Shown here one piece after another: positions 1 through 64,000 of a DNA stretch of 64,000 nucleotides. The stretch comes from Mesonia oceanica. Its GTDB lineage: Bacteria; Bacteroidota; Bacteroidia; Flavobacteriales; Flavobacteriaceae. Position 1 is the first letter of the stretch, and each line of letters starts with the position of its first letter. The position numbers and the translations under genes are program-made. The notes under the pieces are model-generated. The model ran no database searches. It had not been told where the DNA came from and saw nothing but the letters and a program-made list of their open reading frames with translations. The stretch covers positions 1 to 64,000 of the forward strand of contig NZ_CABVMM010000003.1 of NCBI RefSeq assembly GCF_902499555.1, written 5' to 3'.

Positions 1-2
1 CG

Positions 3-2852
3 GACGGTACGACGGAGACCCCATTGTCCCAGAACCCTGGCATAGCCTTGATCAAGACCGCGACCTTCAATGATGAGAACGGCGATGGCTTTGCACAGGC
101 TGGCGAGACGATCGATTATGTGTTCACGTTGACCAATACGGGAGATGTGACCTTAACGGACATTAGTATTGATGACCCACTGGTAGGGGTAAGCGGCAGC
201 TTGTCAAGTCTGTCCCCTGGCGCAGTAGATGATACGAGCTTTACGGCGACCTATACGGTCACCCAGGCCGATGTGGACAACGGAAATGTTTCCAACCAGG
301 CGACTGCCACAGGTAACTATACCGATGGCAACGGGAACCCGCAGACCACGGAGGACCTATCGAGCAGCAGCAGTACTACCGAGGACGATACGACGGTGAC
401 CCCGTTCAACCAAAACCCGGGCATAGCCTTGATCAAGACCGCGACCTTCAATGATGAGAACGGCGATGGCTTTGCACAGGTGGGCGAGACGATCGATTAC
501 GCTTTTAGCGTGACCAATACCGGGGATGTGACCTTAACGGACATCAGCATTGATGACCCACTGGTAGGGGTAAGCGGCAGCTTGTCAAGTCTGTCCCCTG
601 GCGCAGTAGATGATACGAGCTTTACGGCGAGCTATACGGTCACCCAAGCTGATGTGGATAATGGAAATGTATCCAATCAGGCGACCGCCATAGGTAACTA
701 TACCGATGGCAACGGGAACCCCCAGACCACGGAAGACCTATCGAGCAGCAGCAGTACTACCGAGGACGATACGACGGTGACCCCGTTCAACCAAAACCCG
801 GGCATAGCCTTGATCAAGACCGCAACCTTCAATGATGAGAACGGCGATGGCTTTGCACAGGTGGGCGAGACGATCGATTATGCCTTTAGTGTAACCAATA
901 CCGGTGATGTGACCTTAACGGACATCAGCATTGATGACCCACTGGTAGGGGTAAGCGGCAGCTTGTCAAGTCTGTCCCCCGGCGCAGTAGATGATACGAG
1001 CTTTACGGCGACCTATACGGTCACCCAGGCCGATGTGGACAACGGAAATGTTTCGAACCAGGCGATGGCCACAGGTAACTATATCGATGGCAACGGGAAC
1101 CCCCAGACCACTACGGACCTTTCGGACAACAACAGTACTACCGGGGACGGTACCACGGAGACCCCATTGTCCCAGAACCCTGGCATAGCCTTGATCAAGA
1201 CCGCGACCTTCAATGATGAGAACGGCGATGGCTTTGCACAGGCGGGCGAGACGATCGATTATGTGTTCACGTTGACCAATACGGGAGATGTGACCCTAAC
1301 GGACATCAGCATTGATGACCCACTGGTAGGGGTAAGCGGCAGTTTGCCGAGTTTGGCCCCCGGTGCAGTGGATAATACGAGCTTTACGGCGACCTATACG
1401 GTCACGCAGGCCGATGTGGACAACGGAAATGTTTCCAACCAGGCGGTGGCCACGGGTAACTATACCGATGGCAACGGCGATCCCCAGACCACTACGGACC
1501 TATCGGACAACAACAGCAATACCGAGGACGATAGTACGGTAACGGTATTTACCCCCGAAGGTTTTACAGGGGTGAACGCGTGTGCCGATGAGATAGGGAT
1601 AGGCATTTTGCTCCCCATAACAAATGATGTGCTGGTACTGGAGAACGCCTATTCCGATAGCTGTGGAGCGGTAACGGCAAGCTTTAGCGGTCAGGTACTG
1701 ACCGGTGACAGCTGTTCCTGGAGCTTGGCAAGGACCTTCACGATGAGTGGCGGTTGTTATACAAGTGACTTTACGGTAACGATGGTACATAGCGGGGGTG
1801 ACCAAACCGCTCCGGAGTTTGTAGAAAGCCTTCCCAACAATATGATTGTTCAGTGTGATGCGCTGCCTGCGGTAGCGACCTTAACGGCAATCGACAATTG
1901 TGGCAGTGCGACGGTTGTTTTCCAGGAAAGTACCATAGCAGGTGACTGTGCCAATGAGTATACGCTGATCAGGGAATGGACGGCGACCGATGCCTGTGGC
2001 AATGCGGTAACGCACAGCCAGGCGATAGAGGTGATAGATACCCAGGCCCCCACATTTGATCAGGGGCTACCGGGTGACCTGGTACTGGAATGTGGCCAGG
2101 GGGTACCCAATGCGCCTAGGATAACGGCCAGTGATAACTGTGGGGCGGCAACGCTTAGCTATACGGAGACTGTTGAAGACCAGTTATGTGCGAATACCTT
2201 TACCATTGTCAGGAATTGGGTGGCGACCGATGCGTGCGGCAATGCACGTGAGCACACGCAATATATATTTATAGAGGATACCACAGCGCCTGTATTTATC
2301 AGTGACCTTCCCGGGGACACCTTTGCCACCTGCGATGCCATTCCGGCAGCGGCAGAATTATTGGCCCGAGACAACTGTTCCGATGTAGAGGTAAGCTTTA
2401 GCGAAACAGAGCAGGATGGAGATTGCGGTCACCGCTATAAGTTGATCCGGGAATGGGTGGCCACCGATGGTTGCGGTAATTCAGAGACCTATGTACAAGA
2501 GGTGACCGTTGCCTGTAAGATAACCAAAGGGGATATCCATAATGCGGTAAACACGGATAACAGCCTTTATGACAACTATTTCAAGATCGACGGTATCGAG
2601 TGTTACCCTAACAATAGGGTGAAGGTCTTCAACCGTTGGGGGAAAGAGGTCTTCAGTGCCGAGGGTTACGATAACAAGGACCATGTATTCAGGGGGTATT
2701 CCACTTCCAATGGTACCCTTAGTGGTTCGTCCGGCCTTCCCACAGGGAACTACTTCTACATTATAGAATATCAATTCAATATAGATGGTCAAGAAGGCGG
2801 TGATGTCCTGCAGAAAAGCGGTTATCTATATATCAACAATGGTAACGATTAA
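3..2852 (+). CDS. Large T9SS type B secreted adhesin, DUF11 repeats (5' partial)
   Basis: The reading frame is open to the left edge, so the N-terminus and signal peptide lie outside the window. What remains holds four near-identical 127-residue DUF11-like repeats (counting from nt 24: residues 1-508), a linker with paired cysteines, three HYR/Ig-like repeats of about 80 residues (about 593-830; each carries a TDACGN/TDGCGN signature) and a C-terminal domain with VKVFNRWGKEVF and a GxY-rich end, typical of gliding-motility/T9SS type B sorting domains. Such proteins are exported by the T9SS and anchored or released at the cell surface as adhesins. The downstream PorP/SprF gene supports this, as adhesin-SprF pairs are a known arrangement. 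The composition is clearly richer in G+C than the rest of the window. The ligand is unknown. Confidence 0.88.
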   Translation, partial: DGTTETPLSQNPGIALIKTATFNDENGDGFAQAGETIDYVFTLTNTGDVTLTDISIDDPLVGVSGSLSSLSPGAVDDTSFTATYTVTQADVDNGNVSNQATATGNYTDGNGNPQTTEDLSSSSSTTEDDTTVTPFNQNPGIALIKTATFNDENGDGFAQVGETIDYAFSVTNTGDVTLTDISIDDPLVGVSGSLSSLSPGAVDDTSFTASYTVTQADVDNGNVSNQATAIGNYTDGNGNPQTTEDLSSSSSTTEDDTTVTPFNQNPGIALIKTATFNDENGDGFAQVGETIDYAFSVTNTGDVTLTDISIDDPLVGVSGSLSSLSPGAVDDTSFTATYTVTQADVDNGNVSNQAMATGNYIDGNGNPQTTTDLSDNNSTTGDGTTETPLSQNPGIALIKTATFNDENGDGFAQAGETIDYVFTLTNTGDVTLTDISIDDPLVGVSGSLPSLAPGAVDNTSFTATYTVTQADVDNGNVSNQAVATGNYTDGNGDPQTTTDLSDNNSNTEDDSTVTVFTPEGFTGVNACADEIGIGILLPITNDVLVLENAYSDSCGAVTASFSGQVLTGDSCSWSLARTFTMSGGCYTSDFTVTMVHSGGDQTAPEFVESLPNNMIVQCDALPAVATLTAIDNCGSATVVFQESTIAGDCANEYTLIREWTATDACGNAVTHSQAIEVIDTQAPTFDQGLPGDLVLECGQGVPNAPRITASDNCGAATLSYTETVEDQLCANTFTIVRNWVATDACGNAREHTQYIFIEDTTAPVFISDLPGDTFATCDAIPAAAELLARDNCSDVEVSFSETEQDGDCGHRYKLIREWVATDGCGNSETYVQEVTVACKITKGDIHNAVNTDNSLYDNYFKIDGIECYPNNRVKVFNRWGKEVFSAEGYDNKDHVFRGYSTSNGTLSGSSGLPTGNYFYIIEYQFNIDGQEGGDVLQKSGYLYINNGND
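24..1547 (+). repeat. Four tandem 381-bp DUF11 repeats
   Basis: Four copies begin at 24, 405, 786 and 1167, each exactly 381 bp (127 codons), with only scattered substitutions. Copies 1 and 4 share YVFTLTNTGD and a LSQNP opening; copies 2 and 3 share YAFSVTNTGD and FNQNP. The linkers show a separate pattern: a TEDLSSSSS type after copies 1 and 2, a TTDLSDNNS type after 3 and 4. The mosaic suggests recent duplication with gene conversion. More copies may lie left of the window. Confidence 0.93.
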
Positions 2853-2877
2853 CAAGGAATAACTTAAGAAGAACAAC

Positions 2878-3810
2878 ATGAAGTATTTATATAGATTACC
2901 GGTTTTACTTGTCCTTTTGGCCTTTGGCCCTAAGGGGCATTCCCAACAGGATTCGCAGTTTACCCAGTATATGTACAACACCCAGACGGTGAACCCTGCC
3001 TATGCGGGGAGCCGTGGGCTGCTCAGTTTTACCAGCTTATATAGATCACAATGGGTAGGGCTTGAGGGGGCCCCGGAGACGCTTAATTTTGGGGTCAGCT
3101 CCCCTTTGGGCGAAAGGGTTGGTGGCGGCCTTACCTTCTTTAGGGATGAGATAGGGATATCCGTGGAGAAGAACATTACGACCAACTTTTCCTATACCCT
3201 TCCCTTAAATGAAAGGGAAGCGTATTTTTCTTTTGGATTGGGGGCCGGGGTGAATATGTTGGATGTGGATTACAGTAAGCTGAACCCAAATGATGTGACG
3301 GACCCTTCGTTCAGCCCTTCCAATAATGTAGAGAACCTGACCTCACCGGTAATCGGTCTGGGCCTTTATTTCCGTAGTGGTGACACTTGGTATGTAGGGC
3401 TATCGGCACCTAACCTATTGGAGACGGACCATTATGACACTGCCAGTGTGAGTAAGGCCAAGGAGAAGATGAATGTATACCTGATAGGGGGCTATGTTTT
3501 TGATTTGAGCCAAGATTTAAAGTTCAAGCCTGCCCTTTTGGCCAAGGCCGTGGAAGGAGCGCCGGTTGCCGTTGATGCCTCGGCTAACTTTTTGCTATGG
3601 GACAAGTTGACGGCGGGAGCTGCCTACCGCTGGGATTCGGCAGTAAGTGGGCTGATCGGTTTTCAATTTTCGAGGGCCATTTTTGTGGGCTATGCCTATG
3701 ACCATGATCTCACGGATTTATCGAACTATAACAGTGGATCCCATGAGTTTTTCCTAAGGTTTGAGCTGGGGGGCTCCGATCGTGGTATTATAAGCCCCCG
3801 TTTTTTCTAG
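2878..3810 (+). CDS. PorP/SprF family T9SS outer membrane protein
   Basis: The 310-residue protein has a signal peptide (about residues 1-22) followed by the family hallmark QFTQYMYNTQTVNPAYAGS. Beta-strand-like segments then run to an F-terminal end (SPRFF), as in outer membrane barrels. PorP/SprF proteins pair with individual large T9SS adhesins and help their secretion or surface attachment. The gene starts 25 nt after the adhesin stop, so it very likely serves that adhesin. It shares the G+C-rich composition of the module. The family assignment is firm; specificity for the neighbouring adhesin is inferred from position. Confidence 0.9.
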   Translation: MKYLYRLPVLLVLLAFGPKGHSQQDSQFTQYMYNTQTVNPAYAGSRGLLSFTSLYRSQWVGLEGAPETLNFGVSSPLGERVGGGLTFFRDEIGISVEKNITTNFSYTLPLNEREAYFSFGLGAGVNMLDVDYSKLNPNDVTDPSFSPSNNVENLTSPVIGLGLYFRSGDTWYVGLSAPNLLETDHYDTASVSKAKEKMNVYLIGGYVFDLSQDLKFKPALLAKAVEGAPVAVDASANFLLWDKLTAGAAYRWDSAVSGLIGFQFSRAIFVGYAYDHDLTDLSNYNSGSHEFFLRFELGGSDRGIISPRFF

Positions 3811-3837
3811 TTAAAACATAACAAACCAAAGCAGATT

Positions 3838-5787
3838 ATGAGTTTAAGAAAATACATTACAAAAATAAAGGGCCTTGTTGTTATCACGTTTCTTTTTATT
3901 GGTGCCCAGGTGCTGGGACAGGGCAAAAAACTTTCAGATGCGCAATCGGCCTATTCCAAGTATAATTATATGGAAGCAGCCGATATATATGAGTCCGTTG
4001 CCAATAAGGGGTACAGGTCGGTAGAGCTTTTCCAGAAGCTGGGCAATAGTTACTACCTTAACGGGAGGTACGAAGATGCCGCGAAATGGTACGGGGAGCT
4101 CTATGCCCTGAGCAAGGACCAGCCGAATATCTATAACCTGCGCTATGCGCAGTCTTTAAAATCGGTGGGCCTTGAAGGCCTGGGGGAGGAATATTATGAT
4201 AGGTACCTATCGAATTTGGACAAAACGGAGGAAGGCTATCTATCTGTCGGGGACTATCTGGATTTGATAGAGCAGAATTCTGGGCGCTACGACCTAAAGA
4301 AGGAACCTTTCAATAGTGAGGGGATTGATTTTGGCAGTGCATATTTGGGTACCGACAAAATGGTGTTTGCCTCCAGCCGGGACAAAGGGGTGTTGATCCG
4401 CCGGAGGAGCAAATGGGACGGGCAGCCCTTTTTGAACTTATATGAAGTGGGCATAGGGGACGACTCATTATCGGAAAAGTCCCCCCGGCTTTTTAAAAGC
4501 GGGATAGAGGGGAAGTACCATGAGTCGACCCCTGTTTTCACCAAGGACGGGCAGACGATGTACTTTACCAGGACCGAGCCCAAGGGCCTGGATAAAGGCT
4601 CCCCGCTATACCTAAAGATCTACAGGGCGCACCTGGTGGATGGTAAATGGACCGGAGAAGAGGACCTAACGATCAATGGGGATACCTATAATACGGCGCA
4701 CCCCATGCTAAATGTAGGGGAGGACCGTTTATATTTTGTTTCCGACCGCAAAGGTGGCGAGGGCCAGACGGACCTATATTACGCCCCGATCGGTGGTGAC
4801 GGTAGTTTGGGGGAAATGGTGAACCTGGGCAAAAAGATCAATACCCCCGGTCGGGAGTCCTTTCCCTTTATCAGTGCGGACAACAATCTATATTTTTCAT
4901 CCGACGGTCATTTTGGCCTAGGGGGCTATGATGTTTTTTATGTAAAGCTTCAGGATGGGGAAAATGGCATTGAAGGTGGGATCTTAAATGTGGGCAGGCC
5001 CATCAACTCTTCCTTTGACGATATATGTTATGTGGTACGGGACAGCCTGGGCTATGTAAGTTCGAACCGTATAGGTACGGGGACCGGGGAAAGCTTTGAC
5101 AATATTTATGGTTTTATAGAAAAGGAACCCATAAGGCAGGTATATATCAAGAGCCGTTTGCACGGGAAGGTAATGGAGGTCAAGACCCATATGCCCATAG
5201 CCAACGCCAGGGTAGAGGTATTCGATGTCAACAATGTCCTGTTGCAGACCTTGACCACGGATGAAGGGGGCGCTTATGACACGGAGGTAGCTTATGAGCC
5301 CGCCTATATATTGAAGGCCGGTAAGGAAGGGTATTCCAGTGCCGATGATTATTCCGTTGCAAAGCAAGTGGACAGGGAACATGATTTTGAGCTGGAGCCC
5401 AAGCCACAAATGACCAAGGGAACGGACCTGGCGAAAATACTGAACATCCCCATGATCTATTTTGATCTTGACAAATCCAATATACGTCCGGATGCAGAGG
5501 TGGAGCTACAGAAGATAGTGGAAGTATTAAAAGAGTACCCGGATATGAAGATAGATATACGCTCCCATACGGATAGCCGGGCCAGTGACAGCTATAACCT
5601 GAGGTTATCGGACAGGCGTGCAAAATCCACCTTGGAGTATTTGGTGACCCACGGGATAGATCGTAGGCGTTTGACGGCCAGGGGCTATGGGGAGACCATG
5701 CTGCTCAATAACTGTAGCAATGGGGTAAAATGTAGCGAGGCGGAACATCAGCTCAACAGGCGAAGTGAATTTATTGTGATCAATTAA
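3838..5787 (+). CDS. OmpA-family protein with TPR, PD40 and CRD domains (PorE-like)
   Basis: The 649-residue protein begins with a signal peptide (ends near GAQVLGQG). It continues with TPR-like helices (about 35-120), PD40/WD40-type beta-propeller repeats (about 165-420, with FASSRD, YFVSDRKGGEGQTDLY and YFSSDGHFGLGGYDV), a carboxypeptidase-regulatory-like Ig domain (about 445-520) and an OmpA C-terminal domain (about 535-649, with YFDLDKSNIRPDA and HTDSRASDSYN...LSDRRA). The OmpA domain should bind peptidoglycan through its conserved Asp and Arg. The same architecture occurs in PorE, which tethers T9SS parts to the cell wall. The gene is third in the adhesin operon, 27 nt after the PorP/SprF gene. 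Confidence 0.88.
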   Translation: MSLRKYITKIKGLVVITFLFIGAQVLGQGKKLSDAQSAYSKYNYMEAADIYESVANKGYRSVELFQKLGNSYYLNGRYEDAAKWYGELYALSKDQPNIYNLRYAQSLKSVGLEGLGEEYYDRYLSNLDKTEEGYLSVGDYLDLIEQNSGRYDLKKEPFNSEGIDFGSAYLGTDKMVFASSRDKGVLIRRRSKWDGQPFLNLYEVGIGDDSLSEKSPRLFKSGIEGKYHESTPVFTKDGQTMYFTRTEPKGLDKGSPLYLKIYRAHLVDGKWTGEEDLTINGDTYNTAHPMLNVGEDRLYFVSDRKGGEGQTDLYYAPIGGDGSLGEMVNLGKKINTPGRESFPFISADNNLYFSSDGHFGLGGYDVFYVKLQDGENGIEGGILNVGRPINSSFDDICYVVRDSLGYVSSNRIGTGTGESFDNIYGFIEKEPIRQVYIKSRLHGKVMEVKTHMPIANARVEVFDVNNVLLQTLTTDEGGAYDTEVAYEPAYILKAGKEGYSSADDYSVAKQVDREHDFELEPKPQMTKGTDLAKILNIPMIYFDLDKSNIRPDAEVELQKIVEVLKEYPDMKIDIRSHTDSRASDSYNLRLSDRRAKSTLEYLVTHGIDRRRLTARGYGETMLLNNCSNGVKCSEAEHQLNRRSEFIVIN

Positions 5788-5845
5788 AACAGCCCTGTTA
5801 TAACAACCTTACAGGACCTTTTGGTGCTGTGCGGATGGTATTTAA

Positions 5846-5878
5846 AGCACCCTCTATATCGATAGGGGGTGCTTTTTT
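5846..5878 (+). terminator. Rho-independent terminator of the adhesin operon
   Basis: AGCACCCTCTAT (5846-5857) pairs with ATAGGGGGTGCT (5861-5872) over 12 bp with one G-U pair. A seven-T tract follows directly. It lies 59 nt after the stop of the OmpA-family gene and closes the three-gene module. Confidence 0.9.
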
Positions 5879-5923
5879 TGTTTGTGCTAATAGAACAAGG
5901 TAGTTTTTAAGGGAAGCTTAAGC

Positions 5924-6136
5924 CTACATATGAAGGGATTTAACAAGCTCGAGGTATTTTCTTTTTGCTATGGGAATTGCTTGGCCATTCTTTAGTTTAC
6001 AGGCATATCCCTGCTTTTTGTCAATCTCTGTGATGGCATTAATTCCTATTAACCCTTCTCTATTATTATCATTTACATTTATAGAACCGATTAAACTTTT
6101 AACCTGTTCTAGGTTAGTAAGAATTTTTTCTTCAAT
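5924..6136 (-). pseudogene. C-terminal fragment of a LytTR-type regulator
   Basis: A 70-codon open stretch on the minus strand has no usable start; an in-frame TAA lies at 6137-6139. The translation contains INAITEIDKKQGYACKLKNG followed by a QAIPIAKRKYLEL segment. This resembles the end of LytTR DNA-binding domains: an INLNxIxxI strand, a xxLKNGxxIPVSRRxxxxL hairpin and a final helix. The upstream part is missing and the IS3-type element begins 12 bp away, so the gene was probably broken by insertion or deletion. The family call rests on motif resemblance only. Confidence 0.45.
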
Positions 6137-6160
6137 TTATTTAAACACTGTGCCGTCCTA

Positions 6161-6189
6161 AAATAAGTTGACAAAATTTCAACTTATTT
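6161..6189. repeat. Inverted repeat inside the left end of the IS remnant
   Basis: AAATAAGTTGA (6161-6171) and TCAACTTATTT (6179-6189) are perfect 11-bp inverted arms with a 7-nt loop. They overlap the inner half of the left terminal repeat. This could be a subterminal transposase-binding site or a hairpin that shields the transposase start. Confidence 0.6.
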
Positions 6190-6830
6190 ATGAATCCTCC
6201 AAAGAGATCAATTAATAAACGTACTTAGCGTGATTACAATTTAGGCTTTAAATTGGTCGTGGTATTAGGTAGAAAAGGCGAGATGGTCTACAAGCAAGCT
6301 CAAAAGGCTTATGGTATTCAGGGAAGGAGCATTTTGGTTTGGTTACGAAAACACGGTACCTTAGATTGGAGCAAATTACCCAATCTTGCCTGTGTCCACC
6401 CACCAAAAAAATCAAGAGGTTAAAAAAATATACCAACCTGATCAAAGAAGCAAAGCCGGTTAGGCCGGAACAGTATTTTGTAAGTGAAATCACCTATGTC
6501 AAACGTAGAGAAAGTACCCATTAACTCTGCTTGGTGACAGATACTTTCAGTAGAAAAATAATGGGATATCACCTAAGTGATGATATGAGTGCTGATAATG
6601 TGGTAAAAGCAATGAAGAGGGCCAACAGAAAAAGGAAGTCCTCTAAAGAGTTGGTACATCATTGTGATCGGGAATTGAAATGCTCGAATGCAATACCATC
6701 CATGCGACGGATATGATGCTTATCAGAATGCATAAGCAGAACGCATTAACGGGTTTTAATAAAGAAATGTAATACAGGCAAAGAGCTAAAGCTATTGGTT
6801 CAGCAATCTATAGAAACATATCATAAAAAA

Positions 6831-6854
6831 TCCCTAGAAGCTAGCTTCTAGGGA
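6831..6854. repeat. Perfect 24-bp palindrome near the IS right end
   Basis: The 24-bp sequence opening TCCCTAGAAGCT at 6831 equals its own reverse complement. Six A residues precede it, so on the minus strand it is a stem followed by T residues and could end transcription coming from the right. It may be an original part of the IS 3' region. Confidence 0.6.
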
Positions 6855-6918
6855 TCAATTTAATAGTTGTTAAAACTGTCAACCTATTTTTTAGGATGAC
6901 TCAAAAAGTATGGAGTGA

Positions 6919-8994
6919 TTACCAAATGGCTACACGCTCTTTTGGTGCTAAGTACATAGAATCTCCTTCTTTAATATCAAAGGCTTCATAAAAAGCATCT
7001 ACGTTTTGAAGTGGTACGTAAGCTCTATACATTCCGGGAGAATGCGTATCGGTTTTAATTCTAGAACGTAAAGCCTCTTCTCTCATCTTTGTTCTCCAAA
7101 TAGTCGCCCAAGAAAGGAAGAAACGTTGTTCTGGAGTCAAGCCATCTATTTTACCGGGACGTCCGTGCTCTTTATAATACATTTGAAGACCGTCATAAGC
7201 AGCTAATACGCCTCCTAAATCTCCAATATTTTCACCTAAGGTATATTTTCCGTTAATGTAAACGCTATCTAATACTTCAATATCACTGTATTGTTCTGCA
7301 AGTTGATTTCCTCTTTCGGTAAACTTCTCTAAATCTTCATCGGTCCACCAGTTTTTAAGGTTTCCATCGGCATCAAAACGAGCTCCACTATCGTCAAAAG
7401 CGTGTGAGATTTCGTGACCGATTACCGCACCAATTCCACCGTAATTTACAGCAGCATCAGCTTTGTAGTTATAGAAAGGTGGTTGTAAAATAGCAGCAGG
7501 GAATACAATCTCATTATTAAATGGATTGAAATAAGCATTCACCGTTTGTGGTGACATTCCCCATTCTTTCTTATCTACCGGTTCATTGATTTCAGAAAGG
7601 TTGTCTCTGAAATTCCATTCTGAAACGGCAGTCATATTATCGTAATAACCTTTATCGGCGCTTACTTCTAATTTAGAATAATCTTCCCACTCATCCGGAT
7701 AACCAATTTTCACGGTAAATTTATCTAACTTCTCAATTGCTTTTTGCTTGGTGCTGTCGGTCATCCAATCTAAACGCTCAATTCTATTTTGGTATGCAGC
7801 GATGACGTTGGCAATCATTTCTTCAGCTTTAGCTTTAGCTTCCGGTGGAAACTTTTCATCTACATAAAGTTGTCCTAAAGCTTCTCCAACCGTTCCGTTG
7901 GTAGTAGCTAAAGCACGCTCTTTTGCCGGACGCATTTTTTTAGCTCCGTTTAAAGTTTTGCTGTAAAAATCCCAATTGGCTTTATCCAATTCTGTAGTAA
8001 GTCTTCCTGCAGCATTGTTTAGCGTGGACCAACGCATAACGGTTTTCCATTTATCAACATCTCCTTCAGCCAATACTTTTTGAAGTTCTTCCATGTATTT
8101 TGGCTGCATAACGATGATGGTATCCAGTTCTTTTTCAACCCCTAAATCGCTAATGTATTTTTTCCAATCAATCGCCGGAACCATTTCTTGAATTTCAGCA
8201 ATAGTTTTTGGATTGTTGAAATTTCTAAAATCACGGCTTGCTACCTTATCTAATCTAGGTTCAGCCAAGCGGGTTTCAAAAGCTAAAATTTCTTCCGCTT
8301 GTTTTTTAGCACTCTCTTCACTATCTCCTAAATACTGAAGCATACGTGTGATATGATCTACGTATTGCTGTCTAATTTCTTTAGATTTTTCATCTTGGTC
8401 GGTGTAGTATTCACGGTTGGGTAAACCTAAACCTCCTGTCGTGATGTAAGCTGAATTGATATTGCTATTAGAGGGGTTAGAGAAAGCTGCAATTCCAAAA
8501 AATGGATCTGAAACCGTTGCCGGATTTTTTGCAATAACTTCCTGTAAATCTTTTACATCTTTGATGCTTTTAATTTTTTCCAAAGCCGGTTGAAGCGGTT
8601 TTAATCCTGCTTCATTTCTGGCTACCGTATCCAATTGTGTCTCAAAAACTGCTAATGCTTTTGCTTGGTCGGTTTCAGGTCCGTATTTTTCACTTTTTTG
8701 AGCGTTGTCGATAATCGCTAAAACATCATCATCGGTGCTTTTTCTTAATACTTGAAACCCTCCCCAAGATGTTCTGTCTTCCGGAATTTCAGTCTCTTTC
8801 ATCCAATTCCCATTAGCATAATCGTAGAAATTGCTTTTTGGGCTCACTGTAGTATCCATATATTTTAATTCGATACCGGGAGTGGTTTCTTCCTCTACTT
8901 GAACTACTTCCTTGTTGCCTTCCTCTTTGCAACTAAAAAGAGAAATAGAAGCCGTCGCCAGTAAAAGTAAGGGTTGAACTCTTTTTTTCATCAT
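6919..8994 (-). CDS. M13 family metallopeptidase (PepO/neprilysin-like lipoprotein)
   Basis: The 691-residue protein has the full length of the M13 family. A lipoprotein signal with lipobox ...SLFSC places the mature N-terminal Cys at residue 22. The zinc site is intact: HEISH at 527-531 in IGAVIGHEISHAFDD and the third ligand E588 in ENIGDLGG with D592. M13 enzymes are zinc endopeptidases that cut short peptides; in Bacteroidota they are lipid-anchored in the envelope. The stop is 16 bp from the IS remnant, so the terminator region may have been replaced. The gene starts 47 nt after the 163-residue gene and may be co-transcribed with it. Confidence 0.95.
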   Translation of the reverse strand: MMKKRVQPLLLLATASISLFSCKEEGNKEVVQVEEETTPGIELKYMDTTVSPKSNFYDYANGNWMKETEIPEDRTSWGGFQVLRKSTDDDVLAIIDNAQKSEKYGPETDQAKALAVFETQLDTVARNEAGLKPLQPALEKIKSIKDVKDLQEVIAKNPATVSDPFFGIAAFSNPSNSNINSAYITTGGLGLPNREYYTDQDEKSKEIRQQYVDHITRMLQYLGDSEESAKKQAEEILAFETRLAEPRLDKVASRDFRNFNNPKTIAEIQEMVPAIDWKKYISDLGVEKELDTIIVMQPKYMEELQKVLAEGDVDKWKTVMRWSTLNNAAGRLTTELDKANWDFYSKTLNGAKKMRPAKERALATTNGTVGEALGQLYVDEKFPPEAKAKAEEMIANVIAAYQNRIERLDWMTDSTKQKAIEKLDKFTVKIGYPDEWEDYSKLEVSADKGYYDNMTAVSEWNFRDNLSEINEPVDKKEWGMSPQTVNAYFNPFNNEIVFPAAILQPPFYNYKADAAVNYGGIGAVIGHEISHAFDDSGARFDADGNLKNWWTDEDLEKFTERGNQLAEQYSDIEVLDSVYINGKYTLGENIGDLGGVLAAYDGLQMYYKEHGRPGKIDGLTPEQRFFLSWATIWRTKMREEALRSRIKTDTHSPGMYRAYVPLQNVDAFYEAFDIKEGDSMYLAPKERVAIW

Positions 8995-9041
8995 TTAAAA
9001 TTTAACAGTTATGTTTGTTTGTAGCTTATCCTTAAGTTTTG

Positions 9042-9533
9042 TTACTTTTTCTGCTTTAATTTATCTATTAAAGGCTTATCGTGTTCTTTATTGATTAATC
9101 TTATTTCTGAAACCTTTTCATTAGGAATAGTAATAGATAGTACGTAATGCTGAACTTTCCATTGGTTGTTCACTTTTTTCATCACTCCAGAACCACGGCA
9201 AATCCCCATTTGAGTATCCAGTAATTCATCAAACCAAGCGAATTGATGATCTTCTGCTATATAAATATTTCTTTCTAGCGGAGTAAAATCCCAAGCTTGT
9301 CCTTTATCAAAATAAGGTTTAGAGAATTCTTTAAACTCGCTAAAGTTCCAGTTTTCTGAAGCATCGGTTCCTATAAATACAGAATTTTCAGTCATTAACC
9401 CAAAATAGTCATCAAAATTAGCTGCTGCTGCTGCCTGATGCCAGTTGTTTAATTGTTGCTGAATTTTTTCTTTTTCTTGAGAAAAGATAGGAAGTGAAAT
9501 AAAAGCAAGAAATAATATTAGCACTCTTTTCAT
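9042..9533 (-). CDS. Secreted SnoaL/DUF4440-like (NTF2 fold) protein
   Basis: The 163-residue protein has a signal peptide (about residues 1-18, ending IFSQ). The mature part matches the NTF2-like pattern: an amphipathic opening helix (QQQLNNWHQAAAAANFDDYF), FGLMTENSVFIGTDASE, a Trp-rich middle, and final strands VMKKVNNQWKVQHYVLS. Such domains bind small ligands or act as accessory domains, so the exact role cannot be stated. The start ATG overlaps the stop of the upstream lipoprotein gene by 4 nt, which indicates translational coupling. Confidence 0.7.
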   Translation of the reverse strand: MKRVLILFLAFISLPIFSQEKEKIQQQLNNWHQAAAAANFDDYFGLMTENSVFIGTDASENWNFSEFKEFSKPYFDKGQAWDFTPLERNIYIAEDHQFAWFDELLDTQMGICRGSGVMKKVNNQWKVQHYVLSITIPNEKVSEIRLINKEHDKPLIDKLKQKK

Positions 9534-10150
9534 TTTTTCTTTTTGAGTTGAAGGTTAGGGATGGAATCTGGTTTTAATTTGGCCAGACTATCTTGTCTTT
9601 TATTGCGTTCATCCAATTCAAACTCAAAATCCTCTAGCGGTTTATGGAAAACTTCATTTAATTGAATTTCCAAATTGCCAAAAGCGATGTATAAATCTTT
9701 GCTTAATTCTTGAATATTCTCTGCTGTGGGTTGTTGCCGCTTGGCTTCTTGCGATAATAAATGAGCTTTGGTAAGCAATACATTTAACCGGGCTTTAATA
9801 GGTGTTTCTTGAAATTTTTCAGGAATAGAATCTTGCATTTCGGTAATTGAACGAAGCATGTTATTGCTGTTGTCTACCACTTCTTGAAAAGTGAAATTCT
9901 CTAAGCGTTCAATTTCATTTTTTGTAGTGAGGTAAGCCATCCAATTGGTGGTAGCTGTTTTTGCTTCCGGAAGTAATTCAACATTTCTATTCTTGGGAAT
10001 TTCTAATTTTTGCGAAAATTTTTGAGCGTTTTTTTCATGAAAGGAAGCGTTTTCTTCAGAAGTCGTTTCTTCTTTGCCTTCACATGCCACAAAGCCCCAA
10101 CACAATAAAATAGCGGCAAAAAATAGGTATGTTTTTGTAAATCTCATCAA
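9530..10150 (-). CDS. Hypothetical lipoprotein
   Basis: The 206-residue protein has a lipoprotein signal (WGFVAC, lipid Cys at about 23) and then a charged, mostly helical mature part. I recognise no family; the pattern (ATTNWMAYLTTKNEIERLEN, then long helices ending in Lys-rich PNLQLKKKK) suggests a periplasm-facing alpha-helical protein. It is the first gene of a probable operon with the NTF2-like protein and perhaps the M13 peptidase. It is divergent from the threonine dehydrogenase gene. Confidence 0.75.
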   Translation of the reverse strand: MMRFTKTYLFFAAILLCWGFVACEGKEETTSEENASFHEKNAQKFSQKLEIPKNRNVELLPEAKTATTNWMAYLTTKNEIERLENFTFQEVVDNSNNMLRSITEMQDSIPEKFQETPIKARLNVLLTKAHLLSQEAKRQQPTAENIQELSKDLYIAFGNLEIQLNEVFHKPLEDFEFELDERNKRQDSLAKLKPDSIPNLQLKKKK

Positions 10151-10287
10151 TAAAATAAATACGGCGAAATATAGTAAAATTTATTCGTTTAGAAGCCTAA
10201 AAAAGATTTTGTAATCATCCTCAAAAATTGTTCTTTTGATAAAAAATTAGCGATAAAGAGGCTTTAAATTAAAAATTTTTCAAAAGA

Positions 10288-11232
10288 ATGGCTACAAAGA
10301 TACTTATAATTGGTGCTTGCGGACAAATAGGAACTGAACTTACTTTGGCATTACGCGAAAAACATGGCGAAAACAATGTGATTGCGAGTGATATAAGAGA
10401 AGGAAGTGAAGAACTCATGAAATCGGGGCCTTTTGAAAAAATAGATGCGACCAACTATAAAGCCATTGAAGATATTGTGATGCACTATGAGGTAGATGAA
10501 GTTTACCTGATGGCAGCGATGTTAAGTGCTACAGCCGAAAAATTCCCGATGCGTGGCTGGAGTTTAAATATGGATTCGCTTTTTAATGTATTGAATTTAG
10601 CTAAAGACAAGAAAATAGAAAAGGTATTCTGGCCGTCAAGTATTGCGGTGTTTGGACCTTCGACACCTAAACTTGATACTCCGCAAACAACCGTGATGGA
10701 ACCTACGACCGTTTACGGAATTAGTAAACAAACCGGGGAACGTTGGTGTGAGTATTACTATAAAAAATATGGGGTAGATGTAAGGAGCATTCGCTATCCC
10801 GGTTTAATTAGTTACAAAACCCAACCGGGTGGCGGAACCACCGATTATGCGGTTGAAATTTTTCACGAAGCTTTGAGCCACAAAAAATACACTTCATTTT
10901 TAAGTGAAGAAACCGCTTTGCCCATGATGTTTATGGACGATGCGATTAGAGCTACCATTTCGTTGATGGAGGCTCCAGCAGAAAAGTTAAGCATTCGATC
11001 TTCTTATAATTTAGGAGGAATTAGTTTTACCCCCAAGCAATTGGCAGAAAGTATTAAAGCTGAAATTCCTGACTTTGAGATTTCTTATGAACCGGATTTT
11101 AGACAACCTATTGCCGATTCTTGGCCTTCCAGTATAGACGATTCTCAAGCTCAAAAAGATTGGAATTGGAAGCATGAGTTTGACTTAGAAAAAATGACCA
11201 AAGCAATGCTGAAAGGTCTCAAGAATAAGTAG
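10288..11232 (+). CDS. L-threonine 3-dehydrogenase, SDR (epimerase-like) type
   Basis: The 314-residue protein has an NAD-binding GACGQIG motif at residues 9-15 and catalytic YGISK with Y143 and K147. LMAAMLSATAEKFP and RYPGLISYKTQPGGGTTDYA are the marks of the bacterial short-chain threonine dehydrogenase, related to UDP-galactose epimerase rather than to zinc-dependent Tdh. It oxidises L-threonine to 2-amino-3-ketobutyrate, which a ligase (not in the window) converts to glycine and acetyl-CoA. The gene is monocistronic. Its stop codon TAG overlaps the 3' end of the convergent tRNA-Arg gene. Confidence 0.9.
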   Translation: MATKILIIGACGQIGTELTLALREKHGENNVIASDIREGSEELMKSGPFEKIDATNYKAIEDIVMHYEVDEVYLMAAMLSATAEKFPMRGWSLNMDSLFNVLNLAKDKKIEKVFWPSSIAVFGPSTPKLDTPQTTVMEPTTVYGISKQTGERWCEYYYKKYGVDVRSIRYPGLISYKTQPGGGTTDYAVEIFHEALSHKKYTSFLSEETALPMMFMDDAIRATISLMEAPAEKLSIRSSYNLGGISFTPKQLAESIKAEIPDFEISYEPDFRQPIADSWPSSIDDSQAQKDWNWKHEFDLEKMTKAMLKGLKNK

Positions 11233-11301
11233 CCCCGCCAAGAATCGAACTTGGATCTAAAGTTTAGGAAACTTCTATTCTATCCATTGAACTACGGGGC
11301 T
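11230..11301 (-). tRNA. tRNA-Arg (anticodon CCU)
   Basis: The minus strand folds into a full cloverleaf of 72 nt. The acceptor arm pairs AGCCCCG with CGGGGCT, with discriminator A. The D arm is GTTC/GAAT. The anticodon stem GAAGT/ACTTT encloses loop TTCCTAA with anticodon CCT. The T arm is CCAAG-TTCGATT-CTTGG. CCA is not encoded. The discriminator base and last acceptor bases fall on the TAG stop of the convergent threonine dehydrogenase gene. Confidence 0.95.
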
Positions 11302-11331
11302 GTTAAATAACTTCCAGTAAATTGCTAGAAT

Positions 11332-12009
11332 TTAAATAGCGATATCATCTACATTGATGAGATTATTTTTCGCTGCAAATATAATAAGTCCTGCAATATT
11401 TTTGGCTCCTGTTTTTTGAAGAAGATTACTTTTATGGGTTTCAATGGTTTTCTGACTTAAAAACAGTTTTTCTGCAATTTCTTTAGCGGTAAGTTGATTG
11501 CATAAGAGTTTTAGTACCTCTACTTCGCGTCCACTAAGATCATTGACATTTCCTAAAGGTACTTTGGGAGGTGCTGCTTGCATTTGTGAACGTAGAACCT
11601 CTAATTGATCTTCGTTAAAATGATGTCCGTTTTTGGCTACATTTTTAATAATCGGGATCAGTTGATCTTTTTCAATTTCTTTAGGCAAAAACGCATTGGC
11701 ACCTAGTTTAAACATATACCCAATGTAAATAGGTTGGTAATGAGAAGATATAATTATTTTTTTGGTATCAATCTCGTTTTTAGTGCAGTGATTAAGCAAA
11801 ACTTCCCCAGAACCATCTTTTAGCTTTAAATCCATTAGAATGACATCGGGAGTGGGTTCGGTTTTCAATTTTTCAATAAATTCCACTAATGAATAACCGA
11901 TGAAAATTACTTGAAACTCTTCTTCAGCATTTAAGAAATCCCGTAATAAATTGGCCACCAATTTATCGTCTTCTAAAATGGCTAAAGTAGTCTTAGGTGG
12001 TGTAGTCAT
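11332..12009 (-). CDS. NarL/LuxR-family response regulator
   Basis: The 225-residue protein has an N-terminal receiver domain with acidic pair EDD near 13-15 and phosphoacceptor D60 (VILMDLKLKDGSG). The C-terminal LuxR-type helix-turn-helix spans about 158-210 (LSGREVEVLKLLCNQLTAKE, then KTIETHKSNLLQKTGAKN). It overlaps the 3' end of the kinase gene by 17 nt, so kinase and regulator are translationally coupled and form a cognate pair. Target genes are unknown. Confidence 0.93.
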   Translation of the reverse strand: MTTPPKTTLAILEDDKLVANLLRDFLNAEEEFQVIFIGYSLVEFIEKLKTEPTPDVILMDLKLKDGSGEVLLNHCTKNEIDTKKIIISSHYQPIYIGYMFKLGANAFLPKEIEKDQLIPIIKNVAKNGHHFNEDQLEVLRSQMQAAPPKVPLGNVNDLSGREVEVLKLLCNQLTAKEIAEKLFLSQKTIETHKSNLLQKTGAKNIAGLIIFAAKNNLINVDDIAI

Positions 12010-12790
12010 AAACTAACATAAATTTACTTCCTTGTGGGAAATTGGGTTTAAATTTATAGGTAGCGTGAATCTGTTTGGCACGCAGTTCAATATTTTTGGT
12101 ACCTAAGCCCTTTTGTATGTTTTCAGGCTTGAAACCAACGCCAAAATCTTCAATAACCAATAATACATAATCAATCGTGATTTTTAAGCTGATATCTATT
12201 TTTTCGGTTTGGGCGTGCTTTTGGATATTAGTAAGAACTTCCTGAAAAATCCTAAACAAGTGTAGTTTTACAGTATTGTCAAAAACAATTCCTTCGGTAT
12301 TACTTTTAAAGAAATGAATGTTATATTCTCTTTGTAAGGGAAATAGAAAAGCTTCCAACATCTCTTCTAAGGTATGGTTTTCTATGAGTGGAGGAGAAAG
12401 CTCATGTGAAATGTTTCTGGCGGTTTGAATGCTTTTGGTGATGTAACTGCCCAGCTCTTTTTCATTATTCAATAGTTTTACCTGGTATAATTGAGCAATT
12501 AGATTATCGTGAATTTCAGAAGCAATCCGGTTTCTTTCCCGTTCTTGAATCTCAATACTGGATTCTAGCAAGGCCTTTTGATGGCTCAGCTTGATCTTCG
12601 ACTCTTCCTTGATGCGTTGTACGTATTTGCGAACAAGTATAGCAATAAAAACCAGCAATCCTAAAAATAGGAGTAGGTTTCCTAGAATCCACTGAATGGG
12701 GGCTATGCTTTCTTCAAAATTTTCCACGTGCAAATACTTAAGGTTAGAAAATATAGTAATAATGCTATTGCTCGTACTAACCATACCCAA
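11993..12790 (-). CDS. Sensor histidine kinase, HisKA_3/NarX type
   Basis: The kinase is short, up to 265 residues. It has one transmembrane helix (WILGNLLLFLGLLVFIAILV), a dimerisation helix with ERNRIASEIHDN (phosphorylated His at residue 94 from the first ATG) and an HATPase domain (VLTNIQKHAQ, IEDFGVGF, GLGTKNIELRA). It lacks a periplasmic sensor. The first ATG gives an 88-nt overlap with the upstream 7TM gene; GTG at 12727 would cut that to 25 nt and keep the membrane helix, and is also plausible. The preceding 7TM protein may supply the sensing part. Confidence 0.9.
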   Translation of the reverse strand: MGMVSTSNSIITIFSNLKYLHVENFEESIAPIQWILGNLLLFLGLLVFIAILVRKYVQRIKEESKIKLSHQKALLESSIEIQERERNRIASEIHDNLIAQLYQVKLLNNEKELGSYITKSIQTARNISHELSPPLIENHTLEEMLEAFLFPLQREYNIHFFKSNTEGIVFDNTVKLHLFRIFQEVLTNIQKHAQTEKIDISLKITIDYVLLVIEDFGVGFKPENIQKGLGTKNIELRAKQIHATYKFKPNFPQGSKFMLVYDYTT

Positions 12791-13332
12791 GCTACAATTT
12801 CAAATTTTCCAAATAACAAATAATTATTGACGAATGAAATTGAAAAATCAATTCCAAAAAATAAGAGAATTGAAAAGCAAATAATCAAATGATTATTATT
12901 AAACTCTTGTTGTTGTAACAATTTGAATATACCTAACAGAGTAAGTATAACTAAATAGCCATCATAAATTACCCAATCGTAAGCCTTAAAATTTGTAAGA
13001 CTACTATGAAAAACAAGCTTGATTATTAAAGGTAAACATCCTAAGCCCAATAATAAATAAAATTTTTTCTTTTCTAGTTCAAAATAGTATTTGTAAAAAT
13101 AATAAGTTAAATAACAAAAGTTGAAATAATACGATATTGAGACTAAATTTAAATTTGAGAGTACTAATTTTGCTAGGATACTATTTATAATTTGAATTAC
13201 TAATAAAATTAATAAATAGTATCCTAAAGGATTTTTAGTCTTGGTTTTTAAAAATAAAAATGAACCTACCAAAAGTATAAGGTTTATCGTTAAATCTAAA
13301 CCAATCCAAACCCAATCCTGTATTTCTTTCAT
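12703..13332 (-). CDS. Seven-helix membrane protein, probable signal input for the kinase
   Basis: The 209 residues hold seven hydrophobic segments starting near WIGLDLTINLILLVGSFLFL and ending near VWLVRAIALLLYFLTLSIC, joined by short loops. No enzyme motif is seen. The size and seven helices resemble the membrane sensor modules fused to kinases in 7TMR-type receptors. Here the module is a separate gene overlapping the kinase gene that follows it. The gene is more AT-rich than its neighbours. The sensor role is inferred from topology and coupling only. Confidence 0.7.
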   Translation of the reverse strand: MKEIQDWVWIGLDLTINLILLVGSFLFLKTKTKNPLGYYLLILLVIQIINSILAKLVLSNLNLVSISYYFNFCYLTYYFYKYYFELEKKKFYLLLGLGCLPLIIKLVFHSSLTNFKAYDWVIYDGYLVILTLLGIFKLLQQQEFNNNHLIICFSILLFFGIDFSISFVNNYLLFGKFEIVAWVWLVRAIALLLYFLTLSICTWKILKKA

Positions 13333-13336
13333 ATTG

Positions 13337-14044
13337 CTATCTAAGCAAATTAAATTTATTGGGGGTTAAACTATAGGGAGGATGTGGATGAGAAGTATCA
13401 GCAAAAGATTCCTTTACTAAACTAACTCCTGCTTCTGGGTCGTTATTAAAATCGGTTTTCGCTAAGATAACTTCCATATCATAGCCTTGCACTTCTTTGG
13501 TTTCATAATATTTTAAAGCAAACGTAGCTTTAAGGTTTTCAAATTTTTTATTTATAAAAAGGTCCTTTAAATCTAAAAATGGAATCGTAAATACCTGTAC
13601 CATTTCTCCTTGCTCTACGCTTTCTTTTTCTTGGCGTAAAGATTGTTTATGGCAAATCCAAGCATTTGAACATAATACCCAATTGGTGATGCGGCTATCT
13701 GCTTCACTAGGAGGTAAAGTGCTTTTAAGTAGCGAGTTCGAGAGGCCAGGTAAATTATCAAAATATTCTTCAAACCTCTTTTCAAATAAATTTACACCTA
13801 CAGTATAGTTTCCACTAGAATCGGTTATGTCATCTACTAGATAAATAACAAAATCGTTATTTTTATTAATGGCTAAGTAACAATTAATGTTGTTGGGTGT
13901 CGGCTTTATTTCTGACCAGTTTTTAAAATCATTTTCAGATATTAAAAAACCGTTCCCTGAGTTAAGAAATTTTATTGCGTTTTTTCCATTTCTATTCAAA
14001 TTCCAATTTTGAATATTTTCTTTAATAGTGGTGAGGTCACTCAT
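13337..14044 (-). CDS. Hypothetical cytoplasmic protein
   Basis: The 235-residue protein has no signal peptide or membrane helix. I recognise no family. It is a mixed alpha/beta sequence with aromatic clusters (ITNWVLCSNAWICHKQSLRQ) and a C-terminal tail ending NKFNLLR. It ends 4 nt before the 7TM gene start, so it heads a four-gene set (this gene, 7TM, kinase, LuxR regulator) and may be a partner or product of the signalling unit. Confidence 0.7.
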   Translation of the reverse strand: MSDLTTIKENIQNWNLNRNGKNAIKFLNSGNGFLISENDFKNWSEIKPTPNNINCYLAINKNNDFVIYLVDDITDSSGNYTVGVNLFEKRFEEYFDNLPGLSNSLLKSTLPPSEADSRITNWVLCSNAWICHKQSLRQEKESVEQGEMVQVFTIPFLDLKDLFINKKFENLKATFALKYYETKEVQGYDMEVILAKTDFNNDPEAGVSLVKESFADTSHPHPPYSLTPNKFNLLR

Positions 14045-14241
14045 AATCTATAATTTTTGGTTTTTAGTTTGTAGGGTAAATTTAAATAAATTAAGCTTTA
14101 TTTAACACGGTTTTTTCTCTAAAATTAATCAATAGGGGTTTTTCCCCTTTTTTAATTTTGGGGATTACTACTGAGGATTAAAAGCGTTGATTTGCTTTAC
14201 TTTACCATGTTGAAATAACACAAAAACTAAAGTCTAATATT

Positions 14242-14697
14242 ATGAATGCAACTTTATTATCTTCAGTAATGGTTCCAGAAACAGCTATTTTCGATTTATT
14301 AAATATTAAGTCGGAGAATATTGATAGAGCTTTACGCGTATTAGAATATTCTTCTTCTGAGAATGATGTAGAGCGAATACTTTTTAAACAAAAGGAAGAG
14401 AAAGTTTATGTTTTTGATAAAATTGAAATTCAAAAAAATAAAATAAGCAATAAGGCTAGTGTTTGCCTTAGAAAAAAAGGCGCAAGTGCCAATCTGTTAA
14501 AAGTAAAAAATTTAATTGATAAGTTATATAAGCTTTATGGAGAAGACGATCTCTCTAAAAAAAGGTTTGCTTTAAATGACTTATTAGATGCTAATCACGG
14601 AAAAGAGGTTTGCCGTGAATGGGAACATACTTCGTACCCTGTGAATATTTCTTATAACAAGGATAAAATTATTGAAATGAAAATTGACCTTGATTAA
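14242..14697 (+). CDS. Hypothetical protein
   Basis: The 151-residue soluble protein is rich in Lys, Asp and Glu, with no signal peptide. Its N-terminal half looks helical (SENIDRALRVLEYSSSENDV) and its C-terminal half mixed. I do not recognise a family. It stands alone between divergent and convergent neighbours, and a clear terminator follows it, supporting a real transcript. The 197-nt upstream gap is AT-rich; no confident promoter can be assigned. Confidence 0.65.
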   Translation: MNATLLSSVMVPETAIFDLLNIKSENIDRALRVLEYSSSENDVERILFKQKEEKVYVFDKIEIQKNKISNKASVCLRKKGASANLLKVKNLIDKLYKLYGEDDLSKKRFALNDLLDANHGKEVCREWEHTSYPVNISYNKDKIIEMKIDLD

Positions 14698-14744
14698 GAG
14701 TTTCTCATTCAAATTTTTTAAAGTTTGATATTTGTTTTGTTTTT

Positions 14745-14769
14745 AAGGTGAGCGTAAGCTCACCTTTTT
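14745..14769 (+). terminator. Rho-independent terminator after the 151-residue gene
   Basis: AAGGTGAGC (14745-14753), loop GTAA and GCTCACCTT (14758-14766) form a perfect 9-bp stem. T residues follow on the plus strand. It separates two convergent genes. Confidence 0.9.
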
Positions 14770-14771
14770 GT

Positions 14772-15917
14772 TTATATAGATGTGATAATTTCTGCTGCTT
14801 TTAATAAAGTTGCTTTCTTTTTGGCAAAGCAAAACCGGAGAATCTGTTCGTCTTTTTGATTTTTATTGAATACAGAAACGGGGATGGTTGCCAATCCTTT
14901 TTCCTTTATTAATCGTAAGGCAAAATCGGTATCTTTCTCGTTGGAGATATTTTTATAAGAGGCGGTTTGAAAATAGGTGCCTTGCGCCGGAATAAATTGA
15001 AATCTAGAACCTTTGATTTGTGCTAGAAAAAAATCCCGTTTCTCTTGATAAAAAGCTGAAAGCTCTATATAATGTTCCGGGTTTTGTAAATATTCATTTA
15101 ATGCCCATTGCATCGGATGGTTTACACAGAATACATTGTATTGGTGTACCTTCCTAAATTCTTTCATCAATACTTTTGGAGCAACACAATAACCGATTTT
15201 CCATCCGGTGACGTGAAAGGTTTTTCCGAAGGAATAAGTGATCAAAGAACGTTTGGCCAATTCTGGAAATCGAGCTACACTTTGGTGTTCTTTGCCATCA
15301 TAAATGAGGTGTTCGTAAACTTCATCACTCAGTATTAGAATATTTGTATTTTCAGTTAATTGTTGAAGCTGAAGCAAATCTTCTTTTTCTAAAACTGTTC
15401 CTGTTGGGTTGTGAGGAGTGTTGATCACGATCATTTTGGTATTGGCATTTATTTTTGCTGAAACTTCTTGCCAGTCAATCTTGTATTCAGGAGCTCTCAT
15501 TTCAACCAAAACAGGTTTGCCGCCATATAGTTCTATGGCAGGTTCATAGCAATCGTAAGCCGGCTTAAAAACGATGACTTCGTCATTGGGTTGTATAAAA
15601 GCTGAAATAGCTGTGAAAATAGCTTGAGTAGCTCCTGCGGTAATTGTGATTTCATGTTCCGCGGAATATTTAAGTTGATAGCTATTGTTAAGTTTTTCAG
15701 CTAAGGTTTCTCGTAGTGAACCTAATCCTGCTAGTGGAGCATATTGATGATGATTGTTATCCAGCGCCTGTTTTACCAATTCTACTAATTTTGGGTTAGG
15801 AGGGAAGTCAGGAAAACCTTGAGAAAGATTAATGGCGTTGTATTCCTGAGCTAATTTGCTCATTTTGGTGAATATGGTGGTTCCCACGTTAGGGAGTTTG
15901 GAAGATAGGTTCATCAT
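14772..15917 (-). CDS. PLP-dependent methionine aminotransferase (fold type I)
   Basis: The 381-residue class I aminotransferase has NPTG at about 170-173, SDEVY (D198, Y201) and the PLP lysine K232 in SFGKTFHVTGWKIGY. LSQGFPDFPP and HQYAPLAGLGSLRE match the YbdL/kynurenine aminotransferase branch. Members use methionine and aromatic amino acids, for instance in the last step of methionine salvage. The start region overlaps the stop of the Vsr-like gene by 29 nt if the first ATG is used (a second ATG is next to it), so both are probably on one transcript. Confidence 0.9.
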   Translation of the reverse strand: MMNLSSKLPNVGTTIFTKMSKLAQEYNAINLSQGFPDFPPNPKLVELVKQALDNNHHQYAPLAGLGSLRETLAEKLNNSYQLKYSAEHEITITAGATQAIFTAISAFIQPNDEVIVFKPAYDCYEPAIELYGGKPVLVEMRAPEYKIDWQEVSAKINANTKMIVINTPHNPTGTVLEKEDLLQLQQLTENTNILILSDEVYEHLIYDGKEHQSVARFPELAKRSLITYSFGKTFHVTGWKIGYCVAPKVLMKEFRKVHQYNVFCVNHPMQWALNEYLQNPEHYIELSAFYQEKRDFFLAQIKGSRFQFIPAQGTYFQTASYKNISNEKDTDFALRLIKEKGLATIPVSVFNKNQKDEQILRFCFAKKKATLLKAAEIITSI

Positions 15918-16377
15918 CTATATTTTCTAAGTGTTTTATAACTTCTTCTAAACAGGAGTTTAGATTTTCTTTAATATCTTTTTGCCAAAAGCGGAATACT
16001 TGATAGCCATCTTGCTGTAGTGCTTGATTCACCTCTTGATCCCGTTGCATGTTGCGCTCTATTTTCGGAATCCAAAAAGCGCGATTGGATTTTATGTTCT
16101 CTTTTTTCTCATTCCATTTGTAGCCGTGCCAAAATTCGCCATCAATAAAAATGACGGTTTTGTATTTTTGAAAAACAATATCGGGTTTCCCAATTAGCTT
16201 CTTGTAGTTTTTACGGTATCGATATCCTAAATGCCAAAGGGCTTTCCTAAACTTCACTTCCGGTTTAGAATCTTTCCCCTTAATTTTCGACATGATTTTT
16301 GACCGCTTTTTAGTAGTATAAAAGCCGGACGCTTCGTTAAAACGGGGAACTTTTATTTTTTCATTTTTATAGGTCAC
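15889..16377 (-). CDS. Vsr-family very short patch repair endonuclease
   Basis: The 162-residue protein shows the Vsr pattern: RSKIMSKIKGKDSKPE with E40, HLGYRYRKN, GKPDIVF with D66, FIDGEFWHG with H84, WIPKIERNMQRD, and a final VFRFWQKDI. Vsr nicks next to T:G mismatches made by deamination of 5-methylcytosine, normally beside a cytosine methyltransferase. The cysteines of the E. coli Vsr zinc site are absent; only one Cys exists in the whole protein. No methyltransferase is in the window. An orphan repair enzyme or a nuclease of another role are both possible. Confidence 0.85.
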   Translation of the reverse strand: MTYKNEKIKVPRFNEASGFYTTKKRSKIMSKIKGKDSKPEVKFRKALWHLGYRYRKNYKKLIGKPDIVFQKYKTVIFIDGEFWHGYKWNEKKENIKSNRAFWIPKIERNMQRDQEVNQALQQDGYQVFRFWQKDIKENLNSCLEEVIKHLENIDDEPIFQTP

Positions 16378-16428
16378 CTTAAAAAGATATAAAAAATGAT
16401 TGGTTTGTTAGCGGGAACAGGTCATAAA

Positions 16429-16464
16429 AAAATCCCAAACTCAATTCAATGAATTTGGGATTTT
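16429..16464 (-). terminator. Terminator of the sdhCAB operon
   Basis: AAAATCCCAAA (16429-16439) and TTTGGGATTTT (16454-16464) form a perfect 11-bp stem. On the minus strand T residues follow the stem. It lies 20 nt after the sdhB stop. Confidence 0.88.
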
Positions 16465-16484
16465 AATTTATATAGATAAATTTT

Positions 16485-17231
16485 TTATCCTTTTGAAGTA
16501 GCGCTCATGTATTCGCGGTTCATACGAGCGATGTTCTCTAAAGAAATTCCTTTAGGACATTCAATTTCGCAAGCACCGGTATTACTACAATTTCCGAAGC
16601 CTTCTAAGTCCATTTGACGCACCATATTTTGTACACGTTCTGTGGCTTCTATTTTTCCCTGGGGAAGTAAAGCGTATTGTGAAACTTTTGCTGAGGTAAA
16701 CAACATCGCACTTGCATTTTTACAAGCAGCTACACAAGCTCCGCATCCAATACAAGTAGCGGCATTAAAAGACTCATCTGCATCATGTTTGTTTACAGGA
16801 ATACTATTGGCATCTATGGTATTACCAGAAGTATTAACAGAAACATACCCACCTGCTTGTTGAATACGGTCAAAAGCCCCTCGATCTACAATTAAATCTT
16901 TAACTACCGGGAAAGCTTTTGCTCTAAATGGTTCAATTACAATGGTATCACCATCATTAAACGAACGCATGTGCAATTGGCAAGTAGTGACCAATCTATC
17001 GGGACCATGAGGTTCTCCGTTTATCTGTAAAGAACAAGCACCGCAAATTCCTTCACGACAGTCGTGATCAAATTCTACGGGATCTTCTCCTTTGTTAATC
17101 AATTCTTCATTTAAAACGTCTAACATCTCAAGAAAAGACATATCGCCCTCAATCCCATCAATAGGATAAGTAACCATTTTCCCCTTATCGTTAGCGTTTT
17201 CTTGACGCCATATTTTAAGTGTAAGTTTCAT
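16485..17231 (-). CDS. sdhB: Succinate dehydrogenase/fumarate reductase iron-sulfur subunit
   Basis: The 248-residue protein has the [2Fe-2S] cysteines C58, C63, C66 (CREGICGAC) and C84 (VTTCQLH). The C-terminal ferredoxin-type cysteines follow in [13 protein letters not shown] and [15 protein letters not shown]. It carries electrons from the FAD of SdhA to the membrane quinone site, linking the citric acid cycle to the respiratory chain. It is the last gene of sdhCAB and is followed by a terminator. Confidence 0.97.
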
Positions 17232-17306
17232 ATCTTTTAGATTTTAGTATTGAGTATTGAGTACTGAGTCGCTAAATTGTAACAGCTCATAGCTCAATAC
17301 CGGCAT

Positions 17307-19310
17307 CTATTTATAGCTTCTAGTTTTTAATTCAATATTATTGAAGACCAATTCTTCTTTGTGAAGTTTAGCATCCATTGGGTTACCGGTGTATTCCCAA
17401 GCAGCTACATACCTAAAGTTCTCATCGTCTCTGAGTGCTTCTCCTTCTTCTGTTTGGTATTCTTCTCTAAAGTGACCTCCACAAGATTCATTTCTATGTA
17501 ACGCATCTTTGGCAAATAATTCTCCTAATTCTAAGAAATCTGCTACTCGTCCTGCTTTTTCTAATTCAGCATTCTTGCTCTCGGCAGTTCCTGTTACTTT
17601 AACATTTGCCCAAAAATCTGCCCTTAATTCTTTGATTTCTTCTAAGGCTTCTTTTAAACCTTGTTCGTTTCTAGCCATACCACATTTATTCCACATGATT
17701 TTTCCTAGTTTCTTGTGGTAATAGTCTACAGAATGCTTTCCGGCTGCGCTCATTAATTTTGAAATCCTTTCTTTCACATCTTTTTCTGCAGCTTCAAATT
17801 CTGGTGAATCGGTAGAAATTGCTCCGGTTCTAATATCGTGAGAAAGGTAATCGCCAATAGTGTAAGGCAATACAAAATAACCATCGGCAAGTCCTTGCAT
17901 TAAGGCAGAAGCTCCAAGTCGGTTAGCACCGTGATCAGAGAAATTCGCTTCTCCTGCAGCATAACAACCCGGAATGGTGGTTTGTAAGTTATAATCTACC
18001 CAAAGACCTCCCATCGTATAATGTACCGCCGGATAGATCATCATCGGAGTTTCGTATGGATTTTGATCTACAATTTTTTGGTACATCTGGAAAAGGTTTC
18101 CGTATTTAGATTCAACGACCTCTTTTCCTAACTTGATAATTTCTTCTTCAGAAGCATTTTTATGTCCAGAAGAGAAAGCTTGTTCTTTTCCATAACGCTT
18201 AATTGCGCTAGCAAAATCTAAAAATACTGCTTCTCCTGTTTTATTAACTCCAAATCCGGCATCACAACGCTCTTTTGCAGCTCTGGAAGCCACATCACGA
18301 GGCACTAAGTTACCAAAAGCAGGATACCTTCTTTCTAAGTAGTAATCTCTTTCATCTTCAGAAAGTTCTGTAGGTTTCTTCTTTCCTTCCCGAATTGCAA
18401 TCGCATCTTCTTTTTTCTTGGGTACCCAAATACGTCCATCGTTACGAAGAGACTCCGACATCAAGGTCAATTTAGACTGATGATCTCCTGAAACTGGAAT
18501 ACAGGTGGGGTGAATTTGCGTATAGCAAGGATTGGCAAAATAAGCTCCTCTACGGTGTGCTCGCCAAGCAGCCATCACATTACTTCCCATCGCGTTGGTA
18601 GATAAGAAAAATACATTTCCATAACCTCCGGAAGCTAAAACCACGGCGTGAGCTGAATGTCTTTCAATTTCTCCGCTCACCATATCTCTGGCGATAATTC
18701 CACGGGCTTTTCCATCAACCAATACCAAATCCATCATCTCGTGACGGTTAAACGATTGTATTTTACCACGGTTAATCTGGCGGTTCATTGCAGAATAAGC
18801 ACCTAGTAACAACTGTTGTCCCGTTTGCCCTTTGGCATAAAAAGTTCTAGAAACCAATACACCTCCAAAAGAACGGTTGTCTAAGTACCCGCCATATTCA
18901 CGAGCAAAAGGAACTCCTTGGGCTACGCATTGGTCGATAATATTTCCTGATACCTCAGCAAGACGATAAACGTTCGCTTCACGAGAACGGTAATCACCTC
19001 CTTTTACAGTATCGTAAAAAAGACGGTAATCTGAATCACCATCTCCCTGATAATTTTTTGATGCATTGATCCCTCCCTGCGCGGCAATTGAGTGCGCACG
19101 TCTAGGAGAATCTTGGTAACAAAATGTTTTTACATTATAACCCAATTCTGCTAGTGTTGCTGCTGCAGCACCTCCTGCTAAACCGGTTCCTACCACAATA
19201 ACATCTATATTACGCTTGTTAGCTGGATTAACCAGGTTAATATCATTTTTATGTTTTGTCCACTTATCTTTAAGCGGCCCTTCTGGTATCTTTGATTCTA
19301 AAACTGACAT
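17307..19310 (-). CDS. sdhA: Succinate dehydrogenase/fumarate reductase flavoprotein subunit
   Basis: The 667-residue protein has an N-terminal FAD-binding [20 protein letters not shown], the covalent FAD histidine H73 in [11 protein letters not shown], a [11 protein letters not shown] segment and the C-terminal helical domain. The length and the [20 protein letters not shown] insert fit the type B enzymes of Bacteroidota, which pair with a single cytochrome b subunit. It oxidises succinate to fumarate. It lies 14 nt after sdhC and 75 nt before sdhB. Confidence 0.97.
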
Positions 19311-19324
19311 AATCTTTCTACGTA

Positions 19325-20020
19325 TTATAAGTTATTGATATAGTGGTAAAGAGCTATAAAAATAAAGCCTAAAGGGATTATAATAGCATAAGCTACTGTA
19401 AAACCTCTTAATCCTTTAGCGTATTTATTGTTCCAACCAACAGATTGGAAAGATGAAGAAAAGCCGTGCAATAAGTGTAGCATCAAGAAAATAAATGATA
19501 CGACATATAAAATCACACGAATGGGGTCTTGGAATTTCTCTACTAATTCCCCATAATATCTTCCGGCATCTTCAGGATGTCCTTCTATGTATTTGTGTAC
19601 CAATTCAGGTACCCAAAAATCGTAAAAGTGCAATCCAAGAAATGCCAATACCACTAATCCAGAATAAATCATATTTCTAGACATCCAACTGGAATTTCGG
19701 TTTCCTTTGTAGCTTACATAATTGATAGCTCTTGCTTTTCTATTATGTATCTCTAAAACTATACCCATTACAAAATGAAAAACCACTCCAAAAATAAGAA
19801 CGGGTTGTAACACTGCTTGCACAAGAATGTTGGTACCCATAAAGTGGGACCATTCATTAAATGTATCCGGAGAAATTACAGATGAGAAGTTGATGGTAAA
19901 GTGTTGACCTAAAAATAGAACAAGAAAGAGTCCTGATAAAGCCATAGCAAATTTTTTTGCTACAGAAGATTTTATTAATCCACCCATTGGTTTTGAGTAT
20001 TTAGATAAATTTTCACACAA
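19325..20020 (-). CDS. sdhC: Succinate dehydrogenase cytochrome b subunit, type B
   Basis: The 231-residue protein has five hydrophobic helices, the first being [20 protein letters not shown]. Conserved histidines for two b hemes lie in [19 protein letters not shown] and MLHLLHG. It is one long subunit instead of separate SdhC and SdhD. The annotated start gives [14 protein letters not shown]; the internal Met12 could be the true start. It anchors SdhAB to the inner membrane and reduces menaquinone. It is first in the operon. Confidence 0.95.
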
Positions 20021-20179
20021 AAATAAGCTTCCAAATACTTACTGGCAAACTTTCACAATCGTTTCTGCTTATTTAGAATTAGTATAAGCTATTACGTTTT
20101 CGTAAAAAGAAAGCTCAAAAAAAATTATCAATCCAACAGCTAACAAACGTTTATTTTTATAATTTTAGGCTTGTAATTT

Positions 20180-20293
20180 GGGCGCATCCCTGCGGGTCGG
20201 GCTCTCGCGAGTCGCTTTTTTGTTTTGTTATTTCGAGCGGAGTCGAGAAACAAAACAAAAAGAGCTTCAACAAATCGCTCCATCCCTTGCGCA
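20180..20293. repeat. Bacteroidota-type dispersed hairpin repeat
   Basis: This G+C-rich island in an AT-rich gap begins GGGCGCATCCCTGCGGGTCG and ends GCTCCATCCCTTGCGC. In the middle, TTTTTGTTTTGTT and AACAAAACAAAAA are inverted arms around TTCGAGCGGAGTCGAGAA. Such GGGCG-CATCCCTGCGGGTCGGGCT elements and TTCGAGCGGAGTCGA words recur in flavobacterial intergenic regions. A relic of the second word is at 23126-23150. It lies between sdhC and cbpA. Confidence 0.6.
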
Positions 20294-20311
20294 AACCATA
20301 GCAGTTATATA

Positions 20312-21232
20312 ATGGATTTTATAGATTATTACCAACTTTTAGGAATTAACAAATCGGCAAGCGAGGCAGAAATAAAAAAGGCCTATCGCAAAATGGCTAG
20401 AAAATACCATCCCGATTTGCATCCCAATGATCCTGAAGCACAGAAAAAATTTCAGCAAATCAATGAAGCCAATGAAGTGCTCAGCGATCCTGAAAAACGT
20501 AAAAAATACGACCAGTACGGTAAAGATTGGGAACATGCTGAGCAGTATGAGCAAGCCCGTCAACAACAAAGTTCCGGCGCAAGACAATCCGGCGGCTTTG
20601 GAGGCTTTAGCGGTGGTCAACACTATTCCGGGAATTTTGATGACGATACTTTTTCAGACTTTTTTGAGCAAATGTTTGGTGGACAGGCCAGAAGTAGAGG
20701 GACGGGGAGAACAGCGCAATTTAAAGGCCAAGATATTCAAGCCAATCTTCAATTAAACTTAACCGATGTTTATAAAAGTCAAAAACAAGTCATCAATGTT
20801 AATGGTAAAAAAATTAGGTTCACGATTCCTGCCGGGGTTGAAAATGAACAAACCATTAAAATAAAAGGTTATGGCGGAGAAGGTATTAATGGCGGTCCCA
20901 AGGGAGATTTGTTTATTACCTTCCATATTTTAAACAATACTTCCTTTAAACGTGAAAAAGCCAATTTGTATAAAACTGTCGAAATCGATTTGTACACCGC
21001 TATTTTAGGAGGAGAAATCACCGTGGATACCATTGATGGAAAGGTGAAACTGAAAGTAAAACCAGAAACACAAAGCGGTGCCCAAGTGAAGCTAAAAGGC
21101 AAAGGTTTTTCTAACTATAAAAAGGAAAATGAATTTGGTGATTTGTATTTAACCTATCAGGTGAAATTGCCCAAAAATCTTTCCGCTAAAGAAAAAGAAC
21201 TATTTAAAGAACTTCAAAAATTAAGCTCATGA
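20312..21232 (+). CDS. cbpA: DnaJ-family co-chaperone (CbpA-like)
   Basis: The 306-residue protein starts at ATG 20312. A longer frame runs back to 20225 but only covers the dispersed repeat, so I reject that start. The J domain (about 3-70) includes the HPD motif in [13 protein letters not shown]; a G/F-rich region ([14 protein letters not shown]) and a DnaJ C-terminal substrate-binding domain follow. There is no Cys-rich zinc finger, as in class II DnaJ/CbpA proteins. It stimulates DnaK. The CbpM-like gene follows with a 4-nt overlap, a conserved pairing. Confidence 0.93.
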
Positions 21233-21519
21233 AGTCAGAAGATTATATAGAGATCACAGAAATTTGTACTTACTACAAGGTAGAACAACATTTTATTGAG
21301 CAACTTCGGGATAGTGGATTTTTAGAGTTGGTAGTAATTCAACAAAAAGATTATTTGCCTTATCGATTTATTCCAAAATTTGAAAAATTGCGACGCTTGC
21401 ATTACGAATTGGATATTAATTTGGAAGGTTTAGAAGCTATTGAAACTTTATTGGAAAAAGTAGAAGAATTGCAAGAAACCAACCGGAAATTGAAAAATAG
21501 ATTGTCGTTATACGAATAA
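21229..21519 (+). CDS. cbpM: CbpM-like chaperone modulator
   Basis: The 96-residue protein has an N-terminal MerR-like winged helix ([20 protein letters not shown]) and a C-terminal coiled helix ([20 protein letters not shown]). These features match CbpM, which binds the J domain of CbpA and blocks its action. It overlaps the cbpA stop by 4 nt. Confidence 0.85.
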
Positions 21520-21602
21520 GTTCAACTTTTCTTTCTAAAGTTTTATCACTTCCGGAAAGGAATTTGAATAGGCTTTCATAAATTTGAAAAAATTCAATAT
21601 TT

Positions 21603-22895
21603 ATGAGATATCAACCTATAAATTCAGATTTATTTATAAAAAACCGCAAAAACTTTATGGCGCAAATGAAGCCCAATAGTTTAGCGGTTTTCAATTCTAA
21701 TGACACTTATCCAATTGGTGCCGATAGTACCATTCCTTTTCAACAAGACCGAAATATTTATTACCTCAGCGGGGTAGATCAAGAAGAAAGTATTTTGGTG
21801 TTGTTCCCTGATGCTCCCCATGAAAAGCATAAGGAAATCCTTTTCTTGACCGAAACCAATGAACACATTGCAGTTTGGGAAGGGGAAAAGCTTACTAAAG
21901 AGAAAGCCTTGGAAACCTCTGGGGTGAAAACCGTGTATTGGTTAAAAGATTTTCATAAGATTCTTCATGAATTAATGGCACAAAGTGAAACCGTATACAT
22001 CAATACCAATGAACATTATCGTGCCAATGTAGAAACCGAAACCCGCGAGGCGCGTTTCAATAAGTGGTTGCGAGACAATTATCCAGCACATTCTGTAGCC
22101 AAAAGTAATCCTATTTTACAGCGTTTACGTTCCGTAAAAGATCAGCTGGAATTAGACGTGATGCAGCAAGCATGCAACATCACCGAAAAAGGCTTCAGAA
22201 GAATTTTGAGTTTTGTAAAACCTGGCGTTTGGGAATATGAAATTGAAGCAGAATTTATGCACGAATTCTTGCGTAACCGTTCTAAAGGGTTTGCCTATAC
22301 GCCGATTGTAGCTTCCGGGCAAAATGCGAATGTGCTTCATTATATTGAAAACAAGGCACAATGTAAAGAAGGCGAATTAATATTATTGGATGTGGGAGCT
22401 GAGTATGCGAATTACGCCAGTGATATGTCGAGAACCATTCCGGTGAGCGGAAAGTTCAGTAAGCGTCAGAAAGAAGTTTACAATAAAATTAATCAAATCA
22501 AAAAAGATGCAACGAAGATGTTGGTGCCGGGAACCGATTGGGCCGAGTATCACAAGGAAGTAGGGAAGATGGCCACTTCAGCATTTTTAGATTTAGGAAT
22601 CTTAGATAAAGCCGACGTTCAAAACGAGAACCCGGACTGGCCTGCCTATAAAAAATACTTTATGCACGGTACTTCTCATAACATTGGTTTAGATACCCAC
22701 GATTATGGATTGTTGCACGAACCTATGCAAGCCAATATGGTATTTACCGTAGAACCGGGCGTTTATTTACCAGAGGAAGGCTTCGGGATTCGTTTAGAAG
22801 ATGATGTCGTGATTCAGGAAAAAGGAGAACCTTTCAACCTGATGCGTAATATCCCTATTGAAGCTGATGAAATTGAAGACTTGATGAATAGCTAG
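21603..22895 (+). CDS. pepP: Xaa-Pro aminopeptidase P family (M24B)
   Basis: The 430-residue protein has an N-terminal creatinase/aminopeptidase P domain (about 1-170) and a pita-bread catalytic domain. Metal ligands are visible: the two aspartates in LLDVGAEYANYASDMSRT, the His in FMHGTSHNIGLDTHD, Glu in VEPGVYL and Glu in GIRLEDDVV. It removes N-terminal residues in front of proline using two Mn or similar ions. It is cytoplasmic, with no signal peptide. It is 83 nt after cbpM and probably separately transcribed. Confidence 0.93.
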   Translation: MRYQPINSDLFIKNRKNFMAQMKPNSLAVFNSNDTYPIGADSTIPFQQDRNIYYLSGVDQEESILVLFPDAPHEKHKEILFLTETNEHIAVWEGEKLTKEKALETSGVKTVYWLKDFHKILHELMAQSETVYINTNEHYRANVETETREARFNKWLRDNYPAHSVAKSNPILQRLRSVKDQLELDVMQQACNITEKGFRRILSFVKPGVWEYEIEAEFMHEFLRNRSKGFAYTPIVASGQNANVLHYIENKAQCKEGELILLDVGAEYANYASDMSRTIPVSGKFSKRQKEVYNKINQIKKDATKMLVPGTDWAEYHKEVGKMATSAFLDLGILDKADVQNENPDWPAYKKYFMHGTSHNIGLDTHDYGLLHEPMQANMVFTVEPGVYLPEEGFGIRLEDDVVIQEKGEPFNLMRNIPIEADEIEDLMNS

Positions 22896-23204
22896 GTTTA
22901 TGCTGTTTTGCTGAACCTGTACATCCGGCAGGCGGACTTCTTTCAGCTATCTCATCTGATATTTGATAAATGTCACGTTGTGTTTTTCCAAGCGTGATGT
23001 TAGTTTAAATTTATATAGACCTCACAGGTTTTAAAACTTGTGAGGTCTTTTTTTATATGAAAATTCTAATTTTATTGAAAAGCTGTTTATCTTGATCAAG
23101 ATTATCTGTATGGAATTTTGAAAAGACATTTCGACTCCAGTCAATGTGACAATTCAAGGTGACGTACTTCTGTAGATGTTTTTACTTTACGTTAAACAAG
23201 TGAG
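22896..23204. other. Intergenic region without a gene
   Basis: I see no coding sequence here. It holds the terminator-like repeat at 23017-23048 and, near 23126-23150, a TTTCGACTCCAGTCAATGTG word related to the dispersed TTCGAGCGGAGTCGA repeat. The Nramp promoter must lie at its right end but no TAnnTTTG box is convincing. Confidence 0.6.
23017..23054 (+). terminator. Near-palindromic terminator repeat, copy 1
   Basis: AGACCTCACAGGTTTT (23017-23032) and AAAACTTGTGAGGTCT (23033-23048) pair over 16 bp with one G-U. T residues follow. A related sequence is at 51346-51385. This is a family of dispersed intergenic hairpins that also work as terminators. Confidence 0.8.
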
Positions 23205-24419
23205 ATGCTCAAAAAATTAAAAGAATTGGGTCCCGGTATTTTGGTCGCAGCAGCCTTTATAGGTCCGGGAACGGTAACCACGGCCACCATCGCCGGTGCA
23301 AAAACAGGATATACCTTGCTTTGGGCAATTTTATTTTCTGTGATTGCTACCACTTTTCTTCAAGAAATGTCGGTAAGGCTTGGAGTGATCGCTAAGCTGG
23401 GGGTTGGGGAGGCGCTTCGCAAGAAGACCCAAGGTTCTTTTTGGCGAATTCCAGTGATTGTTTTAGTGATTTCTGCCATATTAATTGGGAATGCAGCTTA
23501 CGAAGCGGGAAATATTACCGGAGCTGTTCTTGGTTTTAAAGTTTCAGAAGTAGCGGGTATTAATCCGCTTATTGTTGGGGTGGTAGTGTTAGCTTTTCTT
23601 TTACTTTTTTCAGGAAAATACAAGCTTATCGAAAAGTCTATTTTAGGCTTAGTAGGAGTGATGGGGCTTGTGTTTTTAGTTACTGCTATCATATTAAATC
23701 CAGATTGGTCGCAGGTGTTGAGGGGGTTGTTTTTACCCAGTGTTTCTGAAGATAATACCTTGTTAGTGGTTGGGATTATTGGGACAACGGTGGTTCCTTA
23801 TAATTTATTCTTGCATGCTTCTACCGCCAAAGAGAAATGGAAAAACTCGAAATCTTTAAAAGTAGCTCGTTTAGATACTGTCTTATCGATAGTTTTAGGC
23901 GGGATCATCACTATGGCAATTCTTGTAGTCTCGGCAGTAGCTTTTGAAGGGAAATCAAAAGAAATTCAGGATATTAGCGATTTGTCATTTCAGTTGAAAC
24001 CTTTACTGGGAAGTTGGTCTTCATCTTTTGTATCATTCGGTTTTTTGGCGGCAGGAATTTCTTCAGCAATTACCGCTCCGCTAGCAGCAGCTTTTGCTAC
24101 GGCAGAAATTTTGGGATGGCATTCGACCTTGAGCAGTAAAAAATTTAAATTGATTTGGATAAGTGTATTGGTGTTGGGGCTTGTTTTTGCTTCTCTGGGT
24201 TATCGACCAACACAGCTTATTTTATTCTCTCAAGTTGCCAATGGAATTTTACTGCCTGTCATTGCTGCTTTTTTATTATGGATAGTGAACGACCGAGAAC
24301 TCCTTAAAACCCATAAAAACAATTTTTGGTTGAATATTTTGAGTGGGATCGTGATTTTGATTTGTGTGCTGTTAGGGTTGAAAAGTATTTTTTCAGCTTT
24401 CAGCATACATGTGTTTTAA
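23205..24419 (+). CDS. Nramp-family transporter with altered metal site
   Basis: The 404-residue protein has about eleven membrane helices and follows the Nramp fold. The key metal-binding words are changed. TM1 has GPGT (residues 20-23) where Nramp transporters have DPGN. TM6 has TTVVPYN (194-200) where they have AxxMPHN. The metal-binding Asp and Asn, the Met thioether and the pathway His are therefore all absent. It is usually annotated as a Mn/Fe transporter, but the substrate may differ. It is monocistronic, between two hairpin terminators. Confidence 0.88.
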   Translation: MLKKLKELGPGILVAAAFIGPGTVTTATIAGAKTGYTLLWAILFSVIATTFLQEMSVRLGVIAKLGVGEALRKKTQGSFWRIPVIVLVISAILIGNAAYEAGNITGAVLGFKVSEVAGINPLIVGVVVLAFLLLFSGKYKLIEKSILGLVGVMGLVFLVTAIILNPDWSQVLRGLFLPSVSEDNTLLVVGIIGTTVVPYNLFLHASTAKEKWKNSKSLKVARLDTVLSIVLGGIITMAILVVSAVAFEGKSKEIQDISDLSFQLKPLLGSWSSSFVSFGFLAAGISSAITAPLAAAFATAEILGWHSTLSSKKFKLIWISVLVLGLVFASLGYRPTQLILFSQVANGILLPVIAAFLLWIVNDRELLKTHKNNFWLNILSGIVILICVLLGLKSIFSAFSIHVF

Positions 24420-24425
24420 ATTAAA

Positions 24426-24458
24426 AAAGCCTAACCTCTTTAAAAGACATTAGGCTTT
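24426..24458. terminator. Bidirectional terminator
   Basis: AAAGCCTAA (24426-24434) and TTAGGCTTT (24450-24458) form a 9-bp stem flanked by A residues on the left and T-rich sequence on the right. It serves the convergent Nramp and alcohol dehydrogenase genes. Confidence 0.8.
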
Positions 24459-24483
24459 ATAAAAGTCTTAATGAATAAAGCGT

Positions 24484-25539
24484 TTAGTTTTTCAGCGACT
24501 TCATATCAATAACAAAACGGTACTTAACATCAGATTTGGTGACGCGCTCAAAAGCTTTGTTGATGTTTTGCATATCAATCATTTCAATATCAGAAACGAT
24601 ATTGTGCTCGCCACAAAAATCTAACATTTCTTGAGTTTCGGGTATTCCGCCAATCACAGATCCGGCAACAGTTCTTCTTTTTCCTATTAATAATCCCCCG
24701 TGCATTTCTTCTAGTGGCTCAATAGCTCCAACCAACACCATGGTGGCATCTCTTTTTAAAAGATTGAGGTAAGGGTTAAGGTCGTGTTTTACAGGAACTG
24801 TATTCAATAAGAAGTCAAAAGAAGCTGCGTGCGCTTTCATCTGTTCTTTATCTTTTGAAATAAGCACTTCGTGGGCTCCTAATTTTTTAGCATCTTCACT
24901 TTTGTCGGGGGAAGTGGTAATCATCACTACTTTTGCTCCTAAAGCAGCAGCAAACTTTACGCCCATATGACCTAAACCTCCTAAACCAATGACGCCAACT
25001 TTATCTCCTTCTTTTACTTTCCAATGGCGAAGTGGAGACCATGTGGTAATCCCTGCACATAATAATGGAGCTGCTCCTTTCGCATCAATATTTTCCGGTA
25101 CTTTAAGTACAAATTCTTCACGAACCACTACACTTTCAGAATAACCTCCAAAAGTATGTCCGCCTAAATGCTCATCTTTACCATTGTACGTGCCCACCAT
25201 TCCGTTTTCACAATATTGCTCTAAACCTTCTTTGCAAGAATCACATTCTTGGCAAGAGTCTACCATACAGCCTACGCCTACTAAATCACCTTCTTTAAAT
25301 TTACTTACGCTGTCTCCGGCTTCTACTACACGTCCAATAATTTCGTGCCCAGGCACTACTGGATATTTGGAGTTTCCCCAATCGTTTCGTACTTGGTGAA
25401 TATCACTGTGGCAAACCCCACAATACAAAATATCAATTTTTACATCGTTGGGTAAAACTTCTCTACGTTGAATAGCTAATTGTTCTAAATCGGCATCATT
25501 AGCTTTTGCGCCGTATGCTTTTATTTCTACTTGGCTCAT
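24484..25539 (-). CDS. Zinc-dependent NAD(P) alcohol dehydrogenase (YahK/CAD-like)
   Basis: The 351-residue protein has catalytic zinc ligands C40 (LYCGVCHSD), H65-E66 (VPGHEIIG) and C160. The structural zinc cysteines are C96, C99, C102 and C110. The Rossmann motif is GLGGLGHMG. The cinnamyl-alcohol-dehydrogenase-like subfamily usually uses NADPH to reduce aldehydes. It stands alone, divergent from the SDR gene; the two could share aldehyde or ketone detoxification. Confidence 0.92.
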   Translation of the reverse strand: MSQVEIKAYGAKANDADLEQLAIQRREVLPNDVKIDILYCGVCHSDIHQVRNDWGNSKYPVVPGHEIIGRVVEAGDSVSKFKEGDLVGVGCMVDSCQECDSCKEGLEQYCENGMVGTYNGKDEHLGGHTFGGYSESVVVREEFVLKVPENIDAKGAAPLLCAGITTWSPLRHWKVKEGDKVGVIGLGGLGHMGVKFAAALGAKVVMITTSPDKSEDAKKLGAHEVLISKDKEQMKAHAASFDFLLNTVPVKHDLNPYLNLLKRDATMVLVGAIEPLEEMHGGLLIGKRRTVAGSVIGGIPETQEMLDFCGEHNIVSDIEMIDMQNINKAFERVTKSDVKYRFVIDMKSLKN

Positions 25540-25659
25540 ATTATAAATTTTGTCTTGAAATTAATGGATTTGTGGCTTCTTAAAAAATTTATGAAGATGG
25601 TTTAACCTTTTTTAACGCACTATATTGATGTAGGTTAGTATTTTTAAAAAAACTACTAG

Positions 25660-26532
25660 ATGAAAAAAATAGCGATTGTTACTGGAGCCAATACCGGTTT
25701 GGGGTTAGAAACTACGAAAGCTTTTGTAAAAGAAAGTATGGAGGTGGTGATGGCGTGTAGAGATTTAAGCAAAGCAGAAGAGGCAAAAACTGAAATTTTA
25801 AAAGAGTACCCCAATGCTCAACTGAGAATTTTACAATTGGATTTGGCAAGTCTTGATTCGGTGCGGGATTTTGCGAAAGCATTTAAAGCCCAATATGAGC
25901 AGTTAGCTATTTTAGTGAATAATGCAGGGTTGATGATTCCACCATATGGAACTACAGAAGATGGTTTTGAATTGCAATTCGGAATTAATTATTTAGGTCA
26001 TTTTCTACTTACGGGTTTACTCTTAGAGCAGTTAAAAAAGTCTGTAAATGGTGCTCGAATAGTAAGCTTAAGTAGTTTGGCACATCAATGGGGTGATATT
26101 TATTTTGAGGACCTTCAATTTGAAAAAAAATACGATAAGCAAAAAGCTTACGGGCAAAGTAAATTAGCTTGTCTCATGTTTGCTTATGAATTAGACAGAA
26201 GGTTAAAAGCACATCAGCTTTCTATAAAGTCTGTCGCAGCACATCCCGGACTTTCCAGAACTAATTTATTTCGGCATTTAACAGGCGTGATGAAATTACT
26301 AACTCCTTTTGTTTATCCGTTTACGCAATCTGCTAAAAGTGGAGCACAACCTCAAATTAAAGCGGCTTTAGATAAAAGTTTATCCGGAGGGGAATATCTA
26401 GGGCCTTCAGGGTTTCAGGAATATTCAGGAAAACCAAAAGTGGTCGGTTCTAGTTCCATTTCAAAAGATAAGAAGAAAGCAGAACGCCTTTGGAAGGTTT
26501 CGGAAGAACTATGTGGTTACAACTATCTATAA
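25660..26532 (+). CDS. Short-chain dehydrogenase/reductase, retinol dehydrogenase-like
   Basis: The 290-residue protein has TGANTGLG (8-15), NNAG (87-90) and the catalytic Ser (SLSS, about 138) with YGQSK (Y164, K168). The long C-terminal part resembles RDH/WW-oxidoreductase-like SDRs. It is an NADP-dependent oxidoreductase of unknown substrate. A strong terminator follows 4 nt after the stop, so the gene is a single unit. Confidence 0.9.
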   Translation: MKKIAIVTGANTGLGLETTKAFVKESMEVVMACRDLSKAEEAKTEILKEYPNAQLRILQLDLASLDSVRDFAKAFKAQYEQLAILVNNAGLMIPPYGTTEDGFELQFGINYLGHFLLTGLLLEQLKKSVNGARIVSLSSLAHQWGDIYFEDLQFEKKYDKQKAYGQSKLACLMFAYELDRRLKAHQLSIKSVAAHPGLSRTNLFRHLTGVMKLLTPFVYPFTQSAKSGAQPQIKAALDKSLSGGEYLGPSGFQEYSGKPKVVGSSSISKDKKKAERLWKVSEELCGYNYL

Positions 26533-26536
26533 AAAC

Positions 26537-26563
26537 GAAAAGCCGGCAAATAGCCGGCTTTTC
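26537..26563 (+). terminator. Rho-independent terminator after the SDR gene
   Basis: GAAAAGCCGGC (26537-26547) and GCCGGCTTTTC (26553-26563) form an 11-bp perfect stem around AAATA. The G+C-rich core and the T's in the right arm make it effective on the plus strand. Confidence 0.85.
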
Positions 26564-26599
26564 TCGTTCAAATTAAATAACCTCCTTACTCACACAAAC

Positions 26600-27376
26600 T
26601 TAAAAAAGGTTAACAGCAACTTGAATTGCACCGTATTCCTGTAACGGATTCCAAGAGGCGGTTGCCGAAACAGGTAATGTATAGTCTAAAATTTCTAAAT
26701 TTCGATTATATATCACCCCCACATTATTGATGTTGGAATGATCGCCATAAAAGTTAGCCTCGCTTAAGAAAGAAAATGCTCCACCTACAAAGCCGGCAAG
26801 CGACCAGTTTTCTTTATCTAAAAAAATGTAACTCGCTTCTACATAATTTGTAAATGCATTTTTTAATTCGCCATTATCGTCTACATAAGTGTCTCTACCT
26901 TGTACGATAGTTGCCCAAGAGACTTTCAGTGGGATTTTTTGAAACTGATAGGCCAAACTTACATCAATAAAGTGTGAGGTTTCTGCTCTATCGTAATTGA
27001 AAAAACCAACATCTGGATAATCACTATTGTTATTAATATCCCAAATGGCCAGTGTAAAGCCTTTATGCATAAAACTTACATAATAATCGTATTCGGTATA
27101 TTCTCCATTAAAAGATCTGCCTCCCCAAAGTCCGGCTTTAAAGAAACCGTTTTTTGAAGTGTAGTTAATGTCTGCTGCTGTTACTGGAGAATCAGAAACG
27201 TGATAACCTCTCCATAAATGCATGTTTTTCACTTGTAGGTTAAAATGAAACAGTTTTTCTTCGTCTTCCTTCTTCTCTTCGTTTCGCTCTTCGATAATAT
27301 TGTCTTGATCTTGCGAGAATACCGATTGAATGAGGAAGATCCCGAAGAAAAAAAATATATATTTTAATGATTTCAT
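26600..27376 (-). CDS. Outer membrane beta-barrel protein of the glycerol operon (TorF/Gcw_chp-like)
   Basis: The 258-residue protein has a signal peptide (ends VFSQ), a short acidic segment (EERNEEKKEDEE) and then alternating beta-strands ending in aromatic F (IQVAVNLF), as expected for outer membrane barrels. MHLWRGYHVSDSPVTAADIN resembles the N-terminal signature of the TorF/Gcw_chp putative porin family. It lies 6 nt downstream of glpF in the same operon, so it may let glycerol or glycerol phosphates pass the outer membrane. The substrate is inferred only from position. Confidence 0.78.
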   Translation of the reverse strand: MKSLKYIFFFFGIFLIQSVFSQDQDNIIEERNEEKKEDEEKLFHFNLQVKNMHLWRGYHVSDSPVTAADINYTSKNGFFKAGLWGGRSFNGEYTEYDYYVSFMHKGFTLAIWDINNNSDYPDVGFFNYDRAETSHFIDVSLAYQFQKIPLKVSWATIVQGRDTYVDDNGELKNAFTNYVEASYIFLDKENWSLAGFVGGAFSFLSEANFYGDHSNINNVGVIYNRNLEILDYTLPVSATASWNPLQEYGAIQVAVNLF

Positions 27377-27382
27377 GAGTTT

Positions 27383-28123
27383 TTATTTACCTAAGGTTAA
27401 AAATAATACTGCGGCTAAAACGGCTCCGATAATTGGAGCTACCACAGGAATCCAAGCATAACTCCAACCGCTATCAATTTTCCCTTTTATAGGTAAGATT
27501 GCATGAACGATTCGAGGTCCTAAATCACGTGCGGGATTAATGGCATAACCGGTGGTTCCTCCCAATGAAAGCCCAATGGCCCAAACAATAAATGAAACGG
27601 GAATGGCACCTATGGCTCCTAAGCCTACTTTTGTGGTGGTTCCTACTTCGGTTTCAAAAGAAGCTTCTGCAAAGTAGAACACGCAGATAATAAGTACAAA
27701 GGTTCCTAAAACTTCACTTATTATATTTCTAAAAGTGTTGGGGATTACCGGAGCGGTACAAAATACCGCTCGTTTGGCTCCGCCATCTTCGGTGGCGTCA
27801 AAATGATCTTTATACATTAGATAAACCAAAGATGCTCCCAACATGGCTCCTATAAATTCTCCGGCGATATAGGTAGGTGCATCTTCCCAAGGAAATAAAC
27901 CACCTACGGCTAAGCCAATGGTTACTGCCGGATTAAGATGAGCGCCACTGTAAGGTCCGGCCACGACCACACCTGCAAAAACAGCGAGAGCCCAACCTGT
28001 GGTAATTACAATCCAATCGCTACCTTGACCTATGGTTTTGTTTAAATTGACATTGGCCACTACGCCACCACCTAATAAAATTAATAAAGCTGTTCCTATA
28101 ATTTCTGCTATAAATGGTGTCAT
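27383..28123 (-). CDS. glpF: Glycerol facilitator, aquaporin family
   Basis: The 246-residue protein has six membrane helices and both aquaporin NPA motifs: GAHLNPAVT (loop B) and YAINPARDLGPR (loop E). The Asp after the second NPAR (D in NPARD) is the mark of glycerol-conducting members. It lets glycerol enter, to be trapped by GlpK. It starts 3 nt after the glpK stop, so the two are coupled. Confidence 0.95.
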   Translation of the reverse strand: MTPFIAEIIGTALLILLGGGVVANVNLNKTIGQGSDWIVITTGWALAVFAGVVVAGPYSGAHLNPAVTIGLAVGGLFPWEDAPTYIAGEFIGAMLGASLVYLMYKDHFDATEDGGAKRAVFCTAPVIPNTFRNIISEVLGTFVLIICVFYFAEASFETEVGTTTKVGLGAIGAIPVSFIVWAIGLSLGGTTGYAINPARDLGPRIVHAILPIKGKIDSGWSYAWIPVVAPIIGAVLAAVLFLTLGK

Positions 28124-28126
28124 GTC

Positions 28127-29635
28127 TTATTCGTTTTCTATGGTGTTATTGCTCCAATGTTGTAAAGCTTCAATAGCTCGATACCAACCTTTTATTTCTT
28201 GTTTTACATGGTCTTGGTCTTGGGTAGGCTGAAATTTCACGTCTTCTTCCCAAGTGGCTTGAATTTCATCGGTGTCTTTCCAATACCCAACTGCTAAACC
28301 TGCTAAATAAGCTGCTCCTAATGCAGTGGTTTCGGTGACTTTGGGCCTAATGGTAGTAGTGTTTAAAACATCCGATTGAAATTGCATCAGCATATCGTTT
28401 ACAGAAGCACCTCCGTCTACCCGAAGCTCTTTAATGTCAATTTTAGAATCTGCTTTCATAGATTTTAAGATGTCCATGGTTTGGTAAGCAATTGCTTCTA
28501 AAGAAGCTCTAGCGATATGTGCATCTGTAGTTCCTCTGGTAATTCCGAAAATTGTTCCTTTGGCATCTTGGTTCCAATAAGGAGCACCAAGACCTGCAAA
28601 AGCGGGAATAAAATAAACCCCTTCTGAACTTTCTACTGAACTGGCTAAATTTTCTACTTGTGAAGATTTATTAATAATTCCTAGCCCATCACGTAGCCAT
28701 TGTACGACAGCTCCGCCAATAAAAATACTACCTTCTAAGCAGTATTCGGTTTTACCATTAATTCTCCAAGCTACGGAAGTAAGTAAGTTGTTCTTGGAGA
28801 TAATAGGTTTATCACCAATATTCATTAGCATAAAGCAACCTGTACCATAGGTACTTTTTACCATTCCTTTTTTGGTACACATTTGTCCGAAAAGTGCAGC
28901 CATTTGGTCTCCGGCAATACCGGCAATAGGTACTTTAGATGCAAAGATGGTAGTTTTGGTATGTCCATAGACTTCACTGGAATCTTTGACCTCCGGTAGC
29001 ATACTTTTAGGGATATCGAAAAGCTCTAAAAGCTCATCGTCCCAATCCATTGTGTTGATGTTGAACAATAATGTTCTAGAGGCATTGGTAACATCGGTTA
29101 CATGAAGTTCACCTTTGGTGAAGTTCCAAATTAACCAAGTATCTATGGTTCCTAGTAAAAGATCTCCTGCTTCTGCTTTTTCGCGTGCTCCTTCTACATT
29201 ATCTAATATCCATTTTACTTTTGTACCGGAAAAATAGGAGTCGATTACCAATCCGGTTTTTTCTTGAATCATCTTGGCTTTGCCGCTTTCTTTCAGCTCG
29301 GTACAATATTTTGCTGTTCTTTTGTCTTGCCAAACGATGGCGTTATAAATAGCTTTACCGGTATTTTTATCCCAAACTACAACGGTTTCGCGTTGATTCG
29401 TAATGCCGATAGCTTCAAGGTTTTTTCCATTTAAACCCTTTTTGGTGGTAGCTTCTGCTGCAACTCCCGCTTGGGTTGCCCAAATTTCTGCCGGATCGTG
29501 TTCTACCCATCCGGGTTTTGGGAAATATTGCGTAAATTCTTTTTGCGCTACAGAGTAGATTTCGCCTTTTTTGTTAAATAAGATAGCTCTAGAACTTGTA
29601 GTTCCTTGGTCTATCGCAAGAATATATTTATCCAT
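28127..29635 (-). CDS. glpK: Glycerol kinase
   Basis: The 502-residue FGGY kinase begins with [15 protein letters not shown] (phosphate loop) and contains [22 protein letters not shown], the glycerol-binding W-Q-D-x-R segment (IVWQDKRT) and C-terminal [15 protein letters not shown]. It makes sn-glycerol 3-phosphate with ATP. It lies between glpD and glpF, and 87 nt separate it from glpD. Confidence 0.97.
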
Positions 29636-29722
29636 AAAATTTAAGATTTAGGTAAAACTGCTCTCTGAATGCTCGAGCTAAGAGATCAGTTTTAGGTTTT
29701 ATTTATTAGAATTATAAGTTGG

Positions 29723-31300
29723 TTAAATCGTATAGTGTTTGGCCATTTTGTTAAATGCTTCTAGTTGGTTTTTTTTCCAATTTTCATCTTTATCAAGCTC
29801 TTGGGCAAGAATTTCAGCAACTATGGGAGCACTTTCTATGGCGGCTTTTGCATTTAAGAACAATGCTCTAACCCTTCTCGATAAAACATCATCAATAGTT
29901 CTTGCCATTTCGTGTCTTACTGCCCATATCACTTCTGCTTTGGTAAAGGGTAAACGAGGGTTTAATTTTTCAGCAAGATGGGGTTCTTTCTGCATTAAAC
30001 TTTCTATTTTTTCTTTGTCACTTCCATAGATGTAAAGATGGTTGTCAAGATTGGTCATGGGTTCTGCCCCGTGTAAAGCAAAGTTTGCTGTTTTACATTC
30101 TTTCTTAGGGAGTTTACCGATGTTAATAATTTTATTGATGGTGTCTTGCGCCATTCTTCTAAAGGTGGTCCACTTTCCACCGGTAATGGTAACCAATCCG
30201 GTTTTGGAAACAATAATTTTATGACTTCTAGAGATTTCTTTACTTTTTTCTGAATTATCTTTTGGTGCAGCCAATGGTCTTAAACCGGCATAGATACTTA
30301 GTACATCGTCTCTTGTGGCTTGTTTTTCAATATATTTATTGAAGGTTTTTAAGATGAATTCTATTTCTTGTTCTTGGGCTTGGGGTTCTAAACTATGTTC
30401 ATCTAACATCGTATCGGTGGTACCCACAATTACTTTATCGTGCCACGGAACAGCAAAAAGCACCCGGCCATCATCGGTTTTGGGGATCATAATTGCATCG
30501 TCTCCTGGAAGAAAAGATTTATCGAACACCAAATGCACCCCTTGACTTGGTCTCACCATTTTACGGGCTTCAGGGTTATCCATTTGTATAATTTCATCGG
30601 TGAAGATTCCGGTAGCGTTAACTACTGATTTCCCTTTAAAGGTGTAATCGATGTTGGTTTCGGTATCTGTTGCTTTAACTCCTGAAATATTTCCTTTTTC
30701 ATCTTTTTCAAGACCGTTTACTTTAAAATAGTTAAGTAAGGTAGCTCCTTCTTCAATACAAGATTGGGCTACATTAATCGCGAGCCGGGAATCATCAAAT
30801 TGCCCATCTTTGTAAACTACTCCGCCTTTTAATTTTTCTTGTTTTAATGTAGAGAGTCTACTTACGGTTTCTTTCGTTTTAATGTGTTTGGATTTTCCTA
30901 AGCTTAATTTTCCGGCTAAGAAATCATAAACTTTTAAACCAATGGTATAATACATTCCTTCCCACCACTTATAGTTGGGGATAATAAAACTTTGATTTTT
31001 AACTAGATGAGGTGCGTTTTTAGCCAGTAAGCCTCTTTCGTGAAGCGCCTCTTTTACTAAATCAATATTACCTTGCGCTAAATATCGTACTCCTCCATGT
31101 ACAAGCTTTGTACTTCTGCTGGAAGTTCCTTTGGCATAATCTGCCATTTCCAGCAATAGGGTTTTATATCCGCGGGTGACGCTATCTAACGCGGTGCCTA
31201 GACCTGTTGCTCCGCCTCCTATAATGATTACATCCCATTCTTCATTGGGGTTTATTTTGTTTAGAATAGCTTCTCTAGAATATATATTTTGGTTGCTCAT
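29723..31300 (-). CDS. glpD: Glycerol-3-phosphate dehydrogenase, FAD-dependent
   Basis: The 525-residue protein has an N-terminal FAD motif DVIIIGGGATGLGTALD and the family word SSRSTKLVHGGVRYL. The C-terminal DAO_C domain includes ITGGKWTTFRRMA and the helical end with WAVRHEMARTIDDVLSRR. It oxidises glycerol 3-phosphate to dihydroxyacetone phosphate and passes electrons to menaquinone. It is first in the glp operon, divergent from glpR. Confidence 0.96.
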   Translation of the reverse strand: MSNQNIYSREAILNKINPNEEWDVIIIGGGATGLGTALDSVTRGYKTLLLEMADYAKGTSSRSTKLVHGGVRYLAQGNIDLVKEALHERGLLAKNAPHLVKNQSFIIPNYKWWEGMYYTIGLKVYDFLAGKLSLGKSKHIKTKETVSRLSTLKQEKLKGGVVYKDGQFDDSRLAINVAQSCIEEGATLLNYFKVNGLEKDEKGNISGVKATDTETNIDYTFKGKSVVNATGIFTDEIIQMDNPEARKMVRPSQGVHLVFDKSFLPGDDAIMIPKTDDGRVLFAVPWHDKVIVGTTDTMLDEHSLEPQAQEQEIEFILKTFNKYIEKQATRDDVLSIYAGLRPLAAPKDNSEKSKEISRSHKIIVSKTGLVTITGGKWTTFRRMAQDTINKIINIGKLPKKECKTANFALHGAEPMTNLDNHLYIYGSDKEKIESLMQKEPHLAEKLNPRLPFTKAEVIWAVRHEMARTIDDVLSRRVRALFLNAKAAIESAPIVAEILAQELDKDENWKKNQLEAFNKMAKHYTI

Positions 31301-31379
31301 CTTTTTGTTAAATTACGAATGCAACTCAAAAATAATAAAAATATCACAAAACGAAAGAAAAAGAAGCTAAAATATTGTG

Positions 31380-31442
31380 AAAATTGCAATTTTGAACAAA
31401 AATGAAAGTTTATTTGTTTCAGAATATTTCATTTTAAATGAA
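31380..31442. promoter_or_regulatory. Candidate GlpR operators in the glpD-glpR gap
   Basis: Two palindromes lie in the divergent gap: AAAATTGCAATTTT (31380-31393, perfect 14 bp) and TTCATTTTAAATGAA (31428-31442, 7-bp arms with one central base). DeoR-type GlpR proteins bind inverted repeats in such gaps. Which one is used cannot be told from sequence. Confidence 0.4.
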
Positions 31443-31493
31443 TTGAATTTATTTAAGAGATCGGAAGTAGTACCTAAATTGAAGTTCTATTTT

Positions 31494-31501
31494 TATATTT
31501 G
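31494..31501 (+). promoter_or_regulatory. Probable -7 box of glpR
   Basis: TATATTTG fits the Bacteroidota -7 consensus TAnnTTTG and lies 20 nt before the glpR ATG. No good TTG was found at the -33 distance. Confidence 0.45.
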
Positions 31502-31521
31502 CCTTTATAAATTGAATATTT

Positions 31522-32274
31522 ATGAAAAGACATCAGGAAATATTGAAAATTCTTCAAAAAGATAAATATGTCGAAGTTTCCGATTTATGCGAAAAACTTG
31601 ATGTTTCTGCAGTAACCATTCGAAAAGATTTAAAACTTTTAGAAGATAAAGGGCTTTTATTTAGGACTCATGGAGGAGCGTCCCTTGAGAATCCATATAT
31701 GAAAGACCGACCTGTCAATGAGAAAGAAAAGATTTCTATCGATGAGAAAAATCATATCGCAATTGCTGCGGCAAAACTGATTTCTGAGAATGATTCTTTT
31801 ATGATTGCGTCGGGAACTACTGTACAAGCATTAGCAAGAGCTATTAATGTTCCGGGAAAGCTAAATATTATTACCTCTTCTTTAAATGTTGCCGTAGAAC
31901 TTTTGAAAAATAAGGATTATGAAGTAATTCAGTTAGGTGGAAATGTTCGCCATAGTTCTTCATCGGTTATCGGGCATTATGCGAATTATATTTTAGACGA
32001 TATTTCTTGTAATCAATTATTTATTGGAGTGGATGGTATTGACCTGGATTATGGTTGTACAACGACTAGTCTGGAAGAGGCTAACCTAAACCAAAAAATG
32101 ATCCAATCAGCTCAAAAAACAATAGTGTTGGCCGATTCTTCTAAATTCGGAAAGAAAAGTTTTGGTAAAATATGTGGGTTAGATTGTGTGCATCATATTA
32201 TTACGGATAGTGGGATTTCTTCTAAAGTAGCTGATGGTATTAAAGCAATGGGAATAAAGCTTACCGTGGTTTAA
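31522..32274 (+). CDS. glpR: DeoR/GlpR-family repressor of the glycerol operon
   Basis: The 250-residue protein has an N-terminal DeoR helix-turn-helix (EILKILQKDKYVEVSDLCEK, then DVSAVTIRKDLKLLEDKG) and the sensor domain typical of sugar-phosphate-binding DeoR proteins (ASGTTVQALARAI, GVDGIDLDYGCTT, DSSKFGKKSF). It is transcribed away from glpD-glpK-glpF, so it most likely represses them until glycerol 3-phosphate binds. The ATG chosen gives MKRHQEILK, the usual family start. Confidence 0.9.
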   Translation: MKRHQEILKILQKDKYVEVSDLCEKLDVSAVTIRKDLKLLEDKGLLFRTHGGASLENPYMKDRPVNEKEKISIDEKNHIAIAAAKLISENDSFMIASGTTVQALARAINVPGKLNIITSSLNVAVELLKNKDYEVIQLGGNVRHSSSSVIGHYANYILDDISCNQLFIGVDGIDLDYGCTTTSLEEANLNQKMIQSAQKTIVLADSSKFGKKSFGKICGLDCVHHIITDSGISSKVADGIKAMGIKLTVV

Positions 32275-32312
32275 AAATTCTGTTGGTTTCACTCAAAACT
32301 ATTTTGGGTAGA

Positions 32313-32534
32313 TTATTCAACACGCTCATCGAATTTATCGTTAATAAGAATAGCGCATATATTGAATGAGCCTTCGTCTTGTTTATCGCTATAAAACGAT
32401 CGGCTTTCAAAAATCCTAATCTCATTCGGCTAAAGCCCGTATCTTCTAATAACTTCCTCTTTGTTTTTTACTGGCAAAGTTGAAGGTTCTTCTTTTTCTA
32501 GTTGCTGAAAGTACTTTATGGCTTGGTGTTGTAT
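32313..32534 (-). pseudogene. Decayed coding remnant of unknown family
   Basis: One minus-strand frame reads like protein for 74 codons, broken by one TAG (32430-32432). The first part contains AIKYFQQLEKEEPSTLPVKN and EEVIRRYGL; after the stop come NEIRIFESRSFYSDKQDEGS and ILINDKFDERVE. No start codon remains. Composition is coding-like but I recognise no family. Confidence 0.35.
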
Positions 32535-32810
32535 TTACAGGGGCTTTGTTACCTATAAATACATGATTTCTTTTTGCAATTGCTAAAAAAACTCTTCTCA
32601 AAGTTCGGCTAGGGCAACATTTAAAAAGTTAAGGAATTCTTAATGTTAAAAGCTGTTTTGCTGCGCTAAAATATAACGTAAAAGTAAAACTATTTCTTTC
32701 AGAGTTACAAAAATATCCATTTTTAAAATTTTGGAAATCAAATTTTTATAGTGATCCTTTAACTATTATTACTGCTTATCGTTCTATATAGTCATTTTAT
32801 CGAAATAACC

Positions 32811-32842
32811 TTGCATGTCATCTGCGTTTGATGCTATATTTG
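32811..32842 (+). promoter_or_regulatory. Bacteroidota promoter of the 1363-residue secreted protein
   Basis: TTG (32811-32813) and TATATTTG (32835-32842) are 21 bp apart. This fits the TTG-N17-23-TAnnTTTG consensus described for Flavobacterium. The ATG is 57 nt downstream. Confidence 0.6.
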
Positions 32843-32851
32843 CACTTTATC

Positions 32852-32881
32852 GATGAATTTAGTATCTTAATCGAGTAAGAG
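32852..32881 (+). promoter_or_regulatory. LytTR-type paired box
   Basis: GATGAATTT (32852) and GAGTAAGAG (32873) start 21 bp apart. It lies between the -7 box and the ATG of the 1363-residue gene, a position that would suit repression or a second promoter. Confidence 0.4.
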
Positions 32882-32898
32882 AAAAAGTTGTTGTTACT

Positions 32899-35800
32899 AT
32901 GAAAAAGACATATATGATAAAATTTTTACTTCCATTGATATTGAGTTTAGCTAGTGTAGTTGGGTATGGGCAAGCTATAAGTATTCCTCAACTTAACGAT
33001 ACACCGGAAAGTTTAGTAGGTACTTTATTAAATAATGCTTGTGTAGAGGTTGCTAATATTGACCTCTCTTCTCAGCAATCTGTAGCCTACTTTAATAATA
33101 ATGGAGGAAACTTCCCTATTGAAGAAGGTGTTGTTATTAGAACAGGTGATGTCTCTTTAACACAAGGTAGTTATACAGGGGAAGGTTTAAGCAGTCAAAT
33201 TAATAATTTTAGTGATAGTACGTTGGAAGAAATTAATGAAGGTTCTGGTCAGTCTTCGGAATTAACGGATGTTGCTTTTCTTGAATTTGAATTCGTTCCG
33301 CTTTCCAGTAATTTTAATTTTGAATTTTTGTTTGCTTCTAATGAGTATGGAGAATGGCAATGTGTTTCTAGTGATGTATTTGCTTTTTTATTAACCAATT
33401 TAGAAACTGGTGAAACTGAAAATATAGCAGTTATTCCTGGAACGAATACTCCGGTATCTGTTAGAAACATTAAAAATAATGCTTATAACCCATCTTGTCC
33501 GTCAGATAATGCTAGTCTTTTTCAAGCTTATAATGTAGGAAATGAAGAAAATTCTACGCTTAATATGCGTGGATACACAAAAGTGATGAATACTTCTTCT
33601 ACGATCATTCCGGGCATTCCTTATAAAATTAGATTGGTTATTGCCGATTCTAATGATTCTGATTTTGATTCTGCAATATTTTTAGCAGCAGGAAGTTTTG
33701 ATGCAAACCTAGATTTAGGAGAAGATATATCAATGTGTGGTGGAGATAGTTATACCCTTACTACCGATTTGGATGCTAACGATTATAACCATAGCTGGAC
33801 TTATAACGGAAGTGTAATTCCCGGTTTAAATGGAAACTCTATTAATGCTACTGAAACAGGTACGTATGGTGTATTAATTACCAAAGAAGGTACTAGCTGC
33901 TCAATTACCGATGAAGTTGTCATTACAGAATTAAATTATACCACTCCACAAACGTTAGAAACTTGTTATACAGGAGAAGAAAGCTATACGTTTAATTTAA
34001 CTTTTAACGATGCTGAAACTTTAGCATTAAATAATGAAGATTACGAAGTACATTATTTTGCTACAGAACAAGATGCTAATAATTTACAAGCTATCCCTGC
34101 TTCAGAAATTGAAAATTATTTAAGTCCGGGAGATGAGACTATTTATATTCGTTTCTATAATACGGTTACTGGAACTTACTGTGATATTACAGATAGTTTT
34201 GAATTAATGGTTAATGAGCCTTTAAATATAGCTGAAGCTCCTGCACCCGTTCATGTTTGTACTACTGAAGGGGAAAACCCGTCGGTGAATTTACAACAAG
34301 TCAATTCATCTATTGTTAGTGCTGAAGAAATTTCAAATTTCAATTTTGAATATTATAATTCTGAAGCTGATGCAATCGCGGGCGAGAATGCTCTTACTAA
34401 TAACTACGAAATTTCATACGAATTAGGATTTGAAACTATTTGGGTAAAGGTATTGCCTGCTGAAAACCCAGATTGTTTTGAGATAGTAAGTGTCGATTTT
34501 ATATTACACGATCTTCCTCCTGTTTCAGAATTGGAAGATGTACTTGAATGTGAATCTTATATTTTACCGGAAATAGAGTACGGTAATTATTACGATTTAC
34601 CTGGCGGACAAGGAAATCAGCTTCCCGAAGGTTACGAAGTAACACAATCTGGTAGAATTTATATTTTTAACGGTCCAGATGAATATGGGTGTACTAACCA
34701 GAGTAGTTTTAAAGTTACTTTGGTGAAAAATTATTCTGTGAGTTTAACACATTGTGATTCATTTAGAGTGCCAAATCCACCTGCAGGAGAATTTTATACT
34801 GCTCAAGGAGGACCCAATGGAGATGGAGAAATAATACCTACCGGAAGTTATATTTATGAGAACCAAACTATTTGGTTTTATGCAGAAGTGAATGGCGAGT
34901 TTTGTAAAGAAGAACCTTATGATATAGAAATTCTTCCATTGCCACCGGTTGATGAACCTGCCAATGTGGTTACTTGTGGGAATTATACCTTGCCTACTCT
35001 AACTAACGGAAATTATTTTACAGTTTCTGGAGGTGGAGGTCAGCAATTGGCTGGCGGGCAAAATGTTACACAAACCACAACATTTTTTGTTTACAATGAT
35101 GACGGTACTTGTGATAACGAACATGAATTTACAGTAACTATTGTCCCGGATTTTGAAGATCAAGTGGCATGTGGAGGCTATGAATTACCACAATTACCAA
35201 TAGGTGGGTTTTATACTCAAGCAGAAGGACAAGGTACACAAATACCTGATGGTACATATATAGAAGAAAGTCAAACTATTTTCTACTATGCAGAAACTAC
35301 TACCTTACCTAATTGTACAAGCAATACGTCTTTTTATATTCAAGTAAAGCCAATTCCCCCGGTAGATTCTTTAGAAGGTGTCGTTTTATGTGAAGGTGAA
35401 ACTTATGTACTTCCTGCTGTTACAAATGGTCAATTTTTTACCCAAAGTAATAGAGGGGGTACCATGCTTCAAGCTGGTGATGTAATTTCTTCTTCTCAAA
35501 CTATTTACATTAACAATGAAGATAATGGTTGTACTAATGAAACTTCATTTGAAGTAGAGATTAGACCATTGCCTGAAGTAGAGAATTTTACAGATATTTA
35601 TACTTGTGATGGCTATGCACTTTCAGCAATAGAAAACGGTACATACTATACTGGATCTTTAATGCAAGGAGAACAATTATTTGCTGGAGATATTATAGAT
35701 GAAACACAAACCATTTATATTTATAATGAGTATGATGACCTTCAGGGTTGTTATAACGAAGATTCTTTTACCGTATTTGTGGAAGGAATACAACTAGGAG

Positions 35801-36990
35801 AAGTAGAAGATGTTTATGTATGTGAATCTTATACCTTACCTCCTTTAGTAGAAGGGAATTATTATACCGAAACTGGGGGTGAAGGAAATCTTCTTCTTCC
35901 TGGACAACAAATTGTTGATAGTAAGGAAATTTTTATTTATGCAAAAAATGGTTCTCGTTTTATCTGCGAATCAGAAATAAGTTTTAATGTATACGTAGCT
36001 CAACCAGATTTAGAGAATTATCAGGATATTGAAAGCTGTGGGAACTATTCGCTAGAAGAAATTGTTAATCAAGAAGGTTTCAGTTTAGGATACTATTGGC
36101 AAGATGGAGCACAAAATCCTCTAACAGAAGAAGAATATACATTTGACGAGCCCGGTACATATACCGTTTATGTTTATGCTGAATCTGAAGTAAATCCTGA
36201 TTGTTTTGATGAAAAATCTATAGATATTACTATTTATGAAAGACCACAATTATACATAGAAGGAGGGACCATTTGTAGGGATATTTCAACAGGCGAAGTC
36301 ATTTCTCCTTTTTATTTAATTTCAGGATTAGATCCTGCCGAGTTTGAAGTAAATTGGTATTTAAACAATCAATTACTACATACAGGTTCAGAATATGAAG
36401 CGGTAGAGGCCGGTGAATATTATGTTGAAGTAGAGAAAGTTAATCCAGAAGTAGGCTCAGACTGTAATTATTTACCTACTAAGGTAACTGTTTTAGAATC
36501 TGCAAAACCTATTGTAAGAGCAAAAGTTACAGAGCCTTTTGAAGATGTTGCCAATATTGCGGTAGAAATTGTAAAAGGTTATGGAGAATACGAGTATCAA
36601 TTAGATGGAGGAGGGTTTCAGTCAGATAGAGAGTTTTATGATGTTAAATCTGGCCCTCACCAAATTGTCGTTCGTGGTTTAAATGGTGAAGGTTGTGAAG
36701 TTACTGTATTAGAGGTAGATGTAATTAAATACCCTAAGTTTTTTACTCCTAACCAAGATGGCATCAATGATACGTGGAATATTCGTGACTTAGAACTAGA
36801 TAGAAACGCTACTATAGCTATTTATAATAGGTTTGGTAAATTAATTACAAAGATAAAAACATCAGGTAAAGGTTGGGATGGTAGCTATAATGCCGCAAAT
36901 ATGCCTAGTAATGATTATTGGTTCTCTGTAGATTACACCTATCAAGGAGAAAAGAGAGAGTTTAAATCTCACTTTACTTTAAAAAGATAA
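32899..36990 (+). CDS. Large T9SS type B secreted protein with choice-of-anchor L domain
   Basis: The 1363-residue protein has a signal peptide (ends VVGYGQ). A choice-of-anchor L-type domain follows (about 25-270, with FEFVPLSSNFNFEFLFASNEYG and LVIADSNDSDFDSAIFLAAG). Then come Ig-like modules and about six repeats of 70-80 residues. Each repeat has the pattern C-x-x-Y-x-L-P, then GNYFT, GG-x-G, a TIY or IYIY strand and a closing Cys. The C-terminal type B sorting domain runs from FTPNQDGINDTWNI through IYNRFGKLI and GWDGSYNAANMPSNDYWFSV to FTLKR. It is exported by the T9SS and is probably an adhesin or matrix protein. It has its own promoter and a LytTR-like box. Confidence 0.9.
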   Translation: MKKTYMIKFLLPLILSLASVVGYGQAISIPQLNDTPESLVGTLLNNACVEVANIDLSSQQSVAYFNNNGGNFPIEEGVVIRTGDVSLTQGSYTGEGLSSQINNFSDSTLEEINEGSGQSSELTDVAFLEFEFVPLSSNFNFEFLFASNEYGEWQCVSSDVFAFLLTNLETGETENIAVIPGTNTPVSVRNIKNNAYNPSCPSDNASLFQAYNVGNEENSTLNMRGYTKVMNTSSTIIPGIPYKIRLVIADSNDSDFDSAIFLAAGSFDANLDLGEDISMCGGDSYTLTTDLDANDYNHSWTYNGSVIPGLNGNSINATETGTYGVLITKEGTSCSITDEVVITELNYTTPQTLETCYTGEESYTFNLTFNDAETLALNNEDYEVHYFATEQDANNLQAIPASEIENYLSPGDETIYIRFYNTVTGTYCDITDSFELMVNEPLNIAEAPAPVHVCTTEGENPSVNLQQVNSSIVSAEEISNFNFEYYNSEADAIAGENALTNNYEISYELGFETIWVKVLPAENPDCFEIVSVDFILHDLPPVSELEDVLECESYILPEIEYGNYYDLPGGQGNQLPEGYEVTQSGRIYIFNGPDEYGCTNQSSFKVTLVKNYSVSLTHCDSFRVPNPPAGEFYTAQGGPNGDGEIIPTGSYIYENQTIWFYAEVNGEFCKEEPYDIEILPLPPVDEPANVVTCGNYTLPTLTNGNYFTVSGGGGQQLAGGQNVTQTTTFFVYNDDGTCDNEHEFTVTIVPDFEDQVACGGYELPQLPIGGFYTQAEGQGTQIPDGTYIEESQTIFYYAETTTLPNCTSNTSFYIQVKPIPPVDSLEGVVLCEGETYVLPAVTNGQFFTQSNRGGTMLQAGDVISSSQTIYINNEDNGCTNETSFEVEIRPLPEVENFTDIYTCDGYALSAIENGTYYTGSLMQGEQLFAGDIIDETQTIYIYNEYDDLQGCYNEDSFTVFVEGIQLGEVEDVYVCESYTLPPLVEGNYYTETGGEGNLLLPGQQIVDSKEIFIYAKNGSRFICESEISFNVYVAQPDLENYQDIESCGNYSLEEIVNQEGFSLGYYWQDGAQNPLTEEEYTFDEPGTYTVYVYAESEVNPDCFDEKSIDITIYERPQLYIEGGTICRDISTGEVISPFYLISGLDPAEFEVNWYLNNQLLHTGSEYEAVEAGEYYVEVEKVNPEVGSDCNYLPTKVTVLESAKPIVRAKVTEPFEDVANIAVEIVKGYGEYEYQLDGGGFQSDREFYDVKSGPHQIVVRGLNGEGCEVTVLEVDVIKYPKFFTPNQDGINDTWNIRDLELDRNATIAIYNRFGKLITKIKTSGKGWDGSYNAANMPSNDYWFSVDYTYQGEKREFKSHFTLKR

Positions 36991-37077
36991 ACATAGAAAT
37001 ATAGTTTCTAATTTTAAGAAAAGCCCATTTAATCTTCAAATAGGATTTTGATCTCAATATATATGACCTAAAATAAC

Positions 37078-37143
37078 AAGGGCTGGTTGAATATTCAACC
37101 AGCCCTTTGAACCAATAAAACTTATGAAATAAAATTACTTAAC
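37078..37143 (-). ncRNA. Hairpin plus conserved box, copy 1 (possible small RNA or 3' UTR element)
   Basis: A perfect palindrome AAGGGCTGGTTGAAT/ATTCAACCAGCCCTT (37078-37107) is followed by a 33-nt box (37111-37143, core CTTATGAAATAAAATTACTT). The box recurs almost unchanged at 54666-54700, again next to a G+C-rich hairpin and again 3' of a LytTR gene. Read on the minus strand the order is LytTR gene, LytTR-type box, conserved box, hairpin, which would suit a short transcript or a conserved 3' UTR. Read on the plus strand the hairpin could instead terminate the 1363-residue gene. Confidence 0.3.
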
Positions 37144-37187
37144 TTATTTAAATATCTATAAGTTTTATTTAAGATTTTAATTTTTTC

Positions 37188-37217
37188 GATGAATTGCAAA
37201 TAAATATGGATAAGACT
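37188..37217 (+). promoter_or_regulatory. LytTR-type paired box 3' of the first LytTR gene
   Basis: GATGAATTG (37188) and GATAAGACT (37209) start 21 bp apart. TTTTTTC precedes the box, as at 54741-54746. It lies 75 nt beyond the LytTR stop codon. Confidence 0.35.
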
Positions 37218-37292
37218 TAAATTTTGTGGTATAAGTAATGTTTTTGGGTTGTTTTTTTAACAATAATTTCCGTTTTATGTTAAATTTGTGCG

Positions 37293-37988
37293 TTAAAGTA
37301 AATTTAAGTATTTTAAGAGTTCTGGTCGTTTGTTTCTGCTTACAGGAACAATATCTTTTTCAATAAGTACACTATTGTCTTCAATATCTATTATACTTTT
37401 TACATTGATAATGTAAGATCTATGGATTCTCAAGAAAGTATCTGCAGGTAGTTTTTTTTCTATTTTTTTTAAAGTAGAATGAACGATATAATTTTTTTTT
37501 GCAGTTTTTATAGAAATATAATCTCCTTTTGCTTCAATAAGGTAAATACTCGGAATATCTATTTTTGTTAATCGCCTATCGATATTTACAAAAAGATCGT
37601 TTTCAGGATTTTTTAAGTGATGATTAGGGATTGAAATTGATTGAGCTTTATCTATAGCTTTATTAAACCTCTCTTGGGTAACAGGTTTTACTAAATAGTC
37701 AATAATACATTTGTATTCAAAAGCCTCAATGGCAAAATTCCTATCAGAAGTGGTTAAGATAATTTTTGGAGGTGATTTTAATGTTCTAATAAAATCAAAA
37801 CCATTGAATTCCGGCATATGTATATCTAGAAAAATTAAATCTACTTGGTTTTGGTTCAAGTATTTTATGGCTTGAATAGCATTGGTGAATTTTTCTTTAA
37901 TATTTACCAATGCATTTTTTGAAGCAAGTTTTTCTATAATTAACCTTGCTGTTTCTTCGTCATCAACAATTATACAGTTCATAGCCAA
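37293..37988 (-). CDS. LytTR-family response regulator (copy 1)
   Basis: The 231-residue protein has a receiver domain with phosphoacceptor D55 (LIFLDIHMPEFNG) and a LytTR DNA-binding domain (VNIDRRLTKIDIPSIYLIEA, then FLRIHRSYIINVKSI and VSRNKRPELLKYLNLL). It is a close paralogue of the regulator at 54803-55513; long stretches are identical. It is last in a set with the Hpt gene (3 nt apart) and the CheY-like gene. LytTR proteins bind paired 9-bp direct repeats; candidates with that spacing surround it. It likely controls surface and exopolysaccharide genes. Confidence 0.93.
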   Translation of the reverse strand: MAMNCIIVDDEETARLIIEKLASKNALVNIKEKFTNAIQAIKYLNQNQVDLIFLDIHMPEFNGFDFIRTLKSPPKIILTTSDRNFAIEAFEYKCIIDYLVKPVTQERFNKAIDKAQSISIPNHHLKNPENDLFVNIDRRLTKIDIPSIYLIEAKGDYISIKTAKKNYIVHSTLKKIEKKLPADTFLRIHRSYIINVKSIIDIEDNSVLIEKDIVPVSRNKRPELLKYLNLL

Positions 37989-37991
37989 TTA

Positions 37992-38315
37992 TTATTTTAA
38001 TTCATCTATAAAGTTTTGCATAGATTGTAAAACTTCTTCAAATTCATTTTTTTTAGAAAGTTCATTTTCTAGAAGTTCATTTTCATAATTTTCAGCCAAA
38101 TAGTAGCTAGCTTCCAATCCCAAAATACTGATCTTGTGTTTAAGCTTATGAACGTCTTCTGCCGTTAACTTATAATTTTTCTCTTCTAAGTGCTTGAAGT
38201 ATCTTGCTTTTTCCTCAGGAAATTCTTTTTTAATAATAGAGATAAGTTTTTCTTCAAATACGGGGTCTCTTCCTGAAAGTTGGTGGATATAAGAAAGGTT
38301 GGGTTGCTCTTTCAT
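37992..38315 (-). CDS. Histidine phosphotransfer (Hpt) protein
   Basis: The 107-residue helical protein has an Hpt core VHKLKHKISILGLEA, with H56 the expected phosphorylated residue; the usual Gly after HxLK is His here. It would carry phosphate between a hybrid or receiver partner and the LytTR regulator encoded 3 nt downstream. No hybrid kinase is in the window, so the CheY-like protein upstream may be its other partner. Confidence 0.85.
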   Translation of the reverse strand: MKEQPNLSYIHQLSGRDPVFEEKLISIIKKEFPEEKARYFKHLEEKNYKLTAEDVHKLKHKISILGLEASYYLAENYENELLENELSKKNEFEEVLQSMQNFIDELK

Positions 38316-38382
38316 AAAATAGTATTATTTAGCCTTTAAGTTAGGGGTTCATTTAAAGCTGGAAATGATAGAATGTTTGTGG

Positions 38383-38811
38383 TTAGCCTTTTATAAGTTC
38401 GTTTACACTCCAATATTCCAATAAATAAGTTAGCTTTTTTACGTAATCTTCATATTTGAGAGGCTTCACCATGTATCCTGCCACTCCTGCTTTGTAACAT
38501 TCCAGAATATCTTTTTGGTTAGAAGATGTAGTAAGAATAATCGTAGGAAGGTATCTTAATACTTCGTCATTTCTGAGTATATTTAAAAACTCAACCCCAT
38601 TCATTTTGGGCATGTTTAGATCAAGTAAAATAATATCGGGATAAGCATTTTCACTTTTTAAGTAATCAAGGGCTTCTTCACCGTTACCAACCTCTATGAC
38701 TTCGTGAGGCAATTTTAAGGATGATATTGTACGGTTCACTTTCATGACCTCGATCATATCATCTTCAATTAATAGAATTCTAAGTTTATGTTTCATATTC
38801 AAACTAATCAA
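38383..38811 (-). CDS. Single-domain response regulator (CheY/Rcp1-like)
   Basis: The 142-residue protein is a receiver domain with acidic pair EDD (16-18), phosphoacceptor D64 (IILLDLNMPKMNG), the T/S switch (LTTSSNQKD) and Lys (VKPLKYEDY). It has no output domain. The second ATG (residue 6) may be the start, giving MKHKLRILLIEDD. It resembles the Rcp1-type regulators that work with phytochrome or PAS kinases. It is 67 nt upstream of the Hpt gene and likely part of a phosphorelay with it. Confidence 0.9.
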   Translation of the reverse strand: MISLNMKHKLRILLIEDDMIEVMKVNRTISSLKLPHEVIEVGNGEEALDYLKSENAYPDIILLDLNMPKMNGVEFLNILRNDEVLRYLPTIILTTSSNQKDILECYKAGVAGYMVKPLKYEDYVKKLTYLLEYWSVNELIKG

Positions 38812-38855
38812 ATTACTAATATGATAAAAATATTCAGAACTTCAACTATAGTTTC

Positions 38856-38885
38856 GATATACGACAGATAACTATCGATAAAGGG
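38856..38885 (+). promoter_or_regulatory. LytTR-type paired box (weak)
   Basis: GATATACGA (38856) and GATAAAGGG (38877) start 21 bp apart, preceded by TTTC as in other boxes. It sits 45 nt upstream of the CheY-like gene start, reading toward it on the minus strand. Confidence 0.3.
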
Positions 38886-38908
38886 TTTTTTTGATTCCTT
38901 TTAATAAA

Positions 38909-38938
38909 AAGCCGGCCTGCATAAAGCAAGGCCGACTT
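38909..38938 (-). terminator. Terminator of the receiver-GT2 gene
   Basis: AAGCCGGCCTGC and GCAAGGCCGACTT pair with one mismatch and a one-base bulge. On the minus strand T residues follow. It is 56 nt after the stop of the fusion gene. Confidence 0.7.
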
Positions 38939-38993
38939 AACGTGGGGTAATTAACATTTGAAAATCAAAAAAAAACTAACCATTATGAAAAAA

Positions 38994-40184
38994 TTACTTG
39001 CCCATTTCTAAAGTAGGCGAAACTACCTCCACGTTTTCATTTTTATCCTTTCTATAAACCCAAGCTATTTCAGCTAATTGAAATACAATCTTTACAGAAT
39101 CCTTCATCGATAACTTAGATCCATCTGCATGTACCCATCTGTTTAAAGGTTGTTCGCAAATAAATGCTTGGGCCTTTTTGGTGCCAAAATGTTTCTTCAT
39201 TCGCATAAAAATCTCCACATCAAAAAGCCATTTGGTCACAAATTTTTTCTGAAAAGCAACTTGAATAATCTCCCTATTCATAATTTTTGCACCACATTGG
39301 GTATCTTTAAAATCCATTCCTAAGATTTTTCTTATGATATAGTTGATGGAAAAACTAATGATCTTTCTAGCAGATTCTTTAGTGATGTTAGCACCCATTC
39401 TGCTGATTCTAGAACCGCTAACAATTTTAAAAGAAGAAGTCTCTATAGTACTTACCAAAGCATCAAAATCTTTTAAATTGGTAGAAAGGTCGGCGTCTAA
39501 AAAACCGATATAATCCAAGTATCTAAATTTTTCTAAGAAGAGCATCCCTTGTCTTACCGCTTCTGCTTTTCCTCCATTCTTAAAGCAATCGTAAACACTT
39601 ATATATTCTTCCCTTCCTTTTTTAAGTTCTTGTAAAACTTCAAAGGTTCTATCTGTACTGCCATCGTTTACAAAACATAAATGATAACCGGAATGCTCTT
39701 CAACAAAGTTTAAAAACTCTTTGCTAAGCAAACGTTCTTCTTCATTATAACAAGGGATAACAACTCCTACACATCTTTTTTCTATAATTGTTTTAGATTG
39801 GGTTGTAGCTGGTTGATGATTAGTAGCAAAACCAATAAGTCTCTTGACTCTTGCACAAACCTCTTCTATACTCAATGGTTTTTTCATATAATCATCAATC
39901 CCCAATTCAAAAGCTTCCACAATTAAATCATCTTGTGTATTGCCAGATAAAACCATGATAGGAGTTTTATCACCTTTTTCTTGTTTTACAAATTTTACTA
40001 TTTCCAACCCCGAAACTTCGGGCATATTCATATCTACAATCACCAAGTCGGGTAAAAAAGCTTCATACACAAATTTCGCTTTTTTGGCTTCCGTTAATAT
40101 TTCAACTTCATAGCCTAACTCGGTAAGTTTCTTTTTTAATGGTAGTAACACCAACTGCTGATCGTCTATCGCTAGAATTTTCAT
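38994..40184 (-). CDS. Response-regulator receiver fused to GT2 glycosyltransferase (ALG5-like)
   Basis: The 396-residue protein has an N-terminal receiver domain (about 1-118; acidic DD at 7-8, D51 in VIVDMNMPEVSG, KK near 98), a short linker and a family 2 glycosyltransferase (about 136-385). The latter has VVIPCYNEEERL, FVNDGSTDRTFEVL, the metal-binding DAD in YIGFLDADLST, VSGSRISR and DTQCGAKIMNREI with KWLFDVEIFMRM. The last words match polyprenyl-phosphate glucosyltransferases. It would load a sugar on a lipid carrier under phosphorylation control. It is divergent from the membrane protein gene that may use that lipid-linked sugar. Confidence 0.88.
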   Translation of the reverse strand: MKILAIDDQQLVLLPLKKKLTELGYEVEILTEAKKAKFVYEAFLPDLVIVDMNMPEVSGLEIVKFVKQEKGDKTPIMVLSGNTQDDLIVEAFELGIDDYMKKPLSIEEVCARVKRLIGFATNHQPATTQSKTIIEKRCVGVVIPCYNEEERLLSKEFLNFVEEHSGYHLCFVNDGSTDRTFEVLQELKKGREEYISVYDCFKNGGKAEAVRQGMLFLEKFRYLDYIGFLDADLSTNLKDFDALVSTIETSSFKIVSGSRISRMGANITKESARKIISFSINYIIRKILGMDFKDTQCGAKIMNREIIQVAFQKKFVTKWLFDVEIFMRMKKHFGTKKAQAFICEQPLNRWVHADGSKLSMKDSVKIVFQLAEIAWVYRKDKNENVEVVSPTLEMGK

Positions 40185-40266
40185 ATTAGTAATTTTTAGA
40201 ATAGTTGTTTGTTTTGATTTTCTTTATCAAAAGTAGATCAAAGGTTCAATGGAAATTTTATATTTA

Positions 40267-40318
40267 GACAAGTGAGGTTTTTTGTTTAGACGAATGGTAA
40301 TTTTCCTTAGACCAATAA
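40267..40318 (+). promoter_or_regulatory. Triple LytTR-type box in divergent promoter
   Basis: GACAAGTGA (40267), GACGAATGG (40289) and GACCAATAA (40310) are spaced 22 and 21 bp start to start. The last word ends 3 bp before a TTTG -33 element. This is the arrangement expected for an activator of the 40379 operon, and it could also serve the divergent receiver-GT2 gene. Confidence 0.55.
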
Positions 40319-40321
40319 ATT

Positions 40322-40350
40322 TTTGTAACTTTTTAGTTGCACTATCTTTA
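40322..40350 (+). promoter_or_regulatory. Probable promoter of the membrane protein operon
   Basis: TTTG (40322-40325) and TATCTTTA (40343-40350) are 17 bp apart and one base off the TAnnTTTG consensus. It lies 29 nt before the TTG start. Confidence 0.45.
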
Positions 40351-40378
40351 CCTTGTAAAACATTAAGAACAATTTCTA

Positions 40379-43300
40379 TTGAAAGAAAAAACCAATAAAT
40401 ACCTAATTGTAGCTTTAATCATTGGCTTGGTTTTTCACGGCTCTGCGGTATTTTTTACTATAGAAAATACCTACGATGCGTTAATCCATTTGTTTTTTGC
40501 AGAACATTATGCCAATAGTTGGTTTGAACCTTGGAACTATAAATGGTACACTGGGTTTACCGTGATGGGCTATCCGCCATTGGTTCATCAGGCAATCGGT
40601 TTGTTAAGTCTTATTGGCGGACTTAAATTCGGGATGTTTACGGTGGCAATTATTGCGGTAATTTTATTTATTACCGGGGTTTATAGGTTTTCATTGCTTA
40701 TTACCGCAAGTAGAAAAGCGGCAGGTTATGCTGCCTTGTTAGCCGTATTCTCTTCTACCTTTGTAGAAACCTTACATATTTTTGGGCAGTTACCCAGCAT
40801 TATAGGAATATCTATTTTAATGCATTCACTTCCTGAAATTTATTTATGGATCAAGACCGGACGCTATAAATATTTATGGAGAGCACTTTCACTTATTGCG
40901 GTCACGGTTACTTCTCATCACGTAACCCCAATTTTTGGAATGGTATTTTTTATCTTTCCATTAATCGGGATGGTTATTATGGATTACTCCAAAGAACAAG
41001 TGGGTTCTTTTAAGAAAATAAAGTTTCGGCTGTTTCTTACTTCCTTTTTTAAATTATTTAAAAGAATTATCCTTTTTGGCGGAGGCTCTTTGTTTATCAT
41101 CGTTTTCTGTATTCTTCCGTATTGGATCAACTCCAAGAAAAATCCAATTACCCAAGTTCCTATTCCGCATGGGAGTAGGGATAATTTTTTAGAAGTAACT
41201 TCATCAGGATTGGTGTTCTTTTTAATTCCGTGGGGAATTTTGCTATTTCTACTACCTTATATTTTCTATAGATATTACGCCAAACGCTATTTGTGTTTCG
41301 GGCTTTCCATTACCTTATTAACTGTTTTAGGTACGGGAGGAACCACGCCTATCCCCAAAATGATGTTAGGAGAAACGGCATTTAATATTCTCACCTTAGA
41401 TAGATTTACACTTTGGGCGTCTATTATGTCCTTACCCATTTTTGGGGAATTTGCTTATCGTTTTGCAGAAGGAGATCTTCGAGACTACATTCAAGAAAAA
41501 TACGGTGCCATCTATCATCGTGTGTTAGGAGCTTTTTTGGTAGGAATGTTTTTGCTCATGACGGTTTTTACCATTACCATCAGTTATTTCCGACCCATGC
41601 AGCCGCAGAAAATAAAGATGTTGCCTATAGTTAACTTTCTTAATCAAGACCAGCATGACCATTGGCGTTTTTTAACTTTAGGCTTTGGCGATCAAATGGC
41701 TTGGCTTTCTGCACAAACCGGTGCGTTAACCGTAGATGGGAACTATCATTCTGCTAGAAGATTACCAGAATTAACGACCCGTGCGGTAGAGCGTTTAGAA
41801 AATTCAAAATTTAGGGGCGTAGAAGGGATTGGCTCTTTACAGCAGTTTTTAACGGTTCCCGAAAAATATAATTTAAAATATATTTTTTCTAACGATAAGT
41901 TTTACGACCCCTTGCTTTATTTCTGTGGATGGCAACGTTTGCAGCAATTGGAAAACGGAATTATGGTTTGGGAAAAACTAAATGTTCCACCGCTCTCTAA
42001 AATTTTACCTAAAGAAGACGTCCCTATTTTCCTTAAATTAATGTGGGGGATAATCCCCATGCTTACCGTGATTCTGGCTTTCATCATCAATATGCAGGTA
42101 ATTTGGTACCAAACCTTAAAAATTAAGAAAGTTGAACGGCCCGATTTTTTGAAGTTTGAGAATAATTACAATCATTTCAACAGAAAACTTTTTAAGCCGA
42201 ATCATCTATGGGCGCTACTTATGTTAGGTGTTGTTTTTTATGGGGTGTATTTATTTTATGTGAAAAACACAACCCAGCTCACCGGAAAAAATGTGGTAGA
42301 AGCCTATTATGATGCTTTAGACTTTAAAGAATTTGAACGGGCCCATTCTTATTTAGATCCCGATGCAGATATAACGATTGCCCAGTATATGCTGGAAGTT
42401 TCTGTAACGGATGGGATTTTAAGTTCCTATGCAAAATTAAACAGCATTGAAGTTGAATTGTTGAATAAAACAAAGAATCACGCCAAAGCGATTGCCAAAA
42501 CCACGTGGGTAACGCCCTTGGAAAGAATTGATAAAACCTATTATCACGAGTTAGTCAAAAAACAAGGTAAATGGTATTTAGAACCGAATGATTTTGATTT
42601 AGATATTCCGCCAGATCAATTATTTTCAGACAATATGACTCAATTTTATAATCATGGTCGTCGACGGGTAACTACACAGCAAACCCATCATGAAGATGTA
42701 TTGAAACAACCCGTATTAGAAATACTTTCTGCAAAATTGGTGTGTAATAACAGTCAATATTCCATTATTGGTGAATTACAAAATGTAGATAATGTTCCTT
42801 CAGATGTAGTTTTGAAAGCCACCTTGTATAACGATGACAATGAGGAGTTGGCCAATTACAATGCAAAGTATATGATGAAGCATAAACTGATGCCCAAGGA
42901 AGTGACTTCTTTTAGAATAGATTTTGAAGGTATTGCTTGGATGGATACGGCTACTACCATCCCTGAAACTTTTAATCCAGATGAATTCACTCCGGTAGAA
43001 TTAGACGATATTCCTACTAAATTCAATTTGCAATCGGCAGGAAATGTGGCTACTTCAGATTTATACAAACAAGTATCACTTTCAGCTATAGAAATGCACG
43101 AAAATAGTATGGAAGGTACTTTATTTAACTACGGAATACAGGAAGTGACTATTCCGCAACTTTTGGTTTCCTACTATGATAAGGATAAAAAGCTCATTTG
43201 GGTAGCTAGTCAATTTATGCGGGAAGGCGTAAGAATTCAGCGAAAACAGTATTTTGCTTATGAATGGGAAAATTTAATAGATGTTGAAGTTTTAAATTCT

Positions 43301-43468
43301 TCTTTAGAAAATTGCTATGTGAATGGTTTGCCGAATGAATCTATTGCCAAAAAAGTAATTCCCAATAGAAAAGAAAGTCATCATCAAGAAAATTTACAAG
43401 CTGTAAAAGCCAAGGATTTTTCTTATATAAAGGTCGAATTAAATAGTTATATTGGAAATCCGCATTAA
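40379..43468 (+). CDS. Large polytopic membrane protein, GT-C/PTPS-related type
   Basis: The 1029-residue protein starts at TTG; no upstream in-frame ATG fits. The first 430 residues hold about ten membrane helices and the pattern TYDALIHLFFAEHYANSW with TGFTVMGYPPLVHQ, as in the 6-pyruvoyl-tetrahydropterin-synthase-related membrane family and GT-C enzymes (acidic residue and His in the first loop). Two more helices lie near 560 and 630. The C-terminal 380 residues are soluble; they begin with an NTF2-like domain (VVEAYYDALDFKEFERAHSY) and then beta-rich domains. It may transfer or polymerise lipid-linked sugars. It overlaps the next gene by 1 nt. Confidence 0.8.
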   Translation: MKEKTNKYLIVALIIGLVFHGSAVFFTIENTYDALIHLFFAEHYANSWFEPWNYKWYTGFTVMGYPPLVHQAIGLLSLIGGLKFGMFTVAIIAVILFITGVYRFSLLITASRKAAGYAALLAVFSSTFVETLHIFGQLPSIIGISILMHSLPEIYLWIKTGRYKYLWRALSLIAVTVTSHHVTPIFGMVFFIFPLIGMVIMDYSKEQVGSFKKIKFRLFLTSFFKLFKRIILFGGGSLFIIVFCILPYWINSKKNPITQVPIPHGSRDNFLEVTSSGLVFFLIPWGILLFLLPYIFYRYYAKRYLCFGLSITLLTVLGTGGTTPIPKMMLGETAFNILTLDRFTLWASIMSLPIFGEFAYRFAEGDLRDYIQEKYGAIYHRVLGAFLVGMFLLMTVFTITISYFRPMQPQKIKMLPIVNFLNQDQHDHWRFLTLGFGDQMAWLSAQTGALTVDGNYHSARRLPELTTRAVERLENSKFRGVEGIGSLQQFLTVPEKYNLKYIFSNDKFYDPLLYFCGWQRLQQLENGIMVWEKLNVPPLSKILPKEDVPIFLKLMWGIIPMLTVILAFIINMQVIWYQTLKIKKVERPDFLKFENNYNHFNRKLFKPNHLWALLMLGVVFYGVYLFYVKNTTQLTGKNVVEAYYDALDFKEFERAHSYLDPDADITIAQYMLEVSVTDGILSSYAKLNSIEVELLNKTKNHAKAIAKTTWVTPLERIDKTYYHELVKKQGKWYLEPNDFDLDIPPDQLFSDNMTQFYNHGRRRVTTQQTHHEDVLKQPVLEILSAKLVCNNSQYSIIGELQNVDNVPSDVVLKATLYNDDNEELANYNAKYMMKHKLMPKEVTSFRIDFEGIAWMDTATTIPETFNPDEFTPVELDDIPTKFNLQSAGNVATSDLYKQVSLSAIEMHENSMEGTLFNYGIQEVTIPQLLVSYYDKDKKLIWVASQFMREGVRIQRKQYFAYEWENLIDVEVLNSSLENCYVNGLPNESIAKKVIPNRKESHHQENLQAVKAKDFSYIKVELNSYIGNPH

Positions 43469-44694
43469 TGAAAAAATTTCAGTTACTCATCTTACTTTTA
43501 GGTTTAGCAGGAAGCATCTGTTCGTTTGCGTATATCCAAGAATTAGATAACTTTCAAGCCGAAGAATTGACTGAAAAGTCTACTTTTCAAGCGGGAGAAA
43601 ATATTCAACTAAGCTTTAAAATTACCGGTGTTGAACAACCTAAACTTTACCTTCATCATTCTTATGGAAGTACGTTGTTAAACGAAAGTAAAAAAGATAA
43701 TGATCGGTTTATTTTTCAACTCCCTGAAATTTTTTCGAAGAAAACCGGTGAGCTCACTTGGCTGTTGTTAGGGGAGGAGGAGCATTTGTTAAGCGGAACT
43801 ATAACAATTATTCCGGCCACTACTACTAAAACTCAGTTAGAAACTTATTTAGGACCCCGAAGTATTGTGGCAGGTTATGAAGATTTTTCGATGCTGGTGG
43901 TTTCTCCAACCGATTCGTACGATAATCCTTTGCCCGATAGCACCGAGGTTTTCATTTTTAAGCAGTATAAAAATAGAATTAGCGAATTTAAAGTTGCTAT
44001 GAATAACATGATGGCTTGGCGAAATATGATGAGCGAACCAAAAGCGGGTATCATGCAAATTTCTTCTCAAGTGAACGGAACTTCCTCAAAAGAATTTACC
44101 TCCAACATATATCCTTCTAATGCAACTAATTTTCTAATTTCATGGGATAGAAATCATGAGTATGCCGATGGAAATCAACTCACAGAGTTTTCAACATCCG
44201 TTATCAAAGATGAGTTTGAAAACATCATTGCCGATGGAACGATGGTTGAATTTTTAATCCATACAGAAGAAAATCATTTATTAAAAACCTATGCTTCCAC
44301 CATTAATGGAATTGCCAAAGCCAAAATGCTTCATCCCGATTCGCCACAAACCTGGAATGTGAAAGCTTACATTCCCGGAGTAGCAGAAAGCAATACCATT
44401 GAATTAACCTATCAACCAATCTTGGAAGATTTCCCGGTGAAATTTTCAGCAGGAAATAGAAAAATAACAGTCGGGCCTTTAGTAAGTTTTATGGAACAAT
44501 TAATTCCGGATGGTGCACAAGTAAAATTATTGATTTATAATGAAGGGGAACTTATAGAGACCAAACAGAAAACTTCTTCCAACGGAAAAGTAGCGTTTCT
44601 ATTGGGAAAAGAATTTTATCCTGAAAAAAGATATTCATTTCAAGTAAAAGCTTTGGGAGTTACAAAAGAGTTTAGAGAAAGAAAATATGAGTAA
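43468..44694 (+). CDS. Secreted Ig-like domain protein of the polysaccharide locus
   Basis: The 408-residue protein has an N-terminal hydrophobic signal segment (QLLILLLGLAGSICSFAYI) and then beta-rich Ig/invasin-like domains. Typical words are VVSPTDSYDNPLPDSTEVFI and TSVIKDEFENIIADGTMVEF, which resemble big-1-type domains. No catalytic motif is evident. Its start overlaps the upstream stop (TAATG) and its end overlaps the GH gene by 8 nt, so all three are one translationally coupled unit. A structural or polysaccharide-binding role in the periplasm is inferred. Confidence 0.75.
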   Translation: MKKFQLLILLLGLAGSICSFAYIQELDNFQAEELTEKSTFQAGENIQLSFKITGVEQPKLYLHHSYGSTLLNESKKDNDRFIFQLPEIFSKKTGELTWLLLGEEEHLLSGTITIIPATTTKTQLETYLGPRSIVAGYEDFSMLVVSPTDSYDNPLPDSTEVFIFKQYKNRISEFKVAMNNMMAWRNMMSEPKAGIMQISSQVNGTSSKEFTSNIYPSNATNFLISWDRNHEYADGNQLTEFSTSVIKDEFENIIADGTMVEFLIHTEENHLLKTYASTINGIAKAKMLHPDSPQTWNVKAYIPGVAESNTIELTYQPILEDFPVKFSAGNRKITVGPLVSFMEQLIPDGAQVKLLIYNEGELIETKQKTSSNGKVAFLLGKEFYPEKRYSFQVKALGVTKEFRERKYE

Positions 44695-46237
44695 AAAATT
44701 AAATAAAAACCTATACAGAGCTTTATTGATTGTGACTTTCGTGGCATTAAATGGCTTGATTATTTGGGGAATCAGTTCTGTTTTAGCTTACTTGAATACA
44801 GGAGCTGACCGTTCTACCATGTTGCATGCAGAGGTGATCAACAGTAAAATCTATACACCTAAAATAAATTGGGATATTTCTGCGGTGGAAGGTCGACCGA
44901 TGGAAAAACCTACTCTGCAGGAAATCGAAGACAATTATCTAAAATCTTGGTATGTGCGGAACAACGCCTACAAAACCAATAACACACACGGAATTGCCGA
45001 TTTTTATACCGATAGTGCCCGGGTTAACCTTCATAAAATTATACAATTAAATAAAGAGCAAAACATTTCTATTGAAGCTACCACCCTTCATCATTCCCCT
45101 AAAATCGAATTTTACAGTGCAGATGGTCAACTTGTAGTGCTCACCGATAAAGAAGTGATGGAATACCAAAAGGTGTATCAACATGAAAAATTGGTCGCTA
45201 TTCAAGAAGATACTTCTGCTTATCAAGTGATGTTGCTGTTGGAAGATGGCTTTTGGCGTATCCGGCATTTGGTGAAAATTCCATCAACCATTAAAAAAGA
45301 TTCGGTACAAGCTTCTTCAGAATTTAAAGTTAAAGGCAAGAAACTTTATAAAAATGGAAAGCCGTTTATTGTAAAAGGCATTAATTATTATCCGCAGGAT
45401 TCACCTTGGGATATGTTTGGAGACGATTTTGATACTTTGGTGATTCAGAAAGATTTTCAACTTATTAAAAATCAAGGTTTGAATAGCATCCGTATTTTTA
45501 TTCAATATGAAGATTTTGGTAAAGCTGAAGTAAAACCGGAAAAGCTAAAAAAGCTGAAGAAAGTTCTAGATCTCGCTGAAGAAAATAAATTAAAGGTAGT
45601 AGTGACCTTGTTTGATTTTTACGGAGATTATTCGGTATTAGATTGGACCTTAACGCACCGCCATGCAGAAGCGATTGTTAGTGCGGTGAAAAACCATCCG
45701 GCGATTCTTGCTTGGGATTTAAAAAATGAACCTGATCTAGATTTTGAAAGTCGCGGAAAAGAAAATGTATTAGCTTGGTTGTCTCATCTCATTACGCAGA
45801 TAAAAGCGGTAGATCAACAACATTTAATCACGGTAGGTTGGTCAACCCCAGAGCAAGCACATTTATTAAGTGATGAGCTTGATTTGGTTTCCTTTCATTA
45901 TTATAAAGATTTGTCGCTTTTAGAGAATGATTATTCAGCATTAAATAAAAAGGTAGATAAACCTCTGGTGTTGCAAGAATTTGGAGCTACTTCTTACGAT
46001 GGAATATGGAATCTATGGAGCAATAGCGAAGAAGATCAAGCAGCATACCATAAAAAAATGCAAGCTTTTTTAAAAGAAAAAGAGCTTGCATTTATGTCTT
46101 GGACGCTTTATGATTTTAAAAAAATCCCTACCGATGTGGTAGGGAGATTGCCTTGGCGTAAAGCCCGCCAAAAGCACTTTGGATTTATAAATTCGCGGGG
46201 TAATCTTAAACTTTCATCCAACTATATGTCATACTAA
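44687..46237 (+). CDS. Membrane-anchored GH5-like glycoside hydrolase
   Basis: The 516-residue protein has an N-terminal anchor helix (LLIVTFVALNGLIIWGISSV), an NTF2-like domain (about 70-205, NYLKSWYVRNNAYKTNNTHG) and a TIM-barrel hydrolase (about 215-516). The barrel carries FIVKGINYYP, SIRIFIQYEDFG, the acid/base E348 in AWDLKNEPD and the nucleophile E431 in LQEFGAT, the GH5/clan A pattern. It likely trims or releases the locus polysaccharide in the periplasm. It ends the plus-strand operon and overlaps the convergent GT4 gene by 9 nt. Confidence 0.85.
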   Translation: MSKKLNKNLYRALLIVTFVALNGLIIWGISSVLAYLNTGADRSTMLHAEVINSKIYTPKINWDISAVEGRPMEKPTLQEIEDNYLKSWYVRNNAYKTNNTHGIADFYTDSARVNLHKIIQLNKEQNISIEATTLHHSPKIEFYSADGQLVVLTDKEVMEYQKVYQHEKLVAIQEDTSAYQVMLLLEDGFWRIRHLVKIPSTIKKDSVQASSEFKVKGKKLYKNGKPFIVKGINYYPQDSPWDMFGDDFDTLVIQKDFQLIKNQGLNSIRIFIQYEDFGKAEVKPEKLKKLKKVLDLAEENKLKVVVTLFDFYGDYSVLDWTLTHRHAEAIVSAVKNHPAILAWDLKNEPDLDFESRGKENVLAWLSHLITQIKAVDQQHLITVGWSTPEQAHLLSDELDLVSFHYYKDLSLLENDYSALNKKVDKPLVLQEFGATSYDGIWNLWSNSEEDQAAYHKKMQAFLKEKELAFMSWTLYDFKKIPTDVVGRLPWRKARQKHFGFINSRGNLKLSSNYMSY

Positions 46238-47425
46238 AATGCTTGACATTTTAGCATTTCTCAAGGTTTCAAATTGCTGTAAATACATATCGGTTATGAT
46301 TTCCATAGGTAACGAACAGGCCGCTTTGTAATTTGCTTTTGCCAATTCAACTCTATAAGCATCGTTACAGATAATTTTCTCTACCGCATCAGCAAGTGAT
46401 TCTACGCTGGTAGGGTTAAAAAATTGGCCGCGGTACCCTTCTTCTCTAACCAAAATCCCTAAATCTCCTAAATCTGGTAATACCACGGCCTTTCCATAAC
46501 TTCCTGCTTGGTGTAAAACTCCTGAACTTCCGGTAGTTGAGGTGTAAGGGAATACCACTACAGCACTTTCTCCAAAAATTACAGGAACATCACTTTCTTC
46601 TACATAACCCGTAAAGGTAATGTTGGAAACATGCTTATATTTTTCTTGAACTCCGGCTAAATATCCAGGGGTGTTGGGACTATCGGTACCGGCGATCACA
46701 ATTTCTATCGCTTCGTTGGTGCTTTTTCTAATTTTTTCTACCGCCTCGATTAAGATTTCCACTTTTTTATAAGTTCCAAATTTACCAAAGGTCATTACCT
46801 TTTTAGGCCCTTTTGGTAAATCGAAACTTGGTTCCGGTGGTGTTTCAAAAGAACCGTGCGGAATAAGCAACACGTTATCTGTTTTATATTTAGTTTCGAG
46901 TATTTGTACGTATTTACTAATCGTAACTGCTACCAAATCTGCTTTTAATAAGACTTTGGTAAGCGTTGAGCCAATAAAGTTATATACTTTTTGCATCAAC
47001 TTGTTAGAAGTAAACCCGGCACTACCTAAATCTACTTGCTCTAAAATATTATGTAGTAAGACAATGGTAGCAATTCCTTTTAGTTTAAAAATCATAGGTA
47101 ATAAAAGACCTAAAGCTGCAGCAATTTTTTTATCACCAAATTTCATAAACTGCAAGTTAAATAAGATAGCGTCTGGTTTCTCCTGTTGAATGGTTTTATA
47201 AACACTCCATACGTTTTTGTAACTGTTAAACTTCCAGCAATCTTTTACGGTGATTTTACATCCTTGTGTGTCAAAATCTAATTGCTTTGGTTCTTCCGTA
47301 TAATCTGTAATTAAAACCAATTCATCTATATCTTCCTTTTGCGCAAAGTTTTTTACTAAGTGGTAACCGTATTCGTTTAAGGTTACTTTACTTGGAGGGA
47401 ATGCTGTAACAATTGCTAATTTCAT
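46229..47425 (-). CDS. Family 4 glycosyltransferase
   Basis: The 398-residue GT-B protein has an N-terminal donor-fold half (LAIVTAFPPSKVTLNEYGYH) and a C-terminal half with VMTFGKFGTYKKVEILIEAV, ITFTGYVEESDVP, VVFPYTSTTGSSGVLHQAGS and GKAVVLPDLG. The usual E-x7-E site is modified. It is cytoplasmic and probably retaining. It follows the flippase gene in a three-gene unit (STAS, flippase, GT4); the combination of GT4 and MOP flippase is that of PelF and PelG. The substrate is unknown. Confidence 0.9.
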   Translation of the reverse strand: MKLAIVTAFPPSKVTLNEYGYHLVKNFAQKEDIDELVLITDYTEEPKQLDFDTQGCKITVKDCWKFNSYKNVWSVYKTIQQEKPDAILFNLQFMKFGDKKIAAALGLLLPMIFKLKGIATIVLLHNILEQVDLGSAGFTSNKLMQKVYNFIGSTLTKVLLKADLVAVTISKYVQILETKYKTDNVLLIPHGSFETPPEPSFDLPKGPKKVMTFGKFGTYKKVEILIEAVEKIRKSTNEAIEIVIAGTDSPNTPGYLAGVQEKYKHVSNITFTGYVEESDVPVIFGESAVVVFPYTSTTGSSGVLHQAGSYGKAVVLPDLGDLGILVREEGYRGQFFNPTSVESLADAVEKIICNDAYRVELAKANYKAACSLPMEIITDMYLQQFETLRNAKMSSILV

Positions 47426-47502
47426 AATGATAGTTTTTTGTTTCTTGAGGTAAAAATCTTCTTTTAATTGCTTTAGTTATAATTTCTTCGATAAACGCAA
47501 GT

Positions 47503-48759
47503 TTACTTTCGACGAAATTTCTTCTTCTGCTGATAAAAGAACAAGCCTAGCTGTATCAACAATAGAAAACTCATAATTACGATCTGTACTTCTACTACTT
47601 GTGCTAAACTTTGATGAAAGAATACGATGAAGGCTACTTGACTTACTCCAAAAACTCCTGAGATAACCACCGGCAGGTATTTTTCTAAGGATAAAAAGTA
47701 ATAGACAAATACATTAGAAACCGCAAAAATAGAAGTGGCCAAGGCGTATTTCCATAAAAGTGGTGCCATAGTGATATACTCTTCACCAAACATGAGTTGA
47801 ATAATAGTTTCCGGGAAAAAGAAAGTAAGCACAACAATACTTCCCGCCAATAAACTAATAAGGCTTAAATATTTAAAAAATACAGGAAGCGGATCCTTAC
47901 CTTCTTTTTTCAATTTTACTACGGTAGGTAATAAAATCATCACAAACATCCACGCGACAAAGTAGACCATTCTTCCTATTAAGGCCAACGAAGCATAAAG
48001 TCCGGCCTCGTAAGCATCAAAATAATGCTTTACCAATAGAATATCACTATTGTTAATAATGATCTGGGTAAGCTCATAAAATGCGGTAATAAGAATAAAA
48101 CCGAAAATGGATTTTAAACTACCTATTTCTAAGGGAGATTCAGCTACATCTTTCGACTTACTTTTTTGATAAGGAAAAAGTCCGAAAATGAAAGAAATAA
48201 ATATTCCAGCCGCTATCAATAAAGAAGTATTTCCTTTTAAGGTGAGCACTAAGACTAAAGTTATGACCAGCCTGCTTATCATTTCGGTTTGATAAGTGAA
48301 GGAAAGCTTGTAGAAACTTTTATTTCCTTGAAAATACCCTCGATTAGTACTCATTAAAAAGTAAACGGGGATACCGGCTGCAAAAAAATAAAACATCTCT
48401 TTAGAATTGGTTTGGAAAATTTGTTGCAACTCACCGGCAAATAAGGCTATCACAATCCCTAAAATAATTCCGGAAATGATAGCGACTTTCTTTATAAAAC
48501 TAAAAAAGCTGAATTGTTTTGCTCCTTCTAAACCTGCCGTAAATTTGGTTACCGAAAGTTGAAAAGTCATGGCAACAAACGATAGCACCATTAACAAGGT
48601 GATTAAAATAGCGGCGTCTGCAAATTTTTCAGGACCTAAAATTCTTCCCAAAACCAAATTGTACACATAATTACCACCGTTAACCACTAGGGCACTTAAC
48701 ATAAAAACCTGCTCAGGTTTTAAAGTTAATTTATAAGGTAGGGTTGAAGAAGCTATCAT
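47503..48759 (-). CDS. MOP-superfamily polysaccharide flippase (Wzx/PelG-like)
   Basis: The 418-residue protein is almost wholly membrane helices, about twelve. The N-terminal segment VNGGNYVYNLVLGRILGPEK and ILLPTVVKLKKEGKDP are typical of oligosaccharide flippases. It would move a lipid-linked or polymeric sugar across the inner membrane. The STAS gene is 27 nt upstream and the GT4 gene 77 nt downstream, all on the minus strand. Confidence 0.9.
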   Translation of the reverse strand: MIASSTLPYKLTLKPEQVFMLSALVVNGGNYVYNLVLGRILGPEKFADAAILITLLMVLSFVAMTFQLSVTKFTAGLEGAKQFSFFSFIKKVAIISGIILGIVIALFAGELQQIFQTNSKEMFYFFAAGIPVYFLMSTNRGYFQGNKSFYKLSFTYQTEMISRLVITLVLVLTLKGNTSLLIAAGIFISFIFGLFPYQKSKSKDVAESPLEIGSLKSIFGFILITAFYELTQIIINNSDILLVKHYFDAYEAGLYASLALIGRMVYFVAWMFVMILLPTVVKLKKEGKDPLPVFFKYLSLISLLAGSIVVLTFFFPETIIQLMFGEEYITMAPLLWKYALATSIFAVSNVFVYYFLSLEKYLPVVISGVFGVSQVAFIVFFHQSLAQVVEVQIVIMSFLLLIQLGLFFYQQKKKFRRK

Positions 48760-48786
48760 AATTCTATTTTTTTAGTGTTGTGTTGG

Positions 48787-49095
48787 TTATGCGGCGATGG
48801 TAAACTTACCCTTAAACAAATTGACGTTGCATCGTTTAAATGCTCCGATGATTTTCTGGTTTTGTTTTCCCATGAAAGCGATTTTCTTTCCTTTTTTAAA
48901 AGCTGTTTCCACTAAACTTCTAAGCTCTAAAACACTTCCTGTATCAATACTATCTATTTCGCTAAGATCGATAGTGAAAAAGTCGATATTCTTAAGAAGC
49001 GTTTCGATGTGTGTTCTTACTAAATGTGCAGTACTTACGGTAAGATTCCCTGAGAGTTGAACTAACTCATTGTTTTGTTTGATAAAAAAAGCCAT
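48787..49095 (-). CDS. STAS-domain protein
   Basis: The 102-residue protein is a single STAS domain: FTIDLSEIDSIDTGSVLELR, then KIAFMGKQNQKI. In anti-sigma antagonists a Ser/Thr after the Asp is phosphorylated; here the loop is IDTGSV, so Thr or Ser could serve. No anti-sigma kinase or sigma gene is near. It is first in the STAS-flippase-GT4 unit and may control the machinery. It is divergent from the TPR-barrel gene across a LytTR-type box. Confidence 0.85.
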   Translation of the reverse strand: MAFFIKQNNELVQLSGNLTVSTAHLVRTHIETLLKNIDFFTIDLSEIDSIDTGSVLELRSLVETAFKKGKKIAFMGKQNQKIIGAFKRCNVNLFKGKFTIAA

Positions 49096-49165
49096 AATTT
49101 TATGTTTTATGTGTTATTGTTGATTCAAATATCTATCTTAATTCAGTGAAGAAAGTTCAAGTTTC

Positions 49166-49195
49166 GACGAATGGTTCTGTTGTGTAGATGAATAA
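49166..49195 (+). promoter_or_regulatory. LytTR-type paired box in divergent promoter
   Basis: GACGAATGG (49166) and GATGAATAA (49187) start 21 bp apart, preceded by TTTC. It lies in the gap between the divergent STAS-flippase-GT4 unit and the TPR-barrel gene, so it may control both. Confidence 0.55.
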
Positions 49196-49244
49196 TAACG
49201 CTACTATGTGTAACTTGTACCTGTCTAATAAGAAAAAAACGATA

Positions 49245-51314
49245 ATGAAAATTTTCAGACTATTACTAGTTGGTTTTATATGTAATTTAATCGGCTTTTC
49301 AGCTTTTACTCAAGAAATGAATGAAGGTTTTCAGTTTCTCGAAAAAGGGAAGTTTGCAGAAGCTGAAAGCTTTTTTGCAGATGTTCTTCAGCAATATCCC
49401 AATAACAAAACAGCAATCATCTGTTACGGTAGGGCCGTAGGTTTAAATGGCCGTCCAGAAAAAGCAACTAATTTGTTTTCTGATTTGTTGGAAGAATACC
49501 CAAAGGATTTAGAAGTGCAATTAAATTATGCAGAGTCCTTACTTTGGAATAAAAATTATCCCGAAGCTAGAAGCTATTATGCGCAACTGGTAAAAAATAA
49601 TCCTGAAAATTTTGCAGCGCTCTTGGGTTATGCCAATACGTTTTCTAATCTAAAGGAATATGAAAATGCATTGACCTATGTAAATAAAGCCTTAGTGGTT
49701 TCGCCTAATAACCCGAATGCGATGACTTCTAAAAAATATATTCGGTTGGGGTTTGCCTATACCAAAATGCAATTGCAGGATTATGAAGCCTCCATCCAGT
49801 TGTTATCAGAAAATTTAGAAGATTTTCCTTTAGATAAAGAAACCTTACTTAATCAGGCTAATGTGTATTTGATTATGGAAGAGAGTGAAAAAGCCAATGA
49901 AGTCTATTTATTGACGGCAACCAATCCTAAAGATAGCATTACTGCATTAAACGGAATGGCTTTGGCGGCTCATATAGGGAAGAACGATAAACGTGCGTTA
50001 GCATTGACGAAAGAGTCTTTGCAAAAAGCGGAAGAATTTGGAGATAGCGAACTTCTAAAAAAAACGAAAGAACGTTTTGTACAAAGTTTGATTTGGAATA
50101 GAGCGTTTAAAGAAGCTGAAAATACTATTGAAAACTATCTTTCTACCTACGGAAATGAAAATTGGATTTTATCGTTACGGGCAACTTTAGGAATGTACCG
50201 AAGTGATTTTAAAGATAGTATTGAAGATTATAAAAATATCTTAGAGAAAGATTCGATTTCCTTTGATGGGAACTTAGGAAGTGCCAATGCTTATTTTGCA
50301 GATGGTCAACCAGAAAAAGCCTATGAAGCGGTCAATCAGACGTTGACTATTTTTGAAAATCAAAAAGATGCGACTAATTTTCTAGATAAACTAAATAGAA
50401 CCTATTCTCCTGATGTAGAGGAACGAATTAGTTACACCTTTGATAATGGCGATAACCAAGCTTATGCCACTCAAACCCAAATTAATTTCCCCATCAGTTT
50501 AAAATTTACCTTATTAGGAGATTATACTTATCGTAAAACAGAAAATACCATTACCAACAATAAAGCCTCTTCCCATAATGCTAATTTTGGGGTGAGCTAT
50601 CAGTTTCATCCCAAAGCCAAATTTACAGCCTTAGCAGGAGTTTCTTCAGCCAGTTCTTTTTCTAATGACTATACAGCAGTATTGGGAAAAGCTTTTTTTA
50701 ATATTAAACCTTATAAACTACAAGATTTAGAAATTGGTTATCAACGGGATATCCAAAACTTTAATGCCGACTTATTAGATAGAAATATTGCTGCCAATCA
50801 TTTATACTTAAATTATAACTTAAGCACTAATAAAAAAATAGGTTGGTTTACGCAGTATTTTTATACCTTTCAATCAGATAGCAACCAACGTAACTTGCTG
50901 TTTACTTCGGTGTACTATAATTTCTTGACGCAACCGGTATTAAAAGGAGGGATTAACTATCAATACATTAGTTTTAAAGATCAAGTGCCTACGGTTTATT
51001 TTAGTCCTGCCCGATTTAATGCGACTGAAATTTTTGTAGATTTTCTGAAAGATGAAAATGTAGCTAAAGAAGCATCAATGTTTTATGGATTGACAGCCGC
51101 CACCGGATTTCAATTTATTGAGGACGATAAGAAACAATCTACTTACCGTTTTCAAGGAAAATTAGGCTATAAGTTTTCAAATCGTTTCTTACTCAACTTT
51201 TATGGAACCCATAGTAACATTGCTTCTGCAACGGCGGCAGGATTTAAGTTTACAGAACTTGGTATACGCTTAAAATGGTACCTTACGAAAAAGCCGGTTT
51301 TTAAGATGAATTAG
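49245..51314 (+). CDS. TPR plus outer membrane beta-barrel protein (exopolysaccharide exporter-like)
   Basis: I choose ATG 49245 (689 residues), giving MKIFRLLLVGFICNLIGFSA and a clear signal peptide; the longer frame from 49188 has an unsuitable N-terminus and overlaps the box. Residues about 25-385 are TPR repeats. The last 280 residues are amphipathic beta-strands ending LRLKWYLTKKPVFKMN, a likely barrel. TPR fused to a porin is the design of PelB, PgaA and BcsC, which export polymers through the outer membrane. It stands next to a GT4 and flippase unit. The function is inferred from architecture and context. Confidence 0.82.
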   Translation: MKIFRLLLVGFICNLIGFSAFTQEMNEGFQFLEKGKFAEAESFFADVLQQYPNNKTAIICYGRAVGLNGRPEKATNLFSDLLEEYPKDLEVQLNYAESLLWNKNYPEARSYYAQLVKNNPENFAALLGYANTFSNLKEYENALTYVNKALVVSPNNPNAMTSKKYIRLGFAYTKMQLQDYEASIQLLSENLEDFPLDKETLLNQANVYLIMEESEKANEVYLLTATNPKDSITALNGMALAAHIGKNDKRALALTKESLQKAEEFGDSELLKKTKERFVQSLIWNRAFKEAENTIENYLSTYGNENWILSLRATLGMYRSDFKDSIEDYKNILEKDSISFDGNLGSANAYFADGQPEKAYEAVNQTLTIFENQKDATNFLDKLNRTYSPDVEERISYTFDNGDNQAYATQTQINFPISLKFTLLGDYTYRKTENTITNNKASSHNANFGVSYQFHPKAKFTALAGVSSASSFSNDYTAVLGKAFFNIKPYKLQDLEIGYQRDIQNFNADLLDRNIAANHLYLNYNLSTNKKIGWFTQYFYTFQSDSNQRNLLFTSVYYNFLTQPVLKGGINYQYISFKDQVPTVYFSPARFNATEIFVDFLKDENVAKEASMFYGLTAATGFQFIEDDKKQSTYRFQGKLGYKFSNRFLLNFYGTHSNIASATAAGFKFTELGIRLKWYLTKKPVFKMN

Positions 51315-51345
51315 TTTAAAATAATCTATTCAACTTATTATTTGG

Positions 51346-51385
51346 AAAGTCCTCGTAGGTTTTTAAAACCGGTGAGGACTTTTTA
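51346..51385 (+). terminator. Terminator repeat, copy 2
   Basis: AAGTCCTC (51347-51354) pairs with GAGGACTT (51374-51381), with inner AGGTTTT/AAAACC pairing, and T residues follow. It is related to the hairpin at 23017 (core ACCTCACAGGTTTT) and lies 32 nt after the TPR-barrel stop. Confidence 0.8.
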
Positions 51386-51448
51386 ATTATGTAGTTCTAT
51401 TTTCATTGAAAGGATAGCGAATTTTTCTCGATTCCTTTTGGACTGAAA

Positions 51449-51892
51449 TTAATATTCATATAAAATATCTTCCTCGAAATTTTCTAAATGAAGAATAACC
51501 TTATCAGTGCCTTCTACTTGTAAACTAGAGATATCAAAAGAAGTTTCTTTTCTAATTACCGCCTGACAAAGTTCTTGATTGTCAAGCACCATTCTAATAT
51601 TTCGTTGAGGCGGAGCAGATTCCATCACAGCTCCGGAATCGATTAATTCTACTGTCCAAGTAGAACCATCACAACCACTTGCCGAATAAGAGAGCTCTAG
51701 ACAACCTTCTGTAAATGAATAATCGGTAAAGACAAAATCAGAGGTCGTGGCATTTTCAAATTGATCGCTGCTAACTACTACTTCTTGGTCGCAATTGTAG
51801 TCAAAAGGATCTGTGATTATTTCATTGTTGTCGTCATCAGAATCACATGACACAAATACACAAGCAAGGGCTAAGAAAATTAAATTTTTCAT
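51449..51892 (-). CDS. Small lipoprotein of unknown function
   Basis: The 147-residue protein has a lipobox (FVSC, lipid Cys 16) and then an acidic tail (DSDDDNN) typical of Bacteroidota surface lipoproteins. The mature part is beta-rich with three Cys (FDYNCDQ, EGCLELSYSASGCDG). I recognise no family. It is monocistronic, between the TPR-barrel gene and the DUF4114 gene. Confidence 0.75.
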   Translation of the reverse strand: MKNLIFLALACVFVSCDSDDDNNEIITDPFDYNCDQEVVVSSDQFENATTSDFVFTDYSFTEGCLELSYSASGCDGSTWTVELIDSGAVMESAPPQRNIRMVLDNQELCQAVIRKETSFDISSLQVEGTDKVILHLENFEEDILYEY

Positions 51893-51996
51893 GGTTTTGT
51901 ATTTATAGGTAGATACAAAAAACTGCTAAAGGTTGCTTTTAAACTTTAGATGATAAGTTGAAGACTATGGTGCCTAATAAAATAATAAACAAAAAA

Positions 51997-52023
51997 AGGC
52001 CGAAAGCTTTTCACTTTCGACCT
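51997..52023 (-). terminator. Terminator of the DUF4114 gene
   Basis: On the minus strand AGGTCGAAAG and CTTTCGGCCT form a 10-bp stem with one G-U, followed by a seven-T run. It is 27 nt after the stop. Confidence 0.85.
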
Positions 52024-52049
52024 CCTCTCAAAAAACCAACCAATTTCAA

Positions 52050-54482
52050 CTATTCCATAACAAGTCGGTAAGAGAATTTCTCTTTTTCATGTATGATTAG
52101 GGCTTGATAAATGCCTCTTTTTAATGGAGATAAATTTATCTGTGCTTGATTATTTTGTGTAGTAAAAGAGCGTTCTAAAACTTTTCTTCCCAGCATATCA
52201 AACAATTGTAAATTTGCTTTTTCAATAGGTTGAGTAAATACTAGGTTGATGTTTTCTTTTACAGGGTTGGGATATGCATAAAAAGCTGCAGTTAAATTTT
52301 GGTCATCCTGTAACGATAAACTTTCGCTTGAAAATTGAACATTCGCTATGTCTAGATTAAACTCCTGAAAGCTTTGATAATTTCCTTGTACCGAAAAAAC
52401 GATACTTTTCAACTGAAATTCATTTAAACTTTCCCCATTTGCATTCTGGAAATCACTCAAATTAATTTGATACATGCTCGTTTGAGCATTCACCGGCAAT
52501 TGAAACTTAAATCGGTTATTCCAATCCATTAGGTTTTCAGTGACCAAGACTATTTCTACCGGAAGATTATTGGTAATGGAAAAAGCTAAAGATTCATAAG
52601 CGGAAGCATCAAATATCATCTCTCCAGGTAAAATAGTTCTAAATAAATTAGCTGTTCCTAATACACTTCCTGATACGGATGGATTTCTTTCAACAGTATA
52701 ATCAGTACTGTTATTTGTGTTTTCAGAAAAAGCTGATATTTCAAAATTGTTGACAACTACTTCATTTTCGAGATAATCCAGTCCCCAAGGGCCATCGGCC
52801 AAATAAAGCGCATCTGCTTGAGGTGAATTACTTCCCAATAGGGTTAAATTAATATCAAACAAACCCCCTGTGGTGATTACCACATCTTCTTTATAACTTC
52901 CAGACAGAGCAATCGTCGGGTTTAAACTAGTTTCAGTGGCCATTTCAGTTTCTCTCTTGCTGGCAAGGACTTGAAGGTTACCTTGCCCTGATTTGTTCAC
53001 AATTTCTAACTGAATCTCACCATCTTTATAAAAACCTTTTGTTACAAAAACCGAAGGAATTCTGTCTAAAACAACCGAACTGTTTACAGGTTTTGTAGCG
53101 TTTAATTCCTCTAAAATATGATTGGTAATATGGCTTACTTGTCCCATAGATGAGCCCCAGATTTGAAAATTAGCAAAATCTACAGACGGATATTGAAAGA
53201 TGTTCCAATAACTGTGTAACTCGTAAGTAGTAGTGTTTTCAGCTACAGAAAATAAAATTGCATATTCTACTTGTTCGTTAGCTCTTTCTATTTTAAGCAT
53301 TACCAATTCATGATTTTGAATGTTTACCGTTCTAATATCTTTTAAAGTGGATCCATTTAATCGGTCGCAAATCATTTTAGAATGATTGTAAACTTCTCCT
53401 AGGGTTTTTGTGGCTAATGCAGCAGCTACCCGGTTATCGCCTTCATAATAATCTACAGCAAAAACTTCCGTAGCATTGGTGATCGATAATAAGTCGGTTG
53501 GACTGGATTCGTAGGATTGTTCGCTTCCAAACATTCCACTGGAAGGGAAAATTCCTCCTAAATTTAATCCTGAATTTGCACCTCTAGCGGTCAAATTTTT
53601 CTGAAATTTTGTTTGTAAATTTTTCTTGTGGGCAAATGAGTTGTTTTTTACTCGGTTAAAGTTTCTTTTGGCAATTAGTTGTGCTAGACTTCCATTACTT
53701 TCCAATCCTCCCATATTGGCAGAACTTACATCGGTAGCACTTTCTACATCTGCATAGTTTTGGGTTCTTAATGCAGAATAAGGATTAGCACTTACATAGA
53801 AAAGAGCATCATTAAAATCGTTATCACAAGAAGAATAATCCCTTCTTATATCTTCAAAACCTAAGATGATTCGTTCATTCTCCGGATCTGCCAATAAGAT
53901 ATTGTGGTGGCGTAATTTAGCATTTGCTTCTGGGTTAAAATCTGGATTAGAATATAATTGCCAGTTACCTGCAGTTACCGAAGTTGTAGCGTCTTTCCAT
54001 CCATCAGCTAGAAGTACCCATCCAATACCGGTATTAGCTGGAAAACTTCCTATTTTTACTTTGTTTCCTTTCATGAGTCCGCCACCATATCCTCCTTCAG
54101 AAACGTTAGGGAAAATAATGGTGATATCTGATGGTGTTGGCGCTGAGGTATAGGGGCTATTGAGATCATAAGTATAAAAACCCAATACATTCTTATAACC
54201 GGCACCTTCTTTTACAAAAGTAACCCAAACATCGGCTGCCTGATCTAAGATAACATCGGTATCATAACCCGAAGAAATATAATGCGGATTATAATCGGGT
54301 ACGGGATAACCTTCGGGAACAGCATTGGTAATCATCTCCATTGTGGCGTCGCTAATTACATCATTATCCGGCTCTAAATAGAGTGGAGTCCCATCTGAAG
54401 TATAAGGTCCTAAAAAGTTATAATTTTGAGCAAAACAAAACTGTATAACTAAAAATAGAAAGATGTGTAGTGCTATTTTCAT
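52050..54482 (-). CDS. T9SS type A secreted protein with DUF4114 domain
   Basis: The 810-residue protein has a signal peptide (ends FCFAQ). A DUF4114-type domain includes IGWVLLADGW and the Asp-rich ILGFEDIRRDYSSCDNDFND. Two beta-rich regions follow, with a galactose-binding-like one near 560-720. The type A C-terminal sorting domain begins at AFYAYPNPVKENINL, continues with LFDMLGRKVL and ends YRLVME. It would be exported by the T9SS and anchored or released. It carries its own TAnnTTTG promoter with a LytTR-type box upstream and a terminator. It is likely a matrix or adhesive protein co-regulated with the polysaccharide genes. Confidence 0.88.
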   Translation of the reverse strand: MKIALHIFLFLVIQFCFAQNYNFLGPYTSDGTPLYLEPDNDVISDATMEMITNAVPEGYPVPDYNPHYISSGYDTDVILDQAADVWVTFVKEGAGYKNVLGFYTYDLNSPYTSAPTPSDITIIFPNVSEGGYGGGLMKGNKVKIGSFPANTGIGWVLLADGWKDATTSVTAGNWQLYSNPDFNPEANAKLRHHNILLADPENERIILGFEDIRRDYSSCDNDFNDALFYVSANPYSALRTQNYADVESATDVSSANMGGLESNGSLAQLIAKRNFNRVKNNSFAHKKNLQTKFQKNLTARGANSGLNLGGIFPSSGMFGSEQSYESSPTDLLSITNATEVFAVDYYEGDNRVAAALATKTLGEVYNHSKMICDRLNGSTLKDIRTVNIQNHELVMLKIERANEQVEYAILFSVAENTTTYELHSYWNIFQYPSVDFANFQIWGSSMGQVSHITNHILEELNATKPVNSSVVLDRIPSVFVTKGFYKDGEIQLEIVNKSGQGNLQVLASKRETEMATETSLNPTIALSGSYKEDVVITTGGLFDINLTLLGSNSPQADALYLADGPWGLDYLENEVVVNNFEISAFSENTNNSTDYTVERNPSVSGSVLGTANLFRTILPGEMIFDASAYESLAFSITNNLPVEIVLVTENLMDWNNRFKFQLPVNAQTSMYQINLSDFQNANGESLNEFQLKSIVFSVQGNYQSFQEFNLDIANVQFSSESLSLQDDQNLTAAFYAYPNPVKENINLVFTQPIEKANLQLFDMLGRKVLERSFTTQNNQAQINLSPLKRGIYQALIIHEKEKFSYRLVME

Positions 54483-54504
54483 AATAAAAAGATTTTTGTT
54501 AGAA

Positions 54505-54512
54505 CAAATTTA
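54505..54512 (-). promoter_or_regulatory. Probable -7 box of the DUF4114 gene
   Basis: On the minus strand TAAATTTG fits TAnnTTTG, 22 nt before the ATG. No TTG lies at the -33 distance, which is usual for promoters that need an activator. A LytTR-type box begins 31 bp upstream. Confidence 0.5.
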
Positions 54513-54543
54513 TAGCAGCTACTTAGGGATTTGTTATCTATTC

Positions 54544-54574
54544 GATTAGCGTATTGAAAAAGGTAGACGAATGG
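54544..54574 (+). promoter_or_regulatory. LytTR-type paired box upstream of the DUF4114 gene
   Basis: GATTAGCGT (54544) and GACGAATGG (54566) start 22 bp apart. With the -7 box at 54505-54512 this is the normal place for activation. Confidence 0.5.
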
Positions 54575-54634
54575 TTAATATGTTTCTTTTAACTGAAAAA
54601 GAAGACTATCGAAATAGGCGAGTTTATAAAAACA

Positions 54635-54700
54635 TTAAGGCCGGAAGAAAACTCCCGGCCTTAAAACCAATAAAAACTTATGAAATAAAATTACTTAACC
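54635..54700 (-). ncRNA. Hairpin plus conserved box, copy 2 (possible small RNA or 3' UTR element)
   Basis: TTAAGGCCGG (54635-54644) and CCGGCCTTAA (54655-54664) make a G+C-rich hairpin, next to a 35-nt box (54666-54700) that differs from 37111-37143 by one extra A and one end base. On the minus strand the order is again LytTR gene, LytTR-type box, conserved box, hairpin, then AATGTTTTT, a possible terminator. The box contains ATG-AAA-TAA on the plus strand, a start followed by a stop after one codon. Confidence 0.3.
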
Positions 54701-54745
54701 TCACTTCAAAGATGGGAATTTAATACGTTGCTTTTTAAGTTTTTC

Positions 54746-54775
54746 GATGAATGGTTTAAATTACTCGTTGGATGG
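54746..54775 (+). promoter_or_regulatory. LytTR-type paired box 3' of the second LytTR gene
   Basis: GATGAATGG (54746) and GTTGGATGG (54767) start 21 bp apart, preceded by TTTTTC as at 37181-37187. It lies 27 nt beyond the stop of the LytTR gene. Confidence 0.4.
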
Positions 54776-54802
54776 TGTCTTACTGCAGATAAGATATAAA
54801 TT

Positions 54803-55513
54803 TTATAAGAGATTAAGCCTTTTCATTAACTCTGGGCGGTTAGATCTACTTACGGGAATCACCTCTTTTTCTATTAAAACACTATTATCTTCTATATCTA
54901 CAATCTTATTCACATTAATGATGTACGACCTGTGTACTTTTAAAAAAGTGTCTTTGGGTAGCTTATCTTCAATTTTCTTTAACGTGGAATGAACGGTATA
55001 ATTCTTACCTGTGGTCTTAATAAGTATGTAATCTCCTTTAGCTTCGATGAGATTAATAGTTGAAAATTCTATTTTAACCAATCTTCGGTCTATGTTTACA
55101 TACATTTCTTTTTCGTGATCCTCTTTTTTATCTTTTGTATGTGATGTAGATGAAAAAGCGATTAAAAAATTAGCGGCTTTGGTTACTGCTTTATTGAACC
55201 TTTCTTGATTAATTGGTTTCACCAAATAATCTACAATAAAATCATACTCAAAAGCTTGTAAAGCAAAATTTCTATCGGAAGTTGTTAAAATGATTTTTGG
55301 CGGGTCCTTTAGGGTCTCTATTAAATCGAAACCGGTAAAATCAGGCATATGAATATCCAGAAAAATTAAATCTACTTCATTTTGATTTAGGTATTTTATA
55401 GCCTGAATTGCATTGGGGAATTGAGTTTCAAGGCTTAGTTCGGGATGATTGTTCACAAACTGCTCGATAATAGCTCTCGCCATTTCTTCATCATCTATAA
55501 TTATACATTTCAT
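54803..55513 (-). CDS. LytTR-family response regulator (copy 2)
   Basis: The 236-residue protein has a receiver with D53 (LIFLDIHMPDFTG) and a LytTR domain (VNIDRRLVKIEFSTINLIEA, then FLKVHRSYIINVNKI and VSRSNRPELMKRLNLL). It is closely related to copy 1 over the full length, including AIQAIKYLNQN and the HSTLKKIE segment. It follows the H-NOX, PAS kinase, FIST and kinase genes on the same strand (107-nt gap), so those kinases are its likely input. It probably binds the 21-bp spaced boxes near it. Confidence 0.93.
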   Translation of the reverse strand: MKCIIIDDEEMARAIIEQFVNNHPELSLETQFPNAIQAIKYLNQNEVDLIFLDIHMPDFTGFDLIETLKDPPKIILTTSDRNFALQAFEYDFIVDYLVKPINQERFNKAVTKAANFLIAFSSTSHTKDKKEDHEKEMYVNIDRRLVKIEFSTINLIEAKGDYILIKTTGKNYTVHSTLKKIEDKLPKDTFLKVHRSYIINVNKIVDIEDNSVLIEKEVIPVSRSNRPELMKRLNLL

Positions 55514-55620
55514 AAGTTTCTTAGTTTAGGATAATGGTATATATCACTTAAATAAACGAAAATCCTTAAAAAAGGACTCCTTTTTTTAAGAATAGTGATT
55601 TTATCCCTAAAATAAGAATT

Positions 55621-56652
55621 TTATTTGGGTAAGGTAAAATAAAAAGTGGTTCCTTTATCGAGTTCGCTCTCTAACCAAATTTTACCCTCATAGAAATCTA
55701 TAATTTTTTTCACAATGGAAAGCCCAATTCCTGTGGCTTGCTGGTCGTTATCTATTTTTTCAAAAATCCTGAATATTTTTTCAAATTGATGTTGAGGAAT
55801 ACCATAGCCATTATCTTTAATTGAAAATTCCCAAAAGTTTTCTCGGTCTTTGTAATCAATTTTTATAAGTCCTTTTTCCTTTTCTATACTATTAATTGCA
55901 TTTTGTAGGATATTTTGAAAAATTTGCTGAATCCTAACTGTGTCTCCATAAATGGTGGGAAAGTTTTTGGGTACTTGGAGCTCTATATGTTCGGGAATAT
56001 ATATGACTTCCGTGAGTTGGGTAAGGAGCAAATTTAAATCAATCACCTCTTTACCAAATTGTTCTTTGTCTAATGTTGAATAATTTAAAATGCCATTAAT
56101 TAAGGCATCCATTTTTTCCAGGTTATTTAAAATTAAACTTATGTATTCTTTACATTGACTGGCAAGTTCAGGTTTTTCTTCTAAAATGAAATTGAGTAAG
56201 GTATTGATATTACGTAAAGGCGATTTTAAATCGTGAGATACCATATGAGCATAATTGGAAAGAATTTCATTTTTATTTTCCAGGCTTTTTAATAAGGTTT
56301 CTTGTTCTTCCCTAACTTTATTCAATTCTTCACTTTGCTCCTTAAGGTAATTGGCAAGTTCTATTACATCTAAGTTTTCATTTTTTTGGGGAGTTTTTAA
56401 TTGTAAAGATTTTATCACCAATTTTAAACTGTCTAGAATTTCTTGTTGCGCTTTGCTTTCTTCCCTTAATTTTTGGTTAGCTACAAATAGTTCTTCAGAG
56501 CTTATTTGCATGGCCCGTTGAAGCATATTAAATTGCTCTTCTTGGGTATGATAAGATTTTTTTACGGCTTCTAAAAAAGGTTTTAGGCTTTCATTATTAG
56601 CTAAATCTTGAGGTAAAAACTTTCTTATTTGTCTTTCTAGTAGCGTACTCAT
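55621..56652 (-). CDS. Cytoplasmic histidine kinase with coiled-coil input
   Basis: The 343-residue protein has no membrane helix. Residues about 30-130 are coiled helices (QRAMQISSEELFVANQKLRE, LNKVREEQETLLKSLENKNE). The HisKA site is H140 in YAHMVSHDLKSPLRN. The HATPase domain has ILQNAINSIEKEKG, IKDNGYGIP, FEKID and GIGLSIVKKIIDFYEGKIWL. Its catalytic half is a close relative of that of the four-PAS kinase two genes upstream. It overlaps the FIST gene by 1 nt, so FIST and kinase are likely partners. Confidence 0.92.
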   Translation of the reverse strand: MSTLLERQIRKFLPQDLANNESLKPFLEAVKKSYHTQEEQFNMLQRAMQISSEELFVANQKLREESKAQQEILDSLKLVIKSLQLKTPQKNENLDVIELANYLKEQSEELNKVREEQETLLKSLENKNEILSNYAHMVSHDLKSPLRNINTLLNFILEEKPELASQCKEYISLILNNLEKMDALINGILNYSTLDKEQFGKEVIDLNLLLTQLTEVIYIPEHIELQVPKNFPTIYGDTVRIQQIFQNILQNAINSIEKEKGLIKIDYKDRENFWEFSIKDNGYGIPQHQFEKIFRIFEKIDNDQQATGIGLSIVKKIIDFYEGKIWLESELDKGTTFYFTLPK

Positions 56653-57782
56653 TATTCACTAATTAAAGTTAAGGTCATGGTTTGGTTGTGCAGTTCGCAA
56701 TTTTCTCCTTGATGGAAGGGGGCAATCTCTCCATAGGAATAGAAACCGGCAGTTGCAGAATTTTTTCCTATTATTTCTAATACTTCCTCAACTTCTTCTT
56801 CAGTACGCTGATCCATTACCATTTTCCTACCAATACAGCTTACCAAAAATGCTACTTCAGGAGCTTTTTTCCTGTTATCTATAGCTATTTTAGCAGCATC
56901 TATGGCTCCTTCAATAATGGCGTCTACCGAGGCCATCATGAGTTGTGTTCTTGAATTTTCTGGTACATCGCCTGCGAAAATCATGGATTTATTTTCTTGG
57001 TTTATATTCAGAATGGTCCTTACCACAGGTTGTGTTTTTCCTGAAGCTTGAACATTTAATGGAAAAAGTAATGCCGATTGGGGCAACTCAAAGGCTTTTT
57101 CACCTAAATATTTAGAATAGATATCAAGAGCGGGAATGCCATCTATTTCGTAAAGAATATTTCCTTCAGATTTAGTAATGATGCGTTCCGGTCCAAAAGG
57201 AACCCAGCCTCCAAAGCTTGCATAAGAAAATTCTAAACTATCTCCATAAAACCCAATGATTACAATTTCTCCTTCAGTGGGATCTTTTTGAAATGATACT
57301 AGGGTTTTTTCAAATCTATCATTATCACCACAAATGCCACCAGTGACTTTTACATCGCTTGGAAGCTTGCTCTCTATGCCTTCGATTAATTTACTGCCAT
57401 TAACGAAGCTGCCTTCAGAGATGATAAATATATGCTTGAGGTCTTTAGAAGGTAATTGTTCTATTAAATTTTTTCCGATGGAATAGGAGTCCTTACCAAA
57501 GTCAAAAAGATTAGCTTTTTTTATGATGAAAGAGCTTTTTTCAAATTCTATTGCTGTAATGGTAATTGAATTTTCTAATACTTGACTGCCAATAATCTCT
57601 CCGGCAGTAGAACTGAAAACGATATTTTTATAAGGAAATTCTTCCCGAATGTTTTTTAATACTTCCTTCCTTTCCAGTAGCGTTCTTTCAGCAAAAACCA
57701 AAACCAAAGGGTCCTTCAATTTTAGTTTAGGTTTTATATAGGTCCAAGTATTATTTTGCCAATAGGCTTGAATAACTTTCAT
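56652..57782 (-). CDS. FIST domain sensory protein
   Basis: The 376-residue soluble protein has a FIST N domain (about 20-215, with PLVLVFAERTLLERKEVLKN, IVFSSTAGEIIGS and VTGGICGDNDRFEKTLV) and a FIST C domain (about 215-360, with GIPALDIYSKYLGEKAF and FLVSCIGRKMVM, AGFYSYGEIAP). FIST domains are sensory and often accompany H-NOX or kinases; a NO/heme-linked link (NosP-type proteins are FIST proteins) is known. It begins 5 nt after the PAS kinase gene and overlaps the following kinase by 1 nt. The ligand is not certain from sequence. Confidence 0.9.
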   Translation of the reverse strand: MKVIQAYWQNNTWTYIKPKLKLKDPLVLVFAERTLLERKEVLKNIREEFPYKNIVFSSTAGEIIGSQVLENSITITAIEFEKSSFIIKKANLFDFGKDSYSIGKNLIEQLPSKDLKHIFIISEGSFVNGSKLIEGIESKLPSDVKVTGGICGDNDRFEKTLVSFQKDPTEGEIVIIGFYGDSLEFSYASFGGWVPFGPERIITKSEGNILYEIDGIPALDIYSKYLGEKAFELPQSALLFPLNVQASGKTQPVVRTILNINQENKSMIFAGDVPENSRTQLMMASVDAIIEGAIDAAKIAIDNRKKAPEVAFLVSCIGRKMVMDQRTEEEVEEVLEIIGKNSATAGFYSYGEIAPFHQGENCELHNQTMTLTLISE

Positions 57783-57787
57783 TTTCT

Positions 57788-60196
57788 TTATTTTTTTATG
57801 CTGAAATAGAAAGTAGTACCTATGCCTACTTCACTTTCTAACCAAATTTTACCGTTGTATAGGTCAACGATTTTTTTCACAATACTTAATCCTATTCCTG
57901 TAGATTTTTCATGGTTTCCTAGTGAACTGAAAATTTTGAAAATTCTTTCATGGTGTTCTTTCGCAATACCTATTCCGTTATCTTTTATAGAAAATATGTG
58001 ATGGGTGTTATTTTCTGAATGATTTACTTCTATAAGTCCTTTTTCTTTATCTATGTAATTTACAGCATTACCAATTAGATTTTGAAAAAGTTGCTGGATT
58101 CGGGTTTTATCTGCTTTAATTGTGGGTAAATTACTCTTAATCTTGACACTAACATGGTCAGGGATATAAATCATTTCCACAATCGTCTCGATGAGTTGGT
58201 TTAGGTCTATATTTTCCTCGGTTAATATATCACTTTCGATACTGGAGTATTTTAGGATGTTTTCAATAAGGTGATCCATTTTTTCAACCTTATTTTGCAT
58301 AAGATCCAGATTGGCTAGGCTTTCTTCTCCCAATTTATCCCTAAAGTCTTCTTTGGTCCAACTTAATAGTGCCGAAATATTTCTTAATGGTGATTTTAAA
58401 TCGTGCGAAACAATATGGGCATATTCGTTAAGTTGTTCATTCTGTTTTTCTAGGTTGCTAAGTAGCTGCTCCTTTTGTTTTTCCAATTCTTTTATTTGGG
58501 TGATGTCTAAATGAATGCCAACGGAGCCTGTTTTATTGCCTTTAACATCATAATTTGGAGCTGTACTAATAAGCCAGTAACGTTTTTCGCCTTTTTTATT
58601 CCTAATCTCTAGCTCATAAGAATCGGTGGTGTTTGGATCTCTGTCCTCAAGCCTGTTAAAATAGTCTTTTGAAGATTTTTTTGTTAGAAATAAATCGATT
58701 GCTCTTTTGCCTAAAAGTTCTTCTTGAGAGTAACCACTCATCTTAGAGAAGGTTTGGTTAGAGAATACTATTTTGTCTTCTATATCATTTTCCAATAAGC
58801 CTAAATTGATATGAGCTATAATACTGCTATATTTTTCTTTTTGAGCCTTAAGGCTTTCCCTATACTTTTTTTGTATGGTTACATCGGTATAGCTCCATAA
58901 ATGTCCTTTGTAATCTTTTTGATGATAAATAGGAATATAACTTCGCTCGAAAACCCTTCCGTCTTTTAGGTAAAGAGTGTCGTTAAGGGCTGTTTTTCTC
59001 TGTTGGAGGAGTTCTTCTATTCTATTCACAAAGCCTTCCTCGTCTTTAAAGAAAACTTTGTTTTGTTCTGCCGCATTGTCACAATTCATTCCTATTAATG
59101 CTTCCGGAGGGGCATCAATCCCAAACATATTACAGAAACGGGGATTGGTAAGCAGGATATTTCGGCCTTCATCTTCCAGCAAAACTCCTGTTTGGAGGTT
59201 CACAATAAGCGCGGCTAACCTATTTTCTGATTCTTTTAATTTTTCTAGGGCTTCTTTTTCTTTAGAGATATCTTCAAAGGTGGCTACTGTGTAGAAATTT
59301 TCTTCTTTCGAGACTTTAACTGCTGCAGCAGAAGTCTTTAACCAAATGACTTCCCCGTTCTTTTTAATATATCTTTTTTCTACAGAATAGTGATCTATTT
59401 TTCCTTCCAGTAATTTTTTTAGGTATTTTAAAGACCATTCTTTGTCTTCGGGATGGGTAATATCTCTAGGGTCTAAGTTATTTAATTCATCTTGTGTATA
59501 GCCTAGTAATTTTGCTAATCGCTTATTGGCAATTAACAATCCTTCTTGACCAATTTTTGCAAGGCTAATTCCAATAGGGGAATTGTCCATGATAATTTCT
59601 AATTGCCTTTTTTGCTCCTCTAGCTGTGTCTTAAGAAAATTTTCATTGGTAATGTCACGGGCTATTCCTTGGGCGGCAATAGGAATTCCTTCATCATCAT
59701 AGATTAAACTGGCATTGATTTGTACGGTTTTTTCTTTTTTATCTTTGGTAATGAGCTTTACTTTATAATTGGAAAACATACCTTCTTGGTATAGTTTTTT
59801 AAAAGCATCTTTACTGTAAGATTTGTATTCCGGTTTTACCAGTTCTACCAAGCTTATATTTTCTTTTTCATGATCAAAACCTAGCAGCTTTTTGGCGGCT
59901 TCATTCATATTTAATACATAGCCGTGAATGTCTATGACTACATATGCATCTATAATGTTGGTGAATACTCCCTCTAATTGATTGGTTTTTTCTTTAAGTA
60001 ATTTTGAAAGTTTTTGGTTAGAGGTTTTTAATGCTTCCGATAATTGATATAGTTCGTCAGATTTTTCTTCTAGGATAGCTTCAGCTTTTCGCCGGGCATT
60101 TTTTTCCCGCAGTACGGCTCGCTCCAATATTTCTATTTTCTTCAATGACTCCTCCATGTGATATGATTGTAAACTTAACTTCTGAACCTTTTTCAT
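57788..60196 (-). CDS. Four-PAS sensor histidine kinase
   Basis: The 802-residue protein is soluble, with an N-terminal coiled coil, four PAS domains (about 74-190, 200-320, 327-445 and 455-575) and a HisKA/HATPase core. The His is H598 in YAHIVSHDLKSPLRN; ATP-binding motifs are LIGNAVNYIDKEKG, IKDNGIGIA and GIGLSIVKKIVDLYNGKIWL. The first ATG gives a 116-nt overlap with the H-NOX gene; ATG 60157 (residue 14) would cut it to 77 nt. It is likely the H-NOX partner kinase, since such kinases are regularly encoded beside H-NOX. Confidence 0.92.
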   Translation of the reverse strand: MKKVQKLSLQSYHMEESLKKIEILERAVLREKNARRKAEAILEEKSDELYQLSEALKTSNQKLSKLLKEKTNQLEGVFTNIIDAYVVIDIHGYVLNMNEAAKKLLGFDHEKENISLVELVKPEYKSYSKDAFKKLYQEGMFSNYKVKLITKDKKEKTVQINASLIYDDEGIPIAAQGIARDITNENFLKTQLEEQKRQLEIIMDNSPIGISLAKIGQEGLLIANKRLAKLLGYTQDELNNLDPRDITHPEDKEWSLKYLKKLLEGKIDHYSVEKRYIKKNGEVIWLKTSAAAVKVSKEENFYTVATFEDISKEKEALEKLKESENRLAALIVNLQTGVLLEDEGRNILLTNPRFCNMFGIDAPPEALIGMNCDNAAEQNKVFFKDEEGFVNRIEELLQQRKTALNDTLYLKDGRVFERSYIPIYHQKDYKGHLWSYTDVTIQKKYRESLKAQKEKYSSIIAHINLGLLENDIEDKIVFSNQTFSKMSGYSQEELLGKRAIDLFLTKKSSKDYFNRLEDRDPNTTDSYELEIRNKKGEKRYWLISTAPNYDVKGNKTGSVGIHLDITQIKELEKQKEQLLSNLEKQNEQLNEYAHIVSHDLKSPLRNISALLSWTKEDFRDKLGEESLANLDLMQNKVEKMDHLIENILKYSSIESDILTEENIDLNQLIETIVEMIYIPDHVSVKIKSNLPTIKADKTRIQQLFQNLIGNAVNYIDKEKGLIEVNHSENNTHHIFSIKDNGIGIAKEHHERIFKIFSSLGNHEKSTGIGLSIVKKIVDLYNGKIWLESEVGIGTTFYFSIKK

Positions 60197-60692
60197 TTAA
60201 TAATTCAAAATTAATGTCGACATTTTCTTGGTAATATTCAAATGTTTTTTCCATTAATGCTTTTGCAAACATATACATGCTTCTTTCTGATTTGTATAAT
60301 AAGCTTAAACATTCGGAAGACTTATCGATAATTTTGAAGGAAGGCAGTTCTGCATCCGGATATATTTTTCTAACCTGAACATGAATATGATCTTCTATAG
60401 ATTCTACCAAATCTATAGGGGACTTATAATGTTGAAATATATAGGGGTGGTGGTCTGTTAAGGTTTTAAAGAAGTAAAGCCCATAATTATAGATTAAATC
60501 GTTGATAGGGATTTGAGTGAGGTTACTTAAATGAAACAATAGTTGTTGCATTTCCATAAAATCATAGGTGCCTACCGTAGTATAACTTCCTTTTGAAGGA
60601 AGCTTGGAATGGTTTATAATATGGTCTACTTTTTCTATTCCAAATTTCTCTTCAACCATCTCTAAAAACTCTGTAAATACGATTCCTTTCAT
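60081..60692 (-). CDS. hnoX: H-NOX (heme nitric oxide/oxygen binding) protein
   Basis: The 203-residue protein matches the HNOB family: MKGIVFTEFLEMVEEKFG at the start, the proximal heme His H104 (DHIHVQVRKIYPDAELPSF) with the following Pro117, and the heme-propionate motif YxSxR as Y133-K-S135-E-R137. It should bind heme and sense NO, or O2 if a distal Tyr exists; I see no clear one. It is first in the operon with the PAS kinase, FIST, kinase and LytTR genes. The last about 38 residues are read in a second frame within the overlap with the kinase gene. Confidence 0.92.
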   Translation of the reverse strand: MKGIVFTEFLEMVEEKFGIEKVDHIINHSKLPSKGSYTTVGTYDFMEMQQLLFHLSNLTQIPINDLIYNYGLYFFKTLTDHHPYIFQHYKSPIDLVESIEDHIHVQVRKIYPDAELPSFKIIDKSSECLSLLYKSERSMYMFAKALMEKTFEYYQENVDINFELLNEKGSEVKFTIISHGGVIEENRNIGASRTAGKKCPAKS

Positions 60693-60796
60693 AGTAAATT
60701 TTTTATGGGTTAATAACTACTTCGATTATTTAAAATAGAAGTTTATTTTCCATACTTCAAAAATCAACATATTATGAAGTTTTTTTAATAGATTTC

Positions 60797-60826
60797 GACA
60801 GAGCGAAATTTAATGTCGATGAAAGG
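60797..60826 (+). promoter_or_regulatory. LytTR-type paired box upstream of the tail-fibre-like gene
   Basis: GACAGAGCG (60797) and GATGAAAGG (60818) start 21 bp apart, preceded by TTTC. The rest of the 308-nt gap between the H-NOX start and ATG 61001 is AT-rich without other clear structure. Confidence 0.4.
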
Positions 60827-61000
60827 TTAAAAGTGGTAGTTTTAGTTCTGATAAAAGTTACTTTTTGTAAACGTTTGGATGGTTTTTCGGTTTTGATAAG
60901 ATTTAAAAAACTATTATTTATTTTAATAAAAAAATAAAACATCAAAAAAAGTTATATTGAATTTCGTTATGTTTGTGGGTGGATGTTAAGCAAGTAAAAA

Positions 61001-62096
61001 ATGAAAAAAATTACTGTGTTTATTTATTGTATTTGTTACCATTTTAGTAAATAAATCCAAGGTGTATGCACAATCTGATAACTATTTCAAGCTAACCTTT
61101 GAAAAAAAGTTTATTGATGGTGAAGCTAATCAGGTGGCTTATATAAACTTTCCAGATATTGTTTTATGGGGATATTTTGAGGTTACAATTACTGGAGGCT
61201 ATAACCATAGATTGAATAAAGGTATATTGAAAAAGAGATTTGCTATGGTTCGTAATACTTCGAATTACTTTAGTGATTTAACAGAGGTCCCAATTGCATT
61301 TGGAGTGTTGGCAGACCAGTGGTGTATTGGGGATTTTGATGAAAATAACCTTCGTATACCTATTTATCATTTATCTTCTGCGGGAAATGAAATTGTGATA
61401 CAGGTTGAAGGTTTGATAAGAAAGAAGAGTAATGTTGATGCGATAATTGCTAATTTAAATATTAGCGATCCTGTTATTGTTTCTAATTCTAAGACTAGAC
61501 AGTATATGAGTATTATACAAGATAGAGTGGGAATAGGTACTAATAACCCACAAAATAAACTGGAACTAGCAAATTTAAATCACGACGGAATAAATTTAGA
61601 TAATAAGTTTAGACTTAGAACATTTGGCACATCAAATACCTTCATTTTAGAACATCTTGCTGATGAGGGTGATTTATATATTAGAAGCAAGATAGGACCT
61701 GATGACTCTGGAAATATTGTTATGAATGATGCTGGAGGAAATGTTCTTATAGGGCAAACAACTCAGCAAAATTCAGATTATAGACTAGATATTGATGGCC
61801 CAGTGAGGGCAAATGAAATTAAAATTAATTTGGATGGTGCAGATTTCGTGTTTGAACCTAACTATGAGCTAAGATCTCTTAAAGAGGTTGAAATTTACGT
61901 GAAAGAAAATAAGAGATTACCCGAGATAGCTTCTGCTGAGGAGATGAAAAAAGGAGCAAATGTAGGAGAGTTATCAAGGCAACTTTTGCAGAAAACAGAA
62001 GAATTAACCTTGTATACCATTCAACAGCATAAAGAAATCAAGAAATTAAATAATGAGCTTACCGAACTAAAAAAAGTAATAGTTAAATTAAATTAA
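61001..62096 (+). CDS. Secreted tail-fibre-like protein with frameshifted start
   Basis: The long frame opens right after a TGA at 61002-61004 and has no ATG near its start. Its first residues KKLLCLFIVFVTILVNKS, then KVYAQ, are a signal peptide. ATG 61001 is followed by seven A's; with six A's the frames join to MKKLLCLF. So the start is displaced by one base in a homopolymer. Otherwise translation may begin at a non-ATG codon such as GTG 61062. The mature part is beta-rich with a C-terminal chaperone/tail-fibre-like region (ADFVFEPNYELRSLKEVEIY) and a coiled coil (KEIKKLNNELTELKKVIVKL). The role is unknown; such proteins are common in Bacteroidota. A LytTR-type box is upstream. Confidence 0.75.
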
Positions 62097-62325
62097 ATGA
62101 AAATAATGATGGTTGTCCCTAATTCCTCAAAAAAGCATGAGTAGCCCTAATTTTCAAAGTAAACTTTCTAAGTGTTGATTTAGTGCATTTTAGTTTGAGG
62201 AAATTGCAGTTTCTTAAAGATTTCTGGTAGAATTTTTCATCTATGAAAATTTAAATAAATTCATTGTTATAAGAAAAGCTATATTTTGTAGTTTACATTT
62301 GTTATAATATTTAAAATGAAATGTT

Positions 62326-63540
62326 TTGTTAAAAGCCACTTCTTTGGTGCAAGCTATCTTTGTCTGTTTATTAATTTCTTTGTTTTGTGGAGCTTTAGTG
62401 TTAACCTATCATTATACCAATCTTATAGGTAGTAAATATGAAAACAAGATAAAGCTTAATCAGGCTAATGAATCTTTTTTCAATTTTTCAGTTCAAAATT
62501 TAGGAAGTAAATCAAACTCGGAAATCATAACTTCTTTTCAAGGAGAATTTCCACAGTTTAATTTCTCTTTAGAAGAAAAGAAATGGGGAGTATATACTGT
62601 ATTGATAGCTTCTACTTATAGAGAGGGTGATACTATAAGTAAGTCTTCTATTTTGGGTGAAGTTATTAAAAGAGATATACCGGTGTTAGAATTGGCAGAA
62701 AACAATAAACCATTGAAATTGGGAGGAGATGTAAAGCTTTTTGGGGATATTTTAGTTCCTTATGGAGATTTTGAACAAATACATATAAATAATCAAAAAA
62801 ATTCTATTAGTCGTCGTGGGAAAAATAAAAAAACAGATTTAACTTTTAAAAACAATTATCTAGAGGATAAAAATTTTATTGATTTTAACAGTTTGATGTT
62901 GAAAAGCCTAAAAGAAAAGGTGATTCAGGAATTTAATAAAAAAACTGTTTTTTTGAGTTTTAGCAAGACACAAAGAATAGATAATCAGGTGTTAAAAGGA
63001 AATATATATATTGAGTCTAATGATACCGTAATTTTTTCTAAAAATAATTTGATAGAAGATATTATAGTGAAAGCTCCGGTGGTTGTTTTTGAAAATGAAT
63101 TTAGAGGTAATCTCCAGGTGTATGCCACTAATAAAATTATGATCGAAAAAAATGTAACTTTGACTTATCCTTCAGGGCTTTATATGAAATCTAATAATGA
63201 ATTAATATCAAATGAAATAGTGGTTGATTCGTTATCAGTAGTAAGGGGAAATATTATAGTTGATAAGTTATATGTGAACTTTAAATATGATAACCATCTA
63301 AAATTAAGTAAAGGCACTAAAGTCGTAGGAACAATTTATTGTAACGGTATTACTGAGGTTGAAGGAACTGTTTTTGGAGGTTTGGTCACAAAAAAACTAT
63401 TTCTTCATACTAAAAGTGCAGAATATGAAAATGTTCTTTATAATGTAGAGCTTAATACAGATAAAATACCTTCCGATTTTTGTTCATATGGTAGGTTTTT
63501 AGGTGGCAATCCAAATTATTATGAAATCAAAGAATTATAG
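62326..63540 (+). CDS. Prepilin-like N-terminus with beta-helix domain
   Basis: The 404-residue protein starts at TTG; upstream ATGs at 62316 and 62321 are out of frame. KATSLVQAIFVCLLISLFCG with the following ALVLTYHY resembles a type IV prepilin signal with Gln in place of Glu at +5, as in some GspK/PilX-type proteins. The C-terminal half repeats short V/I strands with Gly turns (RGNLQVYATNKIMIEKNV, VVGTIYCNGITEVEGTVFGG), like a bactofilin or right-handed beta-helix. It overlaps the next prepilin-like gene by 20 nt. I do not recognise a named family. Confidence 0.7.
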   Translation: MLKATSLVQAIFVCLLISLFCGALVLTYHYTNLIGSKYENKIKLNQANESFFNFSVQNLGSKSNSEIITSFQGEFPQFNFSLEEKKWGVYTVLIASTYREGDTISKSSILGEVIKRDIPVLELAENNKPLKLGGDVKLFGDILVPYGDFEQIHINNQKNSISRRGKNKKTDLTFKNNYLEDKNFIDFNSLMLKSLKEKVIQEFNKKTVFLSFSKTQRIDNQVLKGNIYIESNDTVIFSKNNLIEDIIVKAPVVVFENEFRGNLQVYATNKIMIEKNVTLTYPSGLYMKSNNELISNEIVVDSLSVVRGNIIVDKLYVNFKYDNHLKLSKGTKVVGTIYCNGITEVEGTVFGGLVTKKLFLHTKSAEYENVLYNVELNTDKIPSDFCSYGRFLGGNPNYYEIKEL

Positions 63541-63856
63541 CAGATTAAAAGGGAGTTCTTTAATAGAATCTATAATAGCAATTGCAATAATTTCTATTTG
63601 TATATTACTTGGAGTGACAATCTATTCAAATGTTTTGAAGTATGATAATATAAACATTGAAGTCTTAAACAATCACGTGGAACTAGATTTTCAGGAAATG
63701 AAATTAAATACTAGTTATAAAGATAAGAACTATAATTATAAAGAATATACTATTCGCAGGAAAGTGAATATGAAGGATCAATTGTTTGAGGTAGAATATT
63801 TAATAACTAACAATCTAGATACTCTTTTGCAAAGAAAATATTTTGAAAACCTATAA
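63521..63856 (+). CDS. Type IV prepilin-like minor pseudopilin
   Basis: ATG 63521 gives MKSKNYSRLKGSSLIESIIA, a canonical prepilin start: basic leader, Gly, then SSLIE with Glu at +5 and a hydrophobic helix (IIAIAIISICILLGVTIY). The longer frame from 63503 would add MAIQII and overlap more. The mature part is about 100 residues with charged strands (RRKVNMKDQLFEVEYLITNN). It would be cut by a prepilin peptidase (not in the window) and inserted in a pilus or pseudopilus. It overlaps both neighbours. Confidence 0.8.
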   Translation: MKSKNYSRLKGSSLIESIIAIAIISICILLGVTIYSNVLKYDNINIEVLNNHVELDFQEMKLNTSYKDKNYNYKEYTIRRKVNMKDQLFEVEYLITNNLDTLLQRKYFENL

Positions 63857-64000
63857 AAAAGCATATACAATATCTGAAGTGATATTAAACTTACTCTTAA
63901 TTTCGATAATTATGGGTTTGATGTATTCTTTTGTGTTTTTTTTCTCTAATCAAGTTAATGATTTTAACCTTTCTAAAATTAAATTTTTAGAGTATAAATT
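63843..64000 (+). CDS. Third prepilin-like protein (3' partial)
   Basis: The frame runs off the right edge. From TTG 63843 it reads LKTYKKAYTISEVILNLLLI, then SIIMGLMYSFVFFFSNQ. KKA-YTISE has the prepilin pattern with Glu at +5 and a long hydrophobic helix. It overlaps the preceding gene by 14 nt, which signals translational coupling. It is probably another minor pseudopilin of the same set. Confidence 0.7.
   Translation, partial: MKTYKKAYTISEVILNLLLISIIMGLMYSFVFFFSNQVNDFNLSKIKFLEYK

What the first reader, a model, noticed from the sequence alone, without database searches (positions are those of the whole stretch)
62326..64000. Cluster of three overlapping prepilin-like genes in a flavobacterium
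Three consecutive genes have a short basic leader and a hydrophobic helix with E, or Q in the first, at +5. They overlap by 20 and 14 nt. The first one joins this N-terminus to a bactofilin-like beta-helix, a combination I do not recognise. T9SS bacteria are not known for classical type IV pili. The genes could encode a pseudopilus of a T2SS-like or unknown machine; the rest must be right of the window.
Basis: partly seen in the sequence, partly recalled or inferred. Interest (0 to 1): 0.7.

Follow-up and report, generated by a model that had tools for sequence, protein, structure and literature searches.

The report
Flavobacterial secretion machine linked to Rhs toxins
The three genes are the start of a complete pilus-like protein-secretion machine of flavobacteria, and the same machine lies beside giant Rhs-type toxin genes again and again, which suggests what it may export.

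Summary
I take it to be the published 'Bacteroidetes T2SS' (Wang 2017), whose substrates are unknown and which Denise 2019 placed with type IVa pili.

Gene one (K) is a GspK-like minor pseudopilin: no Glu at +5, predicted pilin domain plus beta-solenoid. Its one Foldseek match below E 0.001 is the competence pilin ComZ, so the combination has a precedent. K is strong in exactly the 38 of 199 Flavobacteriaceae genomes that have gspE.

New here: a large YD/Rhs-repeat protein ('SPV') lies within 10 kb of gspE in 35 of 40 loci (about 1 expected). All 38 gspE+ genomes carry it, against 3 of 161 without gspE. Polymorphic Rhs proteins, a Skp-like chaperone and LolA3 are neighbours. Linkage recurs in other families with other gene orders, but many genomes elsewhere have SPV without the machine. 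Best reading: the pseudopilus, tipped by K, exports Sec-delivered Rhs proteins. Export itself is inferred.

The parts
62326..63540 (+). K: GspK-like minor pseudopilin, basic leader, hydrophobic helix without Glu+5, then pilin-type strands and a beta-solenoid (404 aa, TTG start)
   Evidence: family strong in exactly the gspE+ genomes; AlphaFold pLDDT 80, pTM 0.79; Foldseek top hit ComZ 6qvi_C, E 7e-4
63521..63856 (+). I: GspI/ComGE-like minor pseudopilin, 111 aa, overlaps K by 20 nt
   Evidence: PF07963 19.7 bits (cut-off 21.2), ComGE model 21.2 bits (cut-off 49), E+5 in 18 of 18 homologues
63843..64000 (+). J: GspJ/ComGF-like minor pseudopilin, cut by the window end (continues to contig C3:64316), overlaps I by 14 nt
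   Evidence: ComGF model 22.1 bits (cut-off 80), no Pfam match; E+5 in 18 of 18 homologues
61062..62096 (+). Neighbour of the 'VGIGT..NP' fibre-like family (344 aa), possibly accessory; the family occurs in 16 of the 40 gspE loci
   Evidence: one relative matches PF04917 Shufflon_N 29 bits, cut-off 27.5, another none; function unknown

Best explanation
The three genes encode the minor pseudopilins K, I and J of a T2SS-like machine. Well supported by anatomy: (1) the prepilin peptidase O cleaves the short leaders, mostly after Ala; (2) ATPase E and platform F, L, M, C build a short pilus of major pseudopilin G, started by an I-J-K tip, with K at the very end because it lacks Glu+5 and carries a bulky beta-solenoid; (3) no retraction ATPase was found, so the fibre should work as a piston, not as a twitching pilus; (4) D forms the outer-membrane pore. 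Inferred: (5) the cargo are the giant SPV and Rhs proteins next door, which enter the periplasm by Sec, are kept competent there by the Skp-like chaperone and in some genomes LolA3, fold as a YD/Rhs shell with a variable C-terminal toxin, and are pushed through D; (6) K's solenoid contacts the cargo or the secretin gate; (7) the lipoproteins FN and LP anchor or pilot secretin or cargo at the outer membrane.
For: Complete cluster to the right. K strong in exactly the 38 gspE+ genomes of 199, one gene per gspE, two where gspE is doubled. L looks like a GspL-type fusion: the actin-like part matches PulL/EpsL and PilM, the C-terminus XcpY/PilN. No PilT-like gene: all 28 candidates scored in the own genome, 9 per genome elsewhere. 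SPV within 10 kb of gspE in 35 of 40 loci, one more at 28.9 kb, chance expectation 1.07. SPV in 38 of 38 gspE+ and 3 of 161 gspE- genomes (Fisher 1e-37). Rhs-core model, not trained on these loci: 38 of 38 against 34 of 161; at 3.5 Mb or more, 29 of 29 against 16 of 50 (read, test; one genome without listed size left out). LolA3 in 11 of 199, all gspE+. Outside the family at least 10 of 21 gspE-type loci have SPV within 15 kb, with other gene orders. Sec-like N-termini by a hydropathy rule in 36 of 38 SPV and 28 of 29 Rhs ORFs over 900 aa; dissimilar Rhs tails; no T9SS sorting domain in 7 of 7 Rhs proteins scanned; nuclease-family tips in 2 of 4.
Against: No experiment shows export. SPV can exist without the machine: 30 of 179 phylum-sample genomes with no strong PF00437 hit carry it, three of them in the window's own family (G252, G279, G433), besides G115, G130 and G186 of the family sample. 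Five of 20 gspE-type genomes outside the family have no SPV. In loci G084, G195, G177 and G079 no SPV lies in the fetched stretch (the last two are near contig ends). Published t2s mutants of C. hutchinsonii changed cellulose-bound outer-membrane proteins and adhesion while extracellular profiles were hardly affected (PMC5553014, discussion). ComZ, the best match of K, is a DNA receptor; its TM-score is only 0.25 and ice-binding solenoids score higher Z in the second look. Both the SPV profile A1 and the K profile A2 were built from gspE-linked copies, and A1 was scored on at most 6 (family) or 3 (phylum) candidates per genome.
Confidence: 0.7

Rival explanations
1. The machine is a competence (DNA-uptake) pseudopilus; K is a ComZ-like tip DNA receptor and the Rhs genes are bystanders.
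For: ComZ is the one PDB match of K below E 0.001; the I- and J-like pilins score best with ComGE and ComGF models, far below cut-off, and G also matches ComGC and PilA models below cut-off.
Against: SPV linkage in 35 of 40 loci and in several other families would be unexplained. No competence gene was recognised among the recurrent neighbours, but comEA/comEC were not searched for. The GspL-type fusion points to a secretion-type platform.
Confidence: 0.12
2. A T2SS-like machine whose real cargo are other surface proteins, for example VGIGT fibre-like proteins, lipoproteins or adhesins; Rhs proteins leave by another route.
For: C. hutchinsonii t2s mutants lose cellulose-bound outer-membrane proteins and adhesion (PMC5553014). 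VGIGT family at 16 of 40 loci. SPV without the machine in many genomes outside the family.
Against: Among the other recurrent neighbours the commonest reach 16 of 40 loci, against 36 of 40 for SPV.
Confidence: 0.13
3. An adhesion or twitching type IVa pilus, as published phylogeny suggests.
For: Denise 2019 (PMC6668835, passages) found the Bacteroidetes system clustering with T4aP; the ATPase scores higher with the PilB model than with GspE (469 against 441 bits).
Against: No PilT-like gene found; L resembles the PilM-PilN fusion of GspL.
Confidence: 0.05

Closest known systems
Bacteroidetes 'T2SS' of Cytophaga hutchinsonii (CHU_3191-3202) and F. johnsoniae (Fjoh_0611-0622), PMC5553014
   Same: Same component set: D, E, F, G, O, L/M/C candidates and minor pseudopilins. 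I take this locus to be a member of that system; no direct sequence comparison with those genes was made here.
   Different: The sections read (results on the cluster, discussion) do not mention K's solenoid, FN and LP, Skp-like and LolA3 neighbours or Rhs linkage.
Proteobacterial T2SS (Gsp/Pul/Xcp)
   Same: I-J-K tip logic, GspL-type fusion, secretin, no retraction ATPase found.
   Different: Curated GspE, F, D and G cut-offs not reached; gene order differs; K has a beta-solenoid; literature places the system with T4aP.
ComZ of Thermus thermophilus (6qvi, PMC6561018, abstract and passages)
   Same: Pilin domain plus a large beta-solenoid, argued to sit at the fibre tip.
   Different: 9-11% identity, domains not superposed as one body (TM 0.25); K sits with a GspL-type platform and Rhs genes, no DNA-binding evidence.
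Rhs / YD-repeat polymorphic toxins, TcC-type YenC2 and teneurin-like proteins
   Same: Rhs neighbours carry the Rhs core and variable tails; one matches YenC2 (E 7e-7) and a teneurin-like protein by sequence.
   Different: Sec-like N-terminus and linkage to a pseudopilus; that others use T6SS or a Tc needle is general knowledge.
TANFOR polymorphic toxins of Bacteroidetes (PMC7073777, two result sections read)
   Same: Sec-signalled polymorphic toxins of the same phylum with unknown exporter; the authors speculated on T9SS.
   Different: No TANFOR match among NCBIfam hits of our Rhs proteins (whether that library holds a TANFOR model was not checked); linkage here is to the T2SS-like machine.

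Membership tests
Type II secretion system | GspE, GspF, secretin, prepilin peptidase and pseudopilin genes together | tested here: met
   for the window's locus; G,O,E,D,L,M in 37 of 40 loci, the other three cut by contig or stretch ends
Type II secretion system | Curated NCBIfam cut-offs for GspE, GspF, GspD, GspG | tested here: not met
   441.3 of 630.3, 256.5 of 424, 126.6 of 351.4, 27 of 88.9 bits
Type II secretion system | GspL: actin-like domain, one TM helix and ferredoxin-like periplasmic domain in one chain | tested here: met
   PulL 5tkw E 3.5e-7, XcpY periplasmic domain TMt 0.76 (E 0.011); model pTM 0.56; PilN matches in 14 of 15 members, 18.1 of 22.8 bits in the window genome's
Type II secretion system | GspC homology-region protein and GspM | tested here: inconclusive
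   no usable match; C has a hydrophobic N-terminal segment and a conserved PF pair
Type II secretion system | Largest minor pseudopilin lacks Glu+5 (GspK), others have it | tested here: met
   that GspK lacks Glu+5 is recalled
Type II secretion system | Phylogenetic placement with T2SS | not tested
   literature only: PMC6668835 (passages) places it with T4aP
Type II secretion system | Secretes folded periplasmic proteins | not testable with these tools
   needs secretome of mutants
Type IVa pilus | PilT retraction ATPase | tested here: not met
   own genome: 28 of 28 candidates scored, one over cut-off, the gspE; family: 40 hits below E 1e-100 in 38 genomes, each the gspE of a locus, 9 candidates scored per genome
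Bactofilin | PF04519 at gathering score | tested here: not met
   20.4 of 27.9 bits, residues 296-352
ComZ-like solenoid pilin | Pilin domain plus beta-solenoid fold | tested here: met
   on a predicted model; TM 0.25, rmsd 13-17 over both domains, so relative domain placement differs or is uncertain
ComZ-like solenoid pilin | Role in DNA uptake | not testable with these tools
   no assay
Rhs polymorphic toxins (proposed cargo) | Rhs core over cut-off and variable C-terminus | tested here: met
   core over cut-off in 8 of 8 proteins scanned (of 29 Rhs ORFs over 900 aa); tails similar in 1 of 36 pairs, bodies in 36 of 36 (9 of 29 ORFs had the motif used)
SpvB/TcB shell protein (SPV) | PF03534 at gathering score | tested here: inconclusive
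   PF03534 matches in 3 of 19 members, best E 0.0015, the window genome's 15.3 bits of 22; one SPV reaches RHS_repeat 26.5 of 22 bits

The most novel reading that the evidence does not exclude
This is a distinct, dedicated secretion system for Rhs-type polymorphic toxins in Bacteroidota, built from a type IVa pilus line independently of proteobacterial T2SS but converged on the same platform, with a beta-solenoid tip pseudopilin K as cargo-contacting piston head and its own periplasmic chaperones (Skp-like, LolA3).
Probability: 0.4. Interest if true: 0.86.

Novelty: new variant of a known kind. Interest (0 to 1): 0.72.

Why it matters
What the Bacteroidota 'T2SS' exports and how Sec-signalled polymorphic toxins leave the cell in this phylum are both left open in the papers read (PMC5553014 and PMC6668835; PMC7073777). 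Co-occurrence and tight, repeated linkage join the two questions and name a testable machine-cargo pair. LolA3, whose deletion did not affect gliding or amylase secretion in F. johnsoniae (PMC11885536, passages), gains a candidate role: its tag Fjoh_0605 lies six numbers before the T2SS tags Fjoh_0611-0622. K adds another solenoid-bearing pilin besides ComZ, in a secretion rather than a competence setting.

Tried and rejected
Bactofilin as an identity for K: below gathering score; PDB sequence match to BacA only at E 2.4. TANFOR as the cargo's N-terminal domain: no match among NCBIfam hits. Retractile type IV pilus: no PilT found. GspC and GspM by family or PDB sequence search: nothing usable. 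SPV against PDB sequences: nothing. I did not fold SPV: the structure tool's stated list does not name loci from the fetch from genomes, and I did not probe that. The search for related loci with the broad K alignment found no conserved stretch. Matches of K to ice-binding proteins (Z up to 12.5, above ComZ's 11.5) are read as a common solenoid arrangement.

Choices made after seeing data: the gspE-type/PilB-type split in the phylum sample lies in a gap between 389 and 364 bits. The 14 non-family loci mapped were picked from 21, mostly because one search showed SPV nearby, so their 10 of 14 with an SPV or Rhs label is not an unbiased count; the fuller figure is 10 of 21, a lower bound because at most 3 SPV candidates per genome were scored. 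The first tail script used a motif that hit one ORF; one search used a wider one that hit 9 of 29. The hydropathy rule for Sec-like N-termini had no control set. No co-occurrence p-value is corrected for shared ancestry (199 genomes of 198 genera).

Literature: ten searches. Those aimed at a Bacteroidota T2SS-Rhs link showed no paper on it, judged from titles and abstract starts except for PMC7073777 and PMC3482391, which I opened; subscription papers and preprints are not held. In PMC3482391 (passages) 'T2SS' labels Sec-signalled toxins with no signature neighbours listed, and pilin, pseudopilin and GspD do not occur in the part held.

Full report
1. What is in the window. The three ORFs are as described: K 62326-63540, I 63521-63856, J from 63843 off the end (to contig base 64316), overlapping by 20 and 14 nt. 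The window is bases 1-64000 of a 386-kb contig in a 4.28-Mb genome.

2. What follows. To the right, on the same strand and overlapping or close together (contig C3 coordinates): F 64300-65412 (PF00482), G 65450-65869, O 65874-66347 (PF01478, a short 157-aa peptidase), E 66344-67738 (PF00437, 394 bits), D 67740-69644 (PF00263), L 69653-70819, M 70816-71346, FN 71333-72295 (lipoprotein-like, Ig-like matches below cut-off), C 72298-72798, LP 72854-73396 (lipoprotein-like), then SPV 73611-79340 (1909 aa), three ORFs of 454-527 aa, LolA3 83827-84543 (NF053579, 187.5 bits, cut-off 83) and an Rhs ORF of 3195 aa, 84568-94155 (TIGR03696 38.8 bits, cut-off 32.5). PF00437 and PF01478 each have a single hit over cut-off in the genome, both here. 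The genome has one SPV.

3. Conservation. In 199 genomes of the window's family (198 genera) gspE (PF00437, E below 1e-100) is present in 38, as 40 loci. The K profile hits exactly these 38 strongly, one gene per gspE (in G150 as two adjoining pieces), and two other genomes only weakly (G039, G192); the profile was built from gspE-linked copies. Two layouts exist: one like the window's, and one in which G-O-E-D-L-M stands beside a divergent SPV and the FN-C-K-I-J-F block lies elsewhere. Nineteen loci of named records (Flavivirga, Lacinutrix, Hyunsoonleella, Bizionia, Psychroserpens, uncultured Flavobacteriaceae and others) carry K; 17 of 19 show the order K-I-J-F-G-O-E-D-L-M-FN-C, with the small pilins assigned by position because the I and G profiles cross-match, and the other two are cut by contig ends. 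Leaders end mostly in Ala, also Gly or Ser; +5 is Glu in I, J and G and not in K (counts in the observation check).

4. What K is. AlphaFold on 20 sequences gives pLDDT 80.4 and pTM 0.79: helix 7-57, strands 79-113, a run of strands from about 121 to 377 read as a solenoid, and a last strand 397-403. Foldseek's three best PDB matches are chains of ComZ, one below E 0.001 (7e-4, probability 0.94, TM 0.25). In the second look ComZ has Z 11.5 with rmsd 13, and ice-binding solenoids up to 12.5. ComZ is described as a GspK-like pilin with an inserted beta-solenoid that fits only at a fibre tip (PMC6561018, abstract and passages). A largest minor pseudopilin without Glu+5 followed by I- and J-like genes matches the I-J-K tip of T2SS; this assignment is by architecture, not by sequence homology to GspK.

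5. Which kind of machine. L looks like a GspL-type fusion by predicted structure (pTM 0.56, so domain placement is uncertain) and by PilN matches at its C-terminus in 14 of 15 members. No PilT-like gene was found. Against plain T2SS membership, the curated T2SS models are not reached, and Denise 2019 reports that the Bacteroidetes system clusters with T4aP and might be a novel secretion system (PMC6668835, passages). I file the locus under the known Bacteroidetes T2SS-like system, not as a proteobacterial-type T2SS. Identity with the Wang 2017 system rests on a matching component set; I did not align to Fjoh or CHU sequences.

6. The cargo link. In the 40 loci, SPV lies within 10 kb of gspE in 35 and at 28.9 kb in one; random placement of the counted SPV copies predicts 1.07 loci with one within 20 kb (copy numbers, sizes rounded). 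SPV occurs in 38 of 38 gspE+ and 3 of 161 gspE- genomes (G115, G130, G186, at most 6 candidates scored per genome). The Rhs core, a model not trained on these loci, occurs in 38 of 38 and 34 of 161. For genomes of 3.5 Mb or more the figures are 29 of 29 against 1 of 50 (SPV) and 16 of 50 (Rhs) (counted; tests). LolA3 occurs in 11 of 199, all gspE+, and within the fetched stretch in 8 of 40 loci. An Rhs ORF lies in the fetched stretch in 31 of 40. Other recurrent neighbours are an OmpH/Skp-like protein (16 of 40 loci; PF03938 84.8 bits in one, 31.9 of 32.4 in another), a response-regulator-like protein (14 of 40; PF00072 22.3 of 30.2 bits), VGIGT fibre-like proteins (16 of 40) and LP (16 of 40). 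The window's locus itself has no Skp-like gene between C and LP.

7. Beyond the family. In 326 genomes across the phylum, 30 have a gspE-type ATPase (389 bits or more): SPV is in 10 of 10 from the family and 15 of 20 from others (absent in G288, G309, G312, G389, G408). Of 117 with only a lower-scoring, PilB-like ATPase, 3 have SPV; of 179 with neither, 30 have it, three of these in the window's family (counts read from the tables; at most 3 SPV candidates scored per genome). So machine implies cargo far more than cargo implies machine. Of 21 non-family gspE-type loci, at least 10 have SPV within 15 kb, in families f3, f12, f19, f23, f38 and f43. Orders differ: in three of four f23 loci mapped, E-D-(L-sized ORF)-M-C-pilin-x-SPV on one strand; LP-SPV-RHS before a pilin, E, D, M, C and K in f38; an Rhs-type ORF beside E in both f19 loci. 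K-like genes appear in f3 (221 bits), f16 (107), f38 (70) and weakly f12 (40).

8. Nature of the cargo. SPV and Rhs ORFs begin with Sec-like segments (36 of 38 and 28 of 29 by a hydropathy rule without control). Rhs proteins carry DUF6443 strongly (4 of 4 scanned; 27.5 of 27.8 bits in the window genome's) and the core (7 of 7), show no T9SS sorting domain (0 of 7), and end in dissimilar tails; two match the nuclease families HNH and AHH. One matches YenC2 and a teneurin-like protein in the PDB sequences. SPV starts with a motif weakly matching SpvB (3 of 19). A C-terminal toxin leaves no place for a C-terminal T9SS signal, so another outer-membrane exit seems needed; this argument is inference.

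9. Verdict. Observation confirmed, interpretation supported and extended. Shown: complete cluster, co-conservation of K with gspE, linkage and co-occurrence with SPV/Rhs. Inferred: export of SPV/Rhs by the machine, the role of K's solenoid, the roles of Skp-like, LolA3, FN and LP.

Noticed in passing
L008:12148-12406 and L008:17959-18217 (contig C3 93148-93406, 98959-99217): A 259-bp, 95.8% identical inverted repeat joins the core of the 3195-aa Rhs gene with an orphan Rhs-tip ORF on the other strand; a tyrosine-recombinase-like ORF (94394-95425; name recalled, no family search) lies between. Inversion could switch tips. G157 also has a 172-bp, 97.7% inverted repeat, not checked to be in Rhs.
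   Followed up: partly
G000 contigs C1 289-295 kb, C2 412-421 kb, C26 1.5-6.2 kb: Arrays of Rhs-core ORFs, mostly 240-400 aa, in the same genome, looking like orphan-tip stores.
   Followed up: no
L008:1-1408 and L008:1435-2841: Tandem duplicate of a 454/476-aa secreted-protein gene, 99.4% identical over 1.4 kb, with a related 527-aa ORF before it.
   Followed up: no
window 60081-60692 (-), with 57788-60196 (-), 56652-57782 (-), 55621-56652 (-): Haem-NO-binding (HNOB, 121 bits) gene next to a PAS histidine-kinase-like gene, a FIST-like gene and a second kinase-like gene (these three names recalled, no family search): a possible NO-sensing pathway beside the cluster.
   Followed up: no
loci, e.g. 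L109:14279-14998: A MORN-repeat family (PF07661 36.9 bits in one) occurs in 8 of 40 loci, in 7 of them about 6 kb before gspE, near K.
   Followed up: no
L057:3931-5220: A VGIGT fibre-like neighbour reaches the PF04917 shufflon pilin constant-region cut-off (29 of 27.5 bits), hinting at a link to pilin-tip adhesins.
   Followed up: no
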